Source: Deltaproteobacteria bacterium
Lineage (GTDB): Bacteria > Desulfobacterota > Binatia > UBA9968
NCBI GenBank assembly: GCA_009692615.1
Contig: SHYW01000032.1
Location: 1 to 44,931, forward strand
Length of the DNA: 44,931 bases
Direction: 5' to 3'
Below, piece by piece: positions 1 through 44,931 of this stretch. Under the pieces are notes generated by a model. It had not been told where the DNA came from. It did no database searches and saw nothing but the letters and a program-made list of their open reading frames with translations. The first letter of the stretch is position 1; each line of letters starts with the position of its first letter. The position numbers were made by a program, and so were the translations under genes.

Positions 1-63
1 GCCAACCGAAGGAGAACCCAACACCAAAATCTAAATCGACGTGCCAGCTCAACAATAAACCCC

Positions 64-83
64 AGGGGCTTCAAAGCCCTTTT
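64..83 (+). terminator. Possible intrinsic terminator
   Basis: A short hairpin pairs GGGCTT (66-71) with AAGCCC (74-79), extendable outward by a G-T and an A-T pair, and is followed by TTTT. The loop is only two bases unless the inner A-T pairs open. It could end a gene lying left of the window, but the stem is short and the upstream gene is not visible. Confidence 0.25.
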
Positions 84-144
84 CTCTTAACCTGACTGGT
101 ACACTATTGCGCCGCTATCTGGCACATTTTCTCTCCGCCATTGA

Positions 145-395
145 CATGTTGCGGTTCACCAACGCCAGCCGAGCATCGGCCTACCGCCCGACGAAGCTGA
201 GATCGTCGATTACGTACGCACCGTCCTGCACAAACATCGCGTCGCCGAGCCGCAGTTCCAATCCCTACTCAAGCGCCTGGGCGTCGCCGGCATGGTCGAA
301 CTCACCGCCACCATCGGCTACTATGCAATGATCTCGTGCACGCTTAACGCCTTGAGCTGACATCGTCGCCCAATCCCAAGGACTACCCGATTTGA
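145..395 (+). pseudogene. Carboxymuconolactone decarboxylase-family remnant, truncated and frameshifted
   Basis: Read in the frame of base 181, the sequence gives LPPDEAEIVDYVRTVL, then LVELTATIGYYAMI-like text (actual residues MVELTATIGYYAMI) and CTLNAL. This is the typical C-terminal half of carboxymuconolactone decarboxylase/AhpD-like proteins, which end in a conserved VxLTAxxGYYxM helix. The frame stops at TGA 358-360. Deleting one base near 351-354 explains this: in the next frame ELTSSPNPKDYPI continues and ends at TGA 393-395, as expected for a family tail. A stop at 142-144 cuts the frame upstream and I found no N-terminal half in any frame. Two lesions make a dead fragment likely; a sequencing indel could explain only the second. 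Function in life would have been a small thiol or ring-decarboxylase-type enzyme; the substrate is unknown. Confidence 0.65.
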
Positions 396-514
396 GCCCT
401 CACGGGCATAGAGAATGTTCGCCGATTCTTTTCACCACGAAGTGTCGATGAGCATTCGCTCGTCTACAGAGTATGAAAATCAACGATCTCTCAGCATGGC
501 TCGCTACTTGACTC

Positions 515-581
515 GTCATACCGGCGCAGGCCGGCATCCAGGGGGGCGGAACGGATGGATACCGGCCTGCGCCGGTATGAC
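515..581. repeat. Long palindromic intergenic repeat (CCGGCGCAGGCCGG type)
   Basis: Arms 515-540 and 556-581 are 26 bases each and complementary except for one position, around a 15-base GC-rich loop. The core is ATACCGGCGCAGGCCGGCAT. Such elements are widespread in environmental proteobacterial genomes and resemble the copy at 17527-17616 in layout. There is no T-run on either side, so it is better seen as a dispersed repeat than as a terminator. Confidence 0.75.
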
Positions 582-680
582 GGAATCCTTATGTCAATTC
601 ATCGGGTAGATCATCCAAGGGTGACTATTTTCGAGGGAGACATAAAGCGCACGAAGTGCGGAGTTTAGAATATCCGAAAC

Positions 681-708
681 CTTCGTGTCCTTCGAGACTT
701 CGTGGTGA
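681..708. repeat. Partial copy of the CACGAAGGA hairpin family
   Basis: The run CCTTCGTGTCCTTCGAGACT followed by TCGTGGTGA matches the right arm of the hairpins at 7799-7871, 13330-13412 and 20676-20748. A degenerate left arm (GCGCACGAAGTGCGGAG, about 647-664) precedes it. A second ACCACGAAG at about 433-441 may be the outer left arm, in which case the palindrome at 515-581 lies inside this element. Confidence 0.5.
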
Positions 709-862
709 GTACCTCTTATTGTGAACTCTGCAATGCCACAAAAACGACGAGCCAACCTGTCGCCGGCTCGTCATGCAATTGCCGCATGGGCCCAAGCTCT
801 TGATATTTTTGTCGGTTAGATTAGCATCTCGGTTTGTGCTTTTAGCTGGGAGATTCTACTAA

Positions 863-1714
863 ATGCAATCAAGCGAAGGACATCATCATCTATCCGCTGG
901 AAACGTCATTTCGTTCGAAAAACTTTCATTGCTCTTTGGCGGTACCGACGACACTGGAGTGGTCCGCGGTAGTGAAATGGTCGGCGACCGATACCGCGAC
1001 CTGTTGCAGGAAATTGCCGCCATCACCGAATATCAATGGCGCTCCGGATCGACTCGGGGCCTGGTCAAAGGTTTCATGCTCAGCGGTCCTCCCGGCACGG
1101 GCAAGACCACCCTGGCCAAACGGCTGGCCTATGAACTCGGTCGCAGGTTTGAGACCGAGGACGAGCCGCCAGTCGCTTTAGCGTTTATCGATGGCGGTGA
1201 GATTTCGCGCTCCCGGTACGGTGAGAGCGAGGAAAGAATTCGCGATATTTTTCTCCATGCAAGATCGGGATTCACGGCGCAGGGGCAGCGCTCCGTGCTG
1301 CTGTTCGATGACGTCGAATCCATTTTCATGGCGCGCGGCAGTCAACACGCCAAAGAGTGGCACTTTTCTCAGGACAGCGTTTTCTTTCATTCCATAGACG
1401 ATCTCGATACCTCCCGCGCCACGATCATCTTGACCAGCAACCGCCCCGATCTGATCGACGAAGCGATTCGCGATCGCTTCTTGAGTTATGTCGTTGAATA
1501 TCCGGACCTCGACACGCTCCTCCAGATGGTCCAGCAAATTCCGGCCATTGAGCAATTGTCCGGCGCGCAGCAAGCCACGTTAAAAAACGATCTGATTGCC
1601 GCGGTAAAGAATGGCACCGTCCGCAGCATGCGCGACGGCCAGCGTTTCGCAATGCGCCACTTCGTGGCGAAGCTACTGAAAAAGGAATCGCTGGCGCAAC
1701 AGATCGCCGACTAA
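863..1714 (+). CDS. AAA+ family ATPase (p97/FtsH-like module)
   Basis: A single AAA+ module of 283 residues, probably a protein- or complex-remodelling ATPase in the cytoplasm. Visible motifs are Walker A GPPGTGKT (75-82), the pore-loop-like RYGESEERIRDIF (119-131), Walker B VLLFDD (145-150; the usual DE is DD here), sensor-1 TSNRPDLID (191-199) and a candidate arginine finger in RDRF (203-206). There is no membrane segment, protease domain or second ATPase ring, so any partner must come from elsewhere. The start ATG has a GGGAG about ten bases upstream. The bicupin gene begins 30 bases after the stop and has its own good Shine-Dalgarno, so the two are probably co-transcribed. The substrate is unknown; activation or repair of the neighbouring metalloenzyme is conceivable (inference). 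A RuBisCO-activase-like or VPS4-like subfamily cannot be excluded. Confidence 0.85.
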   Translation: MQSSEGHHHLSAGNVISFEKLSLLFGGTDDTGVVRGSEMVGDRYRDLLQEIAAITEYQWRSGSTRGLVKGFMLSGPPGTGKTTLAKRLAYELGRRFETEDEPPVALAFIDGGEISRSRYGESEERIRDIFLHARSGFTAQGQRSVLLFDDVESIFMARGSQHAKEWHFSQDSVFFHSIDDLDTSRATIILTSNRPDLIDEAIRDRFLSYVVEYPDLDTLLQMVQQIPAIEQLSGAQQATLKNDLIAAVKNGTVRSMRDGQRFAMRHFVAKLLKKESLAQQIAD

Positions 1715-1744
1715 TTATTTCACACACTGACAAAGGAAATCGTT

Positions 1745-2761
1745 ATGGCAAAGAACTTCTATGAACAATGGCTCGAAACGCCCAACAAACTCCAAGACGA
1801 ACTTGAACTCGGCCGCCTGGTAGCCGCTGACAAAGACATTCCATGGGTTTCAACGCCTCACGATGTCAAAGTGAAACTGATGGTTGCCAACCATCTCGGC
1901 TTTGCCACCATGGGCAGCAACGTACTCAAGTCGGAAATTCCGGTTGGCTGGCATACCGGCAAGCATCGGCATGGTGAAGAGTCGATGCACATCCTCGAGG
2001 GCGAGGGGTTCAGCGTGATCAATGGCCAGCGTTTTAACTGGCACCAAAGCAGCACGCTGCAGATTCCATTTTGGGCCGAGCATCAACATTTTAATACCGG
2101 CAAGGTTCCGGTCTTAATCATTCACGGCATGTGTTTCGATCTCGAGTCCTATCTCCGCGTTGCGCGCATCGAGCAGATCGAGACCTGCGGCCCCAATGAG
2201 CCCTCGATGATCGCTGCCGTGCCTGAGGAGACGTCACAATATTACCCCGATGGCACCCGTGCGATTATCCATCTTGAGCAAGCGCCGACCAACAAAGAAA
2301 AGTTGCCTGACGGAGAGAGTTACAATCCGCAGGGGGCGATCGCCGCGACAAAAAACCAGCACGACTTTTCCAACTATCTCATTGTGCCTAAAAATGGCTT
2401 CCGTGCCGTCAGCGTCGCGATTACCAATCGCTGGATTGAGCCGGCCTTCCATGAGAGCGGCAGGCACAAGCATCTTGAAGCTGTGGTTTATGCCATTGAG
2501 GGGCAGGGGTACACCGATATGCAGGGCAAGCGCATTCCTTGGCAAGCTGGCGACGTTCTCTATGTGCCGCCGGCTATGTGGGAACACCAGCACATTAACG
2601 AAAATCCAAATCCGATTACCCAGCTTCGTATCGGCTTCAATATCCGCCAGTGGATCACCTCAATCTGGCCCCAAGGTTTTACCAGCACGCGCATCTATAA
2701 CGATGAAGGCGACCCAATAGAAGCAGGCCGGATCACGCGTAGACGCGAGCGCTCCTACTAA
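1745..2761 (+). CDS. Bicupin protein, gentisate 1,2-dioxygenase-like
   Basis: A 338-residue protein with two cupin barrels. The N-terminal barrel carries GWHTGKHRHGEESMHILEGE (about 68-87), the C-terminal one GRHKHLEAVVYAIEGQG (about 239-255) followed by WQAGDVLYVPPAMWEHQH. Both show the histidine/glutamate set expected to bind Fe(II) or another divalent metal. Size and two-barrel plan match the gentisate/1-hydroxy-2-naphthoate dioxygenase family, which opens aromatic rings, but the ring substrate cannot be read from sequence, and other bicupins of this shape are not dioxygenases. AAAGGA at 1732-1737 lies seven bases before the ATG. It follows the AAA+ ATPase gene by 30 bases and is closed by a strong hairpin at 2775-2808, so the two look like a self-contained operon. 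Confidence 0.85.
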   Translation: MAKNFYEQWLETPNKLQDELELGRLVAADKDIPWVSTPHDVKVKLMVANHLGFATMGSNVLKSEIPVGWHTGKHRHGEESMHILEGEGFSVINGQRFNWHQSSTLQIPFWAEHQHFNTGKVPVLIIHGMCFDLESYLRVARIEQIETCGPNEPSMIAAVPEETSQYYPDGTRAIIHLEQAPTNKEKLPDGESYNPQGAIAATKNQHDFSNYLIVPKNGFRAVSVAITNRWIEPAFHESGRHKHLEAVVYAIEGQGYTDMQGKRIPWQAGDVLYVPPAMWEHQHINENPNPITQLRIGFNIRQWITSIWPQGFTSTRIYNDEGDPIEAGRITRRRERSY

Positions 2762-2774
2762 TTAAACCTGGCCA

Positions 2775-2808
2775 TTTCGGCTGCGGGGACTTGACCCCGC
2801 AGCCGAAA
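2775..2808 (+). terminator. Strong hairpin after the AAA+/bicupin pair
   Basis: TTTCGGCTGCGGGG (2775-2788) pairs perfectly with CCCCGCAGCCGAAA (2795-2808) around the loop ACTTGA. The 14-bp stem sits 14 bases after the bicupin stop codon. There is no T-run on either strand, so it may be a terminator lacking a U-tract or a 3'-end stabiliser. Confidence 0.6.
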
Positions 2809-2995
2809 ATATCGTGCTCAGATCTCGCCGCAGATTTTTCGCGGCCACCGTTAGGCTGATCCCGCCTATCTCACGCTCCACATAGTTCGGCTCCGCTCTT
2901 AGTTAACTCTCCACTCGTCCTCGGGCTCTACAAGTAATTCTCTGGCTGATCGAGCGACTTGCCGTCGCCGACCAAAGTTGTTACCCCGGAGTTGC

Positions 2996-4453
2996 ATGAA
3001 AAAGCTTCTTGGCGTGATCGGTTTGGTCACCGCTGTCCTTAGCGGCGCGCTCGCGATCGGGGTTCTGCGCTCTGTGTCGCGTCAGGTCGACGTCGCCCCC
3101 GCAGCGCCGATTCAAATCGACGTCGACGCCGCTGCACAACGACTTAGCCGCGCGATTCGCCATCGGACGGTCGCGCCGGTCGACTCGGCATCACAGGCTG
3201 AGTTCGAACGCTTTCATGCTTTTCTTACCGAGTCATTTCCCGAGTTGCATGAGCGCTTAGCGAGAGAAACCGTCAATCAGCACAGCCTGCTTTACACTTG
3301 GCAAGGCCGCGAGCCGAAGCTCAAACCGATCTTATTGATGGCGCATATGGATGTCGTGCCGATCGATTCAGCCAGCGAGAACTTCTGGACCCACGCGCCG
3401 TTCTCAGGGCAAATCGCCGGCGGTTACATCTGGGGCCGCGGCGCCATGGATGACAAGGCGAGCGTGATGGCGGTCCTTGAAGCGGTCGAGCATTTGCTGA
3501 GCGAAGGATTCCAACCAGCGCGCACCATTTATCTGGCCTTCGGTCACGACGAAGAAATCGGCGGCAGCCAAGGCGCGGCCAGAATTGCCCAACTGTTGGC
3601 ATCTCGGAAAGTCGAATTGGAATTCGTCCTAGACGAAGGGATGAATATCTTGAGCGGTATCGTTCCCGGTATCGCCGCGCCAGTGGCGCTCATCGGCATT
3701 GCCGAGAAAGGCTACTTGAGCATTCAACTCAGCACCCAAAGTGACGGCGGTCATAGTTCGATCCCGCCCAATGTCACCGCCATCAGCGCCGTCAGTAAAG
3801 CCTTGCAGCGACTCGAAGCCAAACCATTTCCCGCCTCACTGCACGGGCCGAGCCGCGCCATGTTTGAATTCCTCGGACCGGAAATGGCCTGGAGCAAAAA
3901 AATCGCCCTGGCCAATCTCTGGCTGCTCGAACCCTGGGTGCGAAAACAAATGGCCAAATCGCCACTCACCAACGCCCTCCTGCGCACCACCGTAGCACCA
4001 ACAGTCTTCAACGCCGGCGTCAAGGAAAACGTCCTGCCGAGCCAGGCCAGCGCGGTAGTCAACTTGCGGCTGATTCCTGGCAATAATACCACGAATGCGA
4101 TCGAGCATGTGCGCAAGGCGATTAAGAATCCGAAAATCGAGATCAAACTGCTCGGCGTTCGCATGGAGCCTTCCGCAGTATCGGATATCGAAAGCCCAAG
4201 CTTCCAGCTGATCCAGCGAACCATCGGCGAAACCGCGCCACAAACCATCGTCGCGCCGTCGCTGCTGGTCGCCGCCACCGACTCGCGCCACTACGCCGGG
4301 CTTACGAAGAATATTTTTCGATTCTTGCCAATAACGCTCAAGGCCGAGGACACCAAGAGATATCACGGTATCGATGAACGGGTTTCGGTTGCCGATTACT
4401 TGCGCTGCATCAATTTCTACGCACAGTTGATCAAGAACTCCGCGACGCAATAA
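2996..4453 (+). CDS. M20 family metallopeptidase (carboxypeptidase S/PM20D1-like), exported or membrane-anchored
   Basis: A di-zinc hydrolase of the M20 family. I start it at the ATG 2996, which has CGGAG upstream and begins with the signal-anchor MKKLLGVIGLVTAVLSGALA; a TTG six codons earlier is the alternative. Metal and catalytic residues are visible in AHMDVVP (H117, D119), GAMDDK (D152), FGHDEEIGG (E186/E187) and, near the C-terminus, YHGIDERV. The spacing and the ATDSRHYAG segment fit the carboxypeptidase S/PM20D1 clade, whose members cleave C-terminal residues or hydrolyse N-acyl amino acids. A membrane or periplasmic place is inferred from the N-terminus. It is alone on its strand and converges with the phospholipase D-like gene, only three bases separating the two stop codons. 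Confidence 0.88.
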   Translation: MKKLLGVIGLVTAVLSGALAIGVLRSVSRQVDVAPAAPIQIDVDAAAQRLSRAIRHRTVAPVDSASQAEFERFHAFLTESFPELHERLARETVNQHSLLYTWQGREPKLKPILLMAHMDVVPIDSASENFWTHAPFSGQIAGGYIWGRGAMDDKASVMAVLEAVEHLLSEGFQPARTIYLAFGHDEEIGGSQGAARIAQLLASRKVELEFVLDEGMNILSGIVPGIAAPVALIGIAEKGYLSIQLSTQSDGGHSSIPPNVTAISAVSKALQRLEAKPFPASLHGPSRAMFEFLGPEMAWSKKIALANLWLLEPWVRKQMAKSPLTNALLRTTVAPTVFNAGVKENVLPSQASAVVNLRLIPGNNTTNAIEHVRKAIKNPKIEIKLLGVRMEPSAVSDIESPSFQLIQRTIGETAPQTIVAPSLLVAATDSRHYAGLTKNIFRFLPITLKAEDTKRYHGIDERVSVADYLRCINFYAQLIKNSATQ

Positions 4454-4456
4454 AAT

Positions 4457-4960
4457 TCAACGAATGCGTTCCCACTCCGCTTCGTAGGCCTTCGCCAACT
4501 CCGGACAATCCAAAACCAGCAGGTTCTCCCAATTGTTTTCCGACTTGAGCGTCCAGTTATACGAACCCGTCAGGACGCGCTTGCCGTCGATAATCGCGAA
4601 CTTGTTGTGATTCCGGCCGTTGGGCGCCACGGTTTGCACTTCCACCCCGCCGGCTTTGAGCTTGTCGATCAAGGCAAGGATTTTCTTGCTCGCGCTGCGC
4701 GCCGTATCGACTTTCACGCGCACGGCGACTTTTTTCATCACCAGAGCGAGCAACTCATCACCGAGCTCGCCGTTATCGAAACCGTACAGCGCCAAAGTCA
4801 AACGCTCCTTAGTGTCGCGAATCGCGTCGGTCACTGCTTTGCCAACGCTCCCCTGACTGGAAAATTTCGACGCCACGCGGCAATCCACTAATTCCGCAGC
4901 GGCACCGAGTCGTGGCCAAAGAAGCATCGAAATAACAAAATACCAAGTAAAAGATTTCAT
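4457..4960 (-). CDS. Secreted phospholipase D-like (single HKD) nuclease
   Basis: A 167-residue protein with a signal peptide (MKSFTWYFVISMLLWPRLGA, then AAE) and one HKD motif, H118-N-K120 with D125, followed by GSYNWT (132-137) as in Nuc-type phospholipase D enzymes. Proteins of this size act as dimers that put two HKD motifs together; known members are periplasmic nucleases or phosphodiesterases, so DNA or RNA degradation outside the cytoplasm is the best guess. Its ATG lies 14 bases after the stop of the binding-protein gene upstream on the same strand, which suggests co-transcription, though the two functions have no evident link. It ends three bases from the convergent M20 gene. Confidence 0.85.
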   Translation of the reverse strand: MKSFTWYFVISMLLWPRLGAAAELVDCRVASKFSSQGSVGKAVTDAIRDTKERLTLALYGFDNGELGDELLALVMKKVAVRVKVDTARSASKKILALIDKLKAGGVEVQTVAPNGRNHNKFAIIDGKRVLTGSYNWTLKSENNWENLLVLDCPELAKAYEAEWERIR

Positions 4961-4974
4961 TGGCGCCTCTTTTT

Positions 4975-5997
4975 CTAACGACTATACAGCGCCTTGATAA
5001 AGCCGTTGTCGTCCAGCTCTTTGATATACCTGTTGTCCATGAAGTCCGACGCTTTGACGTTGGGTGTTTGCGGGTTGCGCTGGCGGATAAAGTCGATGAC
5101 CGCTTGCAATCCTTTGTCGCTGACGTAGGGAGCCCGCGGAATGATCCGGCCGACGAAATAATCGTAGCTGCCGTTGAGCACGTCGCGGTCGTCAGTGCGC
5201 ATATATTTAGAAAGAATTTTTAACGTCGGCTCGCGATTGCTTTTCGCGTAGTGAATGCCGGCGACGAAGCCCTTGACATATTTCATTACTAAATCTGAAT
5301 TGTCGCGCATCAGCGTCCGCGTGGTAATCAATCCCGCCGCTTCGTACGGAATATTCGCCTGGCCCAAATCCAGGATCGAGTGAAAGCCCATCTTCTGACC
5401 GGCGACGTAGCCGGACACGGTTACGACGGTCGCATCGACTACGCCCTGGAGCATCGCCCCCAACCGTTCAGTATCGGTGCCGAGACTAATGAAGCTCACT
5501 TCCTTCTCGCCGAGTCCAAGCCGCTGCACGGCGACGCGCGCGCCGAGATCGGAGTCCGTTCCCGGCCGGCTGATGGCGATCTTCTTGCCTTTGAGGTCGT
5601 TGGCGTTTTTGATTTCCTTTTTAACGAGTAGATAGAACAGCAAACCCGGCGCCGCCGTGGCAATAAGAACGGTATCAACGCCGCCCAGCTTAGCGAGCAC
5701 CGACGAGCTCGCGCCGAAGGAACCGAAGTGCGCGTCTTTAGTCGCCAAGGCGTTGATCGCAATCGTGCTGCCACGGAAAAATACGATATCGACATCCAAG
5801 CCATATTGCTTGTACAACCCCGCGTCGCGCGCCACCCAGAACGGCGTCAGATTCGCTCCGGTCGAACCATAGGCCAACACCGCGCGCTCAAGCTTCTGCG
5901 AATACGCGGGTGCGGCGATCAACGTCAGGCTAATTAGCGTGCTGAAAAAAAAACATTGGACAAACTCCCCAAACTCAGCGCATCTGACACACGACAT
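4975..5997 (-). CDS. ABC-type substrate-binding protein, NMT1/THI5/SsuA-like
   Basis: A 340-residue periplasmic binding protein. After an N-terminal hydrophobic stretch ending APAYSQ, the mature part opens with the family pattern of SsuA/TauA/THI5 proteins: LTPFWVARDAGLYKQYGLDV, then FGASSSVLAKLGGVD and DLKGKKIAISRPGTDSDLGA. Such proteins bind small organic ions (sulfonates, nitrate, pyrimidine precursors, aromatic acids). The gene starts inside the last codons of the ThDP enzyme (23-base overlap), so the two are translationally coupled and the ligand may be related to that enzyme's substrate. No permease or ATPase gene is nearby. The start is chosen because it is the only ATG before the signal sequence. 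Confidence 0.88.
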   Translation of the reverse strand: MSCVRCAEFGEFVQCFFFSTLISLTLIAAPAYSQKLERAVLAYGSTGANLTPFWVARDAGLYKQYGLDVDIVFFRGSTIAINALATKDAHFGSFGASSSVLAKLGGVDTVLIATAAPGLLFYLLVKKEIKNANDLKGKKIAISRPGTDSDLGARVAVQRLGLGEKEVSFISLGTDTERLGAMLQGVVDATVVTVSGYVAGQKMGFHSILDLGQANIPYEAAGLITTRTLMRDNSDLVMKYVKGFVAGIHYAKSNREPTLKILSKYMRTDDRDVLNGSYDYFVGRIIPRAPYVSDKGLQAVIDFIRQRNPQTPNVKASDFMDNRYIKELDDNGFIKALYSR

Positions 5998-7750
5998 CGA
6001 CCAACGCCGGCTTGCCTGACTTCACGATATTCACAGCTTCGCGCAAAGTTTTAATCAAATCCTTCGGCTCCGTGATCGGCCCGGCGCCCCAGCAGCCGTA
6101 GGTGCGCGCCATGGCGCCGAAGTCGACGTTGGGATCCTCGATGCGGATACCGATGGTTTTATTTTCCACCGGCCGGTTGCGCACGACGGCGATCCGTTCT
6201 TGATGCTCTTCGTCGTTAAAATAGGAACGATTGCTACACACGATGCTGAGCAGGGGAATCTGATGGTGCACGGCGGTCCAGATGGAACTGACGGTGAATA
6301 ACAGATCGCCGTCGGGCTGAATGTTGACGCAAAATTTGCCCGAGCCTTTATGCGCTAAGGCCGCGCCCAGCGATGCCGGCATGCCGTAGCCCAAGCCGCC
6401 GCCTTTATATTTGCCGAGAATCTGATTGAACTTGGTCGCCGGCAAATAAAGATTCTCCTTGCCCTGGGAACTGCCGTTGGTGAGCACCCAGTCTTCGCCT
6501 TTGAGCGCCTCGGTAATTTCCGCGTAGATGCGCGTCATCGACACCGGCTTGTCGTCCCATTTCGATTGCAATTCTTTTTCCAACGCGGCCTTTTTCTCCT
6601 CGTTAATCTTGCCCCATTCGGCGTGCCGCGTGGCGATGTCGTCTTTTAAATCGGCGAGTTTGTTCTCCGCCTTGAGCCGCCGCACCAGCTCCGGCAGAAA
6701 AACCGCTGTGTCGGCGAGAATCATCAGATCGGCTTGGCGCAGTTTGTTGAAATCGGTCGCCCAAGCGCGCACCAGCAGATCGTCCAGCGCAACGTTGATC
6801 ACTTTGGCATTGGCCGCCAACAGCGGCGTGGCGCGCCGGTTGCCGCGCTCTTGCGCCCGCCGCACGGTGGCGCCTTCGAGATCGGGAACATCGAGCGCCA
6901 AGATCAAATCGGCGCGCGGAATCACTTTGTCAGCCTGTCCGGTCAGATTGAGCGGATGCTGCACGGGAAAATTAAAGCGGCCCAACTGATCGAGCACCGG
7001 CGCCGCCAACAGCTCGGCCAATTCGCCGAGCGCATTGAAGCCAGCCTCGCGCCGCCCGACCCAATCGGCGACGATCACCAGCCGCTTGGCCGCTAAAATC
7101 ATCTGAATAGTTTTTTCAAAACCTTCTTCAGGCGCCTGTAGTGGCAACGGCGCGGGATAACGCGAGACATCGAATGGAATATCGCCAGCTAATTTTTTTT
7201 CCTGCACGTCGCCGTCGTAGCAAATATAAACCGGCCCCATCGGATCGGTGGTCGCCAAACGGTAAGCGCGGATGAACGAATCCGGCACCGCCTCGACGCT
7301 CGCCGGCTGATCGTCCCACTTGCAGAAGTCGCGGACTAAATTGCCTTGCACGTTGGCGGTATGCACCCAGTCGATCCAGGGCCGGCGATTGGCGGAATCC
7401 ATCGGACCCGTGCCGCCGAGCACGATCACCGGCAACCGGTCCGCCCAGGCATTGTAGATCGCCATCGACGCATGTTGCAGCCCGACGACGTTGTGTACCG
7501 CCGCGGCCATCGGCCGGCCCTTGGCGCGCGCATAGCCATGCGCCAAAGCGACGGCGATCTCTTCATGGTTACAGAGAATGATTTCCGGCGCGTGATTGCC
7601 GCCGTAATTGACCAGCGAGTCGTGCAAGCCGCGAAAGGTCGCGCCGGGATTGATCGCGATATATTCGAACTCGAACGCCTTCAGGAGATCGACGACAACA
7701 TCCGATCCCCACTCGGCCCGAGGTTTTTCGATTTTTCTGTGTGGTGCCAT
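5975..7750 (-). CDS. Thiamine diphosphate-dependent enzyme, acetolactate synthase-like large subunit family
   Basis: A 591-residue protein with the three-domain plan of ThDP decarboxylases/carboligases. The N-terminal Pyr domain has the activating glutamate in NHEEIAVALAHGYARA (about 61-76). The C-terminal PP domain has QPDGDLLFTVSSIWTA and CSNRSYFN, corresponding to the GDG...N motif that binds Mg-diphosphate, but with DGD instead of the usual GDG. The central domain resembles that of acetolactate synthase but no small subunit gene is near. Benzoylformate decarboxylase-, oxalyl-CoA decarboxylase- or sulfopyruvate-type activity is possible; substrate unassigned. The ATG follows AAAGGAAG with good spacing. 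It overlaps the binding-protein gene downstream, and is separated from the upstream glutathione transferase by a hairpin repeat, so a promoter of its own near 7750-7800 is likely. Confidence 0.85.
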   Translation of the reverse strand: MAPHRKIEKPRAEWGSDVVVDLLKAFEFEYIAINPGATFRGLHDSLVNYGGNHAPEIILCNHEEIAVALAHGYARAKGRPMAAAVHNVVGLQHASMAIYNAWADRLPVIVLGGTGPMDSANRRPWIDWVHTANVQGNLVRDFCKWDDQPASVEAVPDSFIRAYRLATTDPMGPVYICYDGDVQEKKLAGDIPFDVSRYPAPLPLQAPEEGFEKTIQMILAAKRLVIVADWVGRREAGFNALGELAELLAAPVLDQLGRFNFPVQHPLNLTGQADKVIPRADLILALDVPDLEGATVRRAQERGNRRATPLLAANAKVINVALDDLLVRAWATDFNKLRQADLMILADTAVFLPELVRRLKAENKLADLKDDIATRHAEWGKINEEKKAALEKELQSKWDDKPVSMTRIYAEITEALKGEDWVLTNGSSQGKENLYLPATKFNQILGKYKGGGLGYGMPASLGAALAHKGSGKFCVNIQPDGDLLFTVSSIWTAVHHQIPLLSIVCSNRSYFNDEEHQERIAVVRNRPVENKTIGIRIEDPNVDFGAMARTYGCWGAGPITEPKDLIKTLREAVNIVKSGKPALVDVVCQMR

Positions 7751-7798
7751 GGCGACTTCCTTTCGAGCGAGATGTTCGAAAAACGAGCAGGTACGGAT

Positions 7799-7871
7799 TC
7801 ACCACGAAGGACACGAAGAGCATGAAGTTCGGAAATTAGATTTTCCGAAACCTTCGTGTCCCTAGTGGTGA
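7799..7871. repeat. CACGAAGGA-type hairpin repeat
   Basis: The left arm opens TTCACCACGAAGGACACGAA and the right arm closes CCTTCGTGTCCCTAGTGGTG AA, with an inner TTCGGAAA/TTTCCGAA pairing. It fills the gap between the ThDP enzyme start and the glutathione transferase stop and is the cleanest single copy in the window. Confidence 0.75.
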
Positions 7872-7900
7872 AAATATCCTCCCAGTAAACTTAATACGCC

Positions 7901-8518
7901 TCATTTTTTTGGAATCTCCATCCCCCTCTGTACCGCCGGCCGCTCGGAAATCTGGTCGAACCAGCGCTTGACGTTGGCAAACTCTTCGAGCTTGACGTTG
8001 TGGCCATCATGGCGGCCGACCCAGGGATAGGTCGCGATATCGGCGATGGAGTAGGCGCCGGTGAGATATTCGCTTTCACCCAGTTGTTTATCGAGCACCC
8101 TGTAGAGCCGCACCGCTTCTTTGTAGAAGCGCTCAATGGCCGCGGGATTTTTGTCTTCGAGACGATAAAAATAATTCGCCTGGCCTAACATCGGTCCGAC
8201 GCCGCCCATTTGAAACATCAGCCATTGAATCACCGTGTAGCGCTGGGCCAAATCCGCCGGCCAAAGCTTGCCCGCCTTTTCGGCGAGATACATAAGAATC
8301 GCGCCGGACTCGAAAAGTTTGAAGGGCTTGCCGTCCGGCCCATCGCTGTCGATGATCGCGGGAATCTTATTGTTCGGATTGATCGCCAGATATTCCGGCT
8401 TGAGCTGATCGCCCTGACCGATATTGATCGCATGCACTTCGTAGGGCATGGCGATTTCTTCGAGCATGATGGAAACCTTTTTGCCGTTAGGCGTTCCCCA
8501 AGTATAAAGTTGAATCAT
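7901..8518 (-). CDS. yfcG: Glutathione S-transferase family protein, Nu-class (YfcG-like)
   Basis: A 205-residue cytoplasmic protein with an N-terminal thioredoxin-like domain and a C-terminal helical domain. The opening MIQLYTWGTPNGKKVSIMLE, then NPNNKIPAIID (cis-proline loop) and LFESGAILMYLAEKAG match the Nu-class enzymes YfcG and YghU of E. coli, which bind two glutathiones and reduce disulfides rather than conjugate electrophiles. The length agrees with YfcG, not the longer YghU. The ATG is preceded by AAAGGAA that overlaps the end of the MFS gene, whose stop lies three bases upstream, so it is translated from the same message. Next downstream comes a hairpin repeat. Confidence 0.85.
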   Translation of the reverse strand: MIQLYTWGTPNGKKVSIMLEEIAMPYEVHAINIGQGDQLKPEYLAINPNNKIPAIIDSDGPDGKPFKLFESGAILMYLAEKAGKLWPADLAQRYTVIQWLMFQMGGVGPMLGQANYFYRLEDKNPAAIERFYKEAVRLYRVLDKQLGESEYLTGAYSIADIATYPWVGRHDGHNVKLEEFANVKRWFDQISERPAVQRGMEIPKK

Positions 8519-8521
8519 TGG

Positions 8522-9775
8522 CTAGTTCCTTTCAGATTGAGCTTTGACGGCTTGGCCCGCCGCCCACACGATAAACACGGAGACCACCAAACAGGCAAGG
8601 GAAAACCAAAACGGAATCGCATAACTGTGCGTGACGTCGAAAAGATAGCCGCCGAGCCAGGCGCCGATGGCGCCGCCTAGACCGATGCTAAAAGTAAAAT
8701 AACCGAAGATCGCGCCGAAATGTTTACCGTGAAAAATATCGGCGGAGATCGCCGACAGGACCAAGGCGCGCGAGCCTTGGCCCAAGCCGTAACAAACCGC
8801 ATAGGTGTAAAGCAGCCACGGCATCGACGTGTCATGGATCGACAACAGCGCGACAATTCCGAAGGCGGAGATGATCTGCACCCAGGTAAAAACCATCTGG
8901 CGATTCATCACGTCGGCGAGATAGCCGAACAAGATGCGCCCGCCGATGCTGATCACGCCCATCAGACCGAACATCGACGCGGCGAACACATTGGCATAGC
9001 CGACGTCGACGGTGTGGGCGATCTGATGCGTGACGATGATTTGATTGCCCAAGCTCGCCAGCGTGCGCGCGATGAACAGCAGCCAAAACGCGCGATTGCT
9101 AAGCGCGCGTTTCACCGTCCAGTCGCTGTCCGAAGTTTTTTCTGACTCCTGGTTCGTCTCCTTCGCTTGCGGTCCGCCGGCTTGATTATCGCGCGGTAAA
9201 AAATACAGCACCGGCGGAATGACTAACAAACTCGTGATCGCCGCCAAACCGATGTAGGCGGGCGACCAACCCCATTTGTCGATCATCAACTGCGCCACGG
9301 GGACAAGCATGACGATGCCGACACCGCCGCCGGCCCAGGCGATGCCGAGCGCCGTGCCTTTGCGTTCGGGAAAATTGCGCGTGATGATCGCGACGTGGGG
9401 CACCATGCCGATCAGTGCGATGCCCGCCGCGCTGACGATGCCGATCCAAAAGTAAAACTGCCAAATCGACGAGATCGTCGACGCGAAACCGAGGCCGATA
9501 AACAGCACCAAGCCGCCGAGCGTCAACGTCTTGCGCCCGCCGATACGATCGATCAATCCGCCGGCCCAAGGTAAACAGGCGCCTTCGAAAATGATCGCCA
9601 GGGAGATCGCACCCGCAGTGGTCGCCCGCGACCAACCGAAGGCATCGAGCATGGCGACGAAAAACACGCCGAAGGTGCCGTGCAGTCCGCGCCCGACGGC
9701 GATGTGGAGAAACGCCAAAGCGACTAAGCCATAGCGTTTGAGCGCCGCGGCGCGACTGTCGATCGAATCAGACAT
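8522..9775 (-). CDS. MFS transporter, monocarboxylate/oxalate-formate antiporter-like
   Basis: A 417-residue inner-membrane protein with about twelve hydrophobic segments in two halves split by a charged loop (about 205-225, QAGGPQAKETNQESEKTSDS). The MFS signature appears as GGLIDRIGGRKTLTLGG after the second segment. The general look (GVFFVAMLDAFGWSRATTAG near the N-terminus) is that of the monocarboxylate and oxalate:formate antiporter group, suggesting import of a small organic acid; substrate unproved. It lies between an alpha/beta hydrolase gene (56-base gap) and the glutathione transferase gene (3-base gap). No good Shine-Dalgarno is seen before its ATG. Confidence 0.85.
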   Translation of the reverse strand: MSDSIDSRAAALKRYGLVALAFLHIAVGRGLHGTFGVFFVAMLDAFGWSRATTAGAISLAIIFEGACLPWAGGLIDRIGGRKTLTLGGLVLFIGLGFASTISSIWQFYFWIGIVSAAGIALIGMVPHVAIITRNFPERKGTALGIAWAGGGVGIVMLVPVAQLMIDKWGWSPAYIGLAAITSLLVIPPVLYFLPRDNQAGGPQAKETNQESEKTSDSDWTVKRALSNRAFWLLFIARTLASLGNQIIVTHQIAHTVDVGYANVFAASMFGLMGVISIGGRILFGYLADVMNRQMVFTWVQIISAFGIVALLSIHDTSMPWLLYTYAVCYGLGQGSRALVLSAISADIFHGKHFGAIFGYFTFSIGLGGAIGAWLGGYLFDVTHSYAIPFWFSLACLVVSVFIVWAAGQAVKAQSERN

Positions 9776-9831
9776 AAGAATAAACGAAAGCCATAACCCG
9801 CGCGGATGGAAAAGTCGAATCGATGGCGTAA

Positions 9832-10674
9832 CTATTTCAACAGCAACGGGGCGGCGGCCACGGCCATCTTAGCGTTGTTGTGATCGGCGCCAGCTACGGT
9901 GGCGATTTCCCATTGGAATGGCGCATTCAATTGGCTCGCGGCGAGCCGCGCCGCGCGAAAAAAATTCTCGCCGCGCGCCAAACGATGGGCTCCTTGGCGC
10001 ATCGCTCCAGCGCTGCGATTGAGCTGAGGATGTTTGGGATCGACATCCTTATCGCCCAGCAAGATTAAAAGTTTTTTGCCAAGTGCTGCGGTTAAATCAG
10101 TCGCATCGAGGCCGCTGGCTTTCAGGCCGTAAGGAAATCGAACCTCGAAGTCGGGCATCATGTACCAGCCCGCATTCGCGGCCACGGCAGTTTTCGCCCG
10201 CGCTTTGGGATGCGACAGAATGAAACGGTGAACGAACTGGGCTCCCGCCGAGTGGCCGTAAAGCAGATAGTCCGATGCATTCAATCCGGTTAGCTTGATT
10301 GCATGGTCGAAAAGTTTTTCCAATGCGGCGGACGCAGCATCCTGTTTTGCCGCCGCGTAACCGCCGCCGCCGGGAAAATTCTCCGCGGCGAACTCGGGCA
10401 CCAACAGCAGAGCCTTGGCGCGCTCAGCATAAGGTTGCCACTCATTGCGATAGCGCTCGGCATCGCGCTGCACGCCGTGCATGACGAACAGAACCGCCGC
10501 ATTGGGCGACATCTCCTTAGGCCGGTAGCTCCACACCGTGATCGGCCGAATTTTCACAGCGTCTTGATAGTCGAAGTTGAATCGGTCTTGACCGATCTTT
10601 AATGCCGTCTCCTGCGCCATCGCTGGCGCCGCCATATTGAACAAAAGCAACAATGCCGCTAGAGGGTTACGCAT
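9832..10674 (-). CDS. Secreted alpha/beta hydrolase (esterase/PHB depolymerase-like)
   Basis: A 280-residue hydrolase with a signal peptide (MRNPLAALLLLFNMAAPAMA, then QE). The nucleophile elbow is GHSAG (about 139-143), the acid is probably in LGDKDVDP and the histidine in VAGADHNN, giving a Ser-Asp-His triad. VLFVMHGVQRDAERYRNEW supplies the oxyanion-hole strand (HGV) as in feruloyl esterase/PHB depolymerase-type proteins. It should act in the periplasm on an ester or similar bond; the substrate is unknown. It begins 24 bases after the stop of the cupredoxin-like lipoprotein gene and precedes the MFS gene by 56 bases, within a minus-strand run that may be one operon. Confidence 0.82.
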   Translation of the reverse strand: MRNPLAALLLLFNMAAPAMAQETALKIGQDRFNFDYQDAVKIRPITVWSYRPKEMSPNAAVLFVMHGVQRDAERYRNEWQPYAERAKALLLVPEFAAENFPGGGGYAAAKQDAASAALEKLFDHAIKLTGLNASDYLLYGHSAGAQFVHRFILSHPKARAKTAVAANAGWYMMPDFEVRFPYGLKASGLDATDLTAALGKKLLILLGDKDVDPKHPQLNRSAGAMRQGAHRLARGENFFRAARLAASQLNAPFQWEIATVAGADHNNAKMAVAAAPLLLK

Positions 10675-10698
10675 GATCCAATTCTCGATTCCGTACGG

Positions 10699-11454
10699 CT
10701 ATTTCTTCCTCTGAAACTCGAAGGTCACGTTCACCGTCTCACCGCTTTTGAGTTCAACCTGTTGCGCCGCCGAACCCAGCGTCTCATGCCATACTTCGAG
10801 GGAATATTTTCCCGCCGGCACATCGGTGAGCATAAACGTTCCGTCGGCCCGCGAAACATCGAAATAAACGTTGTCGGTGACGACGATCCAGCCGCTCATC
10901 CAGCCATGCACGTCGCAGCGGAGCGAGATAATCTCCGGCTTGGCGAACTGTTCTTTGATCTCTTTTAAATATTTCGGCTGGGCGCGATTGAACGGCGCAT
11001 TGAGCTGACTCTGCGTATGCACGTTATGCAGAATGCCGTCGCTGTTCTTGATCGCCACCGTCGCGCCGGTCGGAACGACCAGCACGTGGGGAACGTATTC
11101 GCACTTCGCTTGATCCAACAGTGCGTCTTTGCTCGGTGCCTTACCCTGGCTGAGCCCGGCGATCTGCACCACGGCATTTTTCAGGCCTCCGTCACTGCCG
11201 ACCTGCACTAACGGATCTTGCTTGGCGTCACCGCAAACTTCTTTATCTTTACCGACGGAGAGTTTGCCCGCGCTGTGCGTACCTTTGAAAATCACCTTGC
11301 CAGAGATCGTCCCGGTAGCGGACGGTGGTGGATTGGATTGGGAGCTTTCCGCTGGCGACGCTTTAGCTAGCGCGGATTTCTGCTCCGACTCTTTGGAACA
11401 GCCGACGGTAAACAGCATTACCAAACTCAGCAACAGTTTTATTGTTTGTATCAT
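10699..11454 (-). CDS. Cupredoxin-like lipoprotein with carboxypeptidase-regulatory-type domain
   Basis: Starts at ATG 11454 (GGAGC seven bases upstream; a TTG two codons earlier is less likely). A lipobox LFTVGC puts the lipidated cysteine at residue 19. After a Ser/Pro/Ala linker, a beta-rich domain contains H143-x2-H146 (LHNVH) and C180-DV-H183-GW-M186, the C-x2-H-x2-M spacing of type I copper sites, so a blue-copper-like site is plausible. The last 60 residues (ADGTFMLTDVPAGKYSLEVW) form a carboxypeptidase-regulatory/CNA-B-like beta sandwich. Related proteins occur beside methylamine or metal-respiration genes, but their function is poorly known. It sits 18 bases after the 14-TM exporter and 24 bases before the hydrolase. 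Electron transfer or copper binding at the membrane surface is inference. Confidence 0.75.
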   Translation of the reverse strand: MIQTIKLLLSLVMLFTVGCSKESEQKSALAKASPAESSQSNPPPSATGTISGKVIFKGTHSAGKLSVGKDKEVCGDAKQDPLVQVGSDGGLKNAVVQIAGLSQGKAPSKDALLDQAKCEYVPHVLVVPTGATVAIKNSDGILHNVHTQSQLNAPFNRAQPKYLKEIKEQFAKPEIISLRCDVHGWMSGWIVVTDNVYFDVSRADGTFMLTDVPAGKYSLEVWHETLGSAAQQVELKSGETVNVTFEFQRKK

Positions 11455-11478
11455 GGTCAAGCTCCGATCGTCGCTAAA

Positions 11479-12909
11479 TTAATGCGTCTGCTCCTTGCGT
11501 TCGCCGCGCAGCGCTGAAGAGAGCATAGCCAGCAGCGCCATGGAACCGCCGACGAGAAAACTGAAGTTCATCGCGCGCACGAACATTTCCGGATTGGCCG
11601 CCGTCGGCGTCGCGGTCGGGTCGCCGGTGTAATAACGAAACGCCGTGGTCAACAACAGGGTGGCGAGCGACACGCCAAAGGTCGTGCCCAAACCGAACAT
11701 GACATAAATCGCGCCGGTAGCGACACCGCGATGTTCGTTGGGCACCGAGGTGATCATCGCCGTGTGGTTGGCAGTGAAGAACAACGCGGTCGCCAAGCCC
11801 CAGAGCGCGAGAACGCCCACCGCCGCGAGCCAATGGGAGTCCGCACGCAAATACGAACCGAAGAATCCCGCCGCGGCTAAAAATGAAATGCCGATGGTGC
11901 CCGGCACCCGCGGCCCCATTTTATCCACTGCCCGACCGACCAGCGGCGACAGCGTCACGGTGAAAATCGGCGCGCTGACGAACAGCAAGCCGATGAACGA
12001 TGGCTTGAGATGCAATACTTCTTGTAAGTAAAAAGGCATCACGAAGCCGATCATCACTTGAGCGACGCCGACCAGAAGTAATGCCACACTACTCAGCGTG
12101 AACATGCGAATACGAAACAGCGACAGATCGAGGATCGGACTGGCCGTGGTGCTTTCACGATAGAGAAAGCCGGCGAAGACAATCACGAAGGCAATCATCA
12201 ATACGCCGCGTAGCGCCGGCGACAACGATTCCATGATGCGATGATCGACGCAGGCGACCAGCGAAGTGGTCGCGGCGATCAGCAGCAGCGCGCCGAGATA
12301 ATCGATGGTCCGCTGCGCGCCCGTGACCGGCTGGGGCGGCGGCACGTTGCCTTTCATGCGATTGATCACCGTCAACACCATGCCGCACATGGCGATTGGT
12401 ATCAGCGCGAAAAACACCGCGCGCCAATGAATATAGTCGATCAGCAAGCCGCCCATGCTCGGGCCGATCAACACGCCGGTGTGAAACGCCGTGGTCATGA
12501 AGCCCTGGGCCCTGCCGGTCGACTCTTTAGGCAACGCTTCCATCGCCAGCGCCCGCCCCTGGGACTGCGTCATCGACGCGCCGACGCCTTGGAACATGCG
12601 AAACAAAATCAGCTGCGTGACGTTTTGCGACAAGCCGCAGGCGAGCGCCGCCAGCGACGAAACGATCAAACCGAGACCGAAGAGCGTGTGGCGCCCATAA
12701 ATATCGCCAATACGGCCAAATATTAACGACAAACTGATTTGCGAAATCTGATAGGCGATCACCGCCCAAGAAATGCCGACGATGGTGGTCTGCAGACTAT
12801 TCGCCATCGTCGGCAGCGACACGGAAAAAATCCGGCTCGACGTGCCGGCGAGAAAATTTCCCAGCGCCGCATTACAGAGCAGCAGCCAATTGATTTGCGC
12901 GGTGGTCAT
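11479..12909 (-). CDS. MFS exporter, DHA2 (EmrB/QacA) family
   Basis: A 476-residue membrane protein with about fourteen hydrophobic segments. The MFS motif A is seen as FGRIGDIYGRHTLFG (about 64-78) and the antiporter motif C as HTGVLIGPSMGGLL (about 145-158), both typical of drug:H+ antiporters of the DHA2 group. It would export small organic molecules; specificity cannot be read. The ATG overlaps the stop of the upstream small gene as ATGA, so the two are translationally coupled. The cupredoxin-like lipoprotein gene follows at an 18-base gap. No membrane-fusion or outer-membrane partner gene is adjacent. Confidence 0.87.
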   Translation of the reverse strand: MTTAQINWLLLCNAALGNFLAGTSSRIFSVSLPTMANSLQTTIVGISWAVIAYQISQISLSLIFGRIGDIYGRHTLFGLGLIVSSLAALACGLSQNVTQLILFRMFQGVGASMTQSQGRALAMEALPKESTGRAQGFMTTAFHTGVLIGPSMGGLLIDYIHWRAVFFALIPIAMCGMVLTVINRMKGNVPPPQPVTGAQRTIDYLGALLLIAATTSLVACVDHRIMESLSPALRGVLMIAFVIVFAGFLYRESTTASPILDLSLFRIRMFTLSSVALLLVGVAQVMIGFVMPFYLQEVLHLKPSFIGLLFVSAPIFTVTLSPLVGRAVDKMGPRVPGTIGISFLAAAGFFGSYLRADSHWLAAVGVLALWGLATALFFTANHTAMITSVPNEHRGVATGAIYVMFGLGTTFGVSLATLLLTTAFRYYTGDPTATPTAANPEMFVRAMNFSFLVGGSMALLAMLSSALRGERKEQTH

Positions 12910-13313
12910 GACCAGTAGTTTTCGACGATTTCGATGCAGCCAGCCAAAGCGCTTTCGACATCGGCCGTAGTTGGTTCCAATGCATGGCGCGCTTGAGCAA
13001 ACGCTTTCAAGCGCTCGGCTTCAGTGATCGTAAGCAAATTTTTCGCCGCGGCGGCAGGCACTAAATCCAACGAACTCTGCGCCGACCATTGCGACAGCTG
13101 CAAGCGCGCCTTCAACCAATCCGCTAGCGCTTGATCGCACAACACCAACGCATCCCGCGGCGCCAAACCGCCCACCGACCAGCCATTGAGCGCCCGGCTC
13201 AGCATACGAATCGCCCGCCCCTCCGCCGAGTGATGGCCGCACAGCCGTTCTTTCTCGGCAAGGTTGGCGAACGTAGATTGAGCATCGAATGCCATAACAA
13301 CATGAAACAGCAA
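12906..13313 (-). CDS. Small all-helical protein of unknown function
   Basis: I do not recognise this 135-residue protein. It is predicted helical and rich in Ala and Leu, with tryptophans in RALNGWSV, LADWLKARLQLSQW and NYW-S at the end. The pattern of paired helices faintly recalls HEPN-type bundles, but the catalytic RxxxxH motif of HEPN nucleases is not present. Its stop overlaps the start of the MFS exporter gene (ATGA), which supports it being a real gene, perhaps the first of the minus-strand operon. A second ATG seven codons in is an alternative start. A hairpin repeat begins 17 bases upstream. Confidence 0.6.
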   Translation of the reverse strand: MLFHVVMAFDAQSTFANLAEKERLCGHHSAEGRAIRMLSRALNGWSVGGLAPRDALVLCDQALADWLKARLQLSQWSAQSSLDLVPAAAAKNLLTITEAERLKAFAQARHALEPTTADVESALAGCIEIVENYWS

Positions 13314-13329
13314 CTATGTTGTGACATAA

Positions 13330-13412
13330 TTCACCACGAAGTTCACGAAGGACACGAAGGTTTCTGACAATAAGAACTCCGAACTTCGTGCGCTTCGCGC
13401 CTTCGTGGTGAA
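13330..13412. repeat. CACGAAGGA-type hairpin repeat
   Basis: Starts TTCACCACGAAGTTCACGAA and ends CGCCTTCGTGGTGAAA. The left arm holds three 9-base units (CACGAAGTT, CACGAAGGA, CACGAAGGT); the right arm has CTTCGTGCGCTTCGCGCC. It separates the divergent genes at 13313 and 13490. Confidence 0.7.
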
Positions 13413-13489
13413 ACCAATTTGAGGTTGACAGCACCACGCGGCAATAACTAAGGTGAGGCCAATCAATAAACTTAAATGGAGGACACGAC

Positions 13490-14455
13490 ATGGAACCCCT
13501 ACCCCGCGGCGCGAATTTTCAACGGGCCTTGATGCTTTGGGAAATCGGTCTGCATATCGCCGGCGATTCCACCACGCCTTACTACGGCCCACGCGACATG
13601 TGCATCACCGTCGGCAGCGGCTCCAATGAAACGATCAAGCCATGGTTGCGCATGTCGACCGGCTCGCCAATCTTGGCCCACGGCATCTGTCGCGGCGATC
13701 TTGAAGTCGCGATGATCAATCCCTCCGGTCTGCTTACCCAAGCCCACCGCGGCACCGGTTTATTTCCCGCGCCACTGCCGGTGCGTATCTTAGCGGTCTA
13801 TCCATCCCTCGATCATTTCGTCTACGTGGTTCATCCACGCACGGGACTCAAATCGTTGGCCGAGATCAAAGCGAACAAATATCCATTGCGCTTGTCGATC
13901 CGCGAAGACGCCACTCACTCCACTCGCGTGCTGGTGGACCAAACCTTGGCCGCCTACGGTATGACCATCAAAGACATCGAGTCGTGGGGCGGCAGTTTGC
14001 AATTGAACGGCGGCCCCGGCGACCAGCGCCGGCTCGACGCGCTGCGCGATGAAAGTATCGACGCGATCTTCGACGAAGGCTTGCCGCTGTGGTTTGAAGC
14101 GGCGCTGACCGCCGGCATGAAGCCGATCACGCTCGAAGATGCTGCGTTCAAATATCTCGTCGACGATCTCGGCTGGCGCCGCTACACGATCAAACCCGGC
14201 CGCTTCAAAGGCTTGGATCGAGATTACAGCTGCATCGACTACAGCGGCTGGCCGCTCTATACCCGCGCCGCGCTCCCCGACGGCGACGCCTACAAAATCT
14301 GCGACGCCCTAGCCGCCCGCAAAGAGCAAATGTTTTGGGAAGACTCTTACACCGGCATCGGCCAGTTGGGTGAAAACACCGACGCCACCCCGCGCGACGT
14401 ACCGCTCCACCCTGGGGCGGAGAAATGGTACCGCGAACATGGCTTTAAAGTTTAA
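13490..14455 (+). CDS. TAXI-family TRAP solute-binding protein, no signal peptide
   Basis: A 321-residue protein of the TAXI (TRAP-associated extracytoplasmic immunogenic) type. Diagnostic parts are CITVGSGSNETIKPWLRMS, GDLEVAMINPSGLLTQAHRG, LDHFVYVVHPRTGLKSLAEI and the second-lobe IDAIFDEGLPLWFEAAL. These proteins normally bind organic acids in the periplasm and feed a fused DctQM permease. GGAGGA at 13478-13483 lies six bases before the ATG, so the start is firm, yet the N-terminus (MEPLPRGANFQRALMLWEIG) has no hydrophobic export signal. Either it acts in the cytoplasm, uses another route, or is a binding-fold protein with a different role. No TRAP permease is in the window. It is flanked by hairpin repeats on both sides. 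Confidence 0.8.
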   Translation: MEPLPRGANFQRALMLWEIGLHIAGDSTTPYYGPRDMCITVGSGSNETIKPWLRMSTGSPILAHGICRGDLEVAMINPSGLLTQAHRGTGLFPAPLPVRILAVYPSLDHFVYVVHPRTGLKSLAEIKANKYPLRLSIREDATHSTRVLVDQTLAAYGMTIKDIESWGGSLQLNGGPGDQRRLDALRDESIDAIFDEGLPLWFEAALTAGMKPITLEDAAFKYLVDDLGWRRYTIKPGRFKGLDRDYSCIDYSGWPLYTRAALPDGDAYKICDALAARKEQMFWEDSYTGIGQLGENTDATPRDVPLHPGAEKWYREHGFKV

Positions 14456-14469
14456 CGAAGCAGATTGAT

Positions 14470-14536
14470 TTCACCACAGAGCACAAAGATGTCTAAGAAA
14501 AACTTTCTCTGTGTGCTCTGTACTCTCTGCGGTGAA
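14470..14536. repeat. CACAGAG-type hairpin repeat
   Basis: TTCACCACAGAGCACAAAGA at the left pairs with CTGTACTCTCTGCGGTGAAA at the right, with an inner AGAAAAACTTTCTCT. The outer ends (TTCACCAC...GTGAA) are those of the CACGAAGGA family, but the internal unit is CACAGAG, so it is a variant subfamily. It follows the TAXI gene directly and may also act as its transcript end. Confidence 0.6.
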
Positions 14537-14603
14537 ATATCCGACTAACTCCCAGGCAAAATTCCACCGTGTGCCGCCAGACCAACGCCGCCCTAGAACC
14601 AAC

Positions 14604-15602
14604 TCAGCGCCCCAACTCCTGGGCGACCTGGCGGGTTAGCGTGAAGTCGGCTAGGTCAGCGGGTTTCGCGGTAACTTTCATTTTGCTTTGCTCGGCGATG
14701 CGGTTGAGTTCGATTTGAATTTCGCCGTCGCTCAACCAAAGCGTCGGATTGAGCGTCTCCATGATCGCGTCATAGCAGGATTCGGCGACATCTTTTTCCA
14801 TTTTGTATTGCGAGATGATGAAGCCCACGGTGTCCGCTCTGCGCGCCTTGGCGAAATCCACCGCTTTAATCACGGCGCGGAGCGCGCGGCGAATTTTTTG
14901 CGGCTCCTTGGCCAATTTTTCCGTCGTCGTGACCAGGCCGGTGGTCGGCGCGACGTTGATCACATCGCTAGCCCTAACCAAATCGCGATAACCCTGCCGC
15001 TTGGCGAGAATGCTGTAGGGCGGTGTCAGCGCCACCGCGGGCATGCCGCCCTGCTGCAAAGTCAAATAGCCGTTGGCGACGTCGCCGGTGGAAACCAGCT
15101 GCACGTCTTTATCGACGCCGGAAGGCTTGAGCGCTTCGAGCACTTGATAGAACTGCGTGCCCCAGTTGCCGCCGACGCCAATCATTTTGCCGCGCAGATC
15201 TTCGACTCGCAGTATGTTTTTTTGCGCGACGATCCACAGATCGGCCTTCTTGGTGATGTTGAGCACCATTTTGAGCGGTGCGCCGTTGACCGCCGCGCGC
15301 AGCGCCGAACCACCGGCGGTGGTGAAGTCGATGCTGCCAGTCGCCAAGGCGGCAACCCCTGTGTTGGTGCGCATGACGATAATTTCGGCGGTCAAACCCT
15401 CGCGCGCAAAGAATCCTTCTTTGGCGGCGAGCTGAACCGGCCAAGATGCTAAACCCGGCGACGATGGCGAGATGCGAACGCGCTCTTGGGCGGCAACGGG
15501 ATTGAAGTCAACCTGAAATACAATGAGGCCGAATAGCGCGACCAAAAGATTTCGCGCTAACCCTAAACTCAAACCCCGAAACCCGAAACTCCTAAATCCC
15601 AT
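14604..15602 (-). CDS. ABC-type substrate-binding protein, NMT1/THI5-like
   Basis: A binding protein of about 332 residues. I start it at ATG 15602; an ATG five codons upstream (15617) is the alternative. Both lie inside the 3' end of the amidohydrolase gene, so the two are coupled. A signal peptide (LARNLLVALFGLIVFQ ... PVAA) precedes the mature part, which has PSSPGLASWPVQLAAKEGFF, DFTTAGGSALRAAVNGAPLK and VEDLRGKMIGVGGNWGTQF, the usual NMT1/SsuA pattern. The ligand is unknown but may be the substrate or product of the amidohydrolase. The N-terminal codons lie in a degenerate heptamer tract (15561-15600), making this part of the protein unusually repetitive. No permease or ATPase is next to it. 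Confidence 0.85.
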   Translation of the reverse strand: MGFRSFGFRGLSLGLARNLLVALFGLIVFQVDFNPVAAQERVRISPSSPGLASWPVQLAAKEGFFAREGLTAEIIVMRTNTGVAALATGSIDFTTAGGSALRAAVNGAPLKMVLNITKKADLWIVAQKNILRVEDLRGKMIGVGGNWGTQFYQVLEALKPSGVDKDVQLVSTGDVANGYLTLQQGGMPAVALTPPYSILAKRQGYRDLVRASDVINVAPTTGLVTTTEKLAKEPQKIRRALRAVIKAVDFAKARRADTVGFIISQYKMEKDVAESCYDAIMETLNPTLWLSDGEIQIELNRIAEQSKMKVTAKPADLADFTLTRQVAQELGR

Positions 15603-16602
15603 ACAGCGCCTTGGCATTGTCGTAGAGAATCTTGTCGATGATGCGCGGTTCGACTTCGCCTTTCTCCTTGATCGTGCGCAGCGCGGCGATTTCAGACGAG
15701 GTATCGTTGTGGCCGTAGTCCGAACCGATGACGATGTTGTCTTCGCCGGAATATTTCAGCACGTAGGGTAGATCGTCGTCGGTTTGGCAGGCCACGTACA
15801 CGTGATTGTCGCGGATCAGATTGCGCGCCGCCATGTTGTCGGCGCGGTCGAAGCGCCGGGCGATTTCCACTGCCATGTAGGGCACCCACTGGGCACGCAC
15901 TTCGATGAAGCCAAATCGGAGATTGGGAAATTTCTTCGGCACGCCGTCGTGTACGATGGCGTGAAACGCCGAGAGCACCGGCGCCTTGAAGCGCATGAAG
16001 CCGCTCTCGCCGTCGAACATTTGCACCCAGTCGAAGTTACCTGTGGAGGCATGGACGCAGATCGGCAGCCCGGCGATCTCCGCCGCTTGGTACAGCGGAA
16101 AGAAAAAGGGGTGGCTCAGCCGCTTGTCGGCGATCAGGCCGCGCATAAAAATCCCGCAGGCGCCGTGCGCCTTGGCGAAACGCACTTCTTCCACCGCGCT
16201 ATCGATGTCGATCACCGGCACCACCGCAATCCATTCGAGCCGTCCCTCGCCCTTGGCGCAAATATCGATGAGCCACTGATTGTAACTGCGGCAGATAGCG
16301 TTCTCGACCTCCGCCTTGGCCGTCAGCGGTCGCAGGAATAGAGAAGGATACAACACCTGCACGTCGATGTTGAGCTCGTCCATGTGTTTGAGCCGGCCCT
16401 TGATATCGCGCATCTCGCAAATTTCCATGGGCAAGTTGCGGTCGAAGTTGACGCCGCGATGAAACACTCGACCGTCGACCAACCAGTTTTGCGGTCGCCC
16501 GCCGCCGGGTGAGATGAGAAAGGGTCGGAGCTTTTCGTTCTCGATATGACTCCAGGTTTCTTCGCTTTCGATCACATGGGCGTCGGCATCGATGGTCGGC
16601 AT
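15592..16602 (-). CDS. Amidohydrolase family protein, ACMSD-like
   Basis: A 336-residue TIM-barrel metal enzyme of the amidohydrolase-2 family, whose known members decarboxylate or hydrate aromatic and related acids. The N-terminal metal site is DADAHVIE (5-12; the first His of the usual HxH is replaced), with further expected ligands around PICVHAST (about 198-205) and the catalytic aspartate in IVIGSDYGHND (about 303-313). The start is firm: GGAGGAA lies five bases before the ATG. It leads a two-gene minus-strand operon with the overlapping binding-protein gene. Degradation of an imported carboxylic acid is a reasonable guess, but the substrate is not readable. Confidence 0.87.
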   Translation of the reverse strand: MPTIDADAHVIESEETWSHIENEKLRPFLISPGGGRPQNWLVDGRVFHRGVNFDRNLPMEICEMRDIKGRLKHMDELNIDVQVLYPSLFLRPLTAKAEVENAICRSYNQWLIDICAKGEGRLEWIAVVPVIDIDSAVEEVRFAKAHGACGIFMRGLIADKRLSHPFFFPLYQAAEIAGLPICVHASTGNFDWVQMFDGESGFMRFKAPVLSAFHAIVHDGVPKKFPNLRFGFIEVRAQWVPYMAVEIARRFDRADNMAARNLIRDNHVYVACQTDDDLPYVLKYSGEDNIVIGSDYGHNDTSSEIAALRTIKEKGEVEPRIIDKILYDNAKALYGI

Positions 16603-16898
16603 GAATCTTCCTCCGTGGAATTGTCCTAGCGCTGATGAGTAATAACGCTAATCGTGGCCGTGGGTCAAATAAACTAATCGTGGTCGTGATCGTGTCGAGA
16701 CGGATATTTCGGATTTAAGCACGAAAAACACGAAAGGCACGAAATTCGGAAACCCCTTTTCGTGATTTTCGTGGTTTATTTCTTATCCGAGGATCTTCGA
16801 CCGCAAACCCCGCTGAAGACTTTCGCCTTTGCAGCCGTCCAATAGCAAGCTACAATTGGCAATTGAATGATGAATTGTATTCGTAAAGGAGACTACTA
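16603..16898. other. Divergent intergenic region with a hairpin repeat
   Basis: This gap separates the amidohydrolase (leftward) from the small lipoprotein gene (rightward) and must hold both promoters. It contains two imperfect copies of CTAATCGTGGYCGTG (near 16649 and 16674) and a CACGAAA-type hairpin at 16714-16783. AAAGGAG at 16885-16891 is the ribosome binding site of the rightward gene. I see no RNA gene. Confidence 0.5.
16714..16783. repeat. CACGAAA-type hairpin repeat
   Basis: Left arm AAGCACGAAAAACACGAAAG with CACGAAATTCGGAA; right arm CCTTTTCGTGATTTTCGTGG then TTTATTTCTT. It shares the CACGAA units and the central TTCGG with the CACGAAGGA family but has lost the TTCACCAC ends. Confidence 0.6.
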
Positions 16899-17501
16899 AT
16901 GAGACTGACCAGGCGTCTAATGGCGTTTCTGTCTTTCGGATTGCTGGCGTTAACCGGCTGCCCGGCCCTCGATATTCCCGGCGGCTTGGGCGGGCTTGGC
17001 GGCGCTGGCGTCAACAATGACGTCGTGGGTGAAGTGCAGTTCGTCGATAGCCGTAACCGCACAGTTGAGATCCGCACCGACTCGGGGCAGAAAACCGTAC
17101 TGCGCTACGATAACAACACTCAAGTCGCTTACCGCCAGAAAAACTACCCGGTGACCAGTTTGGAGCGGGGCGACTACATCGCGGCTCGGGTGCAACAAGA
17201 GCGCGACGGCAGTTATTCGGTATCGGCCTTCACCGTGCGCGAAACCGCCCAAGATCGGGGCGCGGGCGCGAGCACAGGAAATCAATTCAATCGCCTTGAG
17301 GGGAGGGTTGAAAACGTCGACAGCCGCCGAGGAACTTTTGAACTCCGCGATCAGCGCAACCGCATCGTCGTCGTCAGCGTCGCCTTCAACGCGCCGCGCA
17401 CGGTCAGCGAGCGTTTCAACCGGCTGCGCAACGGCGACTACCTGCGCATCGACGGACGCGGCACCGGTGCCGACCGTTTCGACCTGGAAAACTTTCTTTG
17501 A
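16899..17501 (+). CDS. Putative lipoprotein with two DUF5666-like OB-type repeats
   Basis: A 200-residue exported protein with a lipobox LALTGC (Cys21) after MRLTRRLMAFLSFGLLALTG, then a Gly-rich linker. Two related beta-rich units follow: GEVQFVDSRNRTVEIRTDSG (about 48-67) with LERGDYIAARV, and GRVENVDSRRGTFELRDQRN (about 136-155) with LRNGDYLRIDG. Both fit the DUF5666-type pattern of short OB-like domains found in surface proteins of unknown role. AAAGGAG seven bases before the ATG fixes the start. It stands alone; a dispersed repeat follows. Confidence 0.75.
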   Translation: MRLTRRLMAFLSFGLLALTGCPALDIPGGLGGLGGAGVNNDVVGEVQFVDSRNRTVEIRTDSGQKTVLRYDNNTQVAYRQKNYPVTSLERGDYIAARVQQERDGSYSVSAFTVRETAQDRGAGASTGNQFNRLEGRVENVDSRRGTFELRDQRNRIVVVSVAFNAPRTVSERFNRLRNGDYLRIDGRGTGADRFDLENFL

Positions 17502-17526
17502 GTGAAACCGCCGACTTCCCCTTCCG

Positions 17527-17616
17527 TCATTCCCGCGCACGCGGGAATCCAGGTTTTTCCCCGTAGGGGCGGACCTGCGTGTCCGCCCTCGCCTGGATTC
17601 CGCGTTCGCGGGAATG
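17527..17616. repeat. Palindromic repeat of the ATTCCCGCG...CGCGGGAAT type with an inner insert
   Basis: CATTCCCGCGCACGCGGGAA (from 17528) with TCCAGG is inversely repeated by CCTGGATTCCGCGTTCGCGG GAATG (17592-17616), with one mismatch and one missing base. Between the arms lies a second palindrome-like unit, AGGGGCGGACCTGCGTGTCC GCCCT, itself a common environmental repeat. So one repeat appears to be nested in another. Confidence 0.7.
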
Positions 17617-17623
17617 TTTGAAT

Positions 17624-17644
17624 CCCTCGAATTATACTCGAGGG
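17624..17644 (-). terminator. Hairpin after the fumarase gene
   Basis: CCCTCGA (17624-17630) pairs with TCGAGGG (17638-17644) around an AT-rich seven-base loop, four bases beyond the fumarase stop codon. There is no long T-run in the direction of fumarase transcription, so a terminator role is only probable. Confidence 0.4.
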
Positions 17645-17648
17645 TTGG

Positions 17649-19271
17649 TCAACGCAGTATCTGCTTAAAAAAGTCGTTGCCCTTATCGTCGACTAAAATA
17701 AATGCCGGAAAATCTTCCACCTCGATTTTGTAAACCGCTTCCATGCCGAGCTCGGGATATTCGAGAATTTCTACCTTCTTGATATTTTCCTTGGCCAGGA
17801 TCGCCGCCGGCCCGCCGATGGAGCCGAGATAAAAGCCGCCGTATTTTTTGCACGCGTCGGTGACCTGCTGGCTGCGATTGCCCTTGGCCAGCGTGATCAG
17901 CGCCGCGCCCTGCGATTGGAACAACTCGACATAGGAATCCATCCGCCCCGCCGTGGTCGGGCCGAAAGAACCCGAAGGCAATCCTTCCGGCGTCTTTGCC
18001 GGTCCGGCGTAATACACCGGGTGATCCTTCAAATACTGCGGCAGCCCCTCGCCTTTGTCCAAGCGCTCTTTGAGTTTCGCGTGGGCGATGTCGCGGGCGA
18101 CGATCATCGTGCCGCTAAGCGCAAGTTGCGTGGTCACCGGATTTTTTGTCAGCTGGGCGAGAATTTCTTTCATCGGCCGGTTGAGATCGACCTTAATGAC
18201 ATTGCTCGCGACTTTGCCGCGATACTCTTCGGGAATCAGCCGCCCTGGCTCACGCTCCAACTCTTCGAGCCAGATGCCATCCTTGTTGATCTTGCCTTTG
18301 ACATTGCGATCCGCCGAGCACGACACGCCCATGCCCACCGGACAAGAAGCGCCATGGCGCGGCAAGCGAATCACGCGCAAGTCTAGCGCGAAATACTTGC
18401 CGCCGAACTGCGCGCCGTAGCCGGATTTGTACGCCTGATCGAGCATGCGCTTTTCAGTCTCGGTATCGCGAAAGGCGCGGCCATGAACGTTGCCGCTAGT
18501 CGGCAGTTGATCGAGATAACCGGTGGACGCGAGCTTCACCGTCTTCAAGCAAGCCTCCGCCGAGGTGCCGCCGATGACAAAGACCAAATGATAAGGCGGA
18601 CAGCCGGCGGTGCCCAGAGTCATCATTTTTTCGGTGAGAAATTTCTCTAGGCTCGCCGGATTGAGCAGCGCTTTGGTCTCTTGATAAAGCATCGACTTGT
18701 TCGCCGAGCCGCCGCCCTTGGTGACGAATAGAAAGTTATATTCCATGCCGTCGCTGGCCAGCAGATCGATCTGCGCCGGCAAGTTGGTGCCGGTGTCGAC
18801 TTCCTCATACATGTTGAGCGGCGCGGTCTGCGAATAACGCAGGTTTTCTTCGGTGTAAGTTTTATAAATTCCTTTGGCGATAAACTCTTCGTCCTTGACG
18901 CCGGTCCAAACCTGCTGTCCCTTCTTGCCGAACACCGTCGCCGTGCCGGTGTCTTGACAGAAGGGCAATATCCCTTTTGACGATGTGTCGGCGTTGCGCA
19001 GCATCGCCAATGCGACATAGCGATCGTTCTGCGACGCGTCAGGATCTTTCAAGATCGCCGCGACCTTTTCCAAGTGCGCCTGACGCAGCAAGAACGAAAC
19101 ATCGCGGATCGCGATGTTGGCCAGATAGGTCAGACCTTCGGGAGCGATTTTGAGAATGTCTTTGCCTTCGAACTGGGATACAGAGACAAATTCCTTCGTC
19201 AGCAAGCGATATTTCGTGTCGTCCTTCGCCAACGGCAGCGGATCTTGATAGAAAAATTCAGGGGTCGCCAT
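17649..19271 (-). CDS. fumA: Fumarate hydratase, class I (FumA/FumB type, 4Fe-4S)
   Basis: A full-length class I fumarase of 540 residues, interconverting fumarate and malate in the TCA cycle. Starting at ATG 19271 ([14 protein letters not shown]), the three cysteines that hold the oxygen-sensitive 4Fe-4S cluster fall at C105 (PFCQDTGT), C224 (TAGCPPYH) and C318 (GVSCSADRN), the same numbers as I recall for E. coli FumA. This supports both family and start; the frame is open 40 codons further upstream but that part shows no family character. A GAGG lies about twelve bases before the ATG. Domain order is the long N-terminal tartrate dehydratase alpha domain then the beta domain ([28 protein letters not shown]). 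It is divergent from the binding-protein gene at 19390. Confidence 0.95.
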
Positions 19272-19389
19272 AAGCTTTTCAACCTCGCAAGTTTTTTGTA
19301 ATCCTAATGGAAAAACAATCCATTGTCGACGCACCGAAGCCGGCCGTCGTTGTTGACACAGCCGGCCCATGTCATCTAACTTGCCCGAC

Positions 19390-20379
19390 ATGAAATTGCT
19401 GATGGTCGCTCTTGTTGCCGCTCTCTATGCGATTGCGCCCAATAACCTACAGGCCCAGACGCTTGACCAGCTTGTCGCCGGCGCGAAAAGCGAAGGCAAA
19501 CTGGTGATCTACGCTTCCGCCGCGGCGCAGCAGCTGCAAATGTATCTCGCTGCCTTCAACAAACGCTATCCGTTTATCAAGACCGAGTACTTTCGCACCG
19601 ACAAACAAAAACTGATGACCCGCGTGCTGCTCGAAGAACAAGCCAAGCAACGCCTCGCCGACGTCGTCCACACCAGCGTCATAGAAACCCATATACTCAA
19701 AAAGCGCGGCGCGCTGAGCCGCTACGTGCCGATGGAGTCGGCAACCTATCCCAGTCAATACAAAGATCCCGACGGCTACTGGACCTCGGTGTACGCCAGC
19801 GGCACCTTGCTAGGATTCAACACACGGCAAGTCAAACGTGCGGATGCGCCAAAGAGCTACGAAGACTTGTTAAACCCAAGGTGGAAAAACGCCATGGCCA
19901 TCGACAACACCAAGATCGAATGGTTCTCCATGCTGCTCAAGCTCAAGGGCCGCGGCTTCATGGAAAAACTCGCGGCGCAGAACGCTCAGGTTATGGCGGG
20001 CAACACCAATTTGCTCAACCTGCTCGCCGCCGGCGAGTTCGCGGTCATGGCGGGCGTGTACGAATATTCGGTTGATAACCTCAAAAGCAAAGGCGCGCCG
20101 GTGGACTGGATCGGCCTCGAACCGGTGATCACCTACACGGTCGCCGCATCGTTGCCGTCACAGCCAGCCCATCCCTTCGCCGCCAAGCTATTCATCGAAT
20201 GGCTGCTCACCAAGGAAGGCCAGGAAGTAATCAACCAATACGGCCGCGTGCCGATCCGCGACGACATCGATTCGAAGTACGGTAAACTGTTGAAGCAGCA
20301 CAAACTGCTAATGACCGACGTCGATCTCAGCCAGCGGGAAGTTGAAGTGAACGAGATGATCCGCAAATTATTCCGATGA
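19390..20379 (+). CDS. Extracellular solute-binding protein, Fe(III)/FbpA-like
   Basis: A binding protein of about 329 residues with a signal peptide ([20 protein letters not shown], then QAQ). The mature start [20 protein letters not shown] and the later [30 protein letters not shown] and [20 protein letters not shown] match the class of periplasmic proteins that bind ferric iron, 2-aminoethylphosphonate or small organic anions. I choose ATG 19390; an in-frame ATG seven codons upstream would put charged residues ahead of the signal. No permease gene follows; a repeat island lies downstream. It is divergent from the fumarase gene over about 118 bases. Confidence 0.85.
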
Positions 20380-20421
20380 ATTTACCGTAAGTCTAAGTTG
20401 CCCGCGCGATGAGAAAATTCG

Positions 20422-20748
20422 CTCTCACCACGAAGATCACGAAGGACACGAAGGTTTTCGTAGGGTGCGCTTCGCGCACCGGTCAGTCTCGGAATATCTC
20501 TCGCAAAGACGCAAAGGTGCTAAGATCGGAGAAGAGGAAGCGAATTTGTTTGTGGACTGTTATTCTTTTTTTCCGAACTTGGCGTCTTTGCGCCTTGGCG
20601 AGAGAAATTTCCGAACCCGAGGGTCTTCGACTTCCGGAAAATTTGCGCGAGCTGCGCAAATTTTCAACTATAGTAGTACGAAGGACACGAAGGTTTCGGA
20701 TGATTAAAGTTCCGAACTTCGTGCTCTTCGTGTCCTTCGTGGTGAATA
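20422..20748. repeat. Nested island of at least four hairpin repeats
   Basis: Within the 403-base gap 20380-20782 no gene is supported. From left to right: a CACGAAGGA left arm (20424-20457); GGTGCGCTTCGCGCACC (about 20464-20480); a CTCGCAAAGACGCAAAGG arm (about 20499-20516) whose complement CTTTGCGCCTTGGCGAGAG closes at about 20604; the perfect 12-bp hairpin GAAAATTTGCGC/GCGCAAATTTTC (20637-20648 with 20654-20665); and a complete CACGAAGGA hairpin (20676-20748) ending CTTCGTGTCCTTCGTGGTGA. The outermost arms (CTCACCACGAAG and CTTCGTGGTGA) are complementary, so other repeats appear to have inserted into one CACGAAGGA element. Confidence 0.75.
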
Positions 20749-20782
20749 CACCCTCCGATTCCAGCAGGGACAATTCGCCATC

Positions 20783-23038
20783 ATGATCGAAACCCTCCAC
20801 ACCTACTGCGCCATGTGCACTTCGCGCTGCGGCGTGATCGCCACGGTCGAGGATGGCAAATTGATCAGCGTCAACGCCGACCCCGATCATCCCAACGGCT
20901 GCATCTGCGTCAAAGGCAGCGCCGCGCCACAAATCGTCTACGCGCCAGATCGATTGCAATTTCCCATGGTGCGCACCCGCGCCAAAGGCGACCCCAATCC
21001 CGGCTGGGTGCGCATCGCTTGGGAGCAAGCCCTCAATCTTGCCCAGTTACGACTAACTGACATCAAAGACAATCACGGCGCCGAAGCCGTGATTTTTTCC
21101 CGCGCGACCACGGCGGGCAGCTCCGCCATCGATTTCGACGGCTGGCTGCAACGCTTGGCGAATGCCTTCGGCAGTCCCAATCTTCTAACATCGAATCACA
21201 TCTGCACCTGGAACCGCCGTGTAGGATCGAAATACACCTACGGCAGCACCATGCCGCTGCCCGACTTCGACAACACGAAGTGCATGCTCATCTGGGGCAT
21301 CAACCCTCCGGCGACTTCGCCGGCGCAGGCGATGCGAATCAGTCGCGCGCGCAATCGCGGCGCCAAGCTGATCGTCATCGACCCACGAAAAACTACGTTG
21401 GCAGCGAAGGCAGATTGCTGGCTCCGCGTCCGGCCGGGAACAGACGGCGAGCTGGCAATGGCGATGATCCATGTGCTGCTCGAAGAAGACCTTTTCGACG
21501 CCGACTTCGCACGTACCTGGACCAACGCAACCTGCTTGGTTCGCAGCGACAACGGGCAGATGCTGCCAGGAATGGGTTCTGCCGCACTCTTTGGCAGCGT
21601 CACTGTGAAGCTCGCCGACGGGAAATCGCTGGAGTACCGGCCCGTCCTACAATTACTCAAAGAAGCCGCCGCGCCCTACGCGCCGGAATTATCCGAAACC
21701 ATCACCACGGTGCCAGCCAAAGAAGTCAGAAAAGCGGTGCGGCTGTTCGCCAAAGAGAAACCGTCAAGCTACTGCACCTGGGTCGGCCTCGAACAAGACC
21801 ACGACGCCATGCAAACCAACCGCGCCGTCTGCATCTTCTACGCTCTCACCGGCCAATACGATCGGCGTGGCAGCAATGTGCTTTTCGCCGCGACGCCAAC
21901 GAATTCGATCACGGGGCGTGAACTACTGTCCCAAGCGCAGGCGGTGCTGCGCCTAGGCAGTGAAAAACATCCCCTCGGCCCGCCGGTTGATCCCGGAATC
22001 GTTCAGGCCGCGGAAGTCTACGACGCGATCCTCACCGGTAAACCGTATCCCGTAAAAGCCGCGGTCTTATTTGGCACCGATCCGCTGTTAGGCCACGGCG
22101 GTCCATTGCGCGGCAAAGCCGCCTTCGAAGCCCTCGACTTTTACGTTCACGTCGACACGACGCTCAATCCCAGCGCCAACTTCGCCGACTTGATCTTGCC
22201 GGCAACGACCTGCTGGGAGCGCGCAGCACTGCTGCCTTCGTTCGAAATCGCCGAGGACACGGTCAACTGGTGCCAGCTGCGTCCCGCAGTTGCGACACCG
22301 ATTGCTGAATCGCGCTCTGAAATGGAAATCATCTTCGACCTAGCCAAACGTCTAGGGCTGACTCAACAATTCTTCGACGGCGACATGGACGCCGCGCTCG
22401 CTCATCAACTCGCGCCGGCAAGCATTTCGCTTGAACAACTAAAACAGAATCCCCTTGGTGTGAGAGCCAACGTCTCGACTCGTTATCAAAAGTACGCAGC
22501 GTTCGATGCGACGAGCGGCAAGCCGCGCGGTTTCGACACGCCGTCGGGTAAGATCGAAATCTACTCGAAACCGTTCGCAGCAGCTGGATACGCGCCTCTG
22601 CCACAATTCGCAGCGCAAGCAGAATCGAACGATCGATATCCCCTAACCCTGACTTTTTTCCGCGACATCCATTTCTGCGACCAACAACACCGCAACATTC
22701 CAAACTTGCGACGCGGCGTTCCCGAACCGTTCGTCGAGATGCATTCGCGCGTTGCGCAGGCACAGGGAATTACCAACGGCGAATGGATTTCACTTGAAAC
22801 CAAGAGCGGCAAGGTCAGACTCAAAGCGAAATTCAACGATGCTCTGCACGCAGATGTCGTGACAACGGTCTACGGCTGGTGGCAAGGCTGCGAAGAATTG
22901 AATCTCGCCGGCCACGATCCGTTCAGCCCCAACGGCGCCAACGCCAATCTACTGATTGACAACTCCGACGTCGATCCGATCAGCGCGTCGGTGGCCCATC
23001 GCGGCCAGCGTTGTCGCGTGAGCAAGTTAGTGCATTGA
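20783..23038 (+). CDS. Molybdopterin (Mo/W-bisPGD) oxidoreductase, DMSO reductase superfamily
   Basis: A 751-residue catalytic subunit. The N-terminal 4Fe-4S site is C9-x2-C12-x3-C16 with C42 in CICVKG. The metal-ligand region reads SNHICTWNRR, making C141 the likely Mo/W ligand, as in the acetylene hydratase/formate dehydrogenase-like branches rather than the Ser- or Asp-ligated ones. Later pterin-binding parts are KLIVIDPRKT, VRPGTDGELAMAM, FGTDPLLGHG and DLILPATTCWER; the C-terminal domain has SGKVRLKAKF and VYGWWQG. There is no Tat signal, so it is cytoplasmic. No iron-sulfur or membrane subunit is beside it; VOC and nitroreductase genes follow on the same strand. Substrate unknown. Confidence 0.88.
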   Translation: MIETLHTYCAMCTSRCGVIATVEDGKLISVNADPDHPNGCICVKGSAAPQIVYAPDRLQFPMVRTRAKGDPNPGWVRIAWEQALNLAQLRLTDIKDNHGAEAVIFSRATTAGSSAIDFDGWLQRLANAFGSPNLLTSNHICTWNRRVGSKYTYGSTMPLPDFDNTKCMLIWGINPPATSPAQAMRISRARNRGAKLIVIDPRKTTLAAKADCWLRVRPGTDGELAMAMIHVLLEEDLFDADFARTWTNATCLVRSDNGQMLPGMGSAALFGSVTVKLADGKSLEYRPVLQLLKEAAAPYAPELSETITTVPAKEVRKAVRLFAKEKPSSYCTWVGLEQDHDAMQTNRAVCIFYALTGQYDRRGSNVLFAATPTNSITGRELLSQAQAVLRLGSEKHPLGPPVDPGIVQAAEVYDAILTGKPYPVKAAVLFGTDPLLGHGGPLRGKAAFEALDFYVHVDTTLNPSANFADLILPATTCWERAALLPSFEIAEDTVNWCQLRPAVATPIAESRSEMEIIFDLAKRLGLTQQFFDGDMDAALAHQLAPASISLEQLKQNPLGVRANVSTRYQKYAAFDATSGKPRGFDTPSGKIEIYSKPFAAAGYAPLPQFAAQAESNDRYPLTLTFFRDIHFCDQQHRNIPNLRRGVPEPFVEMHSRVAQAQGITNGEWISLETKSGKVRLKAKFNDALHADVVTTVYGWWQGCEELNLAGHDPFSPNGANANLLIDNSDVDPISASVAHRGQRCRVSKLVH

Positions 23039-23068
23039 ACAGGATTATTGGTAACCGCGCGCTCCCAC

Positions 23069-23106
23069 CCTCCCCCTTTGGAAAAGGCGGAACGAGGGGG
23101 ATTTTC
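23069..23106. repeat. CCTCCCCCTTTGGAAAAGG-type intergenic repeat
   Basis: TCCCCC (23071-23076) is complementary to GGGGGA (23096-23101), and CCTTT to AAAGG inside. The sequence CCTCCCCCTTTGGAAAAGGC with AACGAGGGGGATTTTCC is of a kind seen in many environmental genomes. It lies between the molybdopterin and VOC genes and could weaken transcription through the pair. Confidence 0.45.
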
Positions 23107-23180
23107 CTATTTGTCTCAAGCCATTTTCTATGGTAGAAAACCCTCACTCAAACACAAACAAAGTAGTAAGGATAAAATTT

Positions 23181-23690
23181 ATGGCAAACGGAAAAAGTCC
23201 CATCGCCGTCAAGAAGCTCGGCCACGTAGTCTACTCGGTGAGCAACTTGGAACGGAGCATGAAGTTCTGGACCGAGATCATGGGCTTCAAATTTTCCGAC
23301 AAGAACGAAGGCGGCATGGTGTTTTTCCGCACCGCCACTGACCACCACACCATCGCCTTGATGGAAGCAACCGACAAAAATGAATTGCCCAAGCGCGGCC
23401 AGTTGGGCTTCGACCACATGGCGTTCGAAGTCGGCAGCGTCTCGGAGCTGTTCAAGATCCGTGAATTTCTCAAATCAAAAGGCGTGACGATTTTCTACGA
23501 AGGCCGGCGCGGCCCCGGCGGCAATCCCGGCGTCGAGTTCTACGATCCGGACGGCTACAAGATCGAAATCTACGCGACCATGGACCAAGTCGGCACGGAC
23601 GGCAAAAGCCGGCCCGCCAACGAATGGAACCGCGCGACCACGCTTGAAGAAGCGGTAGCCAAGCCGCTGCCCCACGCCGAATATCATTAA
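23181..23690 (+). CDS. VOC family protein (glyoxalase/extradiol dioxygenase fold)
   Basis: A 169-residue protein with two beta-alpha-beta-beta-beta modules. The start is ATG 23181, with AAGGA eight bases upstream; 17 codons of open frame before it lack coding character. Metal-ligand candidates are H15 in LGHVVYSV, the His in GFDHMAFEV and the Glu near the end in GYKIEIYATMD, the H-H-E set of catechol 2,3-dioxygenase-type members. A C-terminal tail of about 40 residues (RPANEWNRATTLEEAVAKPL) is longer than in minimal glyoxalases. It lies between molybdopterin and nitroreductase genes on one strand, so a role in aromatic or xenobiotic degradation is plausible but unproved. Confidence 0.85.
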   Translation: MANGKSPIAVKKLGHVVYSVSNLERSMKFWTEIMGFKFSDKNEGGMVFFRTATDHHTIALMEATDKNELPKRGQLGFDHMAFEVGSVSELFKIREFLKSKGVTIFYEGRRGPGGNPGVEFYDPDGYKIEIYATMDQVGTDGKSRPANEWNRATTLEEAVAKPLPHAEYH

Positions 23691-23772
23691 GCGCAATCTG
23701 TTTGTCTCAATCTTCTATCACGCCGCCGCGGCGCCAAGTCACGGCGGCGTTTATGTTTCCTGAAAGTCGAAC

Positions 23773-24420
23773 ATGGACACCGATAACCTGTTAGAAATAA
23801 TCCAACACCGCCGCAGCGTGCGCGTCTACAAAGCCGGCAAGGTTTCCGTGCAGCAACTGGAAACAATTTTGGAAGCCGCGCGTTGGGCGCCGTCGGGGGC
23901 AAACACTCAACCCTGGGAGTTCGTCGTTACCCGCGACCGCAAGAAAATGAAACAGGTGCGCGAAATTTATTCGCAAGAATGGCGCGACCGCAAGCGTGAA
24001 GACCCGGTGCACTACAAAGGTTTGAAAAAAGATTACGTCGGCGACGTCAGCGTGCTCGTGCTCGCCTGCGGCGAAGCGCGCAGCAAGCAAGTCTATCTCA
24101 CGACCCGCCAACCCGCCGACCGCGAGAAACTATTTCAAGCGAGCATCGCCAACTCGGTGCAACAAATGATGCTCGCCGCCGCCAGTATGAATCTAGGCAC
24201 GGTGTGGGTGTCGGTACGCGAAGAAGTCGAGCCCGAGTTGAGAGAACTGTTCCAAGTGCCGAGTGAGCTAAGACTGCTCTGGGTCATGCCCATCGGCCAC
24301 GCCAGCAGTTGGCCGAAAGCCAAACCGCGCCGGCCCATCGCGGCTTTCACGCACTACGAAGTCTACGACCGCAAGAAACTGCGCCAAGACTCAGATATCC
24401 ACGCCTGGCCGAAGAATTGA
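23773..24420 (+). CDS. Nitroreductase family protein (FMN)
   Basis: A 215-residue FMN oxidoreductase. HRRSVRVYKAGKVSVQQLET (about 12-31) is the N-terminal phosphate/flavin-binding stretch, followed by LEAARWAPSGANTQPWEFVV (about 33-52), the family hallmark, and by LGTVWVSVREEVEPELRELF with LWVMPIGHA near the C-terminus. These enzymes use NAD(P)H to reduce nitro groups, quinones or flavins. Between about 75 and 110 it has a charged insert (EWRDRKREDPVHYKGLKKDY) seen in some environmental members. It is third in the plus-strand run after the molybdopterin and VOC genes, with 82 bases between VOC stop and this ATG, and converges with the small membrane protein gene. Confidence 0.88.
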   Translation: MDTDNLLEIIQHRRSVRVYKAGKVSVQQLETILEAARWAPSGANTQPWEFVVTRDRKKMKQVREIYSQEWRDRKREDPVHYKGLKKDYVGDVSVLVLACGEARSKQVYLTTRQPADREKLFQASIANSVQQMMLAAASMNLGTVWVSVREEVEPELRELFQVPSELRLLWVMPIGHASSWPKAKPRRPIAAFTHYEVYDRKKLRQDSDIHAWPKN

Positions 24421-24463
24421 CGCCATCTCGAATGGCCGATCACGACGCCGACTTGAAACTCAG

Positions 24464-25081
24464 TTAGGGCAACAATCTAACGTGATATAGATTGCCGCGT
24501 GTGTCGCCGCAGGCGCCTTTCGTTTGACCGAGGGGGCGAGTCTCGCCGTAAACACATTCCAACGTAGTATCTGCATTCGACACAGTTGAAATGATCCATG
24601 GCCGATCGCTGAGAATTTGCAGTTTGTTCAGAGTGGCGCGATCCAAGATTTTTGGTTTGGGCCAATCGGTCGCGCCCGGCTTTATCGTCGTAAAAGTGCC
24701 TCTGAGCTGCTGAGTCGCAATATCGTTAACCAATGCTTTGCCGCTGCCACTGCCATCGTCGATAAACTGGGCCTCAAGGGCGTTACTCGATTTGATTTTT
24801 GGTCCATCGTACGGAACCAACGAAGCTAGAATTTTGGCCTTGGGCTTTGGCGCTTGAAGCGGGGCGACTGGGGGCTGTACAGACGATACAAAAGTCGAAT
24901 AGGTAGAACCGCTGGCATTGATCAACGCGTAAACAATAAAAACGCTGCCGCCGGTAACCAGCCATGATATTTTAAAAGTCGTCAGCCACGCTTCGGATTC
25001 AATCAGGATGTATAGAATCGCGCCGAAGCCGATCCAAATCCCGATCGCGACCATCAACCCTTGGGAATCAACAACGACCAT
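24464..25081 (-). CDS. Small membrane-anchored protein of unknown function
   Basis: I do not recognise this protein. From ATG 25081 (GGAACGG shortly upstream; a TTG twenty codons earlier is possible) it has 205 residues. Two hydrophobic segments near the N-terminus (GLMVAIGIWIGFGAILYILI and ISWLVTGGSVFIVYALI) are followed by a Pro-rich linker (VQPPVAPLQAPKPKAK) and a soluble domain of about 120 residues with two cysteines (LECVYGE, GACGDTRG) that could form a disulfide if exported. The end GNLYHVRLLP is firm. It is convergent with the nitroreductase gene and separate from RNase G by a 260-base gap. Confidence 0.6.
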   Translation of the reverse strand: MVVVDSQGLMVAIGIWIGFGAILYILIESEAWLTTFKISWLVTGGSVFIVYALINASGSTYSTFVSSVQPPVAPLQAPKPKAKILASLVPYDGPKIKSSNALEAQFIDDGSGSGKALVNDIATQQLRGTFTTIKPGATDWPKPKILDRATLNKLQILSDRPWIISTVSNADTTLECVYGETRPLGQTKGACGDTRGNLYHVRLLP

Positions 25082-25280
25082 GACTACCGTTCCATTCAAG
25101 TTTTCGGGTGAATAGACTGACCGTATAGAACGCGGAAGCAATAGCTTCTTACTAGAAAGAAGGCGCCAACGTCAAACACCGACCGATCCTGCGCACTAGA
25201 CAGCGCGACAGCGAAAGTCGCGTTTCACAGGAACTAAAGCGCACTGACTTAGTTACGAGAGACGGTCGCACAAACCGGTA

Positions 25281-25306
25281 TCGGGGCGCAGCACGCTGCG
25301 CTCCGA
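25281..25306. other. GC-rich hairpin between RNase G and the small membrane protein gene
   Basis: TCGGGGCGCAGC (25281-25292) pairs with GCTGCGCTCCGA (25295-25306) with one G-T pair; the true loop is probably six bases. It lies about 40 bases beyond the RNase G stop on the minus strand. It lacks a T-run in that direction. Confidence 0.4.
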
Positions 25307-25331
25307 CGATTGTTTTGCCTTCTTAGCGGCC

Positions 25332-25362
25332 AAATCACCGAAGCCTTACGCTTCGGTGATTT
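25332..25362 (-). terminator. Perfect 12-bp hairpin spanning the RNase G stop codon
   Basis: AAATCACCGAAG (25332-25343) and CTTCGGTGATTT (25351-25362) pair perfectly around the loop CCTTACG. On the minus strand the loop contains the TAA of the RNase G gene, and the last codons (Ile-Thr-Glu-Ala) form one arm. After the arm the transcript reads GATTTGG, a weak U-stretch. It may be a terminator or a processing/stability element. Confidence 0.5.
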
Positions 25363-26848
25363 CGTATTTCTCGTGGTGCAGTTCTTGGCTGGCTTTGATG
25401 ATGATGCGGTGGTTGATTTCCCGTTCGAGGTTTTCCAGGCTGTTGTTTTTTTCGTCGTAGAGAAAGTTGGCGATGTCGGGGTGTAAACGCACGACGATGT
25501 TCTTGCCGCTGTCAACGATCGGATAGCGCCGCTTGATCGCGCGCAGCACATCGTAGGCGATGGTCGGCGCGGATTTGATCCGGCCTCGTCCTTCGCAATG
25601 GGGACAGGAGCGCAGCAGCTGATTTTCCAAACTCTCACGCGTACGCTGGCGGGTCATTTCCACCAGGCCGAGTTCGGAGATCTTTAAAATATTGGTGCGC
25701 GCTTTATCATTCTTGAGCGCATCCCTGAGCGCGTCGTAAACTTTTTTTCGGTTGCCGTCTTTCTCCATGTCGATGAAGTCGATGATGATGATGCCGCCGA
25801 GATTGCGCAGGCGCAGCTGACGGACCACTTCCTGCACCGCTTCGAGATTGGTTTTGAAGATGGTCTCTTCCTGGCTGCGCTTGCCGACGAAGCGGCCGGT
25901 ATTCACATCGACAGCGGTGAGCGCCTCGGTGCGCTCGATGATCAGATAACCGCCGGAGCGCAGCCAGACGCGGCGGTCCAACGCCTTGACGACTTTTTCT
26001 TCGATCGCCTGTTGCTCGAACAGCGGCTCCTTGTCGTCGTGGAGAACGATTTTCGATTTCAGCCGCGGCATGAAGTGGCTGACGAACTCGACCACGCGGC
26101 GATGATCCTTGGGCGAATCGATCACCACCTTATCGGTGTCGGCTGTGAAAAAATCGCGGATCGTGCGCGCGATCAGGTCGAGATCCTGATGGATCAAAGC
26201 GGGCGCGCTGGCGCTTTCGGCTTTTTGCTGGATACCGGCCCAAAGTTTGGTGAGAAACAAAAGATCGCGCTGAATCTCGCGCTTGCTCAAACCCTCGCAG
26301 GCGGTGCGCAGAATGAAACCGCCACTCTCGGTTCCCAACGATTGCGCGATTTCTTTCAAGCGCTTGCGCTCTTCATCGCTTTCGATGCGCCGGGAAATGC
26401 CGATGTGCCGCGTGCCGGGCATGAAAACCATGTAACGGCCGGGCAACGAAATATGGCAGGTCACCCGCGCGCCCTTGGTGCCGAGGGGATCCTTGGCGAC
26501 TTGCACCAAGAGTTCCTCGCCGCGTGAAAGCTGTTTTTCCAGCGGCAAGCGACGCGACGACTGGGGCTTGGGCGGCGCTTCTTCGAACTCGACATCCTCG
26601 CCGCCGAGATGCACTTCATCCGGTTCCGAGAAATCCGAGGCATGGAGAAAGCCGGCTTTTTCCATGCCGATCTCGATGAAGGCGGCCTGCATGCCGGGCA
26701 GCACGCGCGCGACTTTGCCTTTGTAAATATTGCCGGCAACGCCCATTTCCTCTTTTCTTTCAATGAGGAATTCGGCGAGAAGACCGTCTTCGACGATGGC
26801 GATGCGGCTCTCCTGCGGGGTAGAATTGATGAAAATTTCCTGTTTCAT
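25346..26848 (-). CDS. rng: Ribonuclease G (Rne/Rng family)
   Basis: A 500-residue single-strand endoribonuclease involved in rRNA maturation and mRNA decay. An S1 domain lies at about 36-130 (NIYKGKVARVLPGMQAAFIE), interrupted by a polar stretch (GGEDVEFEEAPPKPQSSRRL). The catalytic magnesium aspartates are in LTAVDVNTGRFVG (about 312-324) and IIIIDFIDMEKD (about 352-363); the Zn-link that ties the dimer is CPHCEGRG (about 414-421). The long C-terminal scaffold of RNase E is absent, so it is the RNase G form. The ATG has no clear Shine-Dalgarno. It is divergent from the HNH gene across about 250 bases. Confidence 0.93.
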   Translation of the reverse strand: MKQEIFINSTPQESRIAIVEDGLLAEFLIERKEEMGVAGNIYKGKVARVLPGMQAAFIEIGMEKAGFLHASDFSEPDEVHLGGEDVEFEEAPPKPQSSRRLPLEKQLSRGEELLVQVAKDPLGTKGARVTCHISLPGRYMVFMPGTRHIGISRRIESDEERKRLKEIAQSLGTESGGFILRTACEGLSKREIQRDLLFLTKLWAGIQQKAESASAPALIHQDLDLIARTIRDFFTADTDKVVIDSPKDHRRVVEFVSHFMPRLKSKIVLHDDKEPLFEQQAIEEKVVKALDRRVWLRSGGYLIIERTEALTAVDVNTGRFVGKRSQEETIFKTNLEAVQEVVRQLRLRNLGGIIIIDFIDMEKDGNRKKVYDALRDALKNDKARTNILKISELGLVEMTRQRTRESLENQLLRSCPHCEGRGRIKSAPTIAYDVLRAIKRRYPIVDSGKNIVVRLHPDIANFLYDEKNNSLENLEREINHRIIIKASQELHHEKYEITEA

Positions 26849-27017
26849 ATGGCGCTAAGAATAAAACTAACTCAGTGAACGTTGGAGGGATAATTTGACG
26901 CGGATCGCTTAAACCACAGCGACGGTCTCCAAGGGAGCACTAATGCAGCTAGCTAAGCTTATAAAGTAAAAAATCCACGACCGCAAGGGAGCTTTTTCCA
27001 ATCCGGGCTGCGGCGAA

Positions 27018-27046
27018 TTGACATTGACAGCACTGCCGGATACCTT
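27018..27046 (+). promoter_or_regulatory. Possible promoter of the HNH endonuclease gene
   Basis: TTGACA at 27018-27023 (a second TTGACA follows directly at 27024-27029) with TACCTT at 27041-27046, 17 bases apart. The -35 is perfect and the -10 weak. It lies about 55 bases before the ATG at 27100. Judged by eye only. Confidence 0.35.
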
Positions 27047-27099
27047 GAACAGAATATCGACGGATCATATAGGCTTCAACGTTAGCGAGAAAGCTGATT

Positions 27100-27732
27100 A
27101 TGAGTTTTGCGGCGAGCGCGCCCACATTCACCGTTCTCAACACCAAGGTACTCATCCTCAATCGTTCCTATTTGCCGATCCATGTCACCTCGGTGCGGCG
27201 GGCCTTCGTGCTGCTTTATCAAGGCATCGCCCGCGCCGTTAACGAACAGTACCAAACATTCGATTTCGACAGCTGGAGCGATCTATCGATTTCCACCCAT
27301 GATGAAACGGTCGGCATGGTCAATCGCGTCATCCGCGTGCCCCGAGTCATTTTACTCGTCACCTACGACCGCGTGCCCAAGCGCCAGGTGCGTTTTAGCC
27401 GCTATAATATTTACGCACGCGACAAATGCACCTGCCAATATTGCGGTCAACGTTTGCCACGCCCAGAACTCAACCTCGACCATGTCGTGCCACGCTCTCA
27501 GGGTGGGACATCGATCTGGCAAAATGTCGTTTGCTCATGCCACGAGTGCAACCACCGCAAAGGCGGCCGCACGCCGCAGCAAGCGGCCATGCCGCTGATC
27601 CGTAAGCCCTTCAAGCCGCAATGGACGCCATTCATGCAGGAGACCTTTAGCATGTCCCGCTACAAGGAATGGATGCCATTTCTCAACACCATTGACGTCT
27701 CCTACTGGAACACCGAACTGCTGGAAAGCTAG
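27100..27732 (+). CDS. HNH endonuclease
   Basis: A 210-residue protein. An N-terminal domain of about 90 residues (TVLNTKVLILNRSYLPIHVT, VRRAFVLLYQGIARAV) is typical of the conserved bacterial HNH family that begins with LVLNxxYxPL-like text. The HNH/zinc part follows: CTCQYCGQRL (about 110-119), LDHVVPRSQGG (about 126-136; D127-H128 are the metal/catalytic pair), W-x-N-V and CSCHECNHRKGGRT (about 145-158). The biological role of this stand-alone family is not well known; it is common next to housekeeping genes and need not be a homing or phage enzyme. It ends with TAG and lies 238 bases before smc. Confidence 0.88.
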   Translation: MSFAASAPTFTVLNTKVLILNRSYLPIHVTSVRRAFVLLYQGIARAVNEQYQTFDFDSWSDLSISTHDETVGMVNRVIRVPRVILLVTYDRVPKRQVRFSRYNIYARDKCTCQYCGQRLPRPELNLDHVVPRSQGGTSIWQNVVCSCHECNHRKGGRTPQQAAMPLIRKPFKPQWTPFMQETFSMSRYKEWMPFLNTIDVSYWNTELLES

Positions 27733-27848
27733 TCGGCTAGCGCCCGCGGCAAAAAATCAGTCGACCCGGTTTCTGGTTTGCGCATGGCCATCAATCCAGG
27801 TGGATTTCTCCGGACAAACGGCGCACGCCATCCATATATTGTGGTGAG

Positions 27849-27857
27849 TTATCCACA
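27849..27857 (+). promoter_or_regulatory. Consensus DnaA box upstream of smc
   Basis: TTATCCACA, the consensus DnaA 9-mer, stands in the AT-richer gap between the HNH gene and smc, 28 bases before a candidate -35. One 9-mer can occur by chance in 45 kb, and no second box is near, so this is not an origin. DnaA control of smc is possible. Confidence 0.3.
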
Positions 27858-27884
27858 GCCCCCACTGTATCTTGTGATTAATTC

Positions 27885-27913
27885 TTGACACCCTTCCGCC
27901 ACTGTGAAATATT
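27885..27913 (+). promoter_or_regulatory. Probable promoter of the smc operon
   Basis: TTGACA (27885-27890), 17-base spacer, AATATT (27908-27913). The -35 is perfect; the -10 matches only in part. It lies about 57 bases before the smc ATG, in the only AT-rich stretch of the gap. Confidence 0.45.
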
Positions 27914-27970
27914 GCCGTTAAATTTAGTCCGAAAAAAATCGCTTTAAATAAGCCTCTATTAGATTCACCT

Positions 27971-30900
27971 ATGCGCTTAAAACGCCTTGAAATGATTGGG
28001 TTTAAGTCTTTTGCTCAAAAGACCATTGTCGAATTGAATCCTGGCATCACTGCGGTGGTCGGACCGAACGGCTGCGGTAAGTCGAATATCGTCGACGCCC
28101 TGCGCTGGGCCATGGGCGAGCAGAGCGCCCGCCATCTGCGCGGCCACCAGATGGAAGACGTCGTCTTCGCCGGCAGCGATAGTCTGCCGCCCACTGGCAT
28201 GGCCGAAGTATCGATCATCTTCGACAACGAAGATGGCCGGGGACCGGCCGAGTACGCCAACATGAGCGAGATCATGGTCACTCGCCGGCTGTTTCGTTCC
28301 GGCGAATCGGAATATGCCATTAACAAAGTCGACTGCCGCTTGAGAGATGTCGTCGAGCTGTTCTTGGGCACCGGCGTTGGCAGCAAGGCCTACTCCATCG
28401 TCGAGCAAGGCAAAGTCGATGAGCTGGTCAATTCCAAACCGGAAGAGCGGCGCGCCTTGATCGAAGAAGCCGCCGGCACTAGCAAATATAAGAGCCGTAA
28501 GATCGTCGCCGAAAAAAAACTCGAACGCACCCAGCAAAATCTCTTGCGCGTCACCGATATCGTCCGTGAAATCGAGCGGCAAATCCGCTCCATGGAACTG
28601 CAAGCGAAAAAGGCCGAGCGCTATCGTGGGCTGCGCAGTGAGCTCAAAGACAAGGAACTCGCCTACTCGGTTTTGCAGCGCGATGCGTTTCAACACGAGA
28701 TCGCGCAGCAAGAAGGTCAGCTGACCGAGGTCGAGAATCAGTTTGCCGAACACCTCGCCGCGCTGCACCGCAAAGAAGCGGAAAACGAATCGGTACGGCT
28801 GGCCTTGATGGAAGCAGACCAGGCCATCGGTTTGCAGCAGGAAGAAGTCTATCGCCGGCGCACCCAGATCCAAACCGACGAGCAGAAATGCGAATTTTAC
28901 CGCAAAGATTTAGCGCAACTAGAACAGAGCGAAAACGAAACCCGCGCGGCGTTATTGACCCTCGACGATCGCACCAAGACGCTGGCGCAGGAAATCGCCG
29001 AACTGACCAAAGCCCAGGAGAGCTTCATTCAACTGTCGCTCTTCGAAGAGACCTTTCTGCGCGATCAAGAAAGCCAGCTCGGCAACCTGCAAGCCGAGAT
29101 ACACGGTCTACAAAGCGAGATCGAGCGTGAAAAGGATGCGCTCATCGATTGCGCCAATCAGATCGCTTATCTGCGCAACGACGCCTTGGCCAAGGAAAAA
29201 CGCCACAGCGAAATCAGCCACCAATTTGGCCGTTGCGAAACCGACTTTTCCCAAGCTACCGAGGCATTGAGCGCCAGCGAAACTCAGCGCGGCGGCAGTG
29301 CCAGCGCCTTGGCGGTCTGCCTCGACGACCTACGGGACCGCACTCTCGATGCCGCGCAAGTCAGCGCCGCGATTCAATCGCTCAGTCAAGCCAAAGACGG
29401 CCAGGATAAAAAAATCGCCGCCCTCAAGGCACAGATCCAAGAGAACCATTCACGACTAGTTTCCTTGGAAGACTTGCAGCGCAACTACGAAGGCTATCAA
29501 GAAGGCGTGCGCGCGATCATGCTCAAGAAACAGCAGGAGACCGATGACGAAGGCGTCTACGGTCTGGTCGCCGAAGTGATCGAAGCGCCGGAAAGCTACG
29601 AAAAAGCGCTCACCGCCGTGCTCGGCGACCGCTTGCAATACGTCATCGTCAAAGGCCAGCAAGAAGGCATCGAAGCGATCGAGTATTTAAAGAATGAAGC
29701 CCGTGGCCGGAGCAGTTTCATTCCCCGCGAGATGACCCGCAAGCAGCACAAAGAGTTGCCTTTGGGCGAGGCCGAAGTGGTCGCGCCGCTGCTGGAAATG
29801 ATTTCGATCAAAGACGGCTACCGCGACGTCGCCGAATATTTGCTCTCCGATGTCATGATCGTGCGCGATTTACAGGCCGGCATCGCGCTGTGGAACCGCA
29901 ACGGTTATTACAGCACACTGGTCACCCCCGACGGCGAAGTCATCGATCCCATGGGCATCGTCACCGGCGGCAGCGGCGCACCTTTGGAAAGAAGTTTTTT
30001 GGCCCAGCGCCGGCGCATGCGCGAACTCAGCAACGTGCTCGGCGAACTGGAAGCGCGCCTGCCCTTCGAAGAGCGCGAATGTGAAACCGTCAAACAACAA
30101 CTCGAAGAGGCCGAAACGAAGAAAACCTTGCTGGGTAGCGAGATTCACCGCCTCGAACTCGAACGGGTGCGGCTCGAAGCGGAAAACCGCAGCGCCAGCC
30201 AGGAATTCGACCGCTTAACCCAGACCGTGCGCGCCTTGAGCCAGGAGCAAAGCGAACTGCGCACGACGATTCAGCTACTCGAAGACGAAATCGCGCGTTG
30301 CCAGAGCATGACCGAGAGCCGCGCCGAAGAAAAGTTGCAACGCGAACAGTCGCTCAATCGCCAACAAAGCGAATTCACCACCGTGCGCCAAGCCTTGGAA
30401 GCTGCCGAAGCGGCGGTCACCCAATCGCGCATCCGCAACGCCGCCCTGGGTGAAAAGCGCGACAACACCCATGTCAATTTGGCCAATCGGATCAAGCTGC
30501 AAGAACAAACCGGCCAGGAGTTTACCGGACGCCAAGAACGTCTCGCCGACTGCCAGCGCCAACGGGGCGAGATCGATGAAGGGTTGGCGCAAACCGAGCG
30601 CGCCCTCGAACAGAGCCGCGGTGAACTTAAACTTATCGAAGAACGGCTGCAGAACGATCGTCAGGAGTACCGCGCTATCTCCATGCGCTTGGCCGAGATT
30701 GGCGAAGCGATCAAAGAGCTGCGTCCCCAGGGCGAAGCTTGCCAGGAGGAAAAGAATCGCTTGCATCTGGCGCTCAGCGAACAGCGGCTGCATTTGCAGC
30801 ATCTGGCCGACAATTTGCGCGAGAAGTACGACAGCGACCTGACGACGTTACGCGTTGAGTTCGGCGAAGAAGTTCCGGTGAAAGCCGATTTGCAAAGCGA

Positions 30901-31525
30901 GATCGACGATCTGCGCGGTCGCCTGGAACGCATGGGCGAAGTCAACTTGGCGGCCATCGGCGAGTACGAAGAGCTGACCACCCGCTTCCAGTTCATGAGC
31001 CAGCAAAAAGACGATCTGGAAAAATCCATGGCCGACTTGCAGCAGACCATCGTCAAGCTCAATCGTTTCTGCCGGCTGCGCTTCAAAGAAAGCTTCGAAG
31101 AGATCAACGAGAAATTCGAAGCGATCTTTCCGCGCCTATTCCGCGGCGGCAAGGCCAAGCTCGTTCTCACCGACGAGAACGATTATCTCGAAACCGGCGT
31201 CGACATCGTGGTCCAGCCGCCCGGCAAAAGACTGCAATCGATCACGCTCATGTCCGGCGGTGAAAAGGCGTTGACCGCCGTGAGCCTGCTGTTTGCGATC
31301 TTTTTGACCAAGCCGAGCCCGTTCTGCTTCCTCGACGAGGTCGACGCGCCCCTCGACGACGCCAACATCGACCGCTTCAACGACTTGATCAAAGAGATGA
31401 GCGAGTATTCGCAGTTCATCATGGTCACACACAATAAAAAATCCATGCAGGCCGCCGAGATGCTCTACGGCATCACGATGGCCGAACCGGGCGTTTCCAA
31501 AGTCGTCTCCGTGCGCATGCAATAA
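27971..31525 (+). CDS. smc: Chromosome segregation protein SMC
   Basis: A full-length SMC ATPase of 1184 residues that organises and segregates the chromosome with ScpA/ScpB (not in this window). Walker A GPNGCGKS is at 31-38; the Q-loop region and N-terminal head end near 170. Long coiled coils (about 175-500 and 680-1010) flank a hinge (about 515-670, YGLVAEVIEAPESYEKALTA, EVIDPMGIVTGGSG). The C-terminal head has LMSGGEKALTA (about 1092) and the Walker B/D-loop CFLDEVDAPLDDAN (about 1118). No clear Shine-Dalgarno precedes the ATG. ftsY follows downstream, an order common in bacteria. Confidence 0.97.
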   Translation: MRLKRLEMIGFKSFAQKTIVELNPGITAVVGPNGCGKSNIVDALRWAMGEQSARHLRGHQMEDVVFAGSDSLPPTGMAEVSIIFDNEDGRGPAEYANMSEIMVTRRLFRSGESEYAINKVDCRLRDVVELFLGTGVGSKAYSIVEQGKVDELVNSKPEERRALIEEAAGTSKYKSRKIVAEKKLERTQQNLLRVTDIVREIERQIRSMELQAKKAERYRGLRSELKDKELAYSVLQRDAFQHEIAQQEGQLTEVENQFAEHLAALHRKEAENESVRLALMEADQAIGLQQEEVYRRRTQIQTDEQKCEFYRKDLAQLEQSENETRAALLTLDDRTKTLAQEIAELTKAQESFIQLSLFEETFLRDQESQLGNLQAEIHGLQSEIEREKDALIDCANQIAYLRNDALAKEKRHSEISHQFGRCETDFSQATEALSASETQRGGSASALAVCLDDLRDRTLDAAQVSAAIQSLSQAKDGQDKKIAALKAQIQENHSRLVSLEDLQRNYEGYQEGVRAIMLKKQQETDDEGVYGLVAEVIEAPESYEKALTAVLGDRLQYVIVKGQQEGIEAIEYLKNEARGRSSFIPREMTRKQHKELPLGEAEVVAPLLEMISIKDGYRDVAEYLLSDVMIVRDLQAGIALWNRNGYYSTLVTPDGEVIDPMGIVTGGSGAPLERSFLAQRRRMRELSNVLGELEARLPFEERECETVKQQLEEAETKKTLLGSEIHRLELERVRLEAENRSASQEFDRLTQTVRALSQEQSELRTTIQLLEDEIARCQSMTESRAEEKLQREQSLNRQQSEFTTVRQALEAAEAAVTQSRIRNAALGEKRDNTHVNLANRIKLQEQTGQEFTGRQERLADCQRQRGEIDEGLAQTERALEQSRGELKLIEERLQNDRQEYRAISMRLAEIGEAIKELRPQGEACQEEKNRLHLALSEQRLHLQHLADNLREKYDSDLTTLRVEFGEEVPVKADLQSEIDDLRGRLERMGEVNLAAIGEYEELTTRFQFMSQQKDDLEKSMADLQQTIVKLNRFCRLRFKESFEEINEKFEAIFPRLFRGGKAKLVLTDENDYLETGVDIVVQPPGKRLQSITLMSGGEKALTAVSLLFAIFLTKPSPFCFLDEVDAPLDDANIDRFNDLIKEMSEYSQFIMVTHNKKSMQAAEMLYGITMAEPGVSKVVSVRMQ

Positions 31526-31631
31526 TTCTCTCCGCGCGCCGGCGCATCGTTCCGTCCGCCGTTCACGCCGCGCGCGTTTTTTGCTCTCCCCCACGTTTGA
31601 CTCTCGGTCAAGCTTCCAACAGAATCGGAGC

Positions 31632-32558
31632 ATGGCCGAAGGTTCTTTTTTTCAACGACTCAAACAAGGGCTAACCAAGAGCCGCGAAACTTGGGTGCAA
31701 AAGATTGGCACGATCTTTCAAAATCGTCAGTGGGACGAAAGTTCCCTCGACGCCATGGAAGAAAATTTGCTCACCGCCGACGTCGGAGTCAAAGCGACTG
31801 AAAAGTTAATGGCCGTGCTGCGCCGCCAAGCGCCCGCTGGCGACCAAGACTTAGGCCTGGAAATGGCCGCGCGTCTGCAAGCGGCGATGACCGACATGCT
31901 CGAAGGCTCGGCGATCGCGCCCAAGCTCGCGCCGCTGTCGGTGAAGCCTTGGGTGGTGCTATTTCTCGGCGTCAATGGCGTCGGCAAGACCACCACCATC
32001 GGCAAGCTCGCCGCCCAATACCGCGCTCAGGGTAAAAAAGTTTTGCTCGTCGCCGGCGATACTTTTCGCGCCGCCGCCGTCGAGCAACTCGACATCTGGG
32101 GCCAGCGAGCCGGTGTCGATGTGGTCAAGCATAAAGCAGGATCGGATCCTTCCGCGGTGGTCTTCGACGGCATTCAAGCGGCGAAAAGCCGCGACGTCGA
32201 CGTGGTGCTGATCGATACCGCCGGCCGTTTGCATACTAAAGTACATTTGCTCGAAGAACTGAAAAAGATCCGCCGGGTGATCATGCGCGAGCAAGCCGAC
32301 GCGCCCCATGAAACGCTCTTGGTCCTAGACGCCACCACCGGCCAGAACGGCTTGCAGCAAGCGCGCGTCTTCAAAGAAGCGACGGATATCACCGGCATCG
32401 TCTTGACCAAGCTCGACGGCACCGCCAAGGGTGGCGTCATCATCGGCATTCAAGAGGAACTCAGCGTGCCGGTGAAATATATTGGCGTCGGCGAAGACGT
32501 GGACGATCTGCAGCCTTTCAATGCCGCGAGCTTCGTCCAAGCATTGTTCGAACGCTGA
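31632..32558 (+). CDS. ftsY: Signal recognition particle receptor FtsY
   Basis: The SRP receptor GTPase that docks ribosome-nascent-chain complexes at the inner membrane. From ATG 31632 ([17 protein letters not shown]) it has 308 residues: the helical N domain, then the G domain with [16 protein letters not shown] (G1), [12 protein letters not shown] (G2/insertion box), [10 protein letters not shown] (G3) and [12 protein letters not shown] (G4/G5). The long acidic A domain of E. coli FtsY is absent, as in many bacteria. The frame is open 17 codons further upstream to a TTG; GGAG lies immediately before the chosen ATG, closer than usual, so the start is not certain. About 106 bases separate it from the smc stop. 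Confidence 0.93.
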
Positions 32559-32636
32559 AGTAATTGGCTAATAAGCAAGCTTACCTTGACTTACAGCCGA
32601 GCCGGCACTAACCTTAGAAGCATCAGGAACAAAGCC

Positions 32637-32984
32637 ATGGACAACACCGACACAGCCTTAGATCTAAAATTAACTGAAAGCGCCATCGAACAGGTGCGCA
32701 AGCTCTTGGCCCGCGACAATCGCGCCGGACAAGGTTTGCGCGTCGCGGTCACCGACGGTGGCTGTTCCGGCCACTCCTACAAGCTCGACTTCGACAAAGC
32801 GCAAAAACCCGAAGACACCGTGCTCGAATGGAGCGGCGTCAAAGTTTATATCGACCGCGACAGCGCGCCGCTGCTCCAAGGCATGGTCATCGACTACGAA
32901 TCGGGTCTCTACGGCGGCGGCTTCAAGTTCAGCAATCCCAACGCCACCGCCACCTGCGGCTGCGGCACTTCCTTCTCGGCGTAG
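32637..32984 (+). CDS. Iron-sulfur cluster assembly protein, IscA/ErpA/HesB family
   Basis: A 115-residue A-type Fe-S carrier. The three cysteines that hold or pass on clusters are in DGGCSGHSYKLDF and the C-terminal ATCGCGTSFSA. LKLTESAIEQVRKLLARDNR is the usual N-terminal helix region and GFKFSNPNA precedes the last cysteines. It delivers 4Fe-4S or 2Fe-2S clusters to apo-enzymes; the class I fumarase and molybdopterin enzyme in this window are possible clients. I start it at ATG 32637 (AGGAAC about ten bases upstream); the open frame to a TTG at 32586 lacks family character. It lies 78 bases after ftsY. I cannot separate IscA from ErpA by eye. Confidence 0.9.
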   Translation: MDNTDTALDLKLTESAIEQVRKLLARDNRAGQGLRVAVTDGGCSGHSYKLDFDKAQKPEDTVLEWSGVKVYIDRDSAPLLQGMVIDYESGLYGGGFKFSNPNATATCGCGTSFSA

Positions 32985-33097
32985 CCGAACTCCGCCCCTC
33001 GACGACACGTCGCGATCGGCAAGCGGTGTCAGCGATGTTTCGCCGCCCCTTTGAATTTCACCAACGATCCTGCTACCCCAATAAATAAATTTTATCC

Positions 33098-33110
33098 GAG
33101 GTTTTTTCTG
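33098..33110 (+). promoter_or_regulatory. Shine-Dalgarno and CTG start site of the dehydrogenase gene
   Basis: GAGG (33098-33101), six bases (TTTTTT at 33102-33107 is the spacer), then CTG (33108-33110) opening CTG-AAA-GCG-GTA. Family members begin MKAVQF-like, so CTG replaces ATG at the expected position. The nearest upstream ATG in frame (33051) adds 19 residues without family character. Confidence 0.6.
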
Positions 33111-34145
33111 AAAGCGGTACAATTTCATCAGCATGGCGGCGTCGATCAACTGCGCTACGAAGAGCGCGCCGACCCCGAGCTGCAATTCGCCGGCGACGTC
33201 ATCGTCAAACTGAAGGCCGCCGCGCTCAACCATATCGACATCTGGATTCGTCGCGGTCTCACCGGCATTGAAGTGCCGTTTCCCCACATTCTCGGCGGCG
33301 ACGGCGCCGGCGTGGTGGTCGCCATCGGCAGCGAAGTCAAAAATCTTAAACTCAACGACGCGGTCTGTCTCTATCCGCCGAGCGGCTGCGGCCAGTGCGA
33401 GTTTTGCGTCACCGACCGGGAATGGATGTGCGTGCGCATTCGCGTGCTCGGCGAACGCGAACACGGCACCTATGCCGAATACGTGCGCGTGCCGGCGCGC
33501 AATTGCTTTCCGATTCCGGCCGGACTGTCATTTACTGAAGCCGCCGCGTTTCCGTTGGTGTTCATCACCGTCTGGCACATGTTGGTGACCAATGCCCAGG
33601 TCAAAGCCGGCGAATCGATTTTGATCTTGGGCATCGGCGGCGGCGTCGCCACCGCGGCGTTGCAACTCGCCGCCGCCATCGGCATGCACAGCATCGTCAC
33701 ATCGAGTAGCGCGGCGAAGCTGGAGCAAGCACAAAAACTCGGCGCCGCCCATGGCATCAATTATCGCGAAGCCGATTTCGCCAAGGAAGTGAGAAATCTC
33801 ACCGCCAAGCGCGGCGTCGACGTGGTGGTCGATTGCGTCGGCGGCGAAAGTTGGGTGAAAAGTTTGGCGTCCCTCGCCAAAGGCGGAAGGCTGGTTACCT
33901 GCGGCGCCACCGCCGGCGCCACGCCGCAAACCGATTTGCGGCGGATTTTTTGGAACGATCTAAAAATTTTCGGTTCAACTCTGGGAACCCGTGAAGAGTT
34001 TCGCCAAGTGCGGGAGTTCATATCGCAGTCGCGCACCAAGCCGGTCATCGACAAGCTTTACAAGTTGCAAGACGCCGCCGAAGCGCAAGCGCGCTTGGAA
34101 GCCGGCCAACAGTTCGGCAAGATCATTTTGACCATGGACGATTGA
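33108..34145 (+). CDS. Zinc-binding alcohol dehydrogenase/quinone oxidoreductase family (MDR)
   Basis: A medium-chain dehydrogenase/reductase of about 345 residues, probably starting at CTG (see the site at 33098-33110). The structural zinc site is complete: C-x2-C-x2-C-x7-C in SGCGQCEFCVTDREWMC. The catalytic zinc site looks altered: the usual Cys is His in ALNHIDIW and the GHE motif is GGDGAG, so catalysis may not use zinc. The Rossmann motif is LILGIGGGVATAALQLAAAI and VVDCVGGESWVKSLASL follows. It should oxidise or reduce alcohols, aldehydes or quinones with NAD(P). Neighbours (Fe-S carrier, rsmD) give no hint of substrate. Confidence 0.87.
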   Translation: MKAVQFHQHGGVDQLRYEERADPELQFAGDVIVKLKAAALNHIDIWIRRGLTGIEVPFPHILGGDGAGVVVAIGSEVKNLKLNDAVCLYPPSGCGQCEFCVTDREWMCVRIRVLGEREHGTYAEYVRVPARNCFPIPAGLSFTEAAAFPLVFITVWHMLVTNAQVKAGESILILGIGGGVATAALQLAAAIGMHSIVTSSSAAKLEQAQKLGAAHGINYREADFAKEVRNLTAKRGVDVVVDCVGGESWVKSLASLAKGGRLVTCGATAGATPQTDLRRIFWNDLKIFGSTLGTREEFRQVREFISQSRTKPVIDKLYKLQDAAEAQARLEAGQQFGKIILTMDD

Positions 34146-34201
34146 GCGCGCCGCGCCAGTGGCAATTCGGCACAGCGAAATATTTCCATGAATGAAACCC
34201 C

Positions 34202-34774
34202 ATGCGAGTGATCGGCGGCGCGGCGCGCGGACGGCGCTTAAAAGTTCCCAAGGGACAATCCGTCCGCCCCACCGCGGCGCGGGTCAAGGAGTCGCTGTTC
34301 AATATTTTGCCCCATGATTTCACCGGCCTGCGCGTGCTTGATTTGTTCGCCGGCAGCGGCAACGTCAGCATCGAAGCGCTGAGCCGCGGCGCCGAGCAAG
34401 CAATCTTAGTCGACGAATCGCCGCGCTCGGCGTCGGCGATCAAAGAAAACCTGCGGCTGCTCAATTTGAATCAGCGCAGCCAAGTGTGGATCGCTCCGGT
34501 GGCGCGTTCGCTACGCAAGTTGGCGCAAACCGGCGCGAGCTTCGATGTGATCTTTCTCGACCCGCCCTACGATCGCAAATGGGTCGGCGCGACGCTCAAG
34601 GCGATCGGTGAATTTCACTTGCTGCGCGGCGGCGGCAAAGTGGTGGCGGAACATAGCGCGCGAGAAACCGTCGAGACGCGCTACGGCGAGCTCGTCTTGA
34701 ATGACCAACGCCGTTATGGTGATACTCTGCTGTCGTTTTTTATTAACCAACCTAGCGCTCAGTTATCGATCTAA
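34202..34774 (+). CDS. rsmD: 16S rRNA (guanine(966)-N2)-methyltransferase RsmD
   Basis: A 190-residue SAM-dependent methyltransferase acting on the small ribosomal subunit. MRVIGGAARGRRLKVPKG and VRPTAARVKESLFNIL form the family N-terminus; LDLFAGSGNVSIEALSRGA is the SAM-binding motif I and FLDPPYDRKW the catalytic (D/N)PPY motif. Length and order agree with E. coli RsmD. The next gene, coaD, begins 14 bases after its stop; rsmD-coaD is a very common pair and the two are surely one operon. No good Shine-Dalgarno is visible before the ATG. Confidence 0.94.
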   Translation: MRVIGGAARGRRLKVPKGQSVRPTAARVKESLFNILPHDFTGLRVLDLFAGSGNVSIEALSRGAEQAILVDESPRSASAIKENLRLLNLNQRSQVWIAPVARSLRKLAQTGASFDVIFLDPPYDRKWVGATLKAIGEFHLLRGGGKVVAEHSARETVETRYGELVLNDQRRYGDTLLSFFINQPSAQLSI

Positions 34775-34788
34775 GGACAAAAGCAAAC

Positions 34789-35283
34789 ATGGCTAACAAC
34801 GCTATCGCAATATATCCCGGCTCCTTCGACCCGATCACCAACGGCCACGTCGATCTGGTCCAACGCACGCTGCGCGTGTTCGACAAGGTGGTCGTCGCCA
34901 TCGCCACCAATCCGGACAAAGACCGCTCGCTCTTCTCCCTGCAAGAACGCATTGCCATGGTCCAAGAAGTATTCGCCGGACTGGGCGAACGGGTCACCGC
35001 GGATTCATTTCAAGGCTTGTTGGTCGACTACGCCGAGCGCAAAGGCGCGACGGTCGTCATTCGCGGCCTGCGCGCGATTTCCGATTTCGAGTATGAATTT
35101 CAGATGGCGATGATGAACCATCGGCTGAAGCCGAAACTCGAAACTTTTTTCATGATGACCGGCGAATCGGAATTTTACACCAGCTCGCGCCTGGTCAAAG
35201 AAGTCGTCAGTTTGGGCGGCGACGTTTCCGGCATGGTGCCGGACAACGTGCTCGTCAAGCTCATCGATAAATTTAAGCGTTAA
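34789..35283 (+). CDS. coaD: Phosphopantetheine adenylyltransferase
   Basis: A 164-residue enzyme making dephospho-CoA from phosphopantetheine and ATP, the fourth step of CoA synthesis. IAIYPGSFDPITNGHVDLVQ carries the nucleotidyltransferase T/HxGH motif (TNGH), RGLRAISDFEYEFQMAMMNH is the pantetheine-binding region, and SEFYTSSRLVKEV is the second nucleotide motif (ISST/S-type). Length is the usual one. It follows rsmD by 14 bases and precedes the aminotransferase by 11 bases, so all three are likely co-transcribed. Confidence 0.96.
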   Translation: MANNAIAIYPGSFDPITNGHVDLVQRTLRVFDKVVVAIATNPDKDRSLFSLQERIAMVQEVFAGLGERVTADSFQGLLVDYAERKGATVVIRGLRAISDFEYEFQMAMMNHRLKPKLETFFMMTGESEFYTSSRLVKEVVSLGGDVSGMVPDNVLVKLIDKFKR

Positions 35284-35294
35284 GGAACCGCGCC

Positions 35295-36491
35295 ATGACA
35301 AAACTCGCTGAACGCACAGCGCTGATCAAACCATCGGTCACTCTGGCGATCGCCGCCAAGGCGGGAAAACTGCGCGCCGAAGGCGTCGATGTCGTCAACT
35401 TTTCCGCCGGCGAACCCGACTTCGACACACCGGAACACATCAAAGCCGCGGCGGTGGAAGCGCTGCGCAAAGGCATGACCAAGTACACCGATGTCAAAGG
35501 CATCGAACCGTTGCGCGCCGCGATCAGCGATAAATATCAAAAAGAATACGGCCTGAGCTATCGTAAAGAAGACGTCATCGTCAGCTGCGGCGCCAAGCAT
35601 TCGCTCTATAATTTACTTCAAGCGGTGGTCAACCCCGGCGACGAAGTGCTAATTCCCGCGCCCTATTGGGTAAGCTACGCGGACATGGCGCTGCTCGCCG
35701 GCGGCGCGCCCAAGTTGATCCCGACCACGGAAGCCACCGGCTTTCGGATTAAAGCGGAACAGCTCCAAGCCGCGCTGACGCCCAAGACCCGGGTGTTTAT
35801 ATTGAATAGTCCATGCAATCCCACCGGCGCCACTTACAGCCGCGACGAATTGCTGGCCATTGGCGCGGTGCTCGAAAAGCACGACTGTTTAATTTTCGCC
35901 GACGACATCTACGAAAAAATTATTTACGACGGCTTTGAAGTTCACAATCTCGTCGCGCTCTGTCCGGCGCTGCGCGAGCGCACTCTGATCATCAATGGCG
36001 TATCGAAAACCTACGCCATGACCGGCTGGCGCATCGGTTACGCCATCGGCCCGAGCGATGTCATTGCGGCAGCGGCGAAAATCCAAAGCCAGAGCACGTC
36101 GAACCCGACGTCGATCGCTCAAGCCGCGGCCTTGGAAGCGATCCGCGGACCACAAGATGAAGTTGCCATGATGGTGCGCGAGTTTCAAAAACGGCGTAAC
36201 GTGATCGTCGACAAGTTGAATGCGATCCCCGGCATTCGCTGCCTCAAACCCGAAGGCGCGTTCTATGTATTTCCCAATATCGCTGGACTGCTCGGCAAAA
36301 CCGCCAACGGCAAGAAACTCGGCTCGCCCTGCGATGTCGCCGACTACTTGCTCGACGAAGCCAAAGTCGCCGGCGTCCCCGGCGAAGACTTCGGCTCCCG
36401 GGAACATATTCGCTTTTCCTACGCGACTTCGCTCGAAGACATCGAAAAAGGCTGCGCCCGCATCCGCGACGCAGTCGCCAAGCTGAGCTAA
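35295..36491 (+). CDS. Pyridoxal phosphate-dependent aminotransferase, class I (aspartate aminotransferase-like)
   Basis: A 398-residue fold-type I transaminase. The pyridoxal lysine is K238 in NGVSKTYAMTGWRIGYA. Other family marks are FSAGEPDFDTPEHIK near residue 40, VIVSCGAKHSLYNLLQAV, LNSPCNPTGATY and the substrate-binding arginine near the C-terminus (REHIRFSYATSLEDIEKG). This is the I-gamma branch of bacterial aspartate aminotransferases, some of which also act on prephenate. AAGGA lies eight bases before the ATG, eleven bases after coaD. It is the last housekeeping gene before the restriction-modification island, with which it converges. Confidence 0.92.
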   Translation: MTKLAERTALIKPSVTLAIAAKAGKLRAEGVDVVNFSAGEPDFDTPEHIKAAAVEALRKGMTKYTDVKGIEPLRAAISDKYQKEYGLSYRKEDVIVSCGAKHSLYNLLQAVVNPGDEVLIPAPYWVSYADMALLAGGAPKLIPTTEATGFRIKAEQLQAALTPKTRVFILNSPCNPTGATYSRDELLAIGAVLEKHDCLIFADDIYEKIIYDGFEVHNLVALCPALRERTLIINGVSKTYAMTGWRIGYAIGPSDVIAAAAKIQSQSTSNPTSIAQAAALEAIRGPQDEVAMMVREFQKRRNVIVDKLNAIPGIRCLKPEGAFYVFPNIAGLLGKTANGKKLGSPCDVADYLLDEAKVAGVPGEDFGSREHIRFSYATSLEDIEKGCARIRDAVAKLS

Positions 36492-36582
36492 ATAATTCGC
36501 GTCACGGCTTAGGCCAGCGCGCGGTTTTTTTTGATATTGAAATAGTCGCGCAAGAAAGAATGGCCAGGGCCGCAACCGTACA

Positions 36583-39500
36583 CTACGCCGCCAATCCAAA
36601 GTTCCCGCTCGCACTCTGTTGCCAGACGTGCTGGTATACTTGCTTGGCCATGCTCTGCTTCTCGTCGTCGGTGAAAGGCGGGCTTGGCAGTTCGAAAAAA
36701 ACGTGGTCAGAGATGAGCACTTCCACTTCCGCCTGTGTTTGCTCTTTTTCCGTCCAGCGCTCACGCTGAGCGATGAGTTTGGTCACTGCTTCCAGCAGAC
36801 TCCGGCTCGCCAGCTTCACCTTCTCTCGGTCGGCTTTGGTGAGGTTCTCTTTCTGCAACAGGCAGAACAGCGCGTATTCGTCTTCGCTCAAACCTTCCTC
36901 AGCGGCGCGCCGGTCTTCGGCGTCCAGACCGCTCATGAAGTTCACCAGCAGCGCCAACGTTTCTTCGATGGTCACGCGGTCCTTGTCGCGGTTGTAGTCG
37001 GCGATGATCTCGGAATACTTCTTGTAGAAATCCATCCGCAGCGGATTGCGCGCGAGCATCTGTTCCAGCTTCTTTTCGACTAATTGCCGGATGTCCTCCA
37101 GTGCCGACGCCTTCCGTGTCACCTTCTTGGCGAACTCATCGCGCAGCTTCTCAAGGTCGATCGTGCTCATATCGAACAGCTTCGCCTCTTTCTGATCGTC
37201 GCCCGGTGCGGCGGCACGAATGGCTTCATTGACGATCCGGTGCAACTCCTTGAGCAAGTCCGTCACGTCCGCCGTGTCGCGGCGCTCCTCCAGCTTCTTG
37301 TAAATCGCCTCGATGTTGTCGTGGCGCACCGCGTAGGTAAACGCCGGCGGCTCCATCACCAAAGCCTTGAAGCGGATGAAGACTTGCCGCGCCAGAATTT
37401 CGAACCGCCGCCGTCCTTCGTCGCGGGCATTGACAACCGCCTCTGCGCCGTCCGCGAGGGCGGCGATTTTCGTGAAGCCTTTCGCGCCCGTCAACCGGTT
37501 CGGCTCGAATCCCAGCTCGCGCAAATGTTTCTCCGTCTCTTCGATAGCCGATAGCAACGCACTTATACGCTCCTCGATGGGCGCGACGATTTCTTCCTCG
37601 CCGTCGCCGTCCTCGCCGAGAGCGTATTGCGCCAGAGCTTCGCGCAAACTCTTGAGCATTCCGTTGTAGTCCACGATGAGTCCGAAATCTTTGCCGGGGT
37701 AGACGCGATTCGCCCGTGCGATGGCCTGCATGAGCGTGTGCGCCTTCATCGGCTTGTCCACATAGAGCGTCGAGAGGCACTCCACGTCGAAGCCGGTGAG
37801 CCACATGGCGCAGACGATGGCGATACGAAATGGGTGTTCTGGATTCTTGAACGCTGTCTCCACGTCTACCCGTTTGCCGTCGGCTGTTTCAAATCCCTGT
37901 TTCATCAATAGGCGGTGCGGAATAATGTCCACGCCCCATTTCTTGAAATCAGCGACTTCGTTCTGTCCTTCGCTGATGATGATTTCGATCAGCGTTTCTG
38001 CCATCCACTTCCCCTGACCTTGGAGCCATGCCAACTCCTTCACCGCCGCGTCGCGCTGGTCTTGTTCCATTTGCGCCGCCAACTCTACTGCCTTCTGCGG
38101 AATCAACGCCTGCACCTTTGCTAGCTTCGCCTGCCAGCGCGGGATGATGCGCTGATACATCCGCCCGCAGGTGATCTTATCAATGCACACCAGCATGGAC
38201 TTGCCGGATTCCCAGCGCGTCGCACAGTGCTCGACGAAATCGGTGGCGAGCTTGTCCAGCCGGTCGTCGGCGGTGATAACTTCGTAATCCTGCCCAAGCA
38301 ATTTCTCCAGCAACGCTTCCTTGTCCGAGTCAAGTTCGGCCTTCTCGATGGCGTCGGCGATGCGGTCGTTAAGGTCGAGCCGAGCTATTCCCAACTTCTC
38401 GCCGCGATTTTCGTAAACGAGTTTCACTGTCGCGCCATCTTCTTCGGAGCGTTTGAAGTCGTAACGAGAAACGTAACTGCCGAAGATGCGCTTGGTTAGA
38501 TTATCGTGCTTGAACAACGGCGTGCCGGTGAAGCCGATGAACGCCGCGTTGGGCAGCGCCAGCCGCATGTTGCGGGCGAGCTTGCCGGCCTGGGTGCGGT
38601 GCGCTTCGTCCGAAATCACGATGATGTCGTCTCGCGTGCTGTAAGGTTCTCGCGGGTTCACGTCCTGATTGAACTTGTGAATTAGGCTAAAAATGTAGCG
38701 ATGGTTTTGTTTGAGCAGCCGTTTCAGATCCTCACCAGTTGCGGCGCGTGGCGTCTTTTCGTTGGCGACTCCCGCGCCGACGTACGTGCGATAAATCTGG
38801 CTGTCCAGGTCGTTGCGGTCAGTCATCAACAGGAAAGTGAACTTTGCGGAGATTTCCCGCCGCACCTTCTCCGTGAAGAACGCCATCGAATACGACTTGC
38901 CACTGCCCTGCGTATGCCAGAACACACCCAGCTTGCCGAGGTCGGGATGCGCAGACTCGACCACATTGAGCATGCGCATAGACTCCTGCTCCTCGGGAGA
39001 TTGGACTGCCACATCCGAAGAATGACTCTGATCGCCGGGAACCGATTCTGCCGCGAGCAAAACTGGCAGCTCGACGACGCGATAGGTGAGGCGCTTCTCA
39101 GGCGGGAACTGCCGCTTCAATTCCTCCTGCCACTGCACCGACTCCACCGCATTGTTGACGCCGAGCACCTGATGATTGCGGGCGAGAACTTTTCGCGTCG
39201 CGCCAGGTTTGCTGTCATCGAACAGGATGAAATTCTCTACCAGGTCGAGCAACCGATCGTGCGCAAGCATCCCGTTGAGCAGCCGCTCCGCGTCCACGCT
39301 GCCTTTGCGGTCGTCCTCGTCCAGCCTTTTCCACTCGGCGAAATGTTCCCATCCGCTGGTGATCGAGCCGTAGCGGGCGCGATGGCCGTTGCTGACGATG
39401 AGCAAGGCGTTGTGATGAAACGCATGGGCGATGACGTGTTCGTCCATGTAGTCGCGTAGGTTGCCGTCGAAGCCGGCGCGGATATTTTTGTAGACCGCTT

Positions 39501-40029
39501 TCAACTCGATGAACACCAGCGGCAGCCCGTTGACGAAGCAGACGAGGTCCGCGCGGCGGTTATAGCCCGGCGTGCGCAGGCCGGTGAGCTTCAACTCACG
39601 CACAGCGAGAAATCGATTGTTAGGTTTGCCGTCCGCGCCCAGCCCGTTTTTGAAATCAATCACCCGCGCCCGGATCTCGCGCAGCCGGCCTTGCGCGTCC
39701 TTGTAGCTCACCGGCACGCCGTCGCGGATGAACTTGTAAAATTCCTGATTGTGCTGAAGCAGCGAGCGAGAGAAATCATGCCGCGTCATCGCCTGCACCG
39801 CCTCGGTGATGGCGGTGGGCGGCAACTGCGGATTCAGCCGGAAGAGCGCCGCGCGCAGGTCGTGCGTGAGCACCGCTTCCTTGGTATCGGCCCGCCCCAG
39901 CGTGCCGTCCGGCCCGAACGTCTCATCGTTCCAAGCATATACACTCTCCCAGCCGAGCACCGTTTGCAGATGATCAGCGAAGGTCTTTTGGACGAGCCGG
40001 TCTTCGCTGTTGATGTCGGTGAAAGCCAT
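36583..40029 (-). CDS. hsdR: Type I restriction enzyme, R subunit (HsdR)
   Basis: A full-length motor-nuclease subunit of 1148 residues. The nuclease site is D161 (RRADLVCF) with E175-x-K177 (VFIELKA). The translocase has Walker A QGSGKS (374-379, in WHTQGSGKSYSM), DEAH (474-477, ISDEAHRTQ), GFTGTPLF and TGFDVECLSTLYVDKPMKAH, ending QAIARANRVYPGK. The helical C-terminal part that docks HsdM is present. A polar segment before Walker A (about 325-355) looks like an insert. The ATG lies three bases after the end of the reading frame of the upstream nuclease-like gene, so expression depends on the same message. Reading frame intact; it uses TAG as its stop. Confidence 0.95.
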   Translation of the reverse strand: MAFTDINSEDRLVQKTFADHLQTVLGWESVYAWNDETFGPDGTLGRADTKEAVLTHDLRAALFRLNPQLPPTAITEAVQAMTRHDFSRSLLQHNQEFYKFIRDGVPVSYKDAQGRLREIRARVIDFKNGLGADGKPNNRFLAVRELKLTGLRTPGYNRRADLVCFVNGLPLVFIELKAVYKNIRAGFDGNLRDYMDEHVIAHAFHHNALLIVSNGHRARYGSITSGWEHFAEWKRLDEDDRKGSVDAERLLNGMLAHDRLLDLVENFILFDDSKPGATRKVLARNHQVLGVNNAVESVQWQEELKRQFPPEKRLTYRVVELPVLLAAESVPGDQSHSSDVAVQSPEEQESMRMLNVVESAHPDLGKLGVFWHTQGSGKSYSMAFFTEKVRREISAKFTFLLMTDRNDLDSQIYRTYVGAGVANEKTPRAATGEDLKRLLKQNHRYIFSLIHKFNQDVNPREPYSTRDDIIVISDEAHRTQAGKLARNMRLALPNAAFIGFTGTPLFKHDNLTKRIFGSYVSRYDFKRSEEDGATVKLVYENRGEKLGIARLDLNDRIADAIEKAELDSDKEALLEKLLGQDYEVITADDRLDKLATDFVEHCATRWESGKSMLVCIDKITCGRMYQRIIPRWQAKLAKVQALIPQKAVELAAQMEQDQRDAAVKELAWLQGQGKWMAETLIEIIISEGQNEVADFKKWGVDIIPHRLLMKQGFETADGKRVDVETAFKNPEHPFRIAIVCAMWLTGFDVECLSTLYVDKPMKAHTLMQAIARANRVYPGKDFGLIVDYNGMLKSLREALAQYALGEDGDGEEEIVAPIEERISALLSAIEETEKHLRELGFEPNRLTGAKGFTKIAALADGAEAVVNARDEGRRRFEILARQVFIRFKALVMEPPAFTYAVRHDNIEAIYKKLEERRDTADVTDLLKELHRIVNEAIRAAAPGDDQKEAKLFDMSTIDLEKLRDEFAKKVTRKASALEDIRQLVEKKLEQMLARNPLRMDFYKKYSEIIADYNRDKDRVTIEETLALLVNFMSGLDAEDRRAAEEGLSEDEYALFCLLQKENLTKADREKVKLASRSLLEAVTKLIAQRERWTEKEQTQAEVEVLISDHVFFELPSPPFTDDEKQSMAKQVYQHVWQQSASGNFGLAA

Positions 40030-40032
40030 GAT

Positions 40033-40623
40033 TCAGCGCGTGGTTTTAATTTTGGTGATTTTCATTTCTTCCTTCAATCGGTTACGGGCTGCGGAAGTGA
40101 ACCGTTCTCCATCCATTGTGAATTGCCCGTACCCGACGAGTAAAATGCGCTCGAAGGTGGACGCCTGTCCGAAACCGGACTCAAGACATTGCTTGTAGAG
40201 TTTCCTCCCGGCCTCGAAGTTGTCCGGCTCGCCATGGGAATGTGGGTAGTTCTTCGGCAGGAACTACAGTGCTAAATCCGCGCCGTGCTGGAAGTAGGTG
40301 TGGAACTTCAACAGGTCGCGCAGTATTTTCTCCCAATTCGCCTTCTCTACCTCCACCACGACTTGTTTGTCGCCAAACGAGAAAGCGAAGTCGTATTTCT
40401 GTTTGATATGCGGCGGCAGCTTGAATTCCGCTTGAATTGTTCCTTGTGCGAGCAGTCTGGCCTCAAGCCGTGGATCAAAATCGTAGGTAAGTTGGTGGCT
40501 GTTTCGTGCGCCCACCGTCACGGGGAACCGCACCTCGTTCAAACCGGCAATCAATGGCCCAAGCAGCCGATCGGCAGGCGAGCCAATTGGAAAACATTCA
40601 AAGTTGCACGCGATGAGTTCCAT
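40033..40623 (-). pseudogene. Small PD-(D/E)XK (BglII-like) nuclease gene interrupted by an in-frame amber codon
   Basis: The ATG at 40623 comes one base after the hsdS stop. 119 codons follow, then TAG at 40264-40266, then 76 further sense codons in the same frame (FLPKNYPHSHGEPDNFEAGR ...) to TGA at 40033-40035, three bases before hsdR. So an intact ancestor of about 196 residues filled the slot exactly. The first part has D78, E91-V-E93-K94 and KILRDLLKFHTYFQHG, the pattern of restriction-endonuclease-like folds such as BglII. TAG ends other genes here (hsdR, HNH, the amidohydrolase, the 12-TM MFS), so it is a normal stop. No restart codon follows the TAG closely. A nonsense mutation, a base error, or suppression could explain it. 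As it stands, a 119-residue product with the putative active site is made. Confidence 0.65.
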
Positions 40624-40624
40624 A

Positions 40625-41851
40625 TCACACCGCAATCTCCCCACTCATGAGCCGCGGCAGCAGCAGGTCGCGCGCGGCGCGGAGTTTTTGGTTCTGGAAA
40701 CAGAGGTTACGCAGTTGGTCGGTAATCGCCGTGGCCGTTTCAGTGAAGGTTGTCAGCAATCCCTTCGGCGGCAGAGCCACGGGAAACTTCGTCATCAGCT
40801 TCCAGTCAGCACGCGGCATCTTTGAACCTTCGCGCATGGTCTGAGAAGCCTCCGCGACAAACTTGTCGCTGGAAACCGTCGTCAGTACAAAGCTCCGTAG
40901 CTCATCCGTGGACGGGCGAATCACAATCGCGTCGGACGACGCAACGCCATCGGTGAACGCGATGCCGACTTTATGGAAGTATGGCCGAATCTTGCCGAAC
41001 AGAATGTCGCCGGTCTTGAAACGGTGCTTGGTGCTGGTGACGGCTTCGGCTTGTCCCCATTCCGTCAAGGAGATCGAACGGCGCGGCATGTGTTCAAGAC
41101 CGATGTAAGGCGTGTCCGGTTCGAGTTCTTCCGGCAATACGGTTTCGCGAATGTCCGAGCATATGTCACCGAGAGTTTCTTGTTCCCAGCCTTCCGGGAT
41201 GCCGTTGGTAAGGCGGATGTGTTCGTGGCCCGGGAAGCGGAGGCGGACGAACCACTCCCGGTAAAGCAGCCGTGCCGCCTCCTCCAACAACCCCATCCGC
41301 CGCCGGTTGTTCTCCAGCATCTCGTCGTAGCTGGAAAGGGTCGCGACAATTTCGCGCTGTGTGTTGAGCGGCGGCAGCGGCAACTCGAACTCACGAAGAA
41401 TTCCGAGATTGATGTGCGGAACGCCTGAAGTAATCGCCCGGTTCTTGATGGACTGCACAGTTCGCGGGTGGCGGAAAAAATAGAAAACGAACCGTGCATC
41501 AGCTTTAGCCGGGTCAACGGTAAGTTTCATTTGACTCTGAGATACCAAGTATCTTGGAAATCTTGGTTCGGTCGGAATGAGTCCCACCTGTCCCAAAGTT
41601 CCGCGCTGGGTAAAAATGACATCTCCGGGATGAGCGTTGTTGGCTATGAGGGCATCAGCTTTTTCATCTCGCACGAACACAAAATCGTCGTCCTTGAATG
41701 AGCAGTCGTCGGGAAGGTTTGCACCTCGGATGACAGGCACGCCTTCATCCACGTAGTCGCGTGTCGTCAAATCAGAGCCGAATGGTCCACCAACAAGCGA
41801 ATGTCGAGTCGTGGCGCGGATTCCCTCAATGGTCACTTGTGGCCACTTCAT
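40625..41851 (-). CDS. hsdS: Type I restriction enzyme, specificity subunit (HsdS)
   Basis: A 408-residue DNA-recognition subunit with two target-recognition domains. The first runs from the N-terminus to about 150 and leads into the conserved helix region FELPLPPLNTQREIVATLSS YDEMLENNRRR (about 154-185); the second runs from about 215 to 365 (GWEQETLGDICSDI, FKTGDILFGKIRPYFHKV), followed by the C-terminal conserved helix ending LLPRLMSGEIAV. Both halves are full length, so two half-site specificities are expected; the DNA sequence recognised cannot be read. Its ATG overlaps the stop of the 35-codon hsdM-tail copy (ATGA) and its TGA is one base before the ATG of the nuclease-like gene. Confidence 0.93.
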   Translation of the reverse strand: MKWPQVTIEGIRATTRHSLVGGPFGSDLTTRDYVDEGVPVIRGANLPDDCSFKDDDFVFVRDEKADALIANNAHPGDVIFTQRGTLGQVGLIPTEPRFPRYLVSQSQMKLTVDPAKADARFVFYFFRHPRTVQSIKNRAITSGVPHINLGILREFELPLPPLNTQREIVATLSSYDEMLENNRRRMGLLEEAARLLYREWFVRLRFPGHEHIRLTNGIPEGWEQETLGDICSDIRETVLPEELEPDTPYIGLEHMPRRSISLTEWGQAEAVTSTKHRFKTGDILFGKIRPYFHKVGIAFTDGVASSDAIVIRPSTDELRSFVLTTVSSDKFVAEASQTMREGSKMPRADWKLMTKFPVALPPKGLLTTFTETATAITDQLRNLCFQNQKLRAARDLLLPRLMSGEIAV

Positions 41852-41940
41852 ATTCCCAACCCCTCAAAGTTTTCCTGAATCTGCTTCGCCAGCGCGACGG
41901 CTTCCTGATTCAAGTCGGCCAGCTCAACGTGGATGTCGCT
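41848..41940. repeat. Imperfect direct repeat, copy 1 (pairs with 42968-43060)
   Basis: Aligned by hand without gaps, about 75 of 93 bases agree with 42968-43060. Both copies end in TCAT, where a stop and the next gene's ATG overlap. The divergence is mostly at third codon positions, so the copies are old or were acquired from different relatives, not made by a recent duplication. Confidence 0.75.
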
Positions 41941-41955
41941 CCGGGTAGGTTTCAC
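41848..41955 (-). pseudogene. 35-codon duplicate of the hsdM 3' tail between DUF1016 gene and hsdS
   Basis: Reads from GTG 41955 (GTGA overlap with the DUF1016 gene stop) to a TGA overlapping the hsdS ATG. Residues SDIHVELADLNQEAVALAKQ then IQENFEGLGI match the last 30 residues of HsdM (GDIHVELADLNKEAATLAKT, IQENFDGLGI) in 24 of 30 places. It is therefore a left-over end of an hsdM gene that once abutted hsdS. Because both ends overlap neighbours, it may still be translated and couple the DUF1016 gene to hsdS. Confidence 0.75.
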
Positions 41956-42971
41956 GGCGCGGCTTCCAGCAGTTTGATGATTTGCTCGGGCGAGGGCAGT
42001 TGTCCTTTCAGATTCCCGGGCAGCCGTTTGACGGTGCGATAGGTGGCCACGCCGATGGGTTTGCGGGCGTCGTGCAGGGCATACTCGACAATGGTGCGGC
42101 GCTTTTCCTTGCAGAGAATGATGCCGATGGAAGCGTGCTCGCCCTTGAGTCGGACCTGGGCATCCAGCGCGGCGAGGTAAAACTGCATCTTGCCGACAAA
42201 CTCCGGCTCGAACGCGCCAATCTTCAAGTCCAGGGCCACGAGGCATTTCAGGTGGCGATGGAACAGGAGGAGGTCAATGAAGTATTCCTGAGCGTCCACC
42301 TCCAGCCGGAACTGGCTGCCAACGAAAGCGAACCGCCCGCCCATCGCGCGCAGGAAATCTTCGATGCGGGCAATGAGGGCGCGCTCCAGTTCGCGCTCGC
42401 TGTGCTGGTCACCGAGTTCGAGGAAGTCAAAGGTGTATTCGTCCTTCACGGCGAGTTTGGCCTGGGCGCGCAGCGCCGGGGTGAGGGCGCGGTCGAAATT
42501 CGTCTGGCCGAGGAGGGTTTTCTCATAGCTCTGGTTTTCGATCTGGTGGATGAGCACGGCCTTGGTCCAGCCGAACTTGGCGGTCATCCGCAGGTAGAAT
42601 TCGCGTTCGAGCAGGTCTTTGCAGCGGGCCATGATGACGATGTTCTTGGCCCAACTGATTTCTCCAACCAATGGTTGGAGTCTTTCGGAGGCGTGGTAGG
42701 CCAGGTAGAACTGGCGCATATACCACACGTTCTGAACGGAGAAACCCTTGATGCCGGGAAACTCCGCTTGCAGGTCGGCGGCGAGTTTTTCAACGACGGA
42801 TTTTCCCCACGAACCGCCGGCCTGGCGCTGGGAAATCAAGCGGCCAATATCCCAATACAGCCCCACCAGTTCCTTGTTGACCGCCCGCAGCGCGTCATAC
42901 TGGGCGGCGAGGACACGTGCTTTCACCTCGGCCAACAGCGCGGCGTAATCGGTGGGCAATAGCTTGCTCAT
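41952..42971 (-). CDS. DUF1016/YhcG-type PD-(D/E)XK nuclease domain protein
   Basis: A 339-residue protein of the YhcG (DUF1016) family. The N-terminal half holds the DUF1016 N domain (LRAVNKELVGLYWDIGRLIS, about 28-47; GFSVQNVWYMRQFYLAY, about 76-92; ISWAKNIVIMARCKD). The C-terminal half is a PD-(D/E)XK-like domain with QEYFIDLLLFHRHLKCLVAL DLKIGAFEPEFVGKMQFYL (about 225-264), D and D-x-K being the likely metal/catalytic residues. The family is often found in or near type I restriction systems and is thought to cut or process DNA, but its job there is not settled. Its ATG overlaps the hsdM stop (ATGA) and its TGA overlaps the GTG of the hsdM-tail copy, so it is built into the operon. Confidence 0.9.
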   Translation of the reverse strand: MSKLLPTDYAALLAEVKARVLAAQYDALRAVNKELVGLYWDIGRLISQRQAGGSWGKSVVEKLAADLQAEFPGIKGFSVQNVWYMRQFYLAYHASERLQPLVGEISWAKNIVIMARCKDLLEREFYLRMTAKFGWTKAVLIHQIENQSYEKTLLGQTNFDRALTPALRAQAKLAVKDEYTFDFLELGDQHSERELERALIARIEDFLRAMGGRFAFVGSQFRLEVDAQEYFIDLLLFHRHLKCLVALDLKIGAFEPEFVGKMQFYLAALDAQVRLKGEHASIGIILCKEKRRTIVEYALHDARKPIGVATYRTVKRLPGNLKGQLPSPEQIIKLLEAAP

Positions 42972-43060
42972 ATTCCAAGCCCATCGAAGTTTTCTTGAAT
43001 CGTTTTCGCCAAAGTGGCGGCTTCCTTGTTCAAGTCAGCCAGTTCAACATGGATGTCGCC
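42968..43060. repeat. Imperfect direct repeat, copy 2 (hsdM 3' end; pairs with 41848-41940)
   Basis: The genuine 3' end of hsdM. The DUF1016 gene lies exactly between this copy and copy 1, as expected if it came in together with, or by recombination at, an hsdM 3' end. Confidence 0.75.
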
Positions 43061-44863
43061 CAGGGTTTGCTCGAAATCGAAATCCTCATCCACCTCCGGC
43101 GGGGCAACGCCCACGTAGCGACCCGGCGTGAGACTCCAGTCGGCGGATTCAATTTCCTTTCGGTCCACCAGCTTCACCAGTCCGGGCACATCCACTAGTT
43201 TCGCGTCAGGAAAGCGCGAGAGCAGCCAGTGCGCCTGCCGCTCGAAGTAGGCGGCGGCCTTGAGTTGTTCCACCGTCTCCCTGCGCCGCGCGTCCAGTTC
43301 CTTCTCCAGCCTGCCAATGGCGCGACCGTCCCAGGCTTCGTGCTCCTTCGCGTTGGCGTCCTTCTCCGTTGCGTCCACGACCCGCGCCGCGAGTTTGAAA
43401 ACCAGGTCAACGTCTTTGACTAAGTCGCGGCATGCGGTGGCGAGTTCGTCCAAATCGGCGAGCAGTTTCTTCTGCGCGGACAGTTTCGAGTCGCACGACT
43501 TCTTCCAATCCTTGGCGATACGCGCCGTCCATTTGTCCAGCGCCGCGAAACAGGACTTCGCCGCGTCGTCGCGCTCTTTCACGAATTCGCGCAACGGCGA
43601 GTCTTTGGGCAGCGTTTTTAGGAACGGCACAGTGGCATTCACCAGTGCCTCGTAACTCTGGCGGAACGCGGTGGCTTTGTCCGCGATGGCGGAGGCTTCT
43701 GTCAACGTGCGTTCCAAATGTTGTTGGACGAGCGCGATGAAACGCTCGGATTGCCCGCGATACAGCCAGACTATGGAGGTGAGGTTGGCCAACTGTTCCG
43801 GCGAGAAATCGTAAATCTTGCGTGTGACCTTCCGATAAATGTTCCGCGCGTCAATCATCAACACCTTATCGCGACCCTCTGCGGGCTTGCCCTTGTCGAA
43901 GTGCCACAACTCGCACGGCACGGTGCGGGTATAGAAGAAGTTGGAGCGGATGGAAATCATCACGTCCACCGCACCCGTCTCGACAATTTTGCGGCGGACT
44001 TCGGCCTCACCATGCCCGGCGCTGCTGGCCTGCGACGACATGACAAATCCGGCGCGGCCAGTCTTATTCAGATAGCTCCAGAAGTAGGAAATCCACAGGT
44101 AATTGCCGTTGGAGACTTTCTTCTCCTTGTTCACACCCGGCAGACCGAACGGCAACCGGCGGTCGTCTTTCACCTTCTCGGCGTCCACCTTGTCCACGTT
44201 GAACGGCGGATTGGCCATGACGAAGTCGCACTTGCCGAACAGTTCGTGCGGGTCTTCGTAAAACGTGTTGGCCTCGACGATGTCGCCCTCCAACGCATGG
44301 ACGGCGAGATTCATTTTCGCGAGGCGCAGGTTGCTGGTCTTGGCTTCCTGGCCGAAGAAGGTCGCCCGGTGCGTCGCGCTTTGGCCGCGTTGCTCGATAA
44401 AGTAGCTGGACTGAACGAACATACCGCCCGAGCCGCAGGCGGGATCGAACACCGTACCGTGGTCTGGCTCGATGACGTTGACGATGGTCTGAACCAGCGA
44501 AGGCGGGGTGAAGAACTCGCCGTTGTCCTGGGCACCCTGCATGGCGAACTTCATCAGGAAGTATTCGTTGATGCGCCCGAACACATCGCCGCTGGCGGTG
44601 CGCAGCGTCTCGCTGTCGAAAACGCGGAGCAGGTCTTCGAGCAGGGAGTTCTCGAACTTGGTGTATTCCTTGGGGAGTTGATTGAGCAGCGGCTCGAAGT
44701 CGCGCTCGATGGCGTCCATCGCCTTGACGAGTGCGTCACCCAGATTCGCTCCTTTTGGCAACGCTATCAACGTATCGTAGCGGGCTTGTTGTAGCAAAGT
44801 GATTATGTCAGGGGTTAACGGCAACGTAATTATGTCAGGGTGGAAGGATGACAACCCTGACAA
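42968..44863 (-). CDS. hsdM: Type I restriction enzyme, methylation subunit (HsdM), 5' end replaced by an insertion sequence
   Basis: An N6-adenine methyltransferase subunit. SAM motif I is DPACGSGGMF (140-149) and catalytic motif IV NPPF (218-221), counted over the open frame; EFFTPPSLVQTIVNVIEPDH and a long helical C-terminal part (about 430-560) follow. Family similarity begins only at ARYDTLIALPKG (about residue 27). Intact relatives have roughly 90-100 further residues before this point, forming the N-terminal helical domain that holds the subunits together. The residues ahead of ARYD (HPDIITLPLTPDIITLLQQ) are read from the end of the insertion sequence, and the frame opens with TTG, so this is not the native start; the first ATG inside is at 44719. 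Expression and activity are doubtful, though the catalytic core is intact. Confidence 0.85.
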   Translation of the reverse strand: MSGLSSFHPDIITLPLTPDIITLLQQARYDTLIALPKGANLGDALVKAMDAIERDFEPLLNQLPKEYTKFENSLLEDLLRVFDSETLRTASGDVFGRINEYFLMKFAMQGAQDNGEFFTPPSLVQTIVNVIEPDHGTVFDPACGSGGMFVQSSYFIEQRGQSATHRATFFGQEAKTSNLRLAKMNLAVHALEGDIVEANTFYEDPHELFGKCDFVMANPPFNVDKVDAEKVKDDRRLPFGLPGVNKEKKVSNGNYLWISYFWSYLNKTGRAGFVMSSQASSAGHGEAEVRRKIVETGAVDVMISIRSNFFYTRTVPCELWHFDKGKPAEGRDKVLMIDARNIYRKVTRKIYDFSPEQLANLTSIVWLYRGQSERFIALVQQHLERTLTEASAIADKATAFRQSYEALVNATVPFLKTLPKDSPLREFVKERDDAAKSCFAALDKWTARIAKDWKKSCDSKLSAQKKLLADLDELATACRDLVKDVDLVFKLAARVVDATEKDANAKEHEAWDGRAIGRLEKELDARRRETVEQLKAAAYFERQAHWLLSRFPDAKLVDVPGLVKLVDRKEIESADWSLTPGRYVGVAPPEVDEDFDFEQTLGDIHVELADLNKEAATLAKTIQENFDGLGI

Positions 44864-44931
44864 TGAAAGACGAGAAACGACTAGACGTAATTCAACGAGT
44901 ATATCGCAGCGAGATCACCGTGGTTGAGGCC
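44796..44931 (+). mobile_element. Left end of an insertion sequence (ISNCY-like), continuing beyond the window
   Basis: HsdM similarity stops at about 44785 and the remaining bases show an IS end: ATTATGTCAGGG at 44802-44813 is repeated at 44829-44840, 27 bases apart, as for terminal and subterminal transposase-binding sites, and the transposase gene starts 23 bases later. The exact boundary (about 44793-44802) and any target duplication cannot be fixed because the other end is outside. Confidence 0.65.
44863..44931 (+). CDS. Transposase, N-terminal fragment (ISNCY-like), runs off the window
   Basis: Only 23 codons are inside: MKDEKRLDVIQRVYRSEITV then VEA. This is the start of the helix-turn-helix domain found in ISNCY-type integrase-like transposases, which typically continue with a recognition helix and a DDE catalytic domain. 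An in-frame ATG five codons earlier (44848) is an alternative start. It points away from hsdM, whose 5' part it has replaced. Confidence 0.65.
   Translation, partial: MKDEKRLDVIQRVYRSEITVVEA

Follow-up and report, generated by a model that had tools for sequence, protein, structure and literature searches.

Does the in-frame amber codon in the small gene between hsdS and hsdR mark a gene that is really broken, and what would the loss of such a gene tell us about its role? In the window, by which we mean the whole stretch of 44,931 nucleotides that was analysed, hsdM, hsdS and hsdR of a type I system lie in one operon, in the order hsdM, yhcG (DUF1016), hsdS, nuclease, hsdR (Table 1). The gene in question, an accessory gene for a predicted nuclease, is on the minus strand and runs from an ATG at 40623 to a stop ending at 40033, with a single internal stop. 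The end of hsdS (40625) lies one base ahead of this ATG, and the start of hsdR (40029) lies three bases past the final nuclease stop. In the mechanical list of open reading frames, the first piece of the gene is opened by an upstream GTG (40644), which gives 126 aa; considering the spacing and the homologues, the ATG at 40623 is the likelier start. The original prediction, that an in-frame amber codon splits a gene fitted between hsdS and hsdR, was confirmed in both coordinates and spacing.

Table 1 Features of the type I operon and of its edge in the window
Feature	Position	Strand	Remarks
hsdR	36583..40029	-	1148 aa, open
Accessory nuclease gene with premature stop	40033..40623	-	196 codons and final stop
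Nuclease tail behind the stop	40036..40263	-	76 codons; 8/8 residues invariant in six intact homologues kept
In-frame TAG, codon 120	40264..40266 (read 40266-40264)	-	V, V, V, L, L, L in six intact homologues
N-terminal piece of nuclease gene	40267..40623	-	119 codons; D78, E91, E93, K94 motif
hsdS	40625..41851	-	408 aa, open
Second copy of hsdM 3' end	41848..41946	-	99 bp, immediately ahead of hsdS; identity to 42968-43066, 81%
yhcG (DUF1016/PDDEXK)	41952..42971	-	Between hsdM and hsdS
hsdM, 3' part only	42968..44786	-	Homology resumes at about residue 89-90 of L056 hsdM; no HsdM_N match
16-bp target duplication	44771..44786		Also beside the other insertion-sequence end, C57:146-161
High-copy insertion-sequence end at contig edge	44787..44931		Short open frame near 44848, + strand

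The frame behind the TAG is open for 76 codons, as had been predicted. From local composition alone, the chance probability of such a run is about 0.034; openness by itself is weak evidence for one gene, and the matter is decided by homology. G120 has two relatives of the nuclease, L003 (also designated L006) and L004, and further relatives were found at L005 (a Limisphaerales MAG), L007 (an Opitutae MAG), L008 (a Verrucomicrobia MAG), L056 (G912) and L057 (G886). Six of these genes are intact and one (L057) is broken; none of the homologue counts includes G075, where the match is weak and partial. When the L007 and L005 proteins were used in tblastn, they aligned straight past the TAG, with 45% identity (E 3.5e-43) and 43% identity (E 1e-45), respectively. 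The original prediction had left two points to an alignment of homologues, namely whether they end naturally at this position and which residue stands in place of the stop. No natural end was seen at this position in the six intact homologues, which have valine or leucine in that column. Of the residues that are invariant in these six, the window keeps 10/10 before the stop and 8/8 after it; the L008 row of the seven-row alignment lacks its first 12 residues, so that the first columns cannot score as invariant. Because the homologues run past the stop column and the tail keeps the invariant residues, a premature stop is the right reading. Using residues conserved in at least five of the six homologues, the window retains 27/31 in the head and 15/20 in the tail. 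Decay of the tail was considered for this difference and rejected, since divergent intact homologues lose conserved residues too; for example, L056, which is intact and divergent, retains only 8/13 of the tail residues conserved in the rest.

The part of the protein that the stop removes can be judged from an AlphaFold2 model, which is that of the intact L007 homologue (mean pLDDT 90) and not of the window protein. The model matches BglII with a Z-score of 12.0 over 170 of 200 residues (rmsd 4.7), followed by BstYI (10.9), BamHI (10.2) and OkrAI (9.5). Foldseek placed OkrAI at the top (E 5.8e-4), then BglII (1.2e-3), BamHI (5.4e-3) and BstYI (1.1e-2). Only one of these matches reaches E 0.001 or lower, and the TM-scores are modest (0.37-0.47 for BglII). 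The model thus predicts a BglII/BamHI-like fold over most of the nuclease, and its matches to BglII, BstYI and BamHI support the earlier description of the gene as nuclease-like. D78, E91, E93 and K94 are invariant in 7/7 alignment rows, which is consistent with a D...E-x-E active site; they may be the counterparts of BamHI D94/E111/E113. We infer nuclease activity in the intact relatives, and sequence-specific DNA cleavage is a putative function of the family. The position of the TAG corresponds to L007 residue 125, inside strand 122-128, and strands 131-138 and 165-174 together with two long helices lie behind it. As modelled, the stop interrupts a strand of the core, with a loss of about two fifths of the predicted protein.

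With the BglII / BstYI / BamHI / OkrAI group of PD-(D/E)XK endonucleases, the nuclease family shares the predicted fold of its intact L007 member and an invariant D...E-x-E-K motif. However, the nuclease has no significant sequence match to this group, and it sits inside a type I operon with no methyltransferase of its own seen; in the window, L056 and L057, only hsdM was read beside it. These genes form a small family of predicted BglII-fold nucleases tied to type I restriction-modification operons. Scans of three whole members against Pfam (P0001, L003 and L004) and of four members against NCBIfam (P0001, L007, L056 and L004) gave no significant match. Below the thresholds, Pfam gave BglII at E 0.23 for the first nuclease piece, with no BglII match for the whole protein, and an unrelated family at E 0.084 for L003, and NCBIfam gave one match to an unrelated family at E 0.12. 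A PADLOC scan of P0001 gave no match, and the sequences of solved structures gave two chance matches only (E about 0.5).

The original prediction called the lesion either a very recent nonsense mutation or a base error. A premature nonsense codon that is fairly recent agrees with our results, "very recent" goes beyond proof, and a base error is the less likely alternative. Neutral change was simulated from the present tail with 1500 runs per rate, using substitutions only and no indels. At 0.05, 0.10 and 0.15 substitutions per site, 31%, 9.2% and 3.5% of the runs, respectively, gave a tail that had no further stop and kept all eight invariant residues. The stop is fairly recent in the sense that it is young relative to the divergence of the family, and its age is poorly bounded because no relative closer than about 42-45% identity to the window protein was found. 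With a single protein as query, 2/297 genomes of the phylum were positive, which are the window's own and G120. An alignment search for a closer relative found only the window's own genome among 97 relatives' genomes, and likewise only this genome among 148 of the class; in the phylum, 3/395 genomes were positive, comprising the window's own, G120 and the weak partial match in G075. Other alignment searches gave 1/29 (G120 itself), 3/384 in the class of G530 and 2/320 in the order of G527. When genome contigs were scanned, the single nuclease sequence returned no relatives and the nuclease alignment returned four loci. No relatives were found in plasmids or phages by tblastn, or in viral contigs by one scan. 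The weak match in G075 (L010, G075:C17:21511-21762) reaches E 3.6e-4 against the nuclease profile and lies within a 306-aa open frame.

By itself, the stop codon in the nuclease gene looks like an ordinary pseudogene event. It had been argued that the loss of this gene, if real, is informative about its role as hsdR and hsdS stay intact; hsdM was not mentioned, and this argument fails there, since hsdM is cut by an insertion sequence and frame-shifted. The window lacks the start of hsdM; this N-terminal part is found at the start of contig C57, against an insertion-sequence end, so that hsdM is divided between contigs C32 and C57, with the same 16 bp on both flanks. The insertion-sequence ends are TGTCGTGGCAACG and TGTTGTAGCAAAG. 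This arrangement, read from the ends on two contigs, is as expected for one insertion with a long target duplication in hsdM. In its N-terminal part, hsdM moreover departs from the L056 frame between codons 31 and 32. An HsdM_N domain is present in the L056 and L057 hsdM and gave no match in the window hsdM frame; an intact HsdM with its N-terminal domain is therefore missing from this type I system. The final 145 bases of the window occur at no fewer than 40 places of the genome with 99-100% identity (40 scored of 165 first-look candidates), and each of the 40 listed places extends to a contig end or stops a few bases short of it. This high-copy insertion sequence explains many of the contig breaks of the window genome. 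The open frame near 44848 on the plus strand is possibly the start of its transposase.

The inserted element has several features of the IS1202 group. According to PMC10132070, the group has TGT outer ends and imperfect inverted repeats, and part of it makes long target duplications (16-28 bp in the long subgroup); the window element likewise has these features, with a duplication of 16 bp. Most of its transposase gene lies beyond the contig edge, and the likeness is one of ends and duplication only.

Since hsdM is insertion-cut and frame-shifted besides the stop in the nuclease gene, we call the operon decaying, and the TAG adds to one or two further lesions there. With a probability of about 0.75, we read the locus as a decaying type I operon with an insertion sequence in a frame-shifted hsdM and with a nuclease gene that is a fairly recent amber pseudogene, the product of which cannot complete its fold. 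According to this reading, a high-copy insertion sequence would have landed in hsdM, which would also have changed frame near codon 31, leaving the first 89 or so residues cut off from the catalytic part. The accessory nuclease of predicted BglII/BamHI fold would have gained an amber stop, by which the later portion of the core fold is lost. The expected product would then be a 119-residue fragment unable to complete the nuclease fold, as in a fairly recent pseudogene. We infer that nuclease activity is lost here and that the restriction system as a whole has lost its function, and the order of these events is our reconstruction. HsdR, HsdM and HsdS are jointly required for restriction, as stated in PMC11411939. 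The window hsdR is 67% identical to that of L056 over residues 1-1145 and 88% identical to that of L005 over residues 1-854, where the L005 gene is cut. Because hsdR and hsdS are both fully open, these two genes may still be under selection; otherwise the decay must be young. The case shows that a single lost gene should be interpreted only after the whole operon has been read, also across contig edges.

Against this reading, either the TAG or the frame change in hsdM, or both, could stem from a base error or from a variant present in a minority. If the TAG were a consensus base error or a variant of a minority strain, the real nuclease gene would be intact. A single base change would be enough for this, the tail has no clear sign of decay, and the genome (estimated 98.7% complete) is assembled in 186 contigs; nevertheless, the ten further large ORFs of the window that were scanned all match some Pfam family above the cut-off, and the hsdM insertion with its target duplication in the same operon cannot be a base error. 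We therefore regard such an error at the TAG as unlikely, while giving it real weight. Much less credit is due to programmed readthrough or amber suppression, by which the full-length nuclease would be made as a rare product. A tail that is open and conserved would suit it, but a stop stands in that column in none of the six intact homologues, and of the 34 mechanical ORFs in the window that do not overlap and have 150 aa or more, TAG terminates 7, hsdR included, as an ordinary terminator should and as had been predicted. No UAG-reading tRNA (CTA anticodon) was found among the 37 tRNA genes of the window's genome (E up to 0.001). These 37 include no tRNA-Ile, so that the tRNA set is incomplete, and the test, which the original prediction had called for, is strong but not absolute evidence against UAG suppression. 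The original view of suppression as remote is upheld by the tRNA genes and the six homologues together, and we consider it highly improbable. That no tRNA-Ile gene is among the 37 found in this genome (G000) despite its estimated completeness of 98.7% is a separate observation; such a gene was probably lost together with collapsed repeats such as rRNA operons.

It is hardly credible, either, that the 119-residue piece functions as a short protein, for instance as an inhibitor or as half of a split nuclease. The piece keeps the motif of D78, E91, E93 and K94, but core strands of the predicted fold lie behind the stop, and 0/6 intact homologues end there. A second half is unlikely to be made, as the earliest ATG, GTG or TTG in the frame of the tail is its 50th codon and a restart would therefore give at most about 27 residues. 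A further proposal concerns the cause of the loss within a decaying operon, namely that loss of the nuclease was selected since it became toxic after hsdM failed. The breakage of both hsdM and the nuclease in one operon would fit, but two other loci point the other way. In L008, an intact nuclease persists beside a 226-aa hsdM frame with HsdM_N and the C-terminal end, in which no match to the N6_Mtase domain was found, and in L057 the nuclease was lost while hsdM is open. L008 speaks against simple toxicity unless its nuclease is not expressed or a second hsdM is present. No hsdR was found in the 9 kb of L008; its contig ends about 0.1 kb past the last scar, and hsdR could lie beyond. Since L008 keeps its nuclease with an hsdM that has no catalytic domain, the toxicity suggested originally is unsupported, and we rate selection for loss as improbable.

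For the other suggestion made originally, a dispensable gene, L057 offers better support than the window. The ATG of the L057 (G886) nuclease overlaps the stop of hsdS. Over 60-63 residues the gene matches the family; it then passes into repeats and runs into a gene for a REP-associated tyrosine transposase (L057 3226-4622), for which NCBIfam gave E 2.9e-18 and 66 bits, under the curated cut-off of 80, and Pfam gave no match. The later part of the nuclease was not found in this contig. The hsdM, hsdS and hsdR of L057 are open with the expected domains, and the locus is an independent loss of the nuclease gene; the destruction of this copy beside three open hsd genes is the best evidence that the nuclease is dispensable.

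Accessory genes in hsd operons are known from other systems. TgvAB in V. cholerae VPI-2, as described in PMC11411939, are accessory defence genes within an hsd operon, as in the window; they are GmrSD-like type IV and not of BglII fold, and here the accessory gene and hsdM are broken. The PrrC nuclease gene is linked to a type I system, as here, but PrrC and RloC are anticodon nucleases of ABC type that act on tRNA, according to the abstract of PMC2610378. In the nuclease proteins scanned, unlike ABC-type PrrC and RloC, no ATPase match was found. When the literature was searched for a BglII-fold accessory of type I operons, no such title was among the matches listed.

The nuclease adjoins hsd genes in 6/8 loci (the window, L005, L007, L008, L056 and L057), and around the two G120 copies no hsd genes were read in 5.8 and 9 kb. 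Besides the nuclease, these operons carry HNH, Schlafen-AlbA, OLD-like, FRG and Nmad3 genes, and also PLD-like genes just under the Pfam cut-off. In L056, two accessory genes (6493-8064; 193 and 322 aa), which have no Pfam match at E up to 0.01, lie between hsdS and the nuclease. Between the window and L005, hsdR is 88% identical over 854 residues whereas the nucleases are only 42% identical; the core and accessory genes therefore have separate histories. The loci as a group provide evidence that gain and loss of accessory genes proceed independently of the core hsd genes, and the nuclease looks like a dispensable, exchangeable accessory. Tentatively, we suggest that it belongs to an exchangeable set of defence genes that may enter by recombination between operons and leave scars, with the cargo lost or replaced while the core hsd genes persist; the amber copy would then be a discarded one.

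Possible scars of this kind occur at several gene borders. In the window, yhcG is flanked by two copies of the hsdM end (99 bp, 81%), both of which finish in an ATGA where the following gene (yhcG or hsdS) already begins; in PADLOC, the second copy weakly matches the end of a type I methylase (E 0.02). In L007/L059, the nuclease is flanked by two copies of the hsdS end (49 bp, 92%; L059 1353-1401). In L005, short stretches at the borders of accessory genes (7230-7334 and 537-620) join the hsdR start to the hsdS end, and a weaker fusion of the same two parts is seen in L008 (8800-8953). Self-comparison of L056 gave no repeats, and in L057 it gave one inverted pair of 25 bp and otherwise only repeats of the inserted element; hsd ends were repeated in neither. 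Repeated hsd gene ends were also found in 0/7 plasmid operons, the scan covering seven of eight regions and leaving out that of Haliscomenobacter, where no hsdS is listed near hsdR. The repeats at gene borders suggest a route of exchange, as a lead and not as a rule. Further genes stand between hsdS and hsdR in 6/8 plasmid type I regions, none stands there in one, and one lists no hsdS. In L079, one 22-bp repeat (E 0.022) lies within two genes, away from the gene ends.
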